DNA of 38,336 bases from a virus. The notes under the pieces were generated by a model. The model was not told where the DNA came from, made no database searches, and saw only the letters and a list, made by a program, of their open reading frames with translations. The stretch lies in the IMG/VR virus record IMGVR_UViG_3300028384_000183, positions 1-38,336 of that record. One strand, written 5' to 3'. Positions 1 to 38,336 of the stretch are shown piece after piece. Every line of letters begins with the position of its first letter. The first letter of the stretch is position 1. Both the position numbers and the translations under genes were made by a program.

Positions 1-8
1 AACAACAA

Positions 9-16
9 GATAAATA
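9..16 (+). promoter_or_regulatory. T4-type late promoter motif (GATAAATA)
   Basis: GATAAATA matches the cyanophage/T4 late promoter core NATAAATA read by the gp55 sigma factor, which is encoded at 20062-20553. It lies 25 bases before the ATG at 41, with a TAGGAG ribosome binding site in between. Confidence 0.7.
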
Positions 17-40
17 ACATAGTAGGAGTAATCAATCACC

Positions 41-583
41 ATGGCATCGAATGTAACCGTCCCCGTGCAGGATTTGGGTAGTCTCACTGATAATAGTGAC
101 AATCCTCAAACAACTGCTGCATATACAGTGAAAACTGGATTATACAGATTTATCAATGCTGATTCGCATAGCAATCATTTTGCATGGGGTGGTGCTCCTG
201 ATGTAGCGACGGACATGGTGGTCCATATGCCTGTCAATGGTGCTGAAATCTTCAAACTCGCCAAACCTAAGAAAGCAAACATTATTGCTGCAACTGCTGC
301 TAGTCCTTGTGTGCTAACTGTTGGTAGTGGTGGCACACCTGCTCATAACTTTGTGGTTGGTGATTACGTTACTATCACTGGTGGTGATACTGCTGCTTAC
401 AACGTGACTCATGTTGAAGTAACTGCTGTAACCGATACGACTATTACGATCTCTTCTGATCAGTCTGCTAGTGCTGCGTTTGCAGGTGCCGCTACTGTTG
501 CTAACAGTATCAAGATTCAGGCACAGGGTGATACCACAAATGGTCTGACCATGTATATCAATGAAATTCAAGTAACTGGTTGA
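41..583 (+). CDS. Putative virion structural protein with beta-rich module
   Basis: 180 residues, start ATG 41 after a TAGGAG Shine-Dalgarno and a perfect late promoter. I do not recognise a named family. The middle (about residues 78-160) is rich in Val, Thr, Ala and Gly, with the pattern 'VGDYVTITGGD...VTAVTDTTITIS', which resembles the small beta modules seen twice in the tail sheath gene at 8195 and in many marine phage virion proteins. There is no signal peptide and no membrane segment. Late transcription and composition suggest a particle component, but this is inference; it could equally be a neck or fibre-associated protein. Confidence 0.6.
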   Translation: MASNVTVPVQDLGSLTDNSDNPQTTAAYTVKTGLYRFINADSHSNHFAWGGAPDVATDMVVHMPVNGAEIFKLAKPKKANIIAATAASPCVLTVGSGGTPAHNFVVGDYVTITGGDTAAYNVTHVEVTAVTDTTITISSDQSASAAFAGAATVANSIKIQAQGDTTNGLTMYINEIQVTG

Positions 584-587
584 TGAC

Positions 588-1151
588 ATGCCTGCTAAGT
601 CGATCAAGCAACAACGTTTCATGGGTATGGTCCGACGTGCTCAAAAGACTGGGCAGGCGTCATCACCTGAGGAATTCATCAAAGAGGAAGACTACGATCG
701 CATGAAAGATCGTCGCATGGAGCGTGGTGGTGTTGGTGGTAATCAACGTTATGATCGTGCTCCTAAGGCAAACAATACCAAAAAGTTTGGTACTGGTAAG
801 ACTGTGATGCAGAAGGAGTTGGAAAAGAAGCACGGTAAGGGTAAATCTGCCCTGGATATGGTAAAGGCAGAGATTCGTGCCAAGCATGGCAAGGGTGCCA
901 TCAGGGAACGTGCTGACTTCTGGCATCCTGATCCTGAGAAGGATCGTAAGTTGGGTGGTCCTGGTGCTAACCAGCGTGCCCGTGAGGATCGTGCTGCATC
1001 TAAATCTAGTAGTTCATCTGCTAAATCAGGTAGACCTAAGTTGAAACCTGGTGAATCTTACATGCAGTATGCTAAAAGAGTACAAGGTAAGAGAAACGAG
1101 TCTGTTATCCCTTCATTCAAATCCTTCTTACAGGAGCATTATCATGGCTGA
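588..1151 (+). CDS. Basic hypothetical protein, DUF3008-like N-terminus
   Basis: 187 residues, very rich in Lys and Arg, starting MPAKSIKQQRFMGM. That opening resembles the DUF3008 family (MPAKSKxQQRFMGM). The middle contains repeated KHGKGK/KHGKGA tracts and a Ser run (about residues 139-146), so much of it is probably disordered and could bind nucleic acid. It ends in a short 'SFKSFLQEHYHG' tail that resembles the start of the protein at 1269. Function unknown. The gene follows the previous stop by four bases and overlaps the next start (1144) by eight bases. Confidence 0.65.
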   Translation: MPAKSIKQQRFMGMVRRAQKTGQASSPEEFIKEEDYDRMKDRRMERGGVGGNQRYDRAPKANNTKKFGTGKTVMQKELEKKHGKGKSALDMVKAEIRAKHGKGAIRERADFWHPDPEKDRKLGGPGANQRAREDRAASKSSSSSAKSGRPKLKPGESYMQYAKRVQGKRNESVIPSFKSFLQEHYHG

Positions 1152-1272
1152 ACAACAAACTAACGGCACATACAAGTGTCAATACTGTGGATTGACTTCC
1201 CCCAAGAATCACTGGAAACCCCAGAGATGGATGGAGAAGCACGAAGAGAACTGCCCTAAGAAACCAAGATGA
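1144..1272 (+). CDS. Tiny single zinc-finger-like protein
   Basis: 42 residues from ATG 1144. The pattern C-x2-C at residues 12-15, followed by H and a second H-x4-C near residues 32-37, looks like one small zinc-binding finger (YKCQYCG ... WMEKHEENC). I chose ATG 1144 over an upstream TTG or ATG because the longer reading would lie inside the previous gene and lacks the compact finger form. It overlaps the next start as ATGA (1269-1272). Role unknown; a DNA or protein adaptor is possible. Confidence 0.6.
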   Translation: MAEQQTNGTYKCQYCGLTSPKNHWKPQRWMEKHEENCPKKPR

Positions 1273-1763
1273 TTACCTTCAAAGAGTATCTGGAAGAAGC
1301 AAAGAACTGTCCTGAGGGCACTAAGTATTGTAACAAGTGTCAATCTTGTGTTGCCAAAACTTGTGAAGAGAAGGCAATGAAAGAGAGCAGTGACCAAGCA
1401 ATGGCAAACAAGCAACAAATGATTGCTCGTAAGCAACTTATGGTCAATAGACAGAAACTGCAACTTCAAATGAAGGCAGTCGCTAAGAAAAAGTCTACTG
1501 ATATGCATGTTCAGGAAGGTGCTGCCTGGACTAAGAAGTCAGGAAAATCTGAGTCTGGTGGACTGAACGAAAAAGGACGTAAGTCATATGAGCGTGAGAA
1601 CCCTGGTTCTGACCTCAAAGCACCGTCTAAGGAAAAGGGTAACAAGCGACGAGCGTCGTTCTGTGCTCGTATGAAGGGGATGAAACGTAAGTTAACCTCT
1701 AAGAAGACAGCGAGCGATCCAGACAGTAGAATTAACAAGTCTTTGAGGGCTTGGAATTGCTAA
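1269..1763 (+). CDS. Conserved marine T4-like phage protein (DUF6321-like C-terminus)
   Basis: 164 residues. The N-terminus MITFKEYLEEAK is followed by a Cys cluster (C14, C21, C24, C27, C32), which could bind metal. A Gln/Lys-rich helical stretch (about 45-75) follows. The C-terminal part (about 86-164: AAWTKKSG, ENPGSDLKAP, RASFCARMKGMK, KTASDPDSRINKSLRAWNC) is strongly conserved in marine T4-like phages; I believe it is the domain called DUF6321. No known biochemical role. Strongly basic, so DNA association is plausible but unproven. Confidence 0.7.
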   Translation: MITFKEYLEEAKNCPEGTKYCNKCQSCVAKTCEEKAMKESSDQAMANKQQMIARKQLMVNRQKLQLQMKAVAKKKSTDMHVQEGAAWTKKSGKSESGGLNEKGRKSYERENPGSDLKAPSKEKGNKRRASFCARMKGMKRKLTSKKTASDPDSRINKSLRAWNC

Positions 1764-1981
1764 TTCAATTCTACATTTTTACAACAGTAATTCTATGTTT
1801 GGTCGCATACGCTGGCATTGACGCCACTATGCGACTTTTTCTTTATATAGACTTAAAGTTGCGTCATGTATGGATTTCTGCTAGGGTATATCCCATGAGA
1901 CTTAGAATGGAAAAAGAACTAGGTCTCCCGCTCACACCACCTTGGAAACACCGTTGGGGACTTAAAAACTATGACGAATGA
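1751..1981 (+). CDS. Small membrane protein
   Basis: 76 residues using a TTG start at 1751 that overlaps the end of the previous gene by 13 bases. A single hydrophobic segment covers about residues 4-24, followed by a basic, Arg-rich tail (RMEKELGLPLTPPWKHRWGLKNYDE). The next in-frame ATG (1829) would remove the membrane segment, so TTG is preferred. Similar small one-segment membrane proteins are common in cyanophages; function unknown. Confidence 0.55.
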   Translation: MELLIQFYIFTTVILCLVAYAGIDATMRLFLYIDLKLRHVWISARVYPMRLRMEKELGLPLTPPWKHRWGLKNYDE

Positions 1982-2273
1982 CAAAGACATGTCAGACTTC
2001 TCATTAGAGAGGAAAGAATGCGAAAAGTGTGGTGCCACTTGGATTAACGGTAAACATGTTTGGCGTGGCACAGGTAATACATACAAAGATAGTGAACTAG
2101 ATCTTGCTGGATTGGTTTGTAACAATCTGGGCAATCACCAATGTATCAATCCTAAAAAGGGTCAGACTGGTGGTCAAACCTGGGAGTACAGATCTGGGTA
2201 TATCGATGGAATGATCAAAGGTAAGAAAGACTCAATGTCAGAACTCCGTGACAAGTTTAACTTTGATGATTGA
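1971..2273 (+). CDS. Hypothetical protein with four cysteines
   Basis: 100 residues from ATG 1971, overlapping the previous gene by 11 bases; an internal ATG at 1989 is an alternative start. C-x2-C (CEKC, about residues 17-20) and two later cysteines (LVCNN, HQCIN) with nearby His residues suggest a small metal-binding fold. I do not recognise the family. It is the last gene before the plastocyanin transcription unit. Confidence 0.5.
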   Translation: MTNDKDMSDFSLERKECEKCGATWINGKHVWRGTGNTYKDSELDLAGLVCNNLGNHQCINPKKGQTGGQTWEYRSGYIDGMIKGKKDSMSELRDKFNFDD

Positions 2274-2290
2274 ATTCTGAGTAGTCTAAC

Positions 2291-2309
2291 CTAAATAGTG
2301 CAGTTGCAC
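2291..2309 (+). promoter_or_regulatory. Late-promoter-like CTAAATA with small hairpin
   Basis: CTAAATA at 2291-2297 resembles the CTAAATA elements before gp18, gp20 and hsp20 in this window. It is followed directly by a GTGCA-GT-TGCAC inverted repeat (2298-2309), nine bases before the petE ATG. It would place the photosynthesis and carbon-metabolism genes under late or middle-late control; the match to the full NATAAATA core is imperfect. Confidence 0.45.
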
Positions 2310-2317
2310 AAAGTAGT

Positions 2318-2641
2318 ATGAAGTTTATTCTCACTTTGTTCGCTGCACTATTTTTTGCTTTACCTGCATGGGCAGTAGATGTCCAGATGGGGTATGGCGG
2401 TAATTTAGTCTTTGAACCCGCAGAAGTTACTATTGCTGCTGGCGAATCAGTCCATTTTGTAAACAACATGTTACCACCCCACAACGTTGTTGTGGAAGAT
2501 CATCCCGAACTCTCACATGAAGGTCTGGCAATGATGCCAGGTGAAGAGTTTGATGTTGCATTTCCTGAGGCAGGTGACTACACTTACTGGTGTGGTCCCC
2601 ATAAGGGTGCAGGTATGATCGGAACGGTACATGTTGAATGA
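2318..2641 (+). CDS. petE: Plastocyanin
   Basis: 107 residues. Small blue-copper electron carrier that moves electrons from cytochrome b6f to photosystem I in the thylakoid lumen. Residues 1-19 form a signal peptide ending AWA. The cupredoxin copper ligands are all present: His55 (PPHNVV), Cys92, His95 and Met100 (YWCGPHKGAGM). Length is normal for a precursor of this family. It is followed by PTOX with an ATGA overlap (2638-2641), so the two electron-transport genes are probably co-translated. It appears intact and is a typical cyanophage auxiliary gene. Confidence 0.95.
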   Translation: MKFILTLFAALFFALPAWAVDVQMGYGGNLVFEPAEVTIAAGESVHFVNNMLPPHNVVVEDHPELSHEGLAMMPGEEFDVAFPEAGDYTYWCGPHKGAGMIGTVHVE

Positions 2642-3138
2642 AACAATTTAACAAATACGTACTAGATGTAACGGTGGCGATCCTTGACTACCTTTACAGG
2701 GGTCGTCATTACCAGAGATTCTGGGTGCTCGAAGAGATTGCTCGGGCACCATATTTTGCGTTTCTTAGTGTACTACATTTTCGTGAGAGTATGGGACTTC
2801 GTGGTCCTGAACATCTCTATTTGATGAAAGAGCACTTTGCACAGTCAGTCAATGAAACAGAACATTTGGAGTATATGGAAAGTCGGGGCGGTAATTCTTA
2901 TTGGATTGATCGCTTTGTCGCCAAACATCTCGTACTTATCTACTATTGGGTCAACGTGGTTTATTATGGGATATCTCCTCGCAATGCATACCATCTGTCT
3001 TATGAAGTAGAAATTCATGCCGCAGAAACTTATGCAAAGTTTCTTGCTGAGTATGGTCATGACGATAAGATTCTTGAAATCTTAAACGATGAATTGGAAC
3101 ACTCTCGTGAATTAAACCTCGCTATGGAGAAAATATGA
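2638..3138 (+). CDS. ptox: Plastoquinol terminal oxidase (PTOX)
   Basis: 166 residues, alternative-oxidase/PTOX family: a di-iron membrane-bound enzyme that oxidises plastoquinol and reduces oxygen to water, relieving over-reduction of the photosynthetic chain. All expected ligand motifs are visible: Glu32 in VLEEIARAPYF, Glu73 and His76 in NETEHLEYME, Glu125 in VEIHAAETY, and Glu152/His155 in DELEHS. A hydrophobic stretch near residues 95-112 fits the monotopic membrane contact. Shorter than plant PTOX but normal for phage forms. Start overlaps the petE stop; its own stop overlaps the next small gene. Confidence 0.93.
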   Translation: MKQFNKYVLDVTVAILDYLYRGRHYQRFWVLEEIARAPYFAFLSVLHFRESMGLRGPEHLYLMKEHFAQSVNETEHLEYMESRGGNSYWIDRFVAKHLVLIYYWVNVVYYGISPRNAYHLSYEVEIHAAETYAKFLAEYGHDDKILEILNDELEHSRELNLAMEKI

Positions 3139-3266
3139 TTTTTGGAGATGTCTTACTTTGGGCAGCAATACCCTTTGTACTATCCACGATATATTTCGGG
3201 ATACGAAAGGGTAAAAATAACTATTACGAATCAGATGACTATGATGGAAACGGCACCGCTCACTGA
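3135..3266 (+). CDS. Tiny membrane protein between PTOX and zwf
   Basis: 43 residues from ATG 3135, overlapping the PTOX stop as ATGA. A hydrophobic N-terminal segment (about residues 3-22, DVLLWAAIPFVLSTIYFGI) is followed by a basic turn and an acidic tail (ESDDYDGNGTAH). It overlaps the first 32 bases of zwf. This kind of minute membrane protein is conserved in position in cyanophages as far as I recall; function unknown. Its presence shows that the zwf reading frame should not be started at the TTG 3142. Confidence 0.6.
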   Translation: MIFGDVLLWAAIPFVLSTIYFGIRKGKNNYYESDDYDGNGTAH

Positions 3267-4428
3267 CACCATAGTCATTTTTGGGGCGACTGGGGATCTT
3301 TGCAAACGCAAGTTGATCCCTTCCCTTTATAAACTATGGGAGAACAAGATAATCCCTGAGGACTTCAAAATTATTGGAGCATCTAGATCAGATCATACTA
3401 AGGAATCTTGGTGTGAAAAATTAGGAGATTATCCAGAAGAATTCAAACAGAACTTAGATTACATACGATGCGATCTATCCGATGTGGATAGTTTGCGAGC
3501 ATTACCATTGGAAGGACCCACTACATATTTCCTCTCTGTACCACCAGAAAGATATGAAAGTGCCATCGTCAATCTCAAAGCATCAGGACTCATTGATGAC
3601 CCAGAAACATCCCGTGTGGTTATTGAGAAACCCTTTGGGCACGATTATAAATCTGCTGATCATTTATCAACTGTGGTTGCTAGACATCTACGGGAGAAAC
3701 AAGTATATCGCATTGATCATTATCTCGGCAAAGATACTGTTAATAACATCCTTGCCACTCGTTTTAGCAACATATTACTGGAACCACTTTGGAACAGGCA
3801 GTACATAGAAGAAGTTCAAATCTTTGCTACTGAAACTATCGGTTGCGAAGGTCGTTCTCAATACTATGAGGCTGCTGGTGCAGTTAGAGATATGTTACAG
3901 AATCATATTTTGCAAGTGCTGGCACTCATTGCTATGGAGCCTCCTAGCAGAATGTCAGCAAAAGAAGTCAGAAGAGAGAAGACAAAAGTCTTAGCCGCCA
4001 CTAGACTATCAGAGAACATTATTTTAGGACAGTATGATGACTACCGTAGTGAAGAGGGCGTTGATCCTAACAGTGGTACTCCTACCTATTTTGCTGGTAC
4101 TTTATTCGTCGATAACTGGCGTTGGAAAGGAGTTCCTTTTAACGTAATGACTGGTAAGAAACTCCCCTATCAATGCGTAGAGGTAGTAATCAAACTTAAA
4201 GCACCACCGCTAAAACTCTATGAAGGTGAAATCAACGATCGTATTGTCATGGGAGACCAATCACACTTTGTCCATGCAGAAGAAGTGATGGAATCTTGGA
4301 GGATCGTAGATGATCTTCTCTGTACGGGTGATAGTTGTCCAATTCGCACTGTCCCTTATATTTACAGGGGCGTTTGGGGACCATGGCACAAAGTAGATTT
4401 AATCACTAAGTGGGATTTTCCAGCATGA
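3235..4428 (+). CDS. zwf: Glucose-6-phosphate dehydrogenase, internally shortened
   Basis: 397 residues from ATG 3235 (ATGs at 3241 and 3244 are alternatives). First enzyme of the oxidative pentose phosphate pathway, making NADPH for phage nucleotide synthesis. NADP-binding GATGDL is at residues 17-22, EKPFG at 131-135, and the active-site RIDHYLGKD at 159-167. Further conserved blocks (GAVRDMLQNH, PTYFAGTLFVDNWRWKGVPF, TGKKLP) follow. Near base 4251 the text jumps from NDRIVM straight to GDQSHFVHAEEVMESW. In other G6PDHs about 50 residues of the beta-sheet domain lie between these points, so an in-frame deletion is likely and enzyme activity is doubtful. The C-terminal WGPWHK is retained. 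Confidence 0.88.
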   Translation: MTMMETAPLTDTIVIFGATGDLCKRKLIPSLYKLWENKIIPEDFKIIGASRSDHTKESWCEKLGDYPEEFKQNLDYIRCDLSDVDSLRALPLEGPTTYFLSVPPERYESAIVNLKASGLIDDPETSRVVIEKPFGHDYKSADHLSTVVARHLREKQVYRIDHYLGKDTVNNILATRFSNILLEPLWNRQYIEEVQIFATETIGCEGRSQYYEAAGAVRDMLQNHILQVLALIAMEPPSRMSAKEVRREKTKVLAATRLSENIILGQYDDYRSEEGVDPNSGTPTYFAGTLFVDNWRWKGVPFNVMTGKKLPYQCVEVVIKLKAPPLKLYEGEINDRIVMGDQSHFVHAEEVMESWRIVDDLLCTGDSCPIRTVPYIYRGVWGPWHKVDLITKWDFPA

Positions 4429-4583
4429 GTCACGTACAACTGTTCGTTAGATCTGTCATGCAATCACAATGGTGCCTAGGCATCATGGGTATATTATTAG
4501 TTTTTGTTCCCATTATAGGAATGCACTTAGTTCATAAGTATGGTTGGGAACATTGGGAACCATTCACCAGGAGTCACAAATGA
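4425..4583 (+). CDS. Tiny membrane protein between zwf and gnd
   Basis: 52 residues from ATG 4425, overlapping the zwf stop as ATGA and ending in an overlap with the gnd ATG (4580). One hydrophobic segment covers about residues 17-37 (CLGIMGILLVFVPIIGMHLV), followed by a Trp/His-rich tail (WEHWEPFTRSHK). Its last codons contain the CAGGAG ribosome binding site used by gnd. I do not recognise a family. The codon-by-codon linkage to both neighbours makes a real gene likely. Confidence 0.6.
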   Translation: MSHVQLFVRSVMQSQWCLGIMGILLVFVPIIGMHLVHKYGWEHWEPFTRSHK

Positions 4584-5447
4584 AAGTAGGAATGATCGGA
4601 CTAGGACGGATGGGCGAGGGTATGTCCCGCCGTCTCATCAAAGCAGGACATGAAGTTTGGGGATATAGAAACAATACTGCTAAGGCAGAAGAGCAGTATG
4701 AGAAAGGTTACATCAGTGGATATGCCACTTCAATTCTCTCGACGCAGGGCAGAAAGGTTGTCTAAACTGGGCATCCAATATCTTGACTGTGGCACTAGTG
4801 GTGGTGTTTACGGTTTGGAGCGTGGATATTGTCTTATGGTTGGTGGTGCAACTGGTGCAGTATCCGTCTGCGCTCCAATCTTCCGCGCACTCTCTCCTGG
4901 AATTGGCTCCACTAACAGAACTGACCCTTTGAGTCATGAGACCTCTGCTGAACACGGTTGGTTGCATTGTGGTCCTGCTGGTGCAGGTCACTTTGTAAAG
5001 ATGGTCCACAATGGAGTTGAATATGGAATCATGCAAGCATACGCAGAAGGATTTAATATCCTGCATGAAGCAAATGCTGGGTCACACTACGTTAAAGAGG
5101 GCGATGCTGAGGTTGCTCCGATGGAAAATCCGAGAGATTATCAGTATGATATTGATGTTGCTGAGGTGGCTGAGTTATGGCGTCGTGGTTCTGTGGTTGG
5201 GTCTTGGTTACTCGATCTTACCGCTGATGTTCTACGCAGCGATAACCAACTTAGCAAGTTCGATGGGGGAGTATCAGACAGTGGTGAAGGTCGTTGGACT
5301 GTTCATGCTGCTGTGGATCTCGGTGTTCCAGCCCCTGTTATTACTACTGCTCTCTATGAACGTTTCGGATCTAGGAGACTCGGAAAATTTGCTAACCGTG
5401 TCCTCAACGGAATGCGAGCAATGTTCGGAGGACACGAAGTAAGGTGA
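4580..5447 (+). pseudogene. gnd: 6-phosphogluconate dehydrogenase, deleted and frameshifted
   Basis: The start ATG 4580 has a good AGGAG site. The first frame (to a TAA ending at 4765) gives the NADP-binding GLGRMG at about residues 7-12 and a normal opening up to about residue 50 (ISGYATS). From about base 4735 the homology continues in a different frame: RRAERLSKLG, DCGTSGGVYGLERGYCLMVGG, then the catalytic HFVKMVHNGVEY block and a normal C-terminus to 5447. About 50 residues that normally lie between (the VWxMVPxG and IIDGGNS blocks of the Rossmann fold) are absent. Even a ribosomal frameshift would not restore them, so as written no functional enzyme is made. Confidence 0.85.
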
Positions 5448-5665
5448 ACTTAATACTACGTCCCTTAGAAGACATAAATGACCCCGTGTGGAGTGTGATC
5501 TTTTCGATCATATTGCTCCTCATCGGGGTCTTTTACGTTGTCACATATATATTAGGTGTAGATACAAGAGAGTCTCATGGGAGCAATGGTGCCACCGAGT
5601 CGGAAGAGTTGCTACAACTTCCGAGTAGTCGAGATCAACCGAGTAGTGGACGGGGACACGATTGA
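5444..5665 (+). CDS. Small membrane protein after gnd
   Basis: 73 residues from a GTG start at 5444 that overlaps the gnd stop (GTGA). A strong hydrophobic helix covers about residues 14-37 (PVWSVIFSIILLLIGVFYVV), preceded by an RPLEDIND stretch and followed by a polar tail. The tail overlaps the thermonuclease gene for 89 bases in another frame, so the tail sequence may be constrained mainly by that gene. Third tiny membrane-protein gene in a row inserted between metabolic genes. Function unknown. Confidence 0.6.
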   Translation: MNLILRPLEDINDPVWSVIFSIILLLIGVFYVVTYILGVDTRESHGSNGATESEELLQLPSSRDQPSSGRGHD

Positions 5666-6038
5666 TGTCACGATTGACCTCGGTTTTGATTTATATAAAA
5701 AAGAAAGAGTTAGAGTTGCTGGCGTGGACACGCCAGAAAAACGCACGAGAGATCTCGAAGAAAAAGCACTCGGAATCGATGCAACCGTCTGGTTACAAGA
5801 AAAACTCGAAGGTGCTATTGAGGGTGATGATGATCTCGTTATTCGTACTGAACTTGTCGGTGGCGTCGGCAAATATGGCCGTCTTCTTGGTTGGTTATAC
5901 ATTGGGGACAGAGATGTGTCCCTTAATGAAGAAATGATTGAAGAAGGTTATGCTTGGCCTTATGACGGCGGAACAAAACAAAAGGACTTTGAAGAACTCA
6001 AAGAGATCCGCAGATCTAAGGGAACTTACCTTGGATGA
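5577..6038 (+). CDS. Thermonuclease (staphylococcal nuclease fold)
   Basis: 153 residues, ATG 5577 (5586 also possible). SNase-like nuclease: VVDGDTIDV at residues 23-31, the catalytic region ERVRVAGVDTPEKR (Arg46, Asp51, Glu54), GKYGRLLGWLY with Arg102, and the C-terminal EEGYAWPYDGG. These correspond to Arg35, Asp40, Glu43 and Arg87 of staphylococcal nuclease, so an active, calcium-dependent phosphodiesterase is expected. No signal peptide, so it probably acts inside the host, for example in host DNA breakdown; that role is inferred. It overlaps both neighbours. Confidence 0.85.
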   Translation: MGAMVPPSRKSCYNFRVVEINRVVDGDTIDVTIDLGFDLYKKERVRVAGVDTPEKRTRDLEEKALGIDATVWLQEKLEGAIEGDDDLVIRTELVGGVGKYGRLLGWLYIGDRDVSLNEEMIEEGYAWPYDGGTKQKDFEELKEIRRSKGTYLG

Positions 6039-6216
6039 ACCAGCATATGAATTGTCACTCACTATCGATGAGGTGAGAGCGTTATATAGTCATATACTAT
6101 ACGCAATAGAAACTTGGCCAGGTTCTCCTAGGAGACCTGCCGAGGAACAAGAGTATCTACACAACTTAAAGGTGACTCTTGCTTCTATGCTAATGGACTA
6201 TCAATTTTACAAATGA
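6031..6216 (+). CDS. Small helical hypothetical protein before terminase
   Basis: 61 residues using TTG 6031, which is preceded by an AAGGGA site seven bases upstream and overlaps the thermonuclease stop by eight bases. A longer in-frame reading from ATG 5938 exists but would lie inside the nuclease. The sequence is predicted helical with a conserved-looking Leu/Tyr pattern (TIDEVRALYSHILYAIETW ... LKVTLASMLMDYQFYK). Its place directly before gp17 recalls the small terminase gp16, but it is much too short and shows no gp16 signature, so I leave it unnamed. Confidence 0.55.
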   Translation: MDEPAYELSLTIDEVRALYSHILYAIETWPGSPRRPAEEQEYLHNLKVTLASMLMDYQFYK

Positions 6217-7874
6217 CTGATCAGAATCAATATCTAGGTAATCCTAATCTCAAAAAGGCAAACGTTGCTCAAAGTTTTACGCCAGATGAGGTTAAGGAAT
6301 ATATTAAGTGCAGTAAAGATCCTGTGTACTTTATCCAAAAGTACATCAGAATTGTGTCTCTGGATAAAGGTTTGATTCCTTTTGAGATGTATGACTTCCA
6401 AGTTGATATGACTAGGAAGTTTCATGCTGAAAGATTTAATATCGCAAAACTACCAAGACAGTCTGGAAAGTCTACCATTGTGACTTCTTACCTGCTGTGG
6501 TATGTTCTGTTTAATGATAACGTCAACGTAGCAATTCTTGCTAACAAAGCAGCAACTGCTCGTGAGATGTTAGGGCGTCTACAACTGTCTTATGAAAACC
6601 TCCCCAAGTGGCTCCAACAAGGTATCAACCAGTGGAACAGAGGATCACTGGAATTGGAGAATGGAAGTAAAATACTGGCTGCATCTACTTCTGCTAGTGC
6701 CGTCAGGGGTATGTCTTTTAACGTCATTTTTCTGGACGAATTCGCATTCATTCCGAATCATATCGCTGACCAGTTTTTCAGTTCTGTTTATCCTACTATT
6801 TCGTCTGGTAAATCTACCAAAGTAATTATTATTTCTACGCCTCACGGCATGAACATGTTCTACAAACTCTGGCATGATGCTGAGAGAGGTAAGAACGAGT
6901 ATACGACAACAGAGGTTCACTGGTCCGAAGTACCAGGTCGTGATGCTGCTTGGAAAGAACAGACCATTAAAAACACCTCAGAAGAGCAGTTCAGGGTCGA
7001 GTTTGAATGCGAGTTCTTGGGATCAGTTGATACCCTCATCTCCGCATCTAAGTTGCGTACAATGGTCTATGACGAACCTATTACTAGGAATAAAGGTCTG
7101 GACGTATTTACGGAACCAGAACCAGAGCATCAATACGTGATCACTGTGGACGTTGCAAGGGGTGTAACAAAAGACTATTCAGCGTTCACGGTTATTGATA
7201 CTACAACTATCCCATATAAGATGGTTGCCAAGTATAGGAACAACACGATTAAACCTCTGTTGTTCCCGAATATTATACACCAAGTTGCCACCGCATACAA
7301 CCATGCATTTGTTCTCTGTGAGGTAAATGATATTGGCGGACAAGTTGCAGATATTTTACAGTTTGATCTAGAATACGATAACCTTCTGATGTGTGCCATG
7401 CGTGGTAGAGCAGGTCAGGTAGTTGGTCAAGGTTTCTCTGGTAATAAGACACAAATGGGTGTCAAGATGTCCACCACCGTGAAGAAGACTGGGTGTGCAA
7501 ACATGAAGCAGTTGATTGAAGACGACAAACTAATACTTACTGATTATGATGTCATTTCAGAACTGACTACTTTTATCCAGAAAGGACAAGCATGGGAAGC
7601 AGAGGACGGTTGTAATGATGACCTTGCTATGTGCTTGGTTATGTTCTCTTGGTTGGCAACATCTGATTACTTCCGAGAACTGCATGACAATGATGTTCGT
7701 GCTCGGATGTATATGGAACAGAAAGAGCAGATCGAAGCAGACATGGCACCGTTTGGTTTCATTTCAGATGGACTAGATGATGAGACATTTGTAGATCCAG
7801 AGGGTCAGGTATGGAGTAATGCAGAATCTGTTGGTGAGTATGGCGACATGTCATATATGTGGGACTATCGATAA
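6213..7874 (+). CDS. gp17: Terminase large subunit
   Basis: 553 residues. Packaging motor ATPase and headful nuclease that docks on the gp20 portal. The Walker A-type loop is PRQSGKST (81-88), Walker B VIFLDEF (171-177), and the coupling motif IISTPHG (206-212). The C-terminal RNase H-like nuclease begins at VTVDVARG-type residues with Asp313, followed by CEVNDIGGQVAD. Length is close to other cyanophage gp17 proteins and all motifs are present, so it looks intact. ATG 6213 overlaps the preceding stop (ATGA). Confidence 0.97.
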   Translation: MTDQNQYLGNPNLKKANVAQSFTPDEVKEYIKCSKDPVYFIQKYIRIVSLDKGLIPFEMYDFQVDMTRKFHAERFNIAKLPRQSGKSTIVTSYLLWYVLFNDNVNVAILANKAATAREMLGRLQLSYENLPKWLQQGINQWNRGSLELENGSKILAASTSASAVRGMSFNVIFLDEFAFIPNHIADQFFSSVYPTISSGKSTKVIIISTPHGMNMFYKLWHDAERGKNEYTTTEVHWSEVPGRDAAWKEQTIKNTSEEQFRVEFECEFLGSVDTLISASKLRTMVYDEPITRNKGLDVFTEPEPEHQYVITVDVARGVTKDYSAFTVIDTTTIPYKMVAKYRNNTIKPLLFPNIIHQVATAYNHAFVLCEVNDIGGQVADILQFDLEYDNLLMCAMRGRAGQVVGQGFSGNKTQMGVKMSTTVKKTGCANMKQLIEDDKLILTDYDVISELTTFIQKGQAWEAEDGCNDDLAMCLVMFSWLATSDYFRELHDNDVRARMYMEQKEQIEADMAPFGFISDGLDDETFVDPEGQVWSNAESVGEYGDMSYMWDYR

Positions 7875-8110
7875 TGGATCTAGGAGAAGAGTTTGAACTA
7901 GAACATTTACTTCTCGTCAATAGGACATGCACAAAGTGTGGTAAGAGTAAAGATCTTCTCGATGGTTTCTACAAAACTAGAAAGGATAGAGGTAATCTAC
8001 CATCAGCATATTCATATGAGTGTAAGCAATGCACTATCAAGAGGGTAGCAAAGAGTAGACTTACATATAATCCAGTTCCCAGAATTAAAGATGTATACCC
8101 AGACTGGTAG
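7874..8110 (+). CDS. Small CxxC...CxxC zinc-ribbon-like protein
   Basis: 78 residues from ATG 7874, overlapping the gp17 stop (TAATG). Two pairs of cysteines, C19-x2-C22 and C50-x2-C53, with a basic linker (FYKTRKDRGNLPSAYSYE) form a zinc-ribbon/HNH-like scaffold, but no catalytic His-Asn-His can be seen. I recall similar proteins after gp17 in other cyanophages. A helper in packaging or DNA binding is possible; function unknown. Confidence 0.65.
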   Translation: MDLGEEFELEHLLLVNRTCTKCGKSKDLLDGFYKTRKDRGNLPSAYSYECKQCTIKRVAKSRLTYNPVPRIKDVYPDW

Positions 8111-8120
8111 TTCACGTCTT

Positions 8121-8147
8121 GTTTCCCTCATGGAAACTTACCTTTTT
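8121..8147 (+). terminator. Weak stem-loop terminator after the terminase unit
   Basis: GTTTCC-CTCAT-GGAAAC (8121-8137) is a perfect six-base stem, followed by a T-rich tract (8143-8147). Modest strength; it separates the gp17 unit from gp18. Confidence 0.4.
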
Positions 8148-8154
8148 CTAAATA
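8148..8154 (+). promoter_or_regulatory. Late-promoter-like CTAAATA before gp18
   Basis: CTAAATA within TTCTAAATAATAG, 40 bases before the gp18 ATG and directly downstream of a small terminator-like hairpin. Similar elements stand before gp20, the core protein at 13472 and hsp20. The ribosome binding site AGGAG (8182-8186) follows. Confidence 0.55.
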
Positions 8155-8194
8155 ATAGTAAGCATCCGATTGAATCTATCAGGAGTATCCCCAG

Positions 8195-11029
8195 ATGGCA
8201 TCCACACAAATTTCCCCAGGTGTAGCCGTCCTTGAAAGAGATCTTACTAATTCCGTAAATACTACGGTTGATAATGTCGCTGCTGTTGTCGGTTCCTTTG
8301 AAAAAGGACCCGTAGAACAAGTCAGAACAATTTCTTCCGAGAGACAACTCATCGAAGAGTTCGGCAAGCCGAACGATTACAATTACGAATATTGGTTCTC
8401 CGCCGCTCAGTTCCTCCTCTATGGTGGTTCTGTAAAGGTTGTGCGTGCTGCTAACAACGCACTTAAAAACTCTATCGACACCACTCAGGTAACTGCTAGT
8501 ACCTTTGTTTCGAGCGATAATACTTTGACTGTTGCATCTGCAACAAACATCGACGTTAATGATCTGCTGAAAATTAACGACGAGATCCTCAAAGTTACCG
8601 CAGTAAGTGGTGATGATCTCACTGTTGATAGAGCACAGCTCTCTACTGTTGCTGCAACTCACTCTGCTGCAACTCAAATCACTCTGATCGAACCCACCAG
8701 TTCAACTACCACCATTGACATGGCGGGTAACTTGGCAGTTGGTGGCACGACTCTGACCGTTACTGATCAGAACACTGCACTGCAAGCAACCATCAACGGT
8801 TATCTCCGTATTGGTGATGAACTTCTGCAAGTGACTGGCATTGGTGGAACCGATAACAAAGATCTGACCGTCTCTCGTGGCGTTCTGGGATCTACTGCTA
8901 CTGCCCACTCTAACGGCGACACTATCACCAAGCATAATGTCACCGCTAACAAAACTACGATTAACGAGACTACCACCACTGGTGTTACTGCTCCTCTGAT
9001 CAAGAACCTTGACGAGTATGAGGCAACTGTTGAGGAAGCCGCTAACAACTGGAAGTGGGCATCTCGCACTCCTGGTACTTATGGTAACAGTCTGCGTGTG
9101 GTAATGACCGACGCTGGTGCTGACCAAATCCTGTTCCTGGAAAAACCAACTTCCCGTGAATACAACTTCCCTGCTGGTCATGAAGTTGTGGTTTCTGCCA
9201 CCAACTCTCGTGCAAAGGTTATCAACTACTCGCTCGAAATCGAACTGAATGCTGGTTCGACTCTGGTCGGTAAGTTTGAGGCTGGTAAGTTCGTTCACAT
9301 GGGTCTTGCCAACACTGAACTGGACGTTGAAGGTACTATCATTGCTTACGATCCTAAGAAGCGTAAGTTGGAAGTTACCATCGATATGTCCACCTCCACT
9401 GACGTATCTACTGACGTACTGGAAGTTGGCGATAAGGTTTTCCAAACGGATACCCTTGGCGCTGCTGTTCCTAACGTGAACGAGGTTGATGCTTCTGCTG
9501 TGGTTAAGGCAGTTAAGCGTCGTCTGACGGTTGCTACCAATGAAGGTGCAACTAGTTTGGTAGTTAACCAGGATATCGAAGATGATGCACCCTCTGGTGG
9601 TACTGCACTGACTGGTATCAACATCGACAGCATCGCTGACGAGTACGTTGGTCGTATCTATGCCGATAACCAGAAGTGGTCCTCTATCGCTCCTCGTCCT
9701 GGCACCTCTGCTTATGCCGCTGATCGTGGTGGTCACCGTGACCTGTTCCACATTCTTGTCCTCGATGGCGACGGTGGTATCACTGGCGTACCTGGATCTG
9801 TTCTTGAAAAATTCCTGAACGTTTCCAAGGCATCTGACGCTAAGTCTGCTCAGGGTTCCAGCATCTACTACAAAGATGTCATCAAGCAGTCTTCTGAGTA
9901 TATCTTCTGGGGTTCCCATGAGACCGTGCTGAGAGTTGATCTGGACACCAATGCTAACGGTGACGTAGGTCTTCCCGCTTCCAACCGCAAGTTTGACCTG
10001 TTCCAGAACGATGCTGCTATCAAGAGCATCGACGATCCCGCTGGAACTAATTCCCAGTCTGTTCCCCTGATGCATACCAAGAAGGGTTCTACCCTCTACT
10101 ATGCACTGAAAGGTGGTGTAGATGGTTACACCGATGATCGTGACAAACTGTTCGACTCTTACGATCTGTTTAGCGATCCTGAGACTGAGGAAGTGGATTA
10201 CATCCTGATGGGACCTTCGATGTCCAACCAGGAAGACTCCATTGCCAAAGCACAAAAAGTTATTGATATTGCTGCTGTCCGTAAAGACTGCATGGCGTTT
10301 ATCTCACCCGATCGTTCTGCTGTTATCGGTGTTTCTAACAACAACGATATCGTAGAGAAGTCTATTGAGTTCTTCGATAAACTCTCTTCTAGTTCTTACG
10401 CTGCCTTTGATAACAACTACAAGTACATCTACGACAAGTATAACGACAAGTATCGTTACATCCCTTGTAACGCTGACGTTGCTGGTCTGACTCTGAGCAC
10501 CGCTCTGAATCAGGAACCTTGGTTCTCTCCTGCTGGTTTCACCAGAGGTCAACTCCGTAACGCTGTCAAACTTGCCTACTCCCCGCTGAAAGATCAGCGT
10601 GATCGCTTGTATTCCGCCCGTGTCAATCCGATTGTAGCATTCCCTGGTCAAGGCATCGTCCTCTACGGTGACAAGACTGCTCTCGCTACTTCATCTGCGT
10701 TCGATCGTATCAACGTTCGTCGTCTGTTCCTGGTGATTGAGAAGGCAATCTCGACCGCTGCCAAGTCACAACTCTTTGAACTCAATGATGAGTTTACCCG
10801 TCAGGGATTCAAGAGTGTTGTTGATCCATACCTGAGAGGCGTTCAGTCTCGTCGTGGTGTGATTGATTACCTGGTTGTTTGCGATCGTAGTAACAACCCT
10901 GATGATGCTGTTGATCGTGGTGAGTTCTTCGCAGAAATCTTCGTGAAGCCCACCCGCTCTATCAACTTCATTACGTTGCAGTTCACTGCTACTCGCACTG
11001 GCGCATCGTTCTCTGAAATCGCCCAGTAA
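8195..11029 (+). CDS. gp18: Tail sheath protein
   Basis: 944 residues; the contractile sheath subunit of the myovirus tail. The N-terminus (ISPGVAVLERDLTNSV, GKPNDYNYEYWFSAAQFLLYGGSVKVVRA) and C-terminus (INFITLQFTATRTGASFSEI) are typical of T4-type sheath. It is much longer than T4 gp18 (659 residues). The extra length includes two related modules at residues 106-165 and 182-247, each with the pattern 'LTV ... I/L(N/G)DE(I/L)L(K/Q)VT ... LTV.R ... AHS', inserted before the conserved ANNWKWASRTPGTYGNSLRV block. These probably decorate the outer tail surface. Followed by a strong terminator. Confidence 0.95.
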   Translation: MASTQISPGVAVLERDLTNSVNTTVDNVAAVVGSFEKGPVEQVRTISSERQLIEEFGKPNDYNYEYWFSAAQFLLYGGSVKVVRAANNALKNSIDTTQVTASTFVSSDNTLTVASATNIDVNDLLKINDEILKVTAVSGDDLTVDRAQLSTVAATHSAATQITLIEPTSSTTTIDMAGNLAVGGTTLTVTDQNTALQATINGYLRIGDELLQVTGIGGTDNKDLTVSRGVLGSTATAHSNGDTITKHNVTANKTTINETTTTGVTAPLIKNLDEYEATVEEAANNWKWASRTPGTYGNSLRVVMTDAGADQILFLEKPTSREYNFPAGHEVVVSATNSRAKVINYSLEIELNAGSTLVGKFEAGKFVHMGLANTELDVEGTIIAYDPKKRKLEVTIDMSTSTDVSTDVLEVGDKVFQTDTLGAAVPNVNEVDASAVVKAVKRRLTVATNEGATSLVVNQDIEDDAPSGGTALTGINIDSIADEYVGRIYADNQKWSSIAPRPGTSAYAADRGGHRDLFHILVLDGDGGITGVPGSVLEKFLNVSKASDAKSAQGSSIYYKDVIKQSSEYIFWGSHETVLRVDLDTNANGDVGLPASNRKFDLFQNDAAIKSIDDPAGTNSQSVPLMHTKKGSTLYYALKGGVDGYTDDRDKLFDSYDLFSDPETEEVDYILMGPSMSNQEDSIAKAQKVIDIAAVRKDCMAFISPDRSAVIGVSNNNDIVEKSIEFFDKLSSSSYAAFDNNYKYIYDKYNDKYRYIPCNADVAGLTLSTALNQEPWFSPAGFTRGQLRNAVKLAYSPLKDQRDRLYSARVNPIVAFPGQGIVLYGDKTALATSSAFDRINVRRLFLVIEKAISTAAKSQLFELNDEFTRQGFKSVVDPYLRGVQSRRGVIDYLVVCDRSNNPDDAVDRGEFFAEIFVKPTRSINFITLQFTATRTGASFSEIAQ
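8510..8935 (+). repeat. Two tandem beta modules inside gp18
   Basis: Residues 106-165 (8510-8689) and 182-247 (8738-8935) of the sheath share an order of short motifs: NTLTV/TTLTV, INDEILKVTAV/IGDELLQVTGI, DLTVDRAQLSTVAATHS/DLTVSRGVLGSTATAHS. They look like diverged copies of one fold. Nucleotide identity is not obvious, so the duplication is old or the copies have moved as protein modules. Confidence 0.65.
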
Positions 11030-11040
11030 GGCGTTAGTCT

Positions 11041-11072
11041 GAGACCGTCCTAGGACGGTCTCCTACTTTTTC
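11041..11072 (+). terminator. Strong terminator after gp18
   Basis: A perfect 22-base palindrome (GAGACCGTCC-TA-centred, 11041-11062) is followed by CTACTTTTTC, a T5 run at 11067-11071. Classic Rho-independent form, between gp18 and gp19. The palindrome would also work for antisense transcripts apart from the T run. Confidence 0.85.
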
Positions 11073-11105
11073 TTTCCTTAATCAACATATCGGAGTCACA
11101 AAACA

Positions 11106-11792
11106 ATGGCAAATCCTAGAAAAACAGGGAGAGCCCCACGAGAGAATAGAAGACAGCGCCCTGGTCAGGTTGAAAATCGTAATGTCACAACTGACATTAT
11201 TAGTTTCAGAAACCAGATTCGTGAACTTGCTCGCCCTAATCAGTTCCAAGTGGAACTGCAATTCCCTGCGAAGGTTGAAGAAATCTTCCAAGTCAACAGT
11301 GCTGACGTTTCTGAGAACAACTCAACCAGCAACAACGAAGGTGCTCTTCTTTCTACCTTCCTGGTAAAAGCAGCAAACCTGCCTGCTTCTACTGTGGGTG
11401 TGGTTGAGGTTCCTTTCAGAGGTCGTACTCTGAAAATTGCTGGTGACAGAACCTTTGAACCTTGGACTGTTACTGTCCTGAACGATGAGAACTTTGTTCT
11501 CCGTCGTAAACTGGAAGAGTGGTCCCGCATCATCCAGTCCATGCCGATGAACTATCAGACTGCTACCAGCATTGCTGAGTATCAGGCATCTGCAATCGTT
11601 CGTCAGTTCGACCGTCAGAATGCACACTCTGCTGCATATGAGTTCGTAGGTATCTGGCCTTCTAACATCTCTGCCATCGATCTGGCATGGGATAGCAACG
11701 ATACTCCTGAGGAGTACACGGTTGAGTTCCAAGTTCAGTACTGGACTTACGCTAACGACACCAACACTGGTAATGCTGTCGAGACTGACTGA
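11106..11792 (+). CDS. gp19: Tail tube protein
   Basis: 228 residues. Forms the inner tail tube of the contractile tail. The conserved core spans about residues 30-220 (FLVKAANLPASTVGVVEVPFRGRTLKIAGDR, FEPWTVTVLNDENFVLRRKLEEW, YEFVGIWPSNISAIDLAWDSND, YTVEFQVQYW). T4 gp19 has 163 residues; here an Arg-rich, polar N-terminal extension of about 28 residues and a loop with repeated Asn/Ser (about 64-80) account for much of the difference. It has its own ribosome binding site (CGGAG) after the gp18 terminator. Confidence 0.92.
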   Translation: MANPRKTGRAPRENRRQRPGQVENRNVTTDIISFRNQIRELARPNQFQVELQFPAKVEEIFQVNSADVSENNSTSNNEGALLSTFLVKAANLPASTVGVVEVPFRGRTLKIAGDRTFEPWTVTVLNDENFVLRRKLEEWSRIIQSMPMNYQTATSIAEYQASAIVRQFDRQNAHSAAYEFVGIWPSNISAIDLAWDSNDTPEEYTVEFQVQYWTYANDTNTGNAVETD

Positions 11793-11800
11793 TTCTCAAC

Positions 11801-11814
11801 CTACTAAATAGTAG
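11801..11814 (+). promoter_or_regulatory. Late-promoter-like CTAAATA embedded in a palindrome
   Basis: CTACTA-AA-TAGTAG is a perfect six-base inverted repeat that contains CTAAATA (11804-11810). It lies 25 bases before the gp20 ATG. The symmetry may be chance or may affect RNA stability. Confidence 0.5.
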
Positions 11815-11838
11815 GACAGGAATCAAAGAACGTCTGAA

Positions 11839-13446
11839 ATGTCACAATTATTTGGTTATTCTCTTGAACGCAAGAAGGGGGCTGCGAAAGCGTCTCCTTC
11901 TTTTGTGCGTAAAGAGTCAGACGACGCAGCGCAACCTATTGTTGCGGGTGGTTACTTTGGTCAATACGTTGATATGGGCGATGCTGCCAATAAGGCAAGC
12001 GAAGCAGACTTGATTGCAAGATATCGTGAGATGTCCTTGCACCCCGAGTGTGATGCAGCGGTTAACGATGTTGTTAATGAAGCGATTGCTGGCGATCTTA
12101 ATGATCAACCCGTAGATATTGATCTTCAAAATCTCAAAGCGTCACAAACACTTAGGAACAGAATCAAGGAAGAGTTTGATAACATCCTTGTTCTGCTTGA
12201 CTTTGATCGTAAAGCCTACGACATTTTCCGTCGTTGGTATATTGACGGTCGTCTTTTTTATCATAAGATGATCGATACTAAGAACCCTAGTGCTGGCATT
12301 ACGGAACTTAGATATATCGATCCCCGTAAGATCAAGAAGGTTGTTGAGTTTGATAAACCTAAGGATCGTCTGCAACCCATCGATCCACAGACTGCTTCTA
12401 TCGTACCGAAGTCTGTTGAGTATTATATCTACTCACCCAAAGGTCTGAAAGGATACGAGAACAACGGTATCAAGATTGCACCTGATGCTATTACTTACTG
12501 CCACTCTGGTCAGTTGGATATGCAACGCAATTTTGTCCTGTCTCACCTTCACAAAGCAATTAAGGCACTCAATCAACTTCGTATGATTGAGGATTCTCTG
12601 GTCATTTATCGTCTGTCCAGAGCACCCGAACGTCGCATCTTCTATATCGATGTGGGTAATCTGCCCAAGCAAAAGGCAGAACAATACCTGCGTGAAGTGA
12701 TGTCTCGCTATCGTAATAAGTTAGTCTATAACGCTGACACTGGCGAGATTCGTGACGATAAGAAGTTCATGTCAATGTTGGAAGACTTCTGGCTTCCACG
12801 CCGTGAGGGAGGGCGCGGGACTGAAATTTCTACCCTACCTGGCGGGCAAAACCTCGGTGAACTGGAAGACGTTAAGTACTTCCAGAAGAAACTGTATAGA
12901 TCTCTGAATGTCCCAGAGTCTAGATTGGAATCTGATAACAGCTTCAACATTGGTAGATCTGCTGAGATCACCCGTGATGAAGTTAAATTCCAGAAGTTCG
13001 TTACTAGACTTCGTAAAAAGTTTAGTGACCTCTTCAACGATCTCCTCAAAACTCAACTCGTTCTAAAAGGTGTTTGCACCTTAGAAGAATGGGATGAAAT
13101 GAAGGAACACATTCAGTATAACTTCATCGCTGATAACTACTTCTCTGAAATGAAAGAGAAGGAAGTTATGAACGAGAGACTTGCTCTCCTCGCTCAGATG
13201 GATCCTTATGCTGGTAAGTACTTCTCCCTCGAATATCTGCGCCGTAACATTCTGCGTCAGACCGACAATGAGATGGAGGAAATCGATCAACAAATGTCGG
13301 CAGAAATGGATGCTGGTCTGATTGTATCTCCTGCGGAAATGCAACAGATGGAAAAAGCACAGATGGAGATGTCATTGATGCCTCCTGAACCAGAGCAGGA
13401 AGAGGAAGGATTAGATCCTAAGGATTACGAAAAAGGAAATATCTAA
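11839..13446 (+). CDS. gp20: Portal vertex protein
   Basis: 535 residues, close to T4 gp20 (524). Dodecameric ring at the head vertex through which DNA is packaged by gp17. Recognised by the long conserved core (RLSRAPERRIFYIDVGNLPK, EQYLREVMSRYRNKLVY, MSMLEDFWLPRREGGRGTEISTLPGGQNLGELEDVKYF, LKTQLVLKG, EHIQYNF). All expected blocks are present in order; no sign of deletion. The acidic C-terminus (EPEQEEEGLD) is common. Its last bases overlap the CTAAATA element for the next gene. Confidence 0.96.
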   Translation: MSQLFGYSLERKKGAAKASPSFVRKESDDAAQPIVAGGYFGQYVDMGDAANKASEADLIARYREMSLHPECDAAVNDVVNEAIAGDLNDQPVDIDLQNLKASQTLRNRIKEEFDNILVLLDFDRKAYDIFRRWYIDGRLFYHKMIDTKNPSAGITELRYIDPRKIKKVVEFDKPKDRLQPIDPQTASIVPKSVEYYIYSPKGLKGYENNGIKIAPDAITYCHSGQLDMQRNFVLSHLHKAIKALNQLRMIEDSLVIYRLSRAPERRIFYIDVGNLPKQKAEQYLREVMSRYRNKLVYNADTGEIRDDKKFMSMLEDFWLPRREGGRGTEISTLPGGQNLGELEDVKYFQKKLYRSLNVPESRLESDNSFNIGRSAEITRDEVKFQKFVTRLRKKFSDLFNDLLKTQLVLKGVCTLEEWDEMKEHIQYNFIADNYFSEMKEKEVMNERLALLAQMDPYAGKYFSLEYLRRNILRQTDNEMEEIDQQMSAEMDAGLIVSPAEMQQMEKAQMEMSLMPPEPEQEEEGLDPKDYEKGNI

Positions 13447-13449
13447 ATA
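13443..13449 (+). promoter_or_regulatory. Late-promoter-like CTAAATA before the core protein gene
   Basis: CTAAATA spans the gp20 stop codon (13444-13446) and lies 22 bases before ATG 13472. Confidence 0.45.
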
Positions 13450-13471
13450 GTACATATAGTGTGATTGAATT

Positions 13472-13723
13472 ATGCCATCCCAATCTGCCCTTGATATTGT
13501 GAATTCGTTGTTTGCGGGTCAGAAAGATCTTTCAGATTACGTTGACACACAAATGAAATCCCTTGCCATGGACACCATTGGTGACATGAAGAAGGAAGTC
13601 GGCGCAAAGATGTTCCAACCTACCCCTGAGGAACCCGAAGAGGTAGAAGCATCTGCCGAGACCGAAGAACCCGAAGCATCCCAAGAGGAACCTACTGATG
13701 AAACTGATCACGGAGAAAATTGA
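13472..13723 (+). CDS. Probable prohead core protein (gp67/gp68 position)
   Basis: 83 residues. The N-terminal half is helical (SALDIVNSLFAGQKDLSDYVDTQMKSLAMDTIG); the C-terminal half is a Glu/Pro/Thr-rich acidic tail (about 50-83). Position between gp20 and gp21 is that of the T4 internal core proteins gp67 and gp68, which are small and charged, so a scaffold core role is likely although I see no direct sequence match. It overlaps the start of gp21 by 26 bases. Confidence 0.6.
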   Translation: MPSQSALDIVNSLFAGQKDLSDYVDTQMKSLAMDTIGDMKKEVGAKMFQPTPEEPEEVEASAETEEPEASQEEPTDETDHGEN

Positions 13724-14345
13724 AGACGCCAAAATCGTAATTACCGAAGGTAAGAACGGCAAACGCAACACCTTTATTGAGGGTGTATTCTTGCAGGGCG
13801 AAATCACCAACCGTAACGGTCGTCGTTATCCTATCCAAACTCTCGCAAGAGAAGTTGAGAAGTATAACGAAAGTTTCGTTAAGTCTGGTCGTGCTCTTGG
13901 TGAACTGGGTCATCCCGATGGTCCTACCATCAACCTGGATCGTGCTTCTCATCTTATTACTTCTCTGAAACAGGAAGGTAATAACTTTGTTGGCAAAGCA
14001 AGACTTCTCGAAACTCCTATGGGTAAAATCGCCAAGCAACTGCTTGACGAAGGTGTCAAACTCGGAGTTTCCTCACGTGGTCTGGGTTCTATCAAGGAAG
14101 AGAACGGTATCAAAGTTGTCGGTGAAGACTTTATGCTCGCAACCGCTGCTGATATCGTAGCAGATCCTTCTGCTCCTGACGCTTTTGTTAATGGAATCAT
14201 GGAAGGAAAAGAATGGGTACTCGCTGGTGGCGCAGTCCACGAGTCGAAAATTGAGCAAATCAAGAAAAGAATTGATAATGCTGCGGCACGTCAACTCGAC
14301 GAACGTAAGATTTCCGCATTTAACGAATTCTTGAAAAATCTCTAA
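13698..14345 (+). CDS. gp21: Prohead core protease
   Basis: 215 residues, matching T4 gp21 (212). Serine protease of the T4 prohead family that cleaves the scaffold and the capsid N-terminus after (I/L)xE during maturation. Visible motifs: FIEGVFLQGEITNRNGRRYP (26-45), GELGHPD with His72, GVSSRGLGS with Ser125/126, and ADIVADPSAPDAFV (151-164). Start ATG 13698 gives MKLITEKIEDAK, directly followed by the conserved part. It overlaps the preceding acidic gene. Confidence 0.95.
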   Translation: MKLITEKIEDAKIVITEGKNGKRNTFIEGVFLQGEITNRNGRRYPIQTLAREVEKYNESFVKSGRALGELGHPDGPTINLDRASHLITSLKQEGNNFVGKARLLETPMGKIAKQLLDEGVKLGVSSRGLGSIKEENGIKVVGEDFMLATAADIVADPSAPDAFVNGIMEGKEWVLAGGAVHESKIEQIKKRIDNAAARQLDERKISAFNEFLKNL

Positions 14346-14346
14346 C

Positions 14347-14354
14347 TATAAATA
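14347..14354 (+). promoter_or_regulatory. Perfect T4 late promoter TATAAATA before gp22
   Basis: TATAAATA is the exact T4 late promoter consensus, directly after the gp21 stop and 40 bases before the gp22 ATG. It is the best late promoter in the window and fits the need for high scaffold and capsid expression. Confidence 0.8.
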
Positions 14355-14393
14355 ATTAGTAGCAATCACAGCAACCACAGCAAGAGGGACACA

Positions 14394-15419
14394 ATGTCTG
14401 ACAAAATTGAAAACACTCTGGACGAATCGAGCGTAACTGCTGGCGCAAAGCCTGCTGATCCTCAGGGCAAACTGTCTGATGAAGGCAGTGGTCTCGGTGG
14501 TGTCGCTGACCTCGGTGGTCCTACCCCCCAAAATAGCAAGCCTGACGACGAAAGCAACAAGTATAAAGTCGTCACTGGTGGCAACGCTGAACCCCCTAAG
14601 ACTAAGCCTTCTGATGCTTCCGCATCTCAGGGTGCTTCCATTAAGAAGGAAGAGTCTGAGGAAGTTGAGGGTGAAGTGATTGCTGAGGAAGAGGTTACTG
14701 AAACTATTCAGATTGATCTCTCTGCTGACGTTGCTGCTCTGACCGAAGGTGAAGACCTGAGCGAAGAGTTCAAGGAGAAAGCAGCAACCATCTTTGAGGC
14801 TGCTGTGGTTTCCCGCCTTAATGAAGAACTGGGTCGTATGCATGACGAATACGCCAAAGTTCTTGAAGAAGAAATTGAGTCTGTTAAGACCTCCCTTGCT
14901 GAGCAAGTAGACGAGTACCTTTCGTTTGCTGTTAGCAAGTGGGCAAAGGACAACCAACTCGCTATCGAACACGGTATTAAGACCGAGATGGCTGAGAGCG
15001 TCCTTGCTGGACTCAAACAAGTTTTCGTCGAGAATCACATTGAACTTCCCGACGAGAAAGTTGATATGGTCGATGAAATGACCGAGCAACTCGATATTAT
15101 GCAATCCAAACTCAACGAACAAATCGAAGAGAACGTTGAACTCACCCGTGAGGTCGGCGGTTATATCAAGAATGGGATTGTGAGCGAACTGAGTGAGGGA
15201 CTGTCACTTTCACAACGTGAAAAGTTGGCATCTCTTGCTGAGGGAGTTGAGTTTAGTGATGAAGAAACCTTCCGTGGGAAGGTAACGACTCTCCGTGAGT
15301 CGTATTTCTCTACCAAACCCGAAGTGACTACTGTCACCGAAGACGTACAGGTTGAGAATCAGGAAGTCGGCGACACTATGTCCGCCTACGTCCAAGCACT
15401 TTCCCGCTGGGCTAAGTGA
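14394..15419 (+). CDS. gp22: Prohead scaffold protein
   Basis: 341 residues (T4 gp22 269). Major internal scaffold of the prohead, degraded by gp21. The first 100 residues are low-complexity and polar (Gly, Ser, Pro, Lys). The remainder is strongly acidic and helical with heptad-like stretches (about 110-290: FEAAVVSRLNEELGRMHDEY, EQLDIMQSKLNEQIEENVELTREVGGYI). Cyanophage gp22 usually has this arrangement. Position between gp21 and gp23 and the perfect late promoter support the call. Confidence 0.9.
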   Translation: MSDKIENTLDESSVTAGAKPADPQGKLSDEGSGLGGVADLGGPTPQNSKPDDESNKYKVVTGGNAEPPKTKPSDASASQGASIKKEESEEVEGEVIAEEEVTETIQIDLSADVAALTEGEDLSEEFKEKAATIFEAAVVSRLNEELGRMHDEYAKVLEEEIESVKTSLAEQVDEYLSFAVSKWAKDNQLAIEHGIKTEMAESVLAGLKQVFVENHIELPDEKVDMVDEMTEQLDIMQSKLNEQIEENVELTREVGGYIKNGIVSELSEGLSLSQREKLASLAEGVEFSDEETFRGKVTTLRESYFSTKPEVTTVTEDVQVENQEVGDTMSAYVQALSRWAK

Positions 15420-15462
15420 TCTAATACCCCCTTATTCCCCTATCAATTAAGGTAAAAAGCAA

Positions 15463-16809
15463 ATGTTCAACTCTGAATCTTTGCAGGAAAAGTGGGCACC
15501 CATTCTGGAACACTCCGAGCTTAACAACATTTCGGACAAATATAGAAAGGCTGTCACCTCCATCCTGCTCGAAAACCAAGAAAAGTTCCTCAAAGAGGAA
15601 GCAGGCATCCTGACCGAGGCTGCCCCCACCATGAGTGCTGGCACCGCTGGTTTCTCTGGTAGCAGCACTGCCACTGGTCCTGTCGCTGGTTTCGACCCTG
15701 TACTGATCTCGCTGATCCGTCGCTCGATGCCTAAGCTGATTGCTTATGACATCGCTGGTGTTCAACCGATGACTGGTCCTACTGGACTGATCTTCGCCAT
15801 GCGCTCCCGCTATGGCACCAACCGTACTGCTGGCGCCGAGGCATTCTTCAACGAATCCGATACCGAGTTCTCTGCTGAGAACGCTGCTAGCGATCTGGGT
15901 CGTACCGCTCAGAGCGGCACCAACCCTGGTCTGCTGAATGACAGTGGCACCTACACCGTTTCTGACGGTATGCCTACCGCTGAGTCGGAAGCACTGGGTG
16001 ACGCTGCTGGTAACCAGTTTGCCGAGATGAACTTCTCGATCGAGAAGGTCACTGTTACTGCCAAGAGCCGTGCTCTGAAAGCAGAATACAGTCTCGAACT
16101 CGCCCAAGACCTGAAAGCAGTTCATGGTCTGGATGCTGAGTCCGAGCTCGCCAACATCCTCTCTACTGAGGTTCTTGCCGAGATCAACCGTGAGGTGGTT
16201 CGTACCGTTTATCGTATCGCCCGCCCTGGTGCTCAGAACAACACTGCTACCGCTGGTATCTTTGACCTGGACGTTGACTCCAATGGTCGCTGGTCGGTTG
16301 AGAAGTTCAAAGGTCTCCTCTTCCAAATCGAAAGAGACATGAACGCAATCGGTCATGAGACTCGTCGCGGGAAGGGCAACATCCTCATCTGCTCTGCTGA
16401 TGTGGCATCTGCTCTGTCCATGGCTGGTGTGCTCGATTACACCCCTGCTCTGTCTGGTAACAGCAACCTCCTCCCTGACGACAACAGCAGCACCCTTGCT
16501 GGTACTCTGAACGGTCGCATCAAGGTCTATGTTGATCCTTATTCCGCTAACGTAAGTGATCGTCACTTCTACGTTGCTGGTTATAAGGGCAGCAGCGCCT
16601 ATGACGCTGGTCTGTTCTACTGCCCCTACGTGCCCCTGCAAATGGTCCGTGCCGTTGGTCAGGACACCTTCCAGCCGAAGATCGGCTTCAAGACCCGCTA
16701 CGGCATGGTTGCGAACCCCTTCGCCGAAGGCACCACCCAAGGCAGCGGCGCTCTTACCGCCAACGCCAACCGCTACTACCGTCGTACGTTGGTAGACAAC
16801 TTGATGTGA
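15463..16809 (+). CDS. gp23: Major capsid protein
   Basis: 448 residues. Precursor of the hexamer-forming head shell. The N-terminal propeptide (about 1-52) ends at a gp21-type cleavage site LTE (50-52). The HK97-like body holds conserved blocks (PVLISLIRRSMPKLIAYDIAGVQPMTGPTGLIFAMRSRY, SRALKAEYSLELAQDLKAVHGLDAE, RVVRTVYRIA-type helix, AGLFYCPYVPLQMVRAVGQDTFQPKIGFKTRYGM). Codons are biased to C-ending forms as in a highly expressed gene. Complete, followed by a strong terminator. Confidence 0.97.
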   Translation: MFNSESLQEKWAPILEHSELNNISDKYRKAVTSILLENQEKFLKEEAGILTEAAPTMSAGTAGFSGSSTATGPVAGFDPVLISLIRRSMPKLIAYDIAGVQPMTGPTGLIFAMRSRYGTNRTAGAEAFFNESDTEFSAENAASDLGRTAQSGTNPGLLNDSGTYTVSDGMPTAESEALGDAAGNQFAEMNFSIEKVTVTAKSRALKAEYSLELAQDLKAVHGLDAESELANILSTEVLAEINREVVRTVYRIARPGAQNNTATAGIFDLDVDSNGRWSVEKFKGLLFQIERDMNAIGHETRRGKGNILICSADVASALSMAGVLDYTPALSGNSNLLPDDNSSTLAGTLNGRIKVYVDPYSANVSDRHFYVAGYKGSSAYDAGLFYCPYVPLQMVRAVGQDTFQPKIGFKTRYGMVANPFAEGTTQGSGALTANANRYYRRTLVDNLM

Positions 16810-16833
16810 TCAATCGCTCACATACGAGGATTC

Positions 16834-16858
16834 AGGCACCCTTCGGGGTGCCTTTTTT
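16834..16858 (+). terminator. Strong terminator after gp23
   Basis: AGGCACCC-TTCG-GGGTGCCT with a stable TTCG tetraloop (16834-16853), and T6 at 16853-16858 (its first T pairs in the stem). Textbook Rho-independent terminator. Confidence 0.93.
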
Positions 16859-16859
16859 A

Positions 16860-16866
16860 TTAAATA
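16860..16866 (+). promoter_or_regulatory. Possible late promoter (TTAAATA) before small gene
   Basis: ATTAAATA overlaps the end of the gp23 terminator, 22 bases before ATG 16888. A TATAAT at 16870-16875 follows, but no convincing -35 box precedes it. Confidence 0.35.
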
Positions 16867-16887
16867 GCATATAATGGGTTTGTACAT

Positions 16888-17052
16888 ATGCCTCGTAACG
16901 GTATGACCAGGCAAGAAATTGAAGCACGAATCTACAAATTAAAGACTGCACTCTACAATGGAGAGCATCATGATAAGAGTGGAGATTGGCATGATGGAGC
17001 ACACGATGCTCTAAATAAGGTATTAGATATTCTACAAGAGTATCGCATGTGA
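16888..17052 (+). CDS. Small conserved hypothetical protein between gp23 and gp3
   Basis: 54 residues from ATG 16888. Sequence MPRNGMTRQEIEARIYKLKT, then a Gly/His/Asp segment (NGEHHDKSGDWHDGAHD), then a helix ending DILQEYRM. Two amphipathic helices joined by a polar loop are likely. I recall similar short proteins in cyanophages at this place. Function unknown. Confidence 0.6.
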   Translation: MPRNGMTRQEIEARIYKLKTALYNGEHHDKSGDWHDGAHDALNKVLDILQEYRM

Positions 17053-17053
17053 G

Positions 17054-17061
17054 AATAAATA
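17054..17061 (+). promoter_or_regulatory. Late promoter AATAAATA before gp3
   Basis: AATAAATA fits the NATAAATA core, lies directly after the previous stop, and ends 13 bases before the ATG 17075 with AAAAAGG between. Confidence 0.55.
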
Positions 17062-17074
17062 GATAAAAAGGATC

Positions 17075-17626
17075 ATGCCTGATTACGGTCTTTGGAATAA
17101 ACAGATTGAGAATAGGAACTTCTTATCTCCTATCGGTTTTAAGATGCAGTTGGAGGGTTACCCTAAGGTAACTTACTTCGCTCAGACTGCATCTCTGCCT
17201 GGTATATCTGTTAATACGGTAGAGCAACCGACGCTAATGGGTCGTCCTATTCCGTATGAGGCACATGGTCTAAACTTTGAACCATTCAACTTCACGTTTC
17301 TGGTTGATGAGAACTTAGAGAATTATCTTATCTTGCAGAACTGGATGCGAGGAATTGCTGGTGGTGGAGAGTCTGTAAAGGAACGCATTGCTCTCCTGGA
17401 TCAGGATTACTTTGTACGTTGTGATGCTTCACTTGCTGTACTGAACAGCAACTTTGCTACCAACTTCTTTGTTCTATTCAAGGATCTCTTCCCCACCAGT
17501 TTGACTGCATTGGAGTTTAATGCTACGGTGGATGGTACTGAGTATGCCACAGCAACTGCTGAGTTTAGGTATATCTCATATGAAATCCAAGACATTGATG
17601 GCAAACGGAGGACCTTACTTGAATGA
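17075..17626 (+). CDS. gp3: Tail tube-related protein, probably tail completion gp3
   Basis: 183 residues. The core (NFLSPIGFKMQLEGYPKVTYFAQTASLPGISVNTVEQPT, LNFEPFNFTFLVDENLENYLILQNWMRGI, ALEFNATVDGTEYATATAEFRYISYEI) shows the tail-tube fold pattern also seen in gp19 and gp54 of T4-like phages. In cyanophage maps the gene between gp23 and uvsY is named gp3 (tail completion and sheath stabiliser, T4 176 residues); length and place agree. The exact naming rests mainly on position, so a tube initiator-like protein is the alternative. Its stop overlaps the uvsY ATG. Confidence 0.75.
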   Translation: MPDYGLWNKQIENRNFLSPIGFKMQLEGYPKVTYFAQTASLPGISVNTVEQPTLMGRPIPYEAHGLNFEPFNFTFLVDENLENYLILQNWMRGIAGGGESVKERIALLDQDYFVRCDASLAVLNSNFATNFFVLFKDLFPTSLTALEFNATVDGTEYATATAEFRYISYEIQDIDGKRRTLLE

Positions 17627-18045
17627 CACTTGATGAAATTCGTGATGCATGGCGTGAAGACTGCAAGATTGATCAAAACGATCTTGATACTGAGAACTTC
17701 AAGTGTACGGTCCTGCATGAAAAGTATCTAAACATCTGGTCTCAGTTCAAACTGCTGCTGTCTGATGCACAGACTAAGGACAGAATGATGTATAAAGCAA
17801 AGTTTGAATACTATTCAGGCAAAGCACCAGCAATGGTATACGCTGAGAAACCATTCAATCATAAAGTTTTGAAAGGTGACCTGACAACCTACATCTGGGC
17901 AGACGAAGAGTATCTTCGTAATAGACAGAAAATTGACTATCTTGAAACTTGCATAAATTACTTAGAGAACATTCTTAAACAGTGCTCCAATCGTGGATTT
18001 CAGATTAAGAATTTTCTTGAATTGAGGAAGTATGCAGATTATTGA
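17623..18045 (+). CDS. uvsY: Recombination mediator UvsY
   Basis: 140 residues (T4 UvsY 137). Loads the UvsX recombinase onto gp32-coated single-stranded DNA. It shares the T4 pattern throughout: an N-terminal DEIRDAWREDCKIDQNDLDTE, the central KAKFEYYSGKAP (T4 KARLDYYSG), LRNRQKIDYLETCINYLENILK, and the C-terminal SNRGFQIKNFLELRKY (T4 SRGFAIKHIQDMR). ATG 17623 overlaps the previous stop and has GGAGGA upstream. It is translationally coupled to uvsW by a TGATG overlap. Confidence 0.93.
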   Translation: MTLDEIRDAWREDCKIDQNDLDTENFKCTVLHEKYLNIWSQFKLLLSDAQTKDRMMYKAKFEYYSGKAPAMVYAEKPFNHKVLKGDLTTYIWADEEYLRNRQKIDYLETCINYLENILKQCSNRGFQIKNFLELRKYADY

Positions 18046-19517
18046 TGACTGTCATCACCAAGAAGAACGAGGTCTACCTGAAAGTTACGGCAGAACCTCA
18101 CGTTCATAAGGAGCTTAGCGACCACTTCCAGTTTGAAGTGCCAGGCGCTAAGTTTATGCCGCAGTTCCAAAAGCATCGATGGGATGGAAAGATCCGTTTA
18201 TATTCTCCTGCAACTGGGGAGATATATGCGGGTCTTTTTGATTATCTAACTGAGTTCCTCGATGAAAGAGGTTATGGATGGGAGGTAGAAGAAAGTAAAT
18301 TCTATGGGACACCTACTGATGTTGAATCACTCATTTCACCTGAGGCTATTGCGGGGTTTGTTAGATCTCTACATCTCCCTTTCAAGGCAAGAGATTACCA
18401 ACTACGAGCAATTTATCAAGCACTTCGCCATAATCGCAGACTTTTACTTTCCCCCACAGGATCAGGCAAGTCCTTAATCATCTACGCCCTAGTCAGATGG
18501 CACCTAGGGTTAGACAGACAGTGCCTGATCATCGTACCCACTGTATCACTTGTAGAACAATTATACAAGGACTTCCAACAGTATGGATGGAAGGCAGATG
18601 CATATTGCCACAAGATCATGGGTGGCACCGAGAAGTATGTTGAAGCACCCGTCGTCATATCAACCTGGCAATCTATCTATAAGGAACCACGTAAGTTCTT
18701 CCAAAGATTCGATGTCATCATCGGTGATGAAGCACATCTCTACAAAGCAAAATCACTGTCAGGTATTCTCACAAAATGCCATGATGCAAAGTACCGTGTC
18801 GGACTGACAGGTACACTCGATGGTATGCAAACTCATCAGTTAGTTCTGGAAGGTTTGTTTGGTAGGTGTGAGCAAGTGACAAAGACTGCTGACCTAATGA
18901 AGAAGGGTCACCTTACCGAACTGAAAGTAAACATCCTCCTGTTGAAGCATGGGTATGTTCCCTTTGAGGATTACCAACAGGAGATGGACTATATCATCAG
19001 TCATCCAAAGAGAAACAATCTGATTACAAATCTGGCATGTGACTTGAAAGGAAACACGTTGATTCTCTTCAACTATGTGGAGAAGCACGGGGACCCTTTG
19101 TGGGAGATGCTAAATAATAAAGTGAAGCATGGTCCTGAACCACGCAGGACTTTCTTCATCCATGGTGGTATTGATGCTTATGATCGCGAGCAAGCTCGTG
19201 AGATCTGTGAAAAGGAATCAAATGCAATTATCCTTGCTTCCTACGGTACTTTCTCTACTGGTATCAATATCAAAAATCTGCATAATGTTATCTTTGCAAG
19301 TCCGTCTAAATCAAGAGTGAGGAACCTCCAATCTATTGGTCGTGTCCTCCGTAAAGGTGAGAACAAAGCACAGGCAGTGTTGTATGACATTGCTGACCAC
19401 TGTGCCAGAGGATCCCGCAGTAATTACACCCTTCGTCATCTTGGTGATCGTATCAAGATCTATCAAGAAGAATCGTTCAATTACGAAATTAAAGAGATCA
19501 AACTTAAACATGATTAG
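18045..19517 (+). CDS. uvsW: UvsW helicase
   Basis: 490 residues from ATG 18045 (an in-frame TTG at 18042 is possible; T4 UvsW has 503). Superfamily 2 helicase that unwinds R-loops and branched recombination intermediates and helps switch from origin- to recombination-dependent replication. Walker A is SPTGSGKS (136-143), DEAH at 228-231, followed by VGLTGTLDG (motif III), ASYGTFSTGINIKNL (motif V) and QSIGRVLRKG (motif VI). The N-terminal domain (about 1-90) is the DNA-recognition part typical of UvsW. Complete. Confidence 0.95.
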   Translation: MTVITKKNEVYLKVTAEPHVHKELSDHFQFEVPGAKFMPQFQKHRWDGKIRLYSPATGEIYAGLFDYLTEFLDERGYGWEVEESKFYGTPTDVESLISPEAIAGFVRSLHLPFKARDYQLRAIYQALRHNRRLLLSPTGSGKSLIIYALVRWHLGLDRQCLIIVPTVSLVEQLYKDFQQYGWKADAYCHKIMGGTEKYVEAPVVISTWQSIYKEPRKFFQRFDVIIGDEAHLYKAKSLSGILTKCHDAKYRVGLTGTLDGMQTHQLVLEGLFGRCEQVTKTADLMKKGHLTELKVNILLLKHGYVPFEDYQQEMDYIISHPKRNNLITNLACDLKGNTLILFNYVEKHGDPLWEMLNNKVKHGPEPRRTFFIHGGIDAYDREQAREICEKESNAIILASYGTFSTGINIKNLHNVIFASPSKSRVRNLQSIGRVLRKGENKAQAVLYDIADHCARGSRSNYTLRHLGDRIKIYQEESFNYEIKEIKLKHD

Positions 19518-19944
19518 TTACATCAGACATGACGAGCAGTTCTACGGAGCAATGAAACTTACCACGGGTGATGAAATCCTTGGTGAGATTCTTGTAACCG
19601 AAGATCCAGAGACTAAAACCGATCTGATCTTTGTTCAGAATCCTGCCAAGACAAAAGTCATTGAGTTAGATGCTGACCAAGAAAAGAAATCACAGAAAGT
19701 TGCAATGGGATTTATCCGATGGATGAATTTTGCAGAAGAAGATTTCTATGTTGTGTCTGAGTCTCACGTCATGACGATCGCTCCCATGTCTGATGAAGCG
19801 AAGATGATGTACAAGAGATGGGTCAAAAAAGAAATACATAAAGAAGAAGACTCAACAACGGAAGTACCGATGAATGAGTCTATGGGGTTGATATCTACTG
19901 TTGATCAAGCAAGACAGATGCTTGAAAACCTCTATAAGAACTAA
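19510..19944 (+). CDS. Sm-like conserved phage protein
   Basis: 144 residues from ATG 19510, overlapping the uvsW stop by eight bases. The opening FYGAMKLTTGDEILGEILV followed by a region of alternating strands and 'DFYVVSESHVMTIAPMSDEAKMMYKRWVKKE' resembles the Sm/LSm-type beta-barrel pattern of small cyanophage proteins found between uvsW and gp55. The C-terminus (about 115-144) is polar and probably flexible. An RNA-binding role is suggested by the pattern only. Not a named family that I can confirm. Confidence 0.6.
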   Translation: MISYIRHDEQFYGAMKLTTGDEILGEILVTEDPETKTDLIFVQNPAKTKVIELDADQEKKSQKVAMGFIRWMNFAEEDFYVVSESHVMTIAPMSDEAKMMYKRWVKKEIHKEEDSTTEVPMNESMGLISTVDQARQMLENLYKN

Positions 19945-19995
19945 GTACTCTGTCTCTGAACCCTTACAGTGTTGAGTATAATTATTATTGTTTAC

Positions 19996-20016
19996 CTTGT
20001 CAAGCCCCTTGACAGG
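19996..20016 (+). promoter_or_regulatory. Inverted repeat overlapping the gp55 promoter -35
   Basis: TGTCAAG-CCC-CTTGACA (19998-20014) is a perfect seven-base inverted repeat whose right arm contains the -35 TTGACA. Such a site could be an operator for a repressor or a small RNA hairpin; it is also consistent with chance symmetry. Confidence 0.4.
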
Positions 20017-20037
20017 GAAGTGACAGTAAGGTAACAT
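20009..20037 (+). promoter_or_regulatory. Sigma70-like early promoter before gp55
   Basis: TTGACA at 20009-20014, 17-base spacer, TAACAT at 20032-20037. The perfect -35 and ideal spacing suggest recognition by host RNA polymerase before gp55 is made. It is in the only gap of over 100 bases between genes in this part (19945-20061). Confidence 0.6.
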
Positions 20038-20061
20038 TATGTTTAACCGTGAACAAACCAC

Positions 20062-20553
20062 ATGTCGGTAACTATGCCACGGAAGTCCTCTAAGAAGAAA
20101 GAGCACTATGTAGATAACAAGCAGTTTCTCCACGAACTGATCATCTACCGCAATAAGTGTGCTCAGGCAGAAGAGAAAGGTCTTCCCAAACCTCGTGTAA
20201 GTAATTACATTGGTGATTGTTTTTTGAAGATTGCAACTCACCTGTCGTATCGACCCAACTTCATCAACTACATGTACCGTGAGGACATGATTGGTGATGG
20301 GATCGAGAATTGCATTCAATATATTCACAACTTCGATCCAGAGAAATCATCTAACCCGTTTGCATACTTCACACAGATTGTGTACTATGCATACCTTCGT
20401 CGAATTGCTAAGGAAAAGCGTCAGCAAGCAATTCGTGAGAAGATCCTGGAACGTAAAGGTTGGGAAGAAGTCATGCACAGCGATGACCTTGACAATATCG
20501 CAGACATGAACTACATTAAGTCCCGAGTAGAAACCAACACGAGGTACTCATGA
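20062..20553 (+). CDS. gp55: Late transcription sigma factor
   Basis: 163 residues from ATG 20062 (ATG 20074 is also possible; T4 gp55 has 185). Diverged sigma factor that directs host RNA polymerase to NATAAATA promoters, needing gp33 and the gp45 clamp. Conserved stretch: NYIGDCFLKIATHLSYRPNF, YREDMIGDGIENCIQYIHNFDPEKSSNPFAYFTQIVYYAYLRRIAKEKRQ (region 2-like). The C-terminus is short and acidic. It is the regulator for the late motifs marked elsewhere in this list. Confidence 0.93.
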   Translation: MSVTMPRKSSKKKEHYVDNKQFLHELIIYRNKCAQAEEKGLPKPRVSNYIGDCFLKIATHLSYRPNFINYMYREDMIGDGIENCIQYIHNFDPEKSSNPFAYFTQIVYYAYLRRIAKEKRQQAIREKILERKGWEEVMHSDDLDNIADMNYIKSRVETNTRYS

Positions 20554-20759
20554 CCGACAATTACATGACCAACTACTGGCGAGGCGGTAGAAGTAAAGAC
20601 CGTATTGCAGAACTTGTAGCAGAAATTTCAGACCTAACAGGTGGCAAAGCATATAGTACGTTGGTATGTAATTCACGAGGTGAAGAGTGTATCAAACTCG
20701 TGATTGAATATGATGTAAAAAGTGAAGGTTCTAATGTCGAAGATTCTGCTGATAACTGA
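20550..20759 (+). CDS. Small hypothetical protein between gp55 and gp47
   Basis: 69 residues, ATG 20550 overlapping the gp55 stop. Contains IAELVAEISDLTGGKAYSTLVCNSRGEECIKLVIEYD, predicted helix-strand, with an acidic Ser-rich tail that overlaps the beginning of gp47 by 26 bases. No family recognised. It begins with an Asn/Tyr/Trp-rich segment and might be a small regulator. Confidence 0.5.
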   Translation: MTDNYMTNYWRGGRSKDRIAELVAEISDLTGGKAYSTLVCNSRGEECIKLVIEYDVKSEGSNVEDSADN

Positions 20760-21765
20760 TCAACACTTCGGAGTTCGTAACGACAGTCAAGCATACATCG
20801 ATAAGTACCGTTCCTTTTATCGGGACACGGTACTTCCTTATATCGATAATCATAAGATCAAGAATGTGATCGCCCTAGGGGATACGTTTGATCGTCGTAA
20901 GTCAATCAATTTTAATTCCCTGGATGCTGCAAAAGAGATGTGGTTTGATCCACTGAGTGATCGTGGTGTTCAGATGCACATGCTTGTCGGCAACCATGAC
21001 ATCTATTACAAGAACACTTTGCGAGTTAATAGTCCCGAACTTTTGCTCAGGGACTACGACAACATCACTATCGTGGATGATCCTACTGAATTATCTTTTG
21101 GTGGACTTCGTTTGCTTCTTCTGCCTTGGATATGTGATGACAATCGAAGTCGATCCACCGATGCGATTGCGACTACTGATGCAACTGTGTGCCTGGGGCA
21201 TCTTGAACTTAATAATTTTGAACCTATTCCTGGATACACCATGGAACATGGGGATGATCCAAAGATGTTCTCCAAGTTTGATCTAGTATGTAGTGGTCAC
21301 TATCATCACAGATCTAAAAAAGATAACATCGTATATTTGGGTAATCCTTATCAACTGTATTGGAACGACTTTGGGTGTGATCGTGGATTTCATATCCTAA
21401 ATACAAATACTACAAGGTTGACATTTGTCAAGAATCCTAATGTAATGTTTCATAAAATCTATTACAGGGATGATGAAACGGCAAAAATCAATTACGATGA
21501 ACTTAAAGGTGCCTACGTTAAACTGATTGTTGAGAAGAAAGACGATCGTGTTCTTTTTGATCAGACACTTAGAACTATCGTAGATGCCAATCCATCCGAT
21601 CTTAAAATTGTTGAGGACAATTATATTGTCCTAGATGATGTTGATGAAAGTGTAGAAACTGAGGATACTCTTTCTATACTCAATAAATGTGTCGCTGAAA
21701 TCGACCATAAAGATGAGGTTTTTGGAATTCTTAAATCGCTGTACGTAGAGGCACAGAAAATCTGA
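20734..21765 (+). CDS. gp47: Recombination endonuclease subunit gp47 (Mre11-like)
   Basis: 343 residues from ATG 20734 (GTG 20722 is an alternative; T4 gp47 has 339). Metal-dependent nuclease partner of gp46; the Mre11/Rad50-type complex resects DNA ends for recombination. Metallophosphatase motifs: D9-x-H11 (DQHFG), GDTFDRR with Asp50, GNHD at 86-89, GHYHH with His189 and His191. A ribosome site (GAAGG) stands six bases upstream. It is coupled to the next gene by TGATG. Confidence 0.95.
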   Translation: MSKILLITDQHFGVRNDSQAYIDKYRSFYRDTVLPYIDNHKIKNVIALGDTFDRRKSINFNSLDAAKEMWFDPLSDRGVQMHMLVGNHDIYYKNTLRVNSPELLLRDYDNITIVDDPTELSFGGLRLLLLPWICDDNRSRSTDAIATTDATVCLGHLELNNFEPIPGYTMEHGDDPKMFSKFDLVCSGHYHHRSKKDNIVYLGNPYQLYWNDFGCDRGFHILNTNTTRLTFVKNPNVMFHKIYYRDDETAKINYDELKGAYVKLIVEKKDDRVLFDQTLRTIVDANPSDLKIVEDNYIVLDDVDESVETEDTLSILNKCVAEIDHKDEVFGILKSLYVEAQKI

Positions 21766-22028
21766 TGTTCGTATTGGTTGACAAACAGAGCGGCGGCGTG
21801 TACGCTGTACGGGATGAAACGATCGATGAAAAGGTCGTTCAACTCTTCCAGCAGGAAGATGATGCTGAGCGGTACTATGGTTACCTGCTTGCACAGGACT
21901 ACCATAGAACTCTCGAAATTCTGGAAGTTGACGAAGAGACAGTTAAAGAAAACTGCAACTCATACGGTTATCAATACACTGTAATCACTCCAAACGATAT
22001 TGTATTCCCACCTCCATCTGATAAATGA
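21765..22028 (+). CDS. DUF3110-like protein
   Basis: 87 residues. The pattern GGVYAVRDE, VVQLFQQEDDAERYYGYLLAQDYHRTLEILEVDEETVKENCNSYGYQYTVI matches the cyanobacterial DUF3110 domain (LF..EDDA.R....L.AQD.......I...E....C...GY). Function unknown. It sits between gp47 and gp46 and overlaps both (TGATG and ATGA), an insertion also found in other cyanophages as far as I recall. Confidence 0.7.
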   Translation: MFVLVDKQSGGVYAVRDETIDEKVVQLFQQEDDAERYYGYLLAQDYHRTLEILEVDEETVKENCNSYGYQYTVITPNDIVFPPPSDK

Positions 22029-23743
22029 TTCTCTTTGATAAGATCCGCTGGAAAAACTTGCTCTCCACAGGACAGCAATTTACTGAGGTTGATCTTTCTG
22101 GAACACGATCCACACTTATCGTAGGACACAATGGAGCGGGCAAGAGTACAATTCTTGACGCTCTTTGTTTTGTTTTGTTCGGTAAACCGTTTCGGAAGAT
22201 CAATAAACCACAACTAATCAACAGTGTTAACGAACGTGAACTTTTAGTTGAAGTTGAATTTAGTATTGGTACGATAGATTATAAAGTTTGTAGAGGTCTC
22301 AAACCAAATGTGTTTGAGATCTATCGGAACGGAGATCTCATTGACCAAGACGCAGCAGCAAAAGATTACCAGAAACACCTGGAACAGAGCATTCTCAAAC
22401 TTAACTACAAGTCTTTCACTCAGGTTGTTATTCTTGGTAGTTCAACTTTTGTTCCTTTTATGCAGTTGTCTGCTGCTCATCGAAGAGAAGTTATCGAAGA
22501 TATTCTCGACATCCAAATCTTCTCGCAGATGAATACTCTTCTCAAAGAGAGGATCAAAGAAACAAAGGACGAGCAACGCCAGTGTGAGTACGAACTTGAT
22601 ATCGCTCAACAAAAGGTTGAGATGCAAGAACGTAACATCAAAAATCTGGAAGAGGTTGACAATAGTCAGACTGAGAAGAAACAAAAAAAGTTTGATGATA
22701 ACGAATCACGAATGTTTGTGATCAAAGATCAACTGAAAGATCTTGATAAAAAATGTGATACACTTACTCCACAAATTGCTGAACTAGATCGTGCCGTTGA
22801 AAAGCATGAAAAGTTCAAAGAGATACGTACTAAAATCAAACACAGATACGATGATACCTTCAAGCAGTATAATTTTTTCCTCAATAATCATTCGTGTCCT
22901 ACGTGTACCCAGACGATTGATAAAGACTTTCGCATTGATCGTCAAGCAGAACTCAATCAGAAATGTGTCGAACTCACGGACGGTCACTCAAAGATCACCC
23001 TTGATATACAAGGGCTCGCAAAAACGGTAAAAGATCTACGAGAAAAGTCGCAGCAGATTGATCAGTATCGATACGAAATTCAATCGTTAACCAAAGAGAA
23101 CACACGTCTCTTGCAAGAAAACACTGCTATCCTCACTGAGGTTGGAAGTGATGCAACAAACCTTGAACTTGAACGTCAAGAGTTGTTGCAAATCAAACAA
23201 GATCTATCTACAAAAGAAAAGTCTTGTTCTAATATCAACAAGCAATCAGATTACTTGAAGATTGTTGGTTCCTTGCTGAAAGATGATGGTATTAAATCCA
23301 AGATCATTAGCAAGTTTATTCCTCTGATCAATCAACGCATCAATAAATATCTCCACAGCATGGATTTCTACGTGAACTTCACGCTGGATGATAACTTCAA
23401 TGAAAAGATTCTTTCACGTTTTCGTGATGACTTTTCTTACGCATCTTTCTCCGAGGGAGAGAAACAAAAGATCGATCTGGCACTGCTGTTCACCTGGCGA
23501 GAAGTTGCTAAGTTGAAGAACAGTGTTTCTACTAACCTTCTATTGCTTGATGAGGTGTTTGACTCGTCTCTTGACCAGTCTGCCACTGATGAACTGATGA
23601 AAATCCTTCGCAATTTGGGTGACAACACTAACATGTTTGTTATCTCCCACAAAGGTGAAGTACTTTATGACAAGTTTGAGAAAATTATTTCGTTCGAGAA
23701 GAACGGAGACTTCTCTACCCAAGTATCCCTCTCTGAACAATGA
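22025..23743 (+). CDS. gp46: Recombination endonuclease subunit gp46 (Rad50-like)
   Basis: 572 residues (T4 gp46 560). ABC-type ATPase partner of gp47. Walker A GHNGAGKS at 34-41, a long coiled-coil with the zinc-hook CPTC at 291-294, then the signature SFSEGEKQKIDLALLF and Walker B LLLLDEVFDSSLD near the C-terminus, and a switch His in VISHKGE. All parts are in order and appear complete. It overlaps speD by four bases. Confidence 0.96.
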   Translation: MILFDKIRWKNLLSTGQQFTEVDLSGTRSTLIVGHNGAGKSTILDALCFVLFGKPFRKINKPQLINSVNERELLVEVEFSIGTIDYKVCRGLKPNVFEIYRNGDLIDQDAAAKDYQKHLEQSILKLNYKSFTQVVILGSSTFVPFMQLSAAHRREVIEDILDIQIFSQMNTLLKERIKETKDEQRQCEYELDIAQQKVEMQERNIKNLEEVDNSQTEKKQKKFDDNESRMFVIKDQLKDLDKKCDTLTPQIAELDRAVEKHEKFKEIRTKIKHRYDDTFKQYNFFLNNHSCPTCTQTIDKDFRIDRQAELNQKCVELTDGHSKITLDIQGLAKTVKDLREKSQQIDQYRYEIQSLTKENTRLLQENTAILTEVGSDATNLELERQELLQIKQDLSTKEKSCSNINKQSDYLKIVGSLLKDDGIKSKIISKFIPLINQRINKYLHSMDFYVNFTLDDNFNEKILSRFRDDFSYASFSEGEKQKIDLALLFTWREVAKLKNSVSTNLLLLDEVFDSSLDQSATDELMKILRNLGDNTNMFVISHKGEVLYDKFEKIISFEKNGDFSTQVSLSEQ

Positions 23744-24075
23744 AACACATGCTCTTTACACTCCGTGAGTGTGACGCCCAACTGCTTGACGACGAAGTAT
23801 ACATCAGAGATATGCTCTCCAACGCTGCCTCGTGTAGTGGTAGTAAGTTGTTAGGTATTCAATCCCACAAGTTTGAACCACAGGGAGTTACTGCTATTGC
23901 CATGTTGGCAGAATCGCATATCTCTATTCATACTTGGCCTGAGAAAGGAGAAGCAGTCTGTGACGCTTTTACTTGTGGAGATCACACTGATCCTCATGAG
24001 GCATTTAGTTTCATGAAGTCAGCACTTGGCAGCAAACGGTGGGTCTATGAGACCATCAAACGACCAATCGCATAA
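23740..24075 (+). CDS. speD: S-adenosylmethionine decarboxylase
   Basis: 111 residues, prokaryotic class 1B. Supplies the aminopropyl donor for spermidine synthesis. The proenzyme self-cleaves at Glu58-Ser59 (AESHISIHTWPE), Ser59 becoming the pyruvoyl group; His64 and Cys79 (FTCGD) are the expected catalytic residues. Length is normal for the subunit precursor. Polyamines may help DNA condensation in the capsid or host metabolism; that role is inferred. It is known in many cyanomyoviruses. A terminator-like hairpin follows. Confidence 0.93.
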   Translation: MKHMLFTLRECDAQLLDDEVYIRDMLSNAASCSGSKLLGIQSHKFEPQGVTAIAMLAESHISIHTWPEKGEAVCDAFTCGDHTDPHEAFSFMKSALGSKRWVYETIKRPIA

Positions 24076-24084
24076 CTGTCTACT

Positions 24085-24111
24085 GACCCCTTGGGCTTTG
24101 CCTGAGGGGTC
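24085..24111 (+). terminator. Stem-loop after speD
   Basis: GACCCCTTGGGC-TTT-GCCTGAGGGGTC forms a 12-base stem with two G-T pairs and a three-base loop. The following CTTATACTG is not a T run, so termination may be partial. Confidence 0.55.
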
Positions 24112-24118
24112 TTATACT
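24091..24118 (+). promoter_or_regulatory. Possible early promoter before the VWA protein gene
   Basis: TATACT (24113-24118) is a good -10 box; the best -35 at 16-base spacing is TTGGGC (24091-24096), weak and inside the hairpin. The start ATG follows at 24141. Confidence 0.4.
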
Positions 24119-24140
24119 GTATGCATACAAGACAAAGCAC

Positions 24141-26264
24141 ATGAACATCGAGATCAAAGGTTCCCTTGCCCGTCTGCTTGCCACTGAGAACCTGCTTGTT
24201 GAGCACAAGCAGGTCAAGACTGCATCGTTTGATGTTGAAAAGCGTGTCCTGACTCTTCCTGTCTGGGACAAAGCAAGCAATACTGTTTACAATCTGCTGG
24301 TCGGTCATGAGGTCGGTCATGCTCTCTACACTCCTAACGAAAAACTGGACGATCTGCCCTGTCCTAAGTCTTTTGTGAACGTTACCGAAGACGCTCGCAT
24401 TGAGAAACTGATGAAACGCAAGTACGCTGGTCTTGCTAAGGACTTCTATCAGGGTTATAAAGAACTGAATGCTGAGGATTTCTTCTCTATCAGGGACGAA
24501 AACCTGACCAAGATGCCTTTGATCGATCGTGTGAACCTTCACTTCAAGATCGGAGCATATTCTATGATGCCTTTCGATGCTTCTGAGGTGCCTCTGCGTG
24601 ACGCTGTGGGCGCTGCTGAGACATTTGAGGAAGCAATCGACGCTGCCAATGCTATTTTTACCTTCATGAAGGAAGAACGTGAGAAAAATAAGCAAGATGC
24701 ACCTGCCTCTCAGCAAGATGGTCAAGGTGGAGAGACTGAGGACAAGGAATGGTTCACTGATGATGATCCTATGGACCGCCCTGCCAAGAAACATGATGAT
24801 GCAGACCTAGATACTCCCTCCTATGAGACGGAAGATATTGATGACTGGGATGAACCTGGGGTCCAAGAGGGTTATGAAGAACCTTCTATCGATACAGTTA
24901 AGTCTCAGGAGTCCTTCGATAGTGCTTCTCAGTCTCTGATTGATAAGTACGCAGACGTGATCACCTATGTGGACTTCCCCAAGATCAATTTCAACAAAAT
25001 TATTGTTGATGCTGACACTGTATGGGCAGATGCTGTGGATGATTGGAGCACTAAGTACACTGAGGAAAGTCACCCCAATGCATTTGAAGAAACTGATCGA
25101 GACTTTCGAGAGTTTTGCAACAAAACTACCAAAGAAGTCAATTATTTGATCAAAGAGTTCGAGTGTCGTAAGTCTGCAACTGCACATGCTCGGTCTACTA
25201 CTGCCCGAACTGGTGTTCTTGACCTCAGCAAACTGCATACTTACAAGTACAATGATGATATCTTCCAGAAAGTCACTCGCACTTCCGAAGGTAAGAACCA
25301 TGGCATGATTTTTCTGCTTGATTGGTCTGGTTCTATGTGTGATGACATCTTTGATACTGTGAAACAGGTCATCAATCTTGCTCAGTTCTGTAAAAAGGTT
25401 GGTATTCCCTTCGATGTGTACTCTTTTGTTGTTGATGGTGGTATGTCCATCCTTAATGGTGATGCACCTGGTGATTGGGGAGATGTTTCTAGCAACAAAC
25501 CTGGTGAGTTTTACTTCGATCCACGTTTCAAACTAGTCAATTTGCTCACCAGCAGGGTTAATCAGAAGACTTTTACTGAGCACTGCAAATATCTCTATCG
25601 TACTGCTCGTTATTATGGTCGTCGTCACGTCTATGCCTTCACCCCTCAACCTCCTCGCTTCATGGGTCTTGGTGGCACTCCTCTGAATGAAGCACTGGTG
25701 GTTATGGAGTCCTACCTGGGTAAATGGCAGCGTCAGAACAACGTTGAGAAGTGTCATCTGATGGTTCTTACCGATGGTGAGGCGCAACAGTCTGCTATTT
25801 GTCGTGAAAGTAAACTGGAAGAATACACTATCCTTCCTAGTTACTACATTGACAGTCTGGTTATTCGTCGCAAAGGTCGTTATCAGAAAGCATGTCATAA
25901 CGGGATGTCAGAACTGACCAAACGACTGGTCAATGTGCTTCGTGAAGCATATCCTGAGTCCAGTATCCTTAGTTTTCGACTGACTGGGGGTGTTCGTGGT
26001 CTTAATAACTTCCTGTATACTCTTGGAGTTCTTGATCATGCAAAATATGACAAGGCATATCGTAAAGACAAGTCTATTATTGTTACTGATTCTCCTTACA
26101 CCGAATTGTATGTGATCCATTCCAATTCTTTGAACAATGAAACTGAGATGCAAGTTGCTGAGGATGCTACAAAAGCACAAATCAAGTCTGCTTTTGTCAA
26201 GTCTTTGAAGTCTAAGGGTCTGAACCGCAAGATGCTCTCTGCTTTCGTTGGACAGATCGCATAG
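24141..26264 (+). CDS. Metalloprotease-like and VWA-domain protein (CobT-like)
   Basis: 707 residues. The N-terminal part has a zinc-peptidase helix HEVGH (56-60) followed by NVTEDARIEKL (80-90), whose Glu could be the third ligand. The middle (about 195-265) is acidic and low-complexity. The C-terminal part is a von Willebrand A domain with the MIDAS DWSGSM (Asp394, Ser396, Ser398), a later GTPL and the LTDGE strand. VWA proteins of this build act with MoxR AAA+ ATPases, and the next gene is one. CobT (cobaltochelatase) is the closest paired system, but the HExxH motif suggests proteolysis or protein remodelling. It appears intact. Confidence 0.8.
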   Translation: MNIEIKGSLARLLATENLLVEHKQVKTASFDVEKRVLTLPVWDKASNTVYNLLVGHEVGHALYTPNEKLDDLPCPKSFVNVTEDARIEKLMKRKYAGLAKDFYQGYKELNAEDFFSIRDENLTKMPLIDRVNLHFKIGAYSMMPFDASEVPLRDAVGAAETFEEAIDAANAIFTFMKEEREKNKQDAPASQQDGQGGETEDKEWFTDDDPMDRPAKKHDDADLDTPSYETEDIDDWDEPGVQEGYEEPSIDTVKSQESFDSASQSLIDKYADVITYVDFPKINFNKIIVDADTVWADAVDDWSTKYTEESHPNAFEETDRDFREFCNKTTKEVNYLIKEFECRKSATAHARSTTARTGVLDLSKLHTYKYNDDIFQKVTRTSEGKNHGMIFLLDWSGSMCDDIFDTVKQVINLAQFCKKVGIPFDVYSFVVDGGMSILNGDAPGDWGDVSSNKPGEFYFDPRFKLVNLLTSRVNQKTFTEHCKYLYRTARYYGRRHVYAFTPQPPRFMGLGGTPLNEALVVMESYLGKWQRQNNVEKCHLMVLTDGEAQQSAICRESKLEEYTILPSYYIDSLVIRRKGRYQKACHNGMSELTKRLVNVLREAYPESSILSFRLTGGVRGLNNFLYTLGVLDHAKYDKAYRKDKSIIVTDSPYTELYVIHSNSLNNETEMQVAEDATKAQIKSAFVKSLKSKGLNRKMLSAFVGQIA

Positions 26265-26278
26265 TGTCCACTCTGCCC

Positions 26279-26306
26279 CTGACACTACCCCACTCTGCTC
26301 TATACT
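26279..26306 (+). promoter_or_regulatory. Early promoter before cobS-like gene
   Basis: CTGACA (26279-26284), 16-base spacer, TATACT (26301-26306); the start ATG is at 26328. Five of six bases match in each box. It allows the ATPase to be expressed separately from its VWA partner. Confidence 0.55.
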
Positions 26307-26327
26307 TAATTCATACGCAACCAACCA

Positions 26328-27410
26328 ATGCCTTTCGCTCCTGCAAACGTGACTACCGAAGACCTGATTACTTTTTTGACCAGCACCCACGGCGAGCAAG
26401 TCGGCACTGCACAACTGGTTTCTGCCTCTGATCACTTTGGTTGTTCTCTGGCAACCATCAAGAAACGTCTTGATGGATATAAAGCAGGTCGTGGCAAGTG
26501 GAATCTGACCCTTGTCGAACAACTTGAAGACACTTATACTGCTCCTGCTGCTATTAAGAACTTGGTTCCTGCTATTGACTCTAACTATGTTCCTTTTGGT
26601 AACTTCCGTGACGTAAAGAAAGTCATCAAATCTGGTATTTTCTACCCTATGTTCATCACGGGTCTCTCTGGCAACGGTAAGACCTTCGGTGTTGAGCAAG
26701 CATGTGCTTCTCTTGGTCGTGAACTTATCCGTGTAAACATTACCGTTGAAACTGATGAAGATGATCTTATTGGCGGTTTCCGCCTTGTTGATGGCAACAC
26801 CGTCTGGCACAATGGCCCAGTCATCGAGGCACTCGAACGAGGATCTGTACTGCTCCTTGATGAAATCGACCTCGCTAGTAACAAAATTCTCTGTCTCCAA
26901 TCTATCCTTGAAGGGAAAGGAGTTTACCTTAAAAAGATTGGACGATGGGTTTCTCCTGCAAGTGGATTCAACGTCATCGCCACAGCCAACACTAAGGGTA
27001 AAGGTAGTGACGACGGACGATTCGTTGGAACTAATGTGCTCAACGAAGCGTTCCTAGAACGATTCCCTCTGACCTTCGAGCAAGAGTATCCTTCTGCTAG
27101 TATTGAGGCAAAGATGCTCAACAATTACTGCTCTGAGTTGAATTGCTGCGACGACAAGTTTATCTCTAACCTGGTTTCATGGGCAGAGATCATTCGTAAG
27201 ACGTTCAAAGACGGTGGTATTGATGAGGTTATCTCTACTCGTCGTCTTGTTCATGTCATTCGTGCTTTTGCTATCTTCAACGATCGCTTGAAGGCAATCA
27301 AGATGTGTCTGAATCGTTTCGATGATGAAACCAAAGAAGCATTCCTTGAACTGTATTCCAAGATCGATGCTGATGTTGACCTTGATGACTCTAATCTTCT
27401 GAAAGACTGA
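26328..27410 (+). CDS. cobS: MoxR-type AAA+ ATPase (cyanophage CobS)
   Basis: 360 residues. Walker A GLSGNGKT (112-119), Walker B LLLDEID (175-181), sensor-like VIATANTKGKGSDDGRFVG, and the second-region Arg in ERFPLTFEQEYPS. The N-terminal 80 residues form a small helical domain (SASDHFGCSLATIKKRLDG, helix-turn-helix-like). Phage homologues are annotated as CobS, the ATPase of the aerobic cobalt chelatase, but cobN is not seen in the window; the nearby VWA/protease gene is the obvious partner. A MoxR-VWA chaperone role is the broader alternative. Confidence 0.85.
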   Translation: MPFAPANVTTEDLITFLTSTHGEQVGTAQLVSASDHFGCSLATIKKRLDGYKAGRGKWNLTLVEQLEDTYTAPAAIKNLVPAIDSNYVPFGNFRDVKKVIKSGIFYPMFITGLSGNGKTFGVEQACASLGRELIRVNITVETDEDDLIGGFRLVDGNTVWHNGPVIEALERGSVLLLDEIDLASNKILCLQSILEGKGVYLKKIGRWVSPASGFNVIATANTKGKGSDDGRFVGTNVLNEAFLERFPLTFEQEYPSASIEAKMLNNYCSELNCCDDKFISNLVSWAEIIRKTFKDGGIDEVISTRRLVHVIRAFAIFNDRLKAIKMCLNRFDDETKEAFLELYSKIDADVDLDDSNLLKD

Positions 27411-27988
27411 TGCTTTACCGTACTAAAATTCTAGATGAAAAGGGCATCAAACATGCCCTTTCTTATACTGATAGACACCTTGGTCTAGCGGAGACTCCCT
27501 ATAAACATTGCCAAGAAATCAAAGGTTGGGGAATGTCTTATGGTGCTTTCCATGCTGAGTGGTTAGATGAGCAGATTCTGATGTCAAACCATTCTAATTT
27601 GGTTATGACTTCTGGTCGTACTGGGTACACATACAAAGAGTATGGTACACTTGATAGATATGACTGGCATTCAGATGAAGTAACTTCTTCTGATGGACTC
27701 CGACTGGATGTATCTACCACATTATTTCTGACTGAACCAGACACCTATCAGGGTGGTGAGTTGGAGTTGCGTTTTGGTGACTTTTCTATTAGTATAAAGT
27801 TGCCTGCTGGGTATGCTATTATGTACCCTACTGGTCTGATTCATAGAGTCCGCCCAGTTGTCTCAGGTTCTCGCAAGGTTATTCACTGGTGGGATCAATC
27901 CAACGTACAGAATGCATTCTTGCGTGATGCTATCAACGGTGTTGATGGTAATGATCTGTATGTTTCTCAACTTGAACGTTTCTGTTAA
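27410..27988 (+). CDS. 2OG-Fe(II) oxygenase, PKHD/PiuC-like
   Basis: 192 residues. Dioxygenase using 2-oxoglutarate, O2 and Fe(II). Iron ligands H87-x-D89 (DWHSDE) and His145 (LIHRVRPV); Arg155 (GSRKV) would bind 2-oxoglutarate; FLTEPDTYQGGELEL (106-120) is the family signature. It resembles PKHD-type hydroxylases such as PiuC. Target unknown; protein or DNA modification is possible. ATG 27410 overlaps the cobS stop (TGATG). Confidence 0.85.
   Translation: MLYRTKILDEKGIKHALSYTDRHLGLAETPYKHCQEIKGWGMSYGAFHAEWLDEQILMSNHSNLVMTSGRTGYTYKEYGTLDRYDWHSDEVTSSDGLRLDVSTTLFLTEPDTYQGGELELRFGDFSISIKLPAGYAIMYPTGLIHRVRPVVSGSRKVIHWWDQSNVQNAFLRDAINGVDGNDLYVSQLERFC
27439..27461 (+). terminator. Intragenic stem-loop near the start of the oxygenase gene
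   Basis: AAAGGGCAT-CAAAC-ATGCCCTTT is a perfect nine-base stem with a five-base loop, 29 bases after the oxygenase ATG, followed by CTTATACTG as after the speD hairpin. It could attenuate transcription or translation. It lies inside codons 10-18, so chance is possible but the perfect stem is notable. Confidence 0.4.
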
Positions 27989-27990
27989 TT

Positions 27991-28275
27991 ATGAACAAAT
28001 ACAATGAGGAGCAAATCCTCAAAGAACTGAAAGAGTATATCACTTCCACTTACAATCAGCATTATTCTAATGATGGTTTTCAAACTCTGGATTTGATTGA
28101 GTCTTGTGGAGATGGTGAAGCGTTTTGTCGCAGCAATATCTTGAAGTATGCTACTCGCTATGATCGAAAGGGAACTGCTAGACGTGACATCATGAAGGTG
28201 CTACACTATGCTGTACTCCTGATGCACTTCAATGACAAAAACTCTTACCCTATCGAAGAATATCTTAATCGATGA
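27991..28275 (+). CDS. DUF3310-like protein
   Basis: 94 residues. Pattern YSNDGFQTLDLIESCGDGEAFCRSNILKYATRYDRKGTARRDIMKVLHYAVLLMHF matches the phage DUF3310 (SaV-like) family. Exact function unknown; nucleotide-metabolism roles have been suggested for the family. It overlaps the gp45 ATG (ATGA). Confidence 0.8.
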   Translation: MNKYNEEQILKELKEYITSTYNQHYSNDGFQTLDLIESCGDGEAFCRSNILKYATRYDRKGTARRDIMKVLHYAVLLMHFNDKNSYPIEEYLNR

Positions 28276-28997
28276 AATTTACTGAAACTCAACACGATGT
28301 TTTGAAAATCTTTCAATACATCAACCCTTCGATCTTGTTCAAACCTGGCAAGAAAGTTGCCACGATCTCTAACAACAAGAACATCATGGGTGTTTGCCAC
28401 TTCCGTGATCTGACTATTCCTGTTGAGGCACCCATCTATGACCTGGGTGTGTTCCAAACCACCGCTCTGATGCTTGGTGATACTGCTGACAAATTCTCTT
28501 GTGAAGTTGACTTCCAAGATAACTTTGTTCACTTGCGTCGTGGTCAAAGTCGCATGAAGTATCACTATGCTGCTAAGACCATGATCACGACTCCTCCTGA
28601 AAAGATCGTTGATCTTGGTGAACCTGTTCAGCGTCTGCGTATCCAGTATTCTGACTTGTCTAAGATGTTCTCTGCATCTGGTTTATATGCTCTGCCTGAT
28701 ATTTGCTTCACTGCACATGATGGCAAACTGGAAGCAGTCGTGACTGACAAGCGTAACTCTTCTTCTAATGTGTTCGCTATCGATCTGGGCGAAACCGAGA
28801 AAGAGTTCTGCTTCTGTGTTAAGGCAGAGAACTTCAAGGCAGCACAACCGAGTTTCTCTCGCTGCATTGAGTCCTATGACATCGAACTATATAGTCAAAA
28901 GGTTGCTAAACTGTTCGCAAACTTTAATGAGAGTTCCTCTCGTGAAGTTGAATCTCTCGAACTGATGATCGCTCTGGAACCCGACTCCGATGCCTAA
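28272..28997 (+). CDS. gp45: Sliding clamp
   Basis: 241 residues (T4 gp45 228). Ring-shaped processivity clamp for the polymerase and activator of late transcription through gp55/gp33. The layout matches T4: TQHDVLKIFQYINPSILFKPG, VEAPIYDLGVFQTTALML, PPEKIVDLGEP, then VTDKRNSSSNVFAIDLGE, FCVKAENFKAAQPSFSR, and the terminal VESLELMIALEPDSDA. It appears complete. The overlaps with both neighbours suggest one replication operon. Confidence 0.92.
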   Translation: MKFTETQHDVLKIFQYINPSILFKPGKKVATISNNKNIMGVCHFRDLTIPVEAPIYDLGVFQTTALMLGDTADKFSCEVDFQDNFVHLRRGQSRMKYHYAAKTMITTPPEKIVDLGEPVQRLRIQYSDLSKMFSASGLYALPDICFTAHDGKLEAVVTDKRNSSSNVFAIDLGETEKEFCFCVKAENFKAAQPSFSRCIESYDIELYSQKVAKLFANFNESSSREVESLELMIALEPDSDA

Positions 28998-29130
28998 GTA
29001 CGACGCCAACTGGTACGAAAAGAAAAAGGACTATGATGGTCCTCTCTACGCACCCTGGTCCAAAGTGGTTGAGGGTCGTGGTTTTGATCCAGTTGAACGT
29101 CGTAAGCAACAGAAAAATGACAAACAGTAA
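28990..29130 (+). CDS. Tiny basic hypothetical protein
   Basis: 46 residues from ATG 28990, overlapping the gp45 stop by eight bases. Composition MPKYDANWYEKKKDYDGPLYAPWSK then FDPVERRKQQKND. No family recognised; very polar with no clear hydrophobic core. The tidy coupling upstream and the overlap with the next start support translation. Confidence 0.5.
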   Translation: MPKYDANWYEKKKDYDGPLYAPWSKVVEGRGFDPVERRKQQKNDKQ

Positions 29131-29260
29131 GTCATACCTTATCCCCGTGCTGATGCTCCTAGGATGCTTTGCATTCACTATTGGGATCATTGTTGCGGGG
29201 TATTTCCATGGTAATATGAACATTGGTGCCGTCTGGCACAACTTGAATAACTTCAACTAA
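29117..29260 (+). CDS. Tiny membrane protein before gp44
   Basis: 47 residues from ATG 29117, overlapping the previous gene. One hydrophobic segment (about residues 7-30, YLIPVLMLLGCFAFTIGIIVAGYF), then HGNMNIGAVWHNLNNFN. A longer reading from 29033 lies inside the previous gene and was not chosen. Function unknown. Confidence 0.5.
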   Translation: MTNSKSYLIPVLMLLGCFAFTIGIIVAGYFHGNMNIGAVWHNLNNFN

Positions 29261-29263
29261 ATT

Positions 29264-30205
29264 ATGAATGACTTTCTTTGGGTTGAGAAGTATCGTCCAC
29301 AGGTTGTGGATGACTGCATTCTCCCCGATGCTACTCGTGATGTCTTCAAAGGTTTTCTAGAACAGGGTGAAATCCCTAACCTCCTCTTGGCAGGACCAGC
29401 AGGTATCGGAAAGACTACCATCGCTAAGGCGCTGTGCAACGAACTCGGTGCAGACTCCTATGTCATCAATGGATCTGACGAGGGAAGATTCCTAGACACT
29501 GTAAGGAACAAAGCAAAGTCTTTCGCTAGTAGCGTCTCTCTGACCGCTCAGGCGAAGCACAAGGTAATCATCATCGATGAGGCAGATAACACCACTCCCG
29601 ACGTGCAGATGCTCCTGAGGGCGTCTATTGAGGAGTTTCAGGGCGTCTGTCGTTTCATCTTCACCTGCAACTACAAGAACAGGATCATCGAACCGATCCA
29701 TTCTCGCTGTTCTGTTATTGATTTCCACGTCAAAGGTAAGGAACGTGCTGCTCTGGCATCCACCTTCTTCAAGCGAGTCCATCAGATCCTTGCTCAGGAG
29801 AACATCGAGTTTGAGATGAAGGTGGTTGCTGAGGTTGTGCAGCAACACTTCCCCGACTTCCGTCGCACTCTCAATGAGTTGCAGAAGTATGGTTCTAAGG
29901 GTAAGATTGACGTTGGTATCCTTGGCAATAGTGGTGAGGTCAGCATTGATGATCTTGTTAAATACCTGAAAGGTAGAGAGTTCACCAACATGAAGAAGTG
30001 GGTGGTTGCTAATCTGGACAACGAACCACAAGCAATCATGCGACGTGTCTACGATGCCCTCTACACCCACATGGAACCAAAGAGTATCCCTGAGGCAGTC
30101 CTTGTTATTGGTGAGTACCAGTATAAGTCTCAGTTTGTGGTTGACCAGGAGATCAATCTGGTTGCATTTATGACTGAACTAATGATGAGGTGTGAATTCA
30201 AATGA
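29264..30205 (+). CDS. gp44: Clamp loader large subunit
   Basis: 313 residues (T4 gp44 319). AAA+ ATPase that with gp62 opens and loads the gp45 clamp. Begins FLWVEKYRPQVVDDCILP; Walker A GPAGIGKT (44-51), DEAD at 105-108, an SRC box (HSRCSVIDF) holding the arginine finger, and a C-terminal collar helical domain. The separation from gp62 by two extra genes is unusual compared with T4, where 44 and 62 are adjacent. It overlaps the next ATG (30202). Confidence 0.95.
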   Translation: MNDFLWVEKYRPQVVDDCILPDATRDVFKGFLEQGEIPNLLLAGPAGIGKTTIAKALCNELGADSYVINGSDEGRFLDTVRNKAKSFASSVSLTAQAKHKVIIIDEADNTTPDVQMLLRASIEEFQGVCRFIFTCNYKNRIIEPIHSRCSVIDFHVKGKERAALASTFFKRVHQILAQENIEFEMKVVAEVVQQHFPDFRRTLNELQKYGSKGKIDVGILGNSGEVSIDDLVKYLKGREFTNMKKWVVANLDNEPQAIMRRVYDALYTHMEPKSIPEAVLVIGEYQYKSQFVVDQEINLVAFMTELMMRCEFK

Positions 30206-30825
30206 TGAAGAAGCATGGTCTGTTCCCAACAGACGTATATGAGTTTCGTCTTGATGATGAAGATATGTGGATGGCGGATCAGGCTCTTGACTTTATCAAG
30301 AATCTTGAAATGTCTATGTATAATTACCCTGCTGGTGTTAGAACCAGTCGGGGAGATATACATAAAGAGGAACCTATGGAACCTCTAATTGAATTCTTTC
30401 ACGACTGTTTGGAATTCATTAGGTGCGATCTTGCTCTCCAAGTTGAGGACCTTAAAATCTCTCTTGCTTGGGCGAACTGGGCACCTGGTCAGTCAGGTGC
30501 TGGTCATCCTCTTCATCGTCATCCTTATTCTTATCTCTCTGGGGTATTCTATTTCACAGAAGGAAGTAATACTGTCTTTCAAGACCCTGTTGATATCCGC
30601 AATCTTGATACCTTGGAGATTATTAGGGATCACTTCGATGGACCCTATGAAAAGTTTCAGGCAGAACCTGGTAAACTTCTTGTCTTCCCTGGATGGTTGA
30701 GGCATTACAGCGAACCACAGTCAGGTGTTGATGATCGGTTTACAATGTCATTTAACGCCCTTCCCCATGGTGCAGTCAATGCTGGACCTCAGGGAGTTCC
30801 CATGGCACAAATTAATGTATTATGA
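30202..30825 (+). CDS. 2OG-Fe(II) oxygenase, TIGR02466-like
   Basis: 207 residues. Double-stranded beta-helix dioxygenase: WANWAPGQSGAGHPLHRHPYSYLSGVFYF (His102, His105, His107), a middle FQDPVDIRNL, then LLVFPGWLRHYSEP (His168) and RFTMSFNALP (Arg179). The spacing fits the family of putative 2OG-Fe(II) oxygenases common in marine phages. It is a different subfamily from the protein at 27410. Substrate unknown. ATGA overlaps on both sides bind it to gp44 and the methyltransferase. Confidence 0.8.
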   Translation: MMKKHGLFPTDVYEFRLDDEDMWMADQALDFIKNLEMSMYNYPAGVRTSRGDIHKEEPMEPLIEFFHDCLEFIRCDLALQVEDLKISLAWANWAPGQSGAGHPLHRHPYSYLSGVFYFTEGSNTVFQDPVDIRNLDTLEIIRDHFDGPYEKFQAEPGKLLVFPGWLRHYSEPQSGVDDRFTMSFNALPHGAVNAGPQGVPMAQINVL

Positions 30826-31670
30826 AATTATTGAAGACACCTCTGCGTTATCCTGGTGGCAAGTCTCGTGCGGTGAAGCAACTCTACAACTGGTTACCTT
30901 CTGGTGTTGAAGAGTTTCGTGAACCATTCTTAGGTGGTGGTTCTATGGCACTGTATTTTAGTCAGAAGCATCCTGATGTACCTATCTGGGTCAATGACAA
31001 GTATTTTTATTTGTATAATTTTTGGATTCAGTTGCAAGAGAATGGAGACGCTCTGAGTGATGTCTGTTATGCAGTCAAGAATGAACACTCCACTGTCGAT
31101 AGTGCTAAGGAGTTGTTCCAAAGAAGTAAAGAAGAAATTTCCAAAGCGGATCCTTTTCGCCAAGCTGTTCTGTTTTGGGTTCTTAATAAGTGTAGCTACT
31201 CTGGGTTGACTGAGAACTCTTCTTTCTCGGAATCTGCTTCTAAGCAGAACTTTTCTTTGCGTGGTGCAGCAAATCTGAAAAAGTATAAAGACATTATCCA
31301 GAATTGGGAGATCACTAATTTTGATTACACTGAGGTTATGCATGACGATGGTGATGATGTCTTTGTATTTCTAGATCCACCATACAAGATTGGTTCATAT
31401 CTCTACGGAACCAATGCTGAGATGCATAAGAACTTTAATCATGTAAAGTTTGGGGAAGAATGTCGTAAGTGTTCACACCAGTGGATGGTTACATATAATG
31501 TTGATGATGAGATTGAACAGATGTTTGCTGATTATCATCAGCAATACTTCTCTATCACCTATGGTATGAAACATAGAGAGAACAATAAGAAGTCAGAACT
31601 CTTGATTTCCAACTACAATACTAATCCACCCAACGCACTTGAATCGCTGCTTTATGGACAAGAAGTTTGA
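30822..31670 (+). CDS. dam: D12-class DNA adenine N6-methyltransferase
   Basis: 282 residues. Transfers methyl from S-adenosylmethionine to adenine, often in GATC for this family. YPGGK (10-14) and the SAM-binding REPFLGGGS (33-41) lead; the catalytic DPPY is at 185-188 (FLDPPYKIGSYLYG). GMKHRENNKKSELLISNY closes the fold. No endonuclease gene lies beside it, so protection of phage DNA or regulation is likelier than a restriction system. It overlaps gp62 by 17 bases. Confidence 0.93.
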   Translation: MKLLKTPLRYPGGKSRAVKQLYNWLPSGVEEFREPFLGGGSMALYFSQKHPDVPIWVNDKYFYLYNFWIQLQENGDALSDVCYAVKNEHSTVDSAKELFQRSKEEISKADPFRQAVLFWVLNKCSYSGLTENSSFSESASKQNFSLRGAANLKKYKDIIQNWEITNFDYTEVMHDDGDDVFVFLDPPYKIGSYLYGTNAEMHKNFNHVKFGEECRKCSHQWMVTYNVDDEIEQMFADYHQQYFSITYGMKHRENNKKSELLISNYNTNPPNALESLLYGQEV

Positions 31671-32049
31671 GTATCAACTGAAAGATTATCTTAATGGAAT
31701 CAACTTAAAGCAGGGTAACATCCAAGAAGATTCTCGTGCGATGAAGAAGTATCCAGCATATGTGGTCAATAAATGCCTCTCGGGTCACATTGACTGCATC
31801 ATGTATGCTAATGAGATGAATCGATATCCTTCTCTTGATAATGATTTACAATATAACTTTTACCTATATAGTATCAGGAAATCCAAAAGGTTTGCACCTT
31901 GGGATAAGAAACAGACTGATAATGATCTAGAACTCGTTAAACAGTTCTACGGATATAGCACCGACAAAGCACGAGATGCATTGAAACTGCTCAACAAGGG
32001 TCAACTTGAAGTCATCAAATCTAAATTACAAGTCGGAGGAAGACAATGA
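31654..32049 (+). CDS. gp62: Clamp loader small subunit
   Basis: 131 residues from ATG 31654 (TTG 31639 would add five residues). T4 gp62 has 187; cyanophage forms are shorter, as here. KKFEYQLKDYLNGINLKQ, YPAYVVNKCLSGHIDCIMYANEMNRYPSLDNDLQYNFYLYSIRKSKRFAPW and FYGYSTDKARDALKLLNKGQLEVIK match the cyanophage gp62 pattern. Works with gp44. Coupled to regA by ATGA. Confidence 0.88.
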   Translation: MDKKFEYQLKDYLNGINLKQGNIQEDSRAMKKYPAYVVNKCLSGHIDCIMYANEMNRYPSLDNDLQYNFYLYSIRKSKRFAPWDKKQTDNDLELVKQFYGYSTDKARDALKLLNKGQLEVIKSKLQVGGRQ

Positions 32050-32312
32050 GTGAAGAGATCTCTTGGTCTCAGGGGATGATGTTAGAGGTAGCACTGAAAG
32101 AACCCGATGACTTTCTGAAAGTGCGTGAAACCCTGACCCGTATTGGTGTTGCATCTCGTAAAGATCGTAAACTGTATCAGTCTGGTGAAGATATTTCTGA
32201 AAATCTTGCACCATTGAATCAAATTAAAGTCTTGTCTTTCAAAGACAAAGGCGAATGGACGCTTGAATCTAAGTACAACATCGGAAAGAAAAAAGTTGTT
32301 GCTGAGGCTTAA
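32046..32312 (+). CDS. regA: Translational repressor RegA, internally shortened
   Basis: 88 residues; T4 RegA has 122 and cyanophage forms are usually longer. RNA-binding repressor of early phage mRNAs. The N-terminal part VALKEPDDFLKVRETLTRIGVASRKDRKLYQS (T4 ITLKKPEDFLKVKETLTRMGIANNKDKVLYQS) and the C-terminal part NQIKVLSFKDKGEWTLESKYNIGKKK (T4 FRVISFKQKHEWKLVPKYTIG) are clear. About 50 residues between them (YYIVHFKEML through LLEDWGLIEIV in T4) are absent, joined in frame near base 32185. The missing part holds core strands and RNA-contacting residues, so function is doubtful. Confidence 0.85.
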   Translation: MSEEISWSQGMMLEVALKEPDDFLKVRETLTRIGVASRKDRKLYQSGEDISENLAPLNQIKVLSFKDKGEWTLESKYNIGKKKVVAEA

Positions 32313-32314
32313 TT

Positions 32315-32500
32315 ATGTACGAAGAACTTAACTGTTTTGAAGAGGCGCTGAAACACTTTGGCACCAGAGTAGAGGTCATCACTGCTATGGAAATGGCACG
32401 AAAGATCTCTGCCGAGGATGCTTACCAAATGATTAAGGATGAGTTGAAAGAAGTAAAGAAGTGTCGTAAACTATTCAAAACCGAAGGTGAGTGTGTATGA
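32315..32500 (+). CDS. Small helical hypothetical protein
   Basis: 61 residues. MYEELNCFEEALKHFGTRVEVITAMEMARKISAEDAYQMIKDELKEVKKCRK: two amphipathic helices with three Cys (7, 51, 60). No known family; I recall similar cyanophage proteins near regA. The terminal Cys pair led me to consider CP12, but the CP12 core motif is missing. Overlaps the next start as ATGA. Confidence 0.6.
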   Translation: MYEELNCFEEALKHFGTRVEVITAMEMARKISAEDAYQMIKDELKEVKKCRKLFKTEGECV

Positions 32501-33945
32501 AGTTCTTGGGATTACGGTTAGATGACCATGATTCCAACATTACTTACACAGACGGAAAAACAGTTAAGTATTGTGCTACTGAAAGATTGTTCAGTATTAA
32601 ACATCATGGTTTTAATAATGTATGGCAATGGGAAGATATCCTGAAAAGGTGGGATGTCCAACTAGAAGACATCGATGCCATCGCCATCATTACTGATGAT
32701 ATTACATTTGACGAGAAGGAAAACTACCGAGAGATTGATCTTGGTATGCCTTGTCGTGTATACGCAGTGGATCATCACTGGGCACACGTCCTGAGCATGT
32801 GGCCTTTGGGTCCTATTCCCTATACAAACTTCGTGTTTGATGGGTTTGGTAACAATGATCGTGCTCACTCACTGTATGTGGATGGTAAAGTTCAATACAC
32901 TCATGATGTAAACGAGTCAGGATCTATCGGTGTCTGTATGGCAAAGGTAGGACGAACTCTTGGTTTGTCTGCTGATGACTGGGGTCTAGATCTTGCTGGC
33001 AAGGTCATGGGGTTGCAATCATTTGGTATCAAAGATCAGTCATACTATGATAAGGTTGATATGTATCCTCTCAGTAGGGTTCGTGACATCTGGAATTATG
33101 ACTCTTGGGATCGTAAGTGGGATAACACGTTTGATATCAACTGGTTGCGTACAGTTCATGAGGTAACTGGTGATAAGATCGCAGCATATATTGGTGGTCA
33201 TGAGGACGTTGTTGGTTACAGTGGTGGCGTAGCACAGAACTGTGTCTTCAACGGAAAGATCGTGAAGACTGGTCAGAAAGTTGTGATTCCACCCCATGCA
33301 AATGATTGTGGTTTGTCATTGGGTGCTGTTGAGTTTTTACGTCAGCACTACCATGAGCCTGAGTTTAGCAATGAAGGATTCCCCTTCTGGCAGGATGATG
33401 AGGCACCAGATGAAGTCACCGATGAGACCATTGTGCGTGCTGCTGATGCCCTTGCACAGGGTCATATCGTTGGGTGGTATCAAGGTCATGGTGAGATTGG
33501 TCCTCGTGCCCTTGGCAACCGTTCTATCCTCATGAATGCGAGGAATAGGAAAGCAAAAGACGTTATCAATGCCAGGATCAAACATAGAGAACACTTCCGT
33601 CCATTCGGCGCTGCTGTACCTCAGGAAGATGTTAGTAAGTTCTTCGACTTTGATGGTGAAGCACCCTACATGAACATTGCTGTTGATGTAAAAGACAAAG
33701 AACTTACCTCAGTTACACACATTGATAACACCTGTCGGGTTCAAACTGTACCAAAGGGTAACGATCACTTCTCCAAACTGATTCGGGTCTACCGAGAGAT
33801 GACTGGTGATAGTGTTCTTCTCAACACATCTCTAAACATTGCTGGAAGTCCCATCGCATCTAAGATGTGGGAAGCAAAGGAGTTGTTCAGTAAGAAAGAC
33901 ATTGATGATATGTTCATCGGCAACGATCATTTGTCTAAATACTAA
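32497..33945 (+). CDS. NodU/TobZ-type carbamoyltransferase
   Basis: 482 residues from ATG 32497. Uses carbamoyl phosphate and ATP to carbamoylate a hydroxyl of a sugar or other small molecule. The N-terminal Kae1-like domain has DHDSNI, HHWAHVLS, DGFGN and YSGGVAQN; the C-terminal domain has GEIGPRALGNRSI, HFRPFGAAV and LNTSLNIAGSPI. Some family members are over 550 residues, but the blocks flow without a gap here. Substrate is unknown; modification of a surface or DNA sugar is possible. Confidence 0.87.
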   Translation: MKFLGLRLDDHDSNITYTDGKTVKYCATERLFSIKHHGFNNVWQWEDILKRWDVQLEDIDAIAIITDDITFDEKENYREIDLGMPCRVYAVDHHWAHVLSMWPLGPIPYTNFVFDGFGNNDRAHSLYVDGKVQYTHDVNESGSIGVCMAKVGRTLGLSADDWGLDLAGKVMGLQSFGIKDQSYYDKVDMYPLSRVRDIWNYDSWDRKWDNTFDINWLRTVHEVTGDKIAAYIGGHEDVVGYSGGVAQNCVFNGKIVKTGQKVVIPPHANDCGLSLGAVEFLRQHYHEPEFSNEGFPFWQDDEAPDEVTDETIVRAADALAQGHIVGWYQGHGEIGPRALGNRSILMNARNRKAKDVINARIKHREHFRPFGAAVPQEDVSKFFDFDGEAPYMNIAVDVKDKELTSVTHIDNTCRVQTVPKGNDHFSKLIRVYREMTGDSVLLNTSLNIAGSPIASKMWEAKELFSKKDIDDMFIGNDHLSKY

Positions 33946-33963
33946 CGCCTTGCTACTCTATTA

Positions 33964-34257
33964 ATGGACGATATCAAGTCCCAAGTAGAGAAGGAAGACC
34001 ACGATGATGATAAAGGTGAAGTTCTTGGTAATTTGGTGAAAGTCGTAGTACTTATTTGGTCTGCCTCTCTCCTCACATTCTCTTACGTTAGACTTCCTAA
34101 CGGGAATAAAATCCTAGATTTTGATCCAACATTTATCGCCTCCGTGTTTTCTGGATCCTTAGCTGCATTCGGATTGAGTCCTGCTAAGTCTGGTGGCACT
34201 ACTCCGAAGAAAGCACCTGAGATCAAGAAAAAAGAAGAACCTGAACCTAAGGTGTAA
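33964..34257 (+). CDS. Small two-segment membrane protein
   Basis: 97 residues. A charged N-terminus (DHDDDKGE), a hydrophobic helix (about 21-43, VLGNLVKVVVLIWSASLLTFSYV), a second hydrophobic stretch (about 56-72, TFIASVFSGSLAAFGLS), and a Lys/Glu-rich tail. The plan fits a class II holin, but no holin signature or neighbouring endolysin can be seen. Function unknown. Confidence 0.55.
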   Translation: MDDIKSQVEKEDHDDDKGEVLGNLVKVVVLIWSASLLTFSYVRLPNGNKILDFDPTFIASVFSGSLAAFGLSPAKSGGTTPKKAPEIKKKEEPEPKV

Positions 34258-34259
34258 CT

Positions 34260-34517
34260 ATGCAAAAAGTTATTAACGTCATTGCACTGCTGTCTGGTCT
34301 GACTTCTTTGAGTCTGATCGGTGGTGGTGCTTATTTGTATCTAAACAAAGACGCACTTATCGAAAAAGCAAAAGGTCAAGCCGCAGTGATGGTTACTGAT
34401 GCAGTCACCACTGCATTGCCTATTATTATGGATAAAGCAATCCCTGGTAACCTGACTGGTGGACCTGTTGTATCACCCAAATCAGCACCAGTACCTGTTA
34501 AGATGCCTGGTTTCTGA
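34260..34517 (+). CDS. Small membrane-anchored protein
   Basis: 85 residues. A hydrophobic N-terminus (about residues 3-27, KVINVIALLSGLTSLSLIGGGAYLYL) acts as an anchor or signal. The remainder is Ala/Val-rich with a Pro/Lys-rich tail. It overlaps the next ATG (TGATG) and may form a unit with both neighbours. Not recognised. Confidence 0.5.
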   Translation: MQKVINVIALLSGLTSLSLIGGGAYLYLNKDALIEKAKGQAAVMVTDAVTTALPIIMDKAIPGNLTGGPVVSPKSAPVPVKMPGF

Positions 34518-35299
34518 TGGAGATTCCTGACATTGATATCGGGATTAGTGAAGTGTCTATTCCCGAAATTTATATTGGCAATCAGGAAACACCTATTGCA
34601 CTTCCAATATACCCACCTGTTACAACTCAGGTGGGTGTTCCTATTATAGACATTCCTGGGTGTGTAGAAGCACACGAACAAAATAGTAATAGAGAAAAGA
34701 GTGGTATCCTCTCTGAGGATGATCCGAAAGGTGTGAAGACATTCTGTGATGCTGGTGTCCCATCTTTTGGTCCTCTTGACTATAACAAAGATAAATTAAA
34801 GTTTGAAAAAGAGGCACCTGTTCCTCCTGTAAGATCACCTGAAACTCCTCCTGCTCCTAAGGCACAAAATAAGACTCCAAAGATACCAAAAGACCCTCCC
34901 TGTCCACCACCAAATGCTCTAAGGATTGGAGACATTGCACAGAGTGGAAAAGAGAAGGTCTCTGGATTTGAATTACAGAAGAACCCACAGAAAACTACTG
35001 AAAAGATCTGTGTGACTCTATATGAACCAGTCACTGTCGTTGAGAAGTATCTTCCACCGATAGGAACTGTAACTACTACTGCTTCGATCGCTGCTGTTGC
35101 TGCGACTTCTGCACTGCTCGCAAAACCTCTTGCCGATCTGCTTCTGAAAATTGTAAAACCGACCGTAAAGAAGACGATTGGCGCTGTGAAGAAGAAGCTT
35201 GGGAAGACTGAGCCTTTGCAGTCCCTAAGGGACCGCCGAGATCAGCAGCGTCAGAAGACGCAGGCGATTCGGTCTTTGCGGCAGATGGTGAAGAAATAG
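34517..35299 (+). CDS. Pro-rich hypothetical, possibly structural protein
   Basis: 260 residues. The N-terminus has repeated Ile/Pro strands (IPDIDIGISEVSIPEIYIG); the middle (about 93-138) is Pro/Lys-rich and probably extended; a hydrophobic helix (about 183-206, TVTTTASIAAVAATSALLAKPLADLLL) precedes a strongly basic tail. I recall similar proteins in cyanophages, none with proved function. Its last 224 bases overlap the minus-strand gene that ends at 35076. Confidence 0.55.
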   Translation: MEIPDIDIGISEVSIPEIYIGNQETPIALPIYPPVTTQVGVPIIDIPGCVEAHEQNSNREKSGILSEDDPKGVKTFCDAGVPSFGPLDYNKDKLKFEKEAPVPPVRSPETPPAPKAQNKTPKIPKDPPCPPPNALRIGDIAQSGKEKVSGFELQKNPQKTTEKICVTLYEPVTVVEKYLPPIGTVTTTASIAAVAATSALLAKPLADLLLKIVKPTVKKTIGAVKKKLGKTEPLQSLRDRRDQQRQKTQAIRSLRQMVKK

Positions 35300-36104
35300 G
35301 ATGTTTGTGTGCTGGAATTACATTTACATTTTCAACGATAACATCTGCACATACTCTGCCATATCTTGATCGTGGATGGAAGCGAATTCCTTGCTTCGCC
35401 ATTGTTCCACAATTTTTAAGACGAGCAAGTTCAAAATCTAATCTTTTATTGGCAGCTGCTTGTACCATCAGATCGATGTTTGCTTGTGCTGCTTCTTTAC
35501 ACTGCTGTTGTGCTTTTTTGTCCAGAGGTATAGACCAGGTAGCAGATACACCTATACCAATATTGTAATTATCTTTCTGACCAGTTCTTGTTGGTTGATT
35601 CCATAGAATGGCACCTGGATTATCAGGAGCACCATCTGGAATAGGGTTGCCATCATCATCATAAGCACCAGTCAAATCCCGCATATCGTATACAGGAGTG
35701 TTGTAGTATGCTTCGTAGGGTCTGGTAGCAGATGCAGATCCAGTTACATAAGGTGTAATGTTAAGGGTGCTACCTTGACACTGAATTCCTGCCCCGTAAG
35801 TATTAGTAATATATGGACCTTGTAAAACCTGAATAGCTTGATTTGTCACTGAGCCCGAACTGTTTGCCACGGGAGCAGCAGTGGCGCTAACTCCCCCGAC
35901 AGTTTCTGCATAACTTGGTGTTGCAATAAACAGTGCTGCTATTGCGTAAAGACACTTGTGGTATCGGTTACGCTTGTCACCTCGGTAGTTCTCTGGATAA
36001 TCGTGTGGTTGCTTAAACCAGGACCTCGATACGTTTCTGTGAACTGGAACGCTGCCCCTGGTACTGTCTGTGTGAAGGATGGTTTGCTGTCCACTCCTGT
36101 CCAT
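35076..36104 (-). CDS. Secreted cyanophage/cyanobacterial protein, start uncertain
   Basis: 342 residues if started at the only in-frame standard codon (ATG at 36104). The recognisable protein begins later with a signal-peptide-like segment (about residues 50-66, KCLYAIAALFIATPSYA), then ETVGGVSATAAPVANSSGSVTNQAIQVLQGPYITNTYG, conserved in marine cyanophages and Synechococcus. No ATG, GTG or TTG lies just before that segment, so a non-standard start or a lost codon is likely. The core ends near CADVIVENVNVIPAHKH; the last 75 residues are Ser/Gln-rich and overlap the opposite-strand gene. Function unknown. Confidence 0.6.
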   Translation of the reverse strand: MDRSGQQTILHTDSTRGSVPVHRNVSRSWFKQPHDYPENYRGDKRNRYHKCLYAIAALFIATPSYAETVGGVSATAAPVANSSGSVTNQAIQVLQGPYITNTYGAGIQCQGSTLNITPYVTGSASATRPYEAYYNTPVYDMRDLTGAYDDDGNPIPDGAPDNPGAILWNQPTRTGQKDNYNIGIGVSATWSIPLDKKAQQQCKEAAQANIDLMVQAAANKRLDFELARLKNCGTMAKQGIRFHPRSRYGRVCADVIVENVNVIPAHKHPISSPSAAKTESPASSDAADLGGPLGTAKAQSSQASSSQRQSSSLRSVLQFSEADRQEVLRAVQKSQQQQRSKQ

Positions 36105-36385
36105 GATGAAGTCACTCCGTTAATAGTTACGTTAATAGAACCTGATCCTGGTGATAAATTACCACTAGCGGTTACTCCTGAACCAGTTGCTGAGTATTGA
36201 TACCCAGTGTTGTAGTCCATACTGTTTATGGTCTCAGTCACTTTGGAGGTTGTCTCCGTATGGCTCGTCATTGAGCCCTGCGTGAAGTTCGGGACCACGG
36301 GGACCGCCTGGGCAGGAGCAAGTGTGACACTTGCACCCACCACAGACAGAACAGACCAGAATAATGTCTTTCCAAAACTGGTCAT
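35939..36385 (-). CDS. Secreted conserved protein, second of the minus cassette
   Basis: 148 residues, start ATG 36385 with a GAGG site upstream on the minus strand. Signal peptide 1-27 (TSFGKTLFWSVLSVVGASVTLAPAQA). The mature part is Thr/Ser/Gly-rich (NFTQGSMTSHTETTSKVTETI, YNTGYQYSATGSGVT, AFQFTETYRGPGLSNHTIIQRTTEVTSVTDT), suggesting beta structure. Homologues occur in marine cyanophages and picocyanobacteria to my knowledge. Role unknown. Confidence 0.7.
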   Translation of the reverse strand: MTSFGKTLFWSVLSVVGASVTLAPAQAVPVVPNFTQGSMTSHTETTSKVTETINSMDYNTGYQYSATGSGVTASGNLSPGSGSINVTINGVTSSWTGVDSKPSFTQTVPGAAFQFTETYRGPGLSNHTIIQRTTEVTSVTDTTSVFTQ

Positions 36386-36396
36386 TGTGAACGTCC

Positions 36397-36900
36397 TCAG
36401 TCAATTACAGTGATTTCGCTAACAAACTGTCCTGTGGCACTGGTGCCTGCTCCACCAGCCGTCAGACTCATAGTATGAGCGTTGTCGATGGTGCCTGCCA
36501 GTGATCCAGCAGATCCAGCAGCATAAGAAGTTTGACTTCCGTAAGCACTAACTTCACCCACAGTAGGAGCAGTTGTGCTTAGAGCATCACCTGCTGTATA
36601 AGAAGCACTAAATGAAAATGCATCTCCATCAGTTGCCTGAGTAGCACTGATCATATTGGGTGTTAGGATACCACTGGTGATAGTACCAGAAGCAACGGTG
36701 CCAGCAGTCGTGCTGTCCGTAGTATTTACACCACTACCTGAGATACTGTATGTCGAACCCAAGCGAGTTGCAGTGGTCCTAGCAGCATCAACAGTGAGTT
36801 GCACGCTGGATGCGTGTTTAGTAACAAGTCCGCCAGCATTTGCTGCACCTGCGGTCATCAGTAACATAATGAGTGGTAAAAATTTTTTCATTGCACTCAT
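36397..36900 (-). CDS. Secreted conserved protein, first of the minus cassette
   Basis: 167 residues from ATG 36900 (ATG 36891, giving MKKFLPL, is equally possible; an upstream TTG at 36918 is less likely). Signal peptide about 1-22 ending AANA. The mature part GGLVTKHASSVQLTVDAARTTATRLGSTYSISGSG ... GDAFSFSASYTAGDA ... SLTAGGAGTSATGQFVSEI is Ala/Thr/Ser/Gly-rich and beta-prone. A perfect late promoter (GATAAATA) lies just upstream on this strand. Function unknown; an extracellular or envelope role is inferred. Confidence 0.75.
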   Translation of the reverse strand: MSAMKKFLPLIMLLMTAGAANAGGLVTKHASSVQLTVDAARTTATRLGSTYSISGSGVNTTDSTTAGTVASGTITSGILTPNMISATQATDGDAFSFSASYTAGDALSTTAPTVGEVSAYGSQTSYAAGSAGSLAGTIDNAHTMSLTAGGAGTSATGQFVSEITVID

Positions 36901-36921
36901 GGTGGAGGATGGATCCAAAGC

Positions 36922-36929
36922 TATTTATC
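36922..36929 (-). promoter_or_regulatory. Late promoter GATAAATA for the minus-strand cassette
   Basis: The minus strand reads GATAAATA, the same motif as at 9-16, 22 bases before the first start of the cassette. It shows that the reversed cassette is under phage late control. Confidence 0.65.
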
Positions 36930-36998
36930 TTATAAAATTTTCTAGATAACCGAAACTTTTAGTACGGTTTTTCCTTATTAAAGTTTGACCCTTTATCT

Positions 36999-37005
36999 CT
37001 AAATA
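36999..37005 (+). promoter_or_regulatory. Late-promoter-like CTAAATA before hsp20
   Basis: CTAAATA within ATCTCTAAATAATACTG, 41 bases before the hsp20 ATG, with a strong AAAGGAG ribosome site at 37036-37042. Confidence 0.5.
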
Positions 37006-37046
37006 ATACTGTCGCCTTCGGGGACATCACAACGTAAAGGAGCCTT

Positions 37047-37493
37047 ATGGACCTCACTAAATGGACATCCAAAGACATGGATAAAGTATTCGATGCTGCC
37101 AATCGATATGGAGTAGGACTAGATGATGTGTTCTACCGACTTCATTCATATGGAACGAACCACCCAGGTGGACAGTATCCTCCATATAATATTGTGAAGG
37201 AATCAAACATCAAATGGCGCATTGAGATGGCACTTGCTGGATGGAGCAAGGACGAATTTGAAGTTAGTACCGAGTCAAACGTTCTTCTCATCAAGTCTAA
37301 GTCTGCGAAGGAGGGATCAGATAAAGACGAGTATATGCATAGGGGTGTATCAACTCGTACCTTCGCCAGAGGATTCAACCTGTCAGATGATGTTGAGGTT
37401 ACAGATGTGTCCTATAACGACGGGATGCTGGTCATTGCATTGCAGAAGATCATCCCCGAACATCAGAAGTTGAAGACATACGAAATAAATTAA
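37047..37493 (+). CDS. hsp20: Hsp20 small heat shock protein
   Basis: 148 residues. Alpha-crystallin-type chaperone that holds unfolding proteins. The ACD spans about 50-140 (PPYNIVKESNIKWRIEMALAGWSKDEFEVSTESNVLLIKSK ... EYMHRGVSTRTFARGFNLSDDVEV ... NDGMLVIALQKIIPE). The A-x-x-x-G(V/M)L pattern is present as NDGMLVIAL, and the IxI-like tail is replaced by TYEIN. A core gene of cyanomyoviruses. A ribosome site AAAGGAG supports the start. Confidence 0.94.
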   Translation: MDLTKWTSKDMDKVFDAANRYGVGLDDVFYRLHSYGTNHPGGQYPPYNIVKESNIKWRIEMALAGWSKDEFEVSTESNVLLIKSKSAKEGSDKDEYMHRGVSTRTFARGFNLSDDVEVTDVSYNDGMLVIALQKIIPEHQKLKTYEIN

Positions 37494-37507
37494 CCTAATC
37501 TTAGTTG
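37489..37507 (+). promoter_or_regulatory. Pho-box-like direct repeat
   Basis: ATTAACCT, three-base spacer, CTTAGTTG: resembles the cyanobacterial Pho box (repeats of PyTTAAPyPy(T/A) spaced by three). The first repeat matches in seven of eight positions and the second in about six. It would be bound by host PhoB under phosphate stress and stands right at the -35 of the promoter before the exported protein and pstS. Confidence 0.55.
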
Positions 37508-37534
37508 ACTTGGGTAGGGGTTCTAGCCTATATT
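37505..37534 (+). promoter_or_regulatory. Sigma70-like promoter for the exported protein-pstS unit
   Basis: TTGACT (37505-37510), 18-base spacer, TATATT (37529-37534). The predicted start of transcription falls near the hairpin at 37539. Overlap with the Pho-box-like repeats suggests phosphate-dependent activation. Confidence 0.5.
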
Positions 37535-37538
37535 ATAA

Positions 37539-37566
37539 GGGTGGTTTTACGACCACCCTGTTTTTT
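37539..37566 (+). terminator. Terminator hairpin between hsp20 and the pst unit
   Basis: GGGTGGT-TTTACG-ACCACCC (37539-37558), TG, then T6 (37561-37566). Strong form. It ends the hsp20 transcript, yet lies downstream of the TATATT box, so it would also sit at the very 5' end of the next transcript. Confidence 0.8.
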
Positions 37567-37579
37567 AGCTAAGATACAA

Positions 37580-37942
37580 ATGAAAGCAATCGCTCTTGCC
37601 GCACTGGCACTCTCCGCCCTGGCGACACCTGCATTTGCAGGACCCTATGTGGAGTCCAAGCACGAATTCAAAGGTACTGATGAGGATTACTCCAAGGCAG
37701 TACATCAAGGTCGCCTCGGTTATTCCTGGAAAGCTGGTCGCCTCTCTCCTTATGTTGAGGCAGGTTTGGGTGTTTCCTATCCTGATGGTGGTGACAGCGA
37801 CACCTTTAAGGTGCTCGAAGTTGGTAGTAAAGTGAAGATTACTGACTCCTTCTCTGCTTATGGTAAGTGGGAGAACGTCTTCCAAGATAGTGATTCCACT
37901 CGTGACTGGAAAGTGGAACTGGGCACCAAGTACAAGTTCTGA
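37580..37942 (+). CDS. Exported beta-rich protein upstream of pstS (g247-like)
   Basis: 120 residues from ATG 37580 (a longer reading from 37505 would run through the terminator). Signal peptide 1-20 (KAIALAALALSALATPAFA). The mature 100 residues alternate polar and hydrophobic (LGYSWKAGRLSPYVEAGLGVSYP, FKVLEVGSKVKITDSFSAYGKWENVF, WKVELGTKYKF) and end in Phe, a hallmark of outer-membrane beta-barrels. A cyanophage gene described just upstream of pstS with a Pho box (g247 in P-SSM2) has this position. Identification rests on position and character. Confidence 0.7.
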   Translation: MKAIALAALALSALATPAFAGPYVESKHEFKGTDEDYSKAVHQGRLGYSWKAGRLSPYVEAGLGVSYPDGGDSDTFKVLEVGSKVKITDSFSAYGKWENVFQDSDSTRDWKVELGTKYKF

Positions 37943-37952
37943 TAGGAGATAA

Positions 37953-38336
37953 ATGAAGAAAGCTATTGCTGCTGTTCTGGGTGCTGCCGCTCTTGGCACC
38001 ACCCTGGTCGCTTGTGGTTCTAACGACACTGCGACCTCAACTAAGGAAGCATATACCTTGAATGGTGCTGGCGCTTCGTTCCCTGCTATGTTGTATAACA
38101 ACATGTTGCAGGATCTTGCTGCGAAAACTGGCAACCAAGTCAACTACCAAGCAGTTGGTAGTGGTGCTGGTGTCCGTCAATTCAAAGCAAAAACTGTTGA
38201 CTTCGGTGCCAGTGATGGTGCTGTGAGTGACAAGAAACAACCTGCTGAGGGAATGGTCCACATTCCTATGACGGGCGGTGCGATCGTCCCGACTTATAAC
38301 TATCCTGGTTGTGAAGTCAAGATGACCCAAACTGAT
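37953..38336 (+). CDS. pstS: Phosphate-binding protein PstS (partial, runs off the window)
   Basis: 128 residues visible, from ATG 37953 with an AGGAG site; the gene continues beyond the window end. Periplasmic binding protein for the high-affinity phosphate ABC transporter. Signal with lipobox LVAC, Cys21 lipidated. Phosphate-site motifs: LNGAGASFPAMLY, AVGSGAGVRQF, VDFGASDGAVSD. Phage copies are thought to raise phosphate uptake during infection. It follows the exported protein gene by ten bases, so it is likely in the same transcript. Confidence 0.92.
   Translation, partial: MKKAIAAVLGAAALGTTLVACGSNDTATSTKEAYTLNGAGASFPAMLYNNMLQDLAAKTGNQVNYQAVGSGAGVRQFKAKTVDFGASDGAVSDKKQPAEGMVHIPMTGGAIVPTYNYPGCEVKMTQTD

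Follow-up and report, generated by a model that had tools for sequence, protein, structure and literature searches.

A conserved ATPase and peptidase-VWA gene pair of T4-like marine phages, probably encoding a metalloprotease/chaperone

Two adjacent genes of a T4-like cyanophage, encoding a CobS-like MoxR ATPase and a protein with an N-terminal peptidase domain and a C-terminal VWA domain, constitute a real, conserved pair, the products of which probably act as a two-component ATP-driven metalloprotease/chaperone and not as a cobalt chelatase. This function is better supported than cobalt chelation because the zincin site is invariant, the constraint on the two domains is opposite to that of CobT and the pair is carried by SAR11 phages.

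Locus, gene pairing and promoter elements

The window, the whole analysed stretch of 38,336 nucleotides, is derived from a Synechococcus-type T4-like cyanophage, the gp23 of which matches that of S-WAM1 at 95.8%. Three open reading frames were confirmed, all on the plus strand: a peptidase-VWA protein of CobT-like architecture (24141–26264, 707 aa; phrog_459 ‘peptidase’, E 6e-239), a CobS-like MoxR-clade AAA+ ATPase (26328–27410, 360 aa; AAA_5, 5e-18; CbbQ_C, 4e-6; phrog_249, 5e-133) and a PKHD-type 2OG-Fe(II) oxygenase (27410–27988, 192 aa; PF13640, 3.5e-10), the latter being a neighbour outside the machine. Both genes of the pair lie between gp46 and gp45, in the replication block. As in the first-pass annotation, no genes for CobN or other cob genes were found among the scanned open reading frames of the window, which is a 38-kb fragment.

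The peptidase-VWA protein was found near full length in 460 phage records, counted where a single place covered at least 80% of the protein, and the ATPase in 461 records, with the counts for the main organism names equal to those of the peptidase. The ATPase gene lies downstream of the peptidase-VWA gene, within 2.4 kb, in all 90 phage loci (90/90). The pair is carried by nearly all T4-like ocean cyanophages and is also present in the SAR11 phages Mosig and HTVC008M. Reported exceptions with respect to cobS are S-CREM2, S-H34, S-N03 and S-B68, which are described as devoid of it.

The oxygenase gene starts inside the stop codon of cobS (TGATG at 27408–27412), and both this coupling and the PKHD-type assignment of the first-pass annotation were reproduced. 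Its proposal that the three genes form one system did not survive the co-occurrence check on the 90 loci: the ATPase and the peptidase-VWA protein remain together throughout, while the oxygenase is restricted to one small clade. At this position it is present only in S-WAM1, P-RSM6 and close metagenomic relatives of the window, and is missing in S-SZBM1, Syn19, S-ShM2, ACG-2014f, P-HM1 and nearly all other loci, so that oxidative modification as a part of the system is unsupported. A three-gene system, in which the oxygenase oxidatively marks a target that is then cleaved, is very improbable in view of this distribution and of the abundance of 2OG oxygenases in cyanophages, 24 of which are known in S-SCSM1 (PMC10665884), although the TGATG coupling and the adjacency retained in S-WAM1 and P-RSM6 speak for it. 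The oxygenase was ruled out as a third component by its distribution and is an unrelated local neighbour. Accordingly, of the chaperone/protease machine suggested by the first-pass annotation, the two-gene core was retained on the zincin site, MIDAS, fold, co-occurrence, inverted constraint and SAR11 phages, and the hydroxylase part was dropped.

Upstream of the peptidase-VWA gene, a –10-like element (TATACTGTATGCATAC, 24113–24128, plus strand) follows a hairpin (24085–24111), and a matching element (TATACTTAATTCATAC, 26301–26316, plus strand) precedes the ATPase gene. The motif TATA[AC]T precedes the peptidase-VWA gene in 57/88 loci versus 5.0 in shuffles, and the element of the ATPase gene is present in 60/71 loci versus 4.6. 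Both elements are of the early/middle type; the T4-late promoter TATAAATA was detected upstream of the genes of the pair in 0 loci. The consulted papers on cyanophage expression contained no timing for these genes.

Iyer et al. 2021 (PMC7824862) proposed, by inference, a virion-assembly role with processing of structural proteins for the pair of MoxR ATPase and vWA protein with an N-terminal metallopeptidase in jumbo phages of group 2.2, which resembles the present pair by description; a MoxR-vWA pair lacking the peptidase is cited there in connection with how the Acidianus two-tailed virus assembles its tails. Gene adjacency and N-terminal fusion, which define the jumbo-phage pair, are both found here; the present pair differs in belonging to cyanophages and SAR11 phages and in its location in the replication block. 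A chaperone for virion assembly that also processes structural proteins of the phage by peptidolysis would be a sub-case of the metalloprotease/chaperone with the substrate fixed, and is rather unlikely given the replication-block position, the early/middle-type –10 elements, the lack of T4-late promoters and the S77 prohead protease encoded by the same phage (13698–14345). In T4, however, chaperones for assembly can be encoded by early genes, which weakens the promoter argument against virion assembly.

Domain organization of the two proteins

The N-terminal domain of the peptidase-VWA protein (residues 1–186, 24141–24698) is predicted to be a gluzincin-like zincin (AF2 mean pLDDT 91). It contains HEVGH (residues 56–60, 24306–24320), with two His as putative ligands and Glu57 as the putative catalytic residue, and NVTEDAR (residues 80–86, 24378–24398). 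H56, E57 and H60 are conserved in 91/91 members covering the site, as well as in 31/31 and 33/33 members of wider sets, and N80, E83, D84 and R86 are invariant in the 91 members and the wider sets, down to ~29% identity. The combination of HExxH with a conserved downstream Glu (H56, E57, H60 and E83 all invariant) corresponds to the gluzincin-type sequence, E83 being probably the third zinc ligand. Halovirus and plasmid relatives also contain the NVTEDAR-type motif, with D in place of E in one of them, and the protein of halovirus HVTV-1 carries the peptidase motif as well.

The 17 best structural matches of the N-domain model are all zinc-metallopeptidase-type folds, the top ones being ZMPSTE24, selecase, ArdC and BlaR1, but the matches are weak (Z 3.7–6.0, Foldseek E >0.1). 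The search of PDB sequences with the phage profile gave only low-complexity matches. CobT structures are absent from the fold-library matches, an absence that carries no weight.

The zincin domain is followed by an acidic linker, predicted to be disordered (residues 187–248, 24699–24884; pLDDT <50), and this acidic character is shared by the relatives from phages and plasmids and by CobT. The VWA domain (residues 385–707, 25293–26261), assigned by VIA-align fold matches, contains MIDAS DWSGSM (residues 394–399, 25320–25337) with T513 (25677–25679) and D545 (25773–25775); D394, S396, S398, T513 and D545 are conserved in 92/92 members. The presence of HEVGH and a VWA MIDAS in one protein, reported by the first-pass annotation, was thus seen at residues 56–60 and at 394–398, T513 and D545, and these are not chance matches because both motifs are invariant in the members covering them.

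With the C-terminal half as the VIA-align query (model residues ~302–707), the midasin MIDAS domain was matched at Z 17.6 (rmsd 2.9, 217 aligned) and the NorD VWA at Z 15.7 (rmsd 5.3, 234 aligned); generic VWAs scored lower, at Z 12–13. On these model comparisons, the phage VWA appears closest to the VWAs that partner MoxR ATPases, namely midasin and NorD; a complete MIDAS, a midasin/NorD-like fold and an adjoining MoxR gene, characteristic of such partners, are all present.

The ATPase contains Walker A GLSGNGKT (residues 112–119, 26661–26684), the columns of which are mostly invariant among 17 ATPases, and Walker B LLLDEID (residues 175–181, 26850–26870), with L175–E179 and D181 as invariant columns. 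It matches PF07728 at 65.9 bits (cut-off 22), and PF08406 is also above the cut-off. Its PDB relatives are midasin, CobS, CbbQ and NorQ; the AAA_5 match, both Walker motifs and these MoxR-type relatives place it in the MoxR clade of AAA+ ATPases.

NorQ/NorD resemble the phage pair as a MoxR ATPase with a MIDAS VWA partner, and differ in that NorQD serves iron insertion into NO reductase (PMC9976466); the consulted passages mention no zincin motif in NorD. The nearest structural relatives, NorQ/NorD and midasin, need no protease, and the N-domain of CobT serves a motor while devoid of HExxH, which would suit a pseudo-protease with zinc in a structural role only and a purely remodelling, NorQD-like chaperone. 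This is unlikely, since not only the His ligands but also the catalytic Glu57 is invariant in all phage members and also retained in the relatives from haloviruses and plasmids.

In the proposed metalloprotease/chaperone, the MoxR ATPase would assemble as a ring, onto which the VWA domain may dock, gripping the target via the MIDAS metal. ATP hydrolysis would then pull or remodel the target, and the tethered zincin would cut it, H56, H60 and probably E83 serving as zinc ligands and E57 as the catalytic base. The conserved zincin may represent a constant cutter, and the faster-diverging VWA may be responsible for target recognition. Most likely, the machine would process or remodel a protein of the phage or of the host in early-to-middle infection.

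Comparison with cobaltochelatase CobS/CobT

According to Liu et al. 2021 (PMC8651126) and earlier literature on auxiliary metabolic genes, the pair belongs to cobalt chelation: phage CobS/CobT would serve as the motor of a chelatase with host CobN, raising cobalamin production. In cobaltochelatase (TIGR01650, TIGR01651, PF06213, PF11775) the ATPase is likewise a relative of the phage one, and CobT shares with the phage protein the succession of N-domain, acidic linker, helical stretch and VWA. CobT differs in the absence of HExxH, found in 0/38 chromosomal CobTs, and in the distribution of conservation. Mean identity in phages is 59.6% for the N-domain versus 40.8% for the VWA; in CobT it is 40.1% versus 81.0%. 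Judged by these identities, domain constraint appears inverted, with the zincin conserved in phages and, in CobT, the VWA conserved and the N-domain drifting. Over close pairs dN/dS is 0.10 and 0.11 for the two domains, without separation; therefore, the difference in constraint is visible only at depth.

The VWA protein of the window did not match TIGR01651, PF06213 or PF11775 at the curated cut-offs. Some phage VWA proteins match PF06213/TIGR01651 weakly, the best E-values of 31 phage members versus the CobT profiles being 0.012–0.02, all below the curated cut-offs. The ATPase scores 72 bits versus TIGR01650, far under the CobS equivalog cut-off of 558.55. Profile–profile comparison of the phage protein with CobT gave a weak match (hhalign probability 4%), and CobT N-domains were not significantly found in the phage HMM search. 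The link between the phage family and CobT is provided by a Hydrogenophaga plasmid protein, which scores above the CobT cut-off and is also matched by the phage N-domain HMM. By sequence comparison, the phage proteins appear to be distant relatives of CobT/CobS.

Two PF02514 genes of CobN/ChlH type were found in a Prochlorococcus genome (n=1), and CobT in 0/21 genomes of one Prochlorococcus family. Hijacking of CobN is conceivable in cyanobacteria because the hosts have CobN/ChlH-type proteins. In sampled genomes, CobT occurs without CobN in 7/39, and also in the Caulobacter control; therefore, the presence of CobT does not by itself imply chelation, even in cells. Nonlabens, considered as a CobN-free host, was dropped: its phage contig is possibly a contaminant because a psbA-type gene is present in the same assembly.

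The distant homology, CobS among the PDB relatives of the ATPase, the weak CobT matches, the similar domain order and the host PF02514 genes in a family devoid of CobT are consistent with a chelatase motor. Against it stand the scores far from the CobS and CobT cut-offs, the zincin site invariant although CobT works without HExxH, the VWA as the best-conserved part of CobT but the less conserved part in phages, the presence of the pair in phages of SAR11, which are B12 auxotrophs (PMC9296465), and cellular CobT itself occurring without CobN. Taken together, cobalt chelation is improbable for the phage pair.

Related mobile-element systems and biological meaning

Both readings were already published, namely, cobST by Liu et al. 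2021 and the jumbo-phage MoxR and metallopeptidase-vWA pair by Iyer et al. 2021; new here are the conservation tests discriminating between the chelatase and metallopeptidase readings. The viral cobST cluster of haloarchaeal tailed viruses and cyanophages comprises the same genes, named core genes in cyanophages and described as ‘mistakenly annotated as peptidase’ (PMC8651126). In contrast, the peptidase motif found here is real, being invariant in the cyanophage family and present in HVTV-1.

Conjugative plasmids of Shewanella and Hydrogenophaga (loci L154 and L153) contain a cassette of MoxR, DUF3150 and HExxH-VWA genes. Similar to the phage protein, its VWA protein has HExxH followed by N..[ED]D, and in L154 a MoxR-like AAA gene is close by; the cassette differs in the additional DUF3150 gene, and the Hydrogenophaga stretch shows no AAA gene. 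Tentatively, an ATP-driven MoxR and zincin-VWA protease may be common to T4-like marine phages, haloarchaeal tailed viruses and conjugative plasmids, with the chromosomal CobT of vitamin B12 synthesis as a relative from which the protease site has disappeared; this would offer a route for a chelatase subunit arising from a protease.

In ocean virology, cobS is classed among the auxiliary metabolic genes for B12, and it belongs to the core genes of T4-like cyanophages (PMC3037559, PMC10665884). If the pair acts as a protease/chaperone, this label and the conclusions built on it would be wrong, and two core genes would acquire a testable function. Should the shared-protease reading be true, the cyanophage core gene cobS would belong to a protein-processing machine.

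Gene content and distribution of the pair

The contig is a fragment of a T4-like cyanophage; its major head protein has 95.8% identity to that of Synechococcus phage S-WAM1, and genes of plastoquinol terminal oxidase, glucose-6-phosphate dehydrogenase, Hsp20, and T4-type replication and head proteins are also present. The family match of the 6-phosphogluconate dehydrogenase ORF (4650–5447) starts at profile position 105, so its N-terminal part is absent or lies in another frame; a frameshift or assembly error is possible. Sliding clamp gp45 (28272–28997) shows 46% identity to that of S-WAM1, and the adjoining gp55, gp47, gp46 and gp44 show 73–91%.

Three genes are present as described in the first-pass annotation: 24141–26264, encoding a 707-aa peptidase–VWA protein (PHROG 459, ‘peptidase’), 26328–27410, encoding a CobS-like ATPase (PHROG 249, ‘porphyrin biosynthesis’), and 27410–27988, encoding a PKHD-type 2OG-Fe(II) oxygenase, with TGATG linking the second to the third. 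Of 50,697 phage records, 463 contain the peptidase–VWA protein (near-full length in 460) and 461 the near-full-length ATPase; counts per organism name match in the main groups (Synechococcus 365, Cyanophage 61, Prochlorococcus 24). The proposed co-occurrence was upheld for these two genes: the ATPase gene lies downstream in 90 of 90 loci inspected, with a gap of at most 150 bp in 63 and 2.4 kb at maximum. They form a genuine pair, as judged by agreement of counts and sampled loci, not record by record. The oxygenase is clade-limited there, a near-full-length relative occupying this position only in S-WAM1, P-RSM6 and close metagenomic relatives; in other phages the pair is followed directly by the gene preceding gp45 (DUF3310-type in the window, 27991–28275). 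This distribution argues strongly against the oxygenase being a third component of one machine.

In phage S-SKS1 (L008, 5001–7055), the peptidase–VWA stretch contains an in-frame stop, either a sequencing error or decay, and no gene is annotated there. The 17 genome_contigs matches (L092–L108) all fall on contigs assigned to taxonomically varied sources (MAGs, a single cell and one isolate), and several appear to be phage contigs placed in the bin of a different organism.

The element TATA[AC]T was found upstream of the peptidase–VWA gene in 57/88 loci and of the ATPase gene in 60/71 (about 5 expected from shuffles), while a T4 late promoter was found upstream of either gene in none of the loci examined, which suggests that the pair may be expressed early or middle. 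A common element, TATACT..AT.CATAC, precedes both genes (24113–24128, 26301–26316) and recurs 5' of the relatives’ genes.

VWA domain and probable zincin domain

Residues H56, E57, H60, N80, E83, D84 and R86 do not vary among the 91 members spanning the site or in sets down to 29% identity; the HEVGH zinc-peptidase motif noted earlier is thus genuine. The N-domain was predicted with pLDDT 91, and the 17 structures that it resembles most all have folds of the zinc-metallopeptidase type (ZMPSTE24, selecase, ArdC, BlaR1, IrrE, Wss1), although none has Z above 6.0. The VWA domain in the same protein was likewise confirmed, its MIDAS residues being invariant in phage members; its fold is nearest to the VWAs of midasin (Z 17.6) and NorD (Z 15.7), both linked to MoxR-type ATPases.

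Comparison with CobS and CobT

With 72 bits, the ATPase lies far below the CobS cut-off of 558.55. The peptidase–VWA protein falls below every CobT cut-off; by the usual criteria, it is not CobT. Compared directly with CobT, it gives a weak match. HExxH was found in 0/38 chromosomal CobTs. Mean identity in phages is 59.6% for the N-domain and 40.8% for VWA (N higher in 97% of 4005 pairs), whereas in CobT it is 40.1% and 81.0% (N higher in 0/703), so that the families show opposite domain constraint, in samples differing in taxonomic depth. Disjoint pairs point in the same direction (N higher in 45/45 phage pairs below 70% identity, 0/19 CobT pairs). Short-distance dN/dS of the two domains does not differ (0.10 and 0.11), and the contrast therefore concerns deep divergence only.

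HECGH and NCLEDPRVE are present in a Hydrogenophaga plasmid protein that both exceeds the PF06213 cut-off (27.7 versus 26.1 bits) and is recognised by the profile of the phage N-domain (E 1.4e-6). MHECGH and NAAEDGAIE occur in the HVTV-1 halovirus protein, which belongs to a type named CobT; a protein of a Shewanella plasmid contains DHELGH and NALDD, and its gene adjoins DUF3150 and AAA ATPase genes. In the alignment, CobT EQARVE falls on the E83 region and HExxH is gone. These plasmid and halovirus proteins and this alignment make it plausible that CobT is related and may have lost the protease site.

Both plasmids (Hydrogenophaga L153, 5849–9196; Shewanella L154, 2926–7684) carry DUF3150 and HExxH–VWA genes, L154 also a MoxR-like AAA gene. 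Among plasmids, 1102 records contain relatives of the VWA protein; most of these records are typed as conjugative.

Possible role of the pair

Liu et al. (PMC8651126) named the cyanophage pair cobST, called the ‘peptidase’ label mistaken and proposed that it hijacks host CobN, i.e., a cobalamin role. Two CobN/ChlH-type genes in one Prochlorococcus genome, and the absence of CobT from that genome’s family, agree with this proposal. However, the pair is also present in Mosig and HTVC008M, phages of SAR11, which is reported to be B12 auxotrophic (PMC9296465), and 7/39 sampled genomes, which may be incomplete, have CobT but no CobN/ChlH-type gene, as does the Caulobacter control. The genomes with CobT and no PF02514 (CobN/ChlH) match are G035, G043, G102, G105, G142, G150, G170 and the Caulobacter control, suggesting that cellular CobST may have another role. 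Iyer et al. (PMC7824862) described a MoxR and metallopeptidase–vWA pair in jumbo phages and proposed a function in virion assembly, but the window phage encodes a separate S77 prohead protease.

A MoxR-driven metalloprotease/chaperone is, with moderate confidence, the best reading of the pair. Published work already describes the pair; new here are tests whose outcomes support the protease over the chelatase reading, and the intact zincin sites sighted in halovirus and plasmid relatives.
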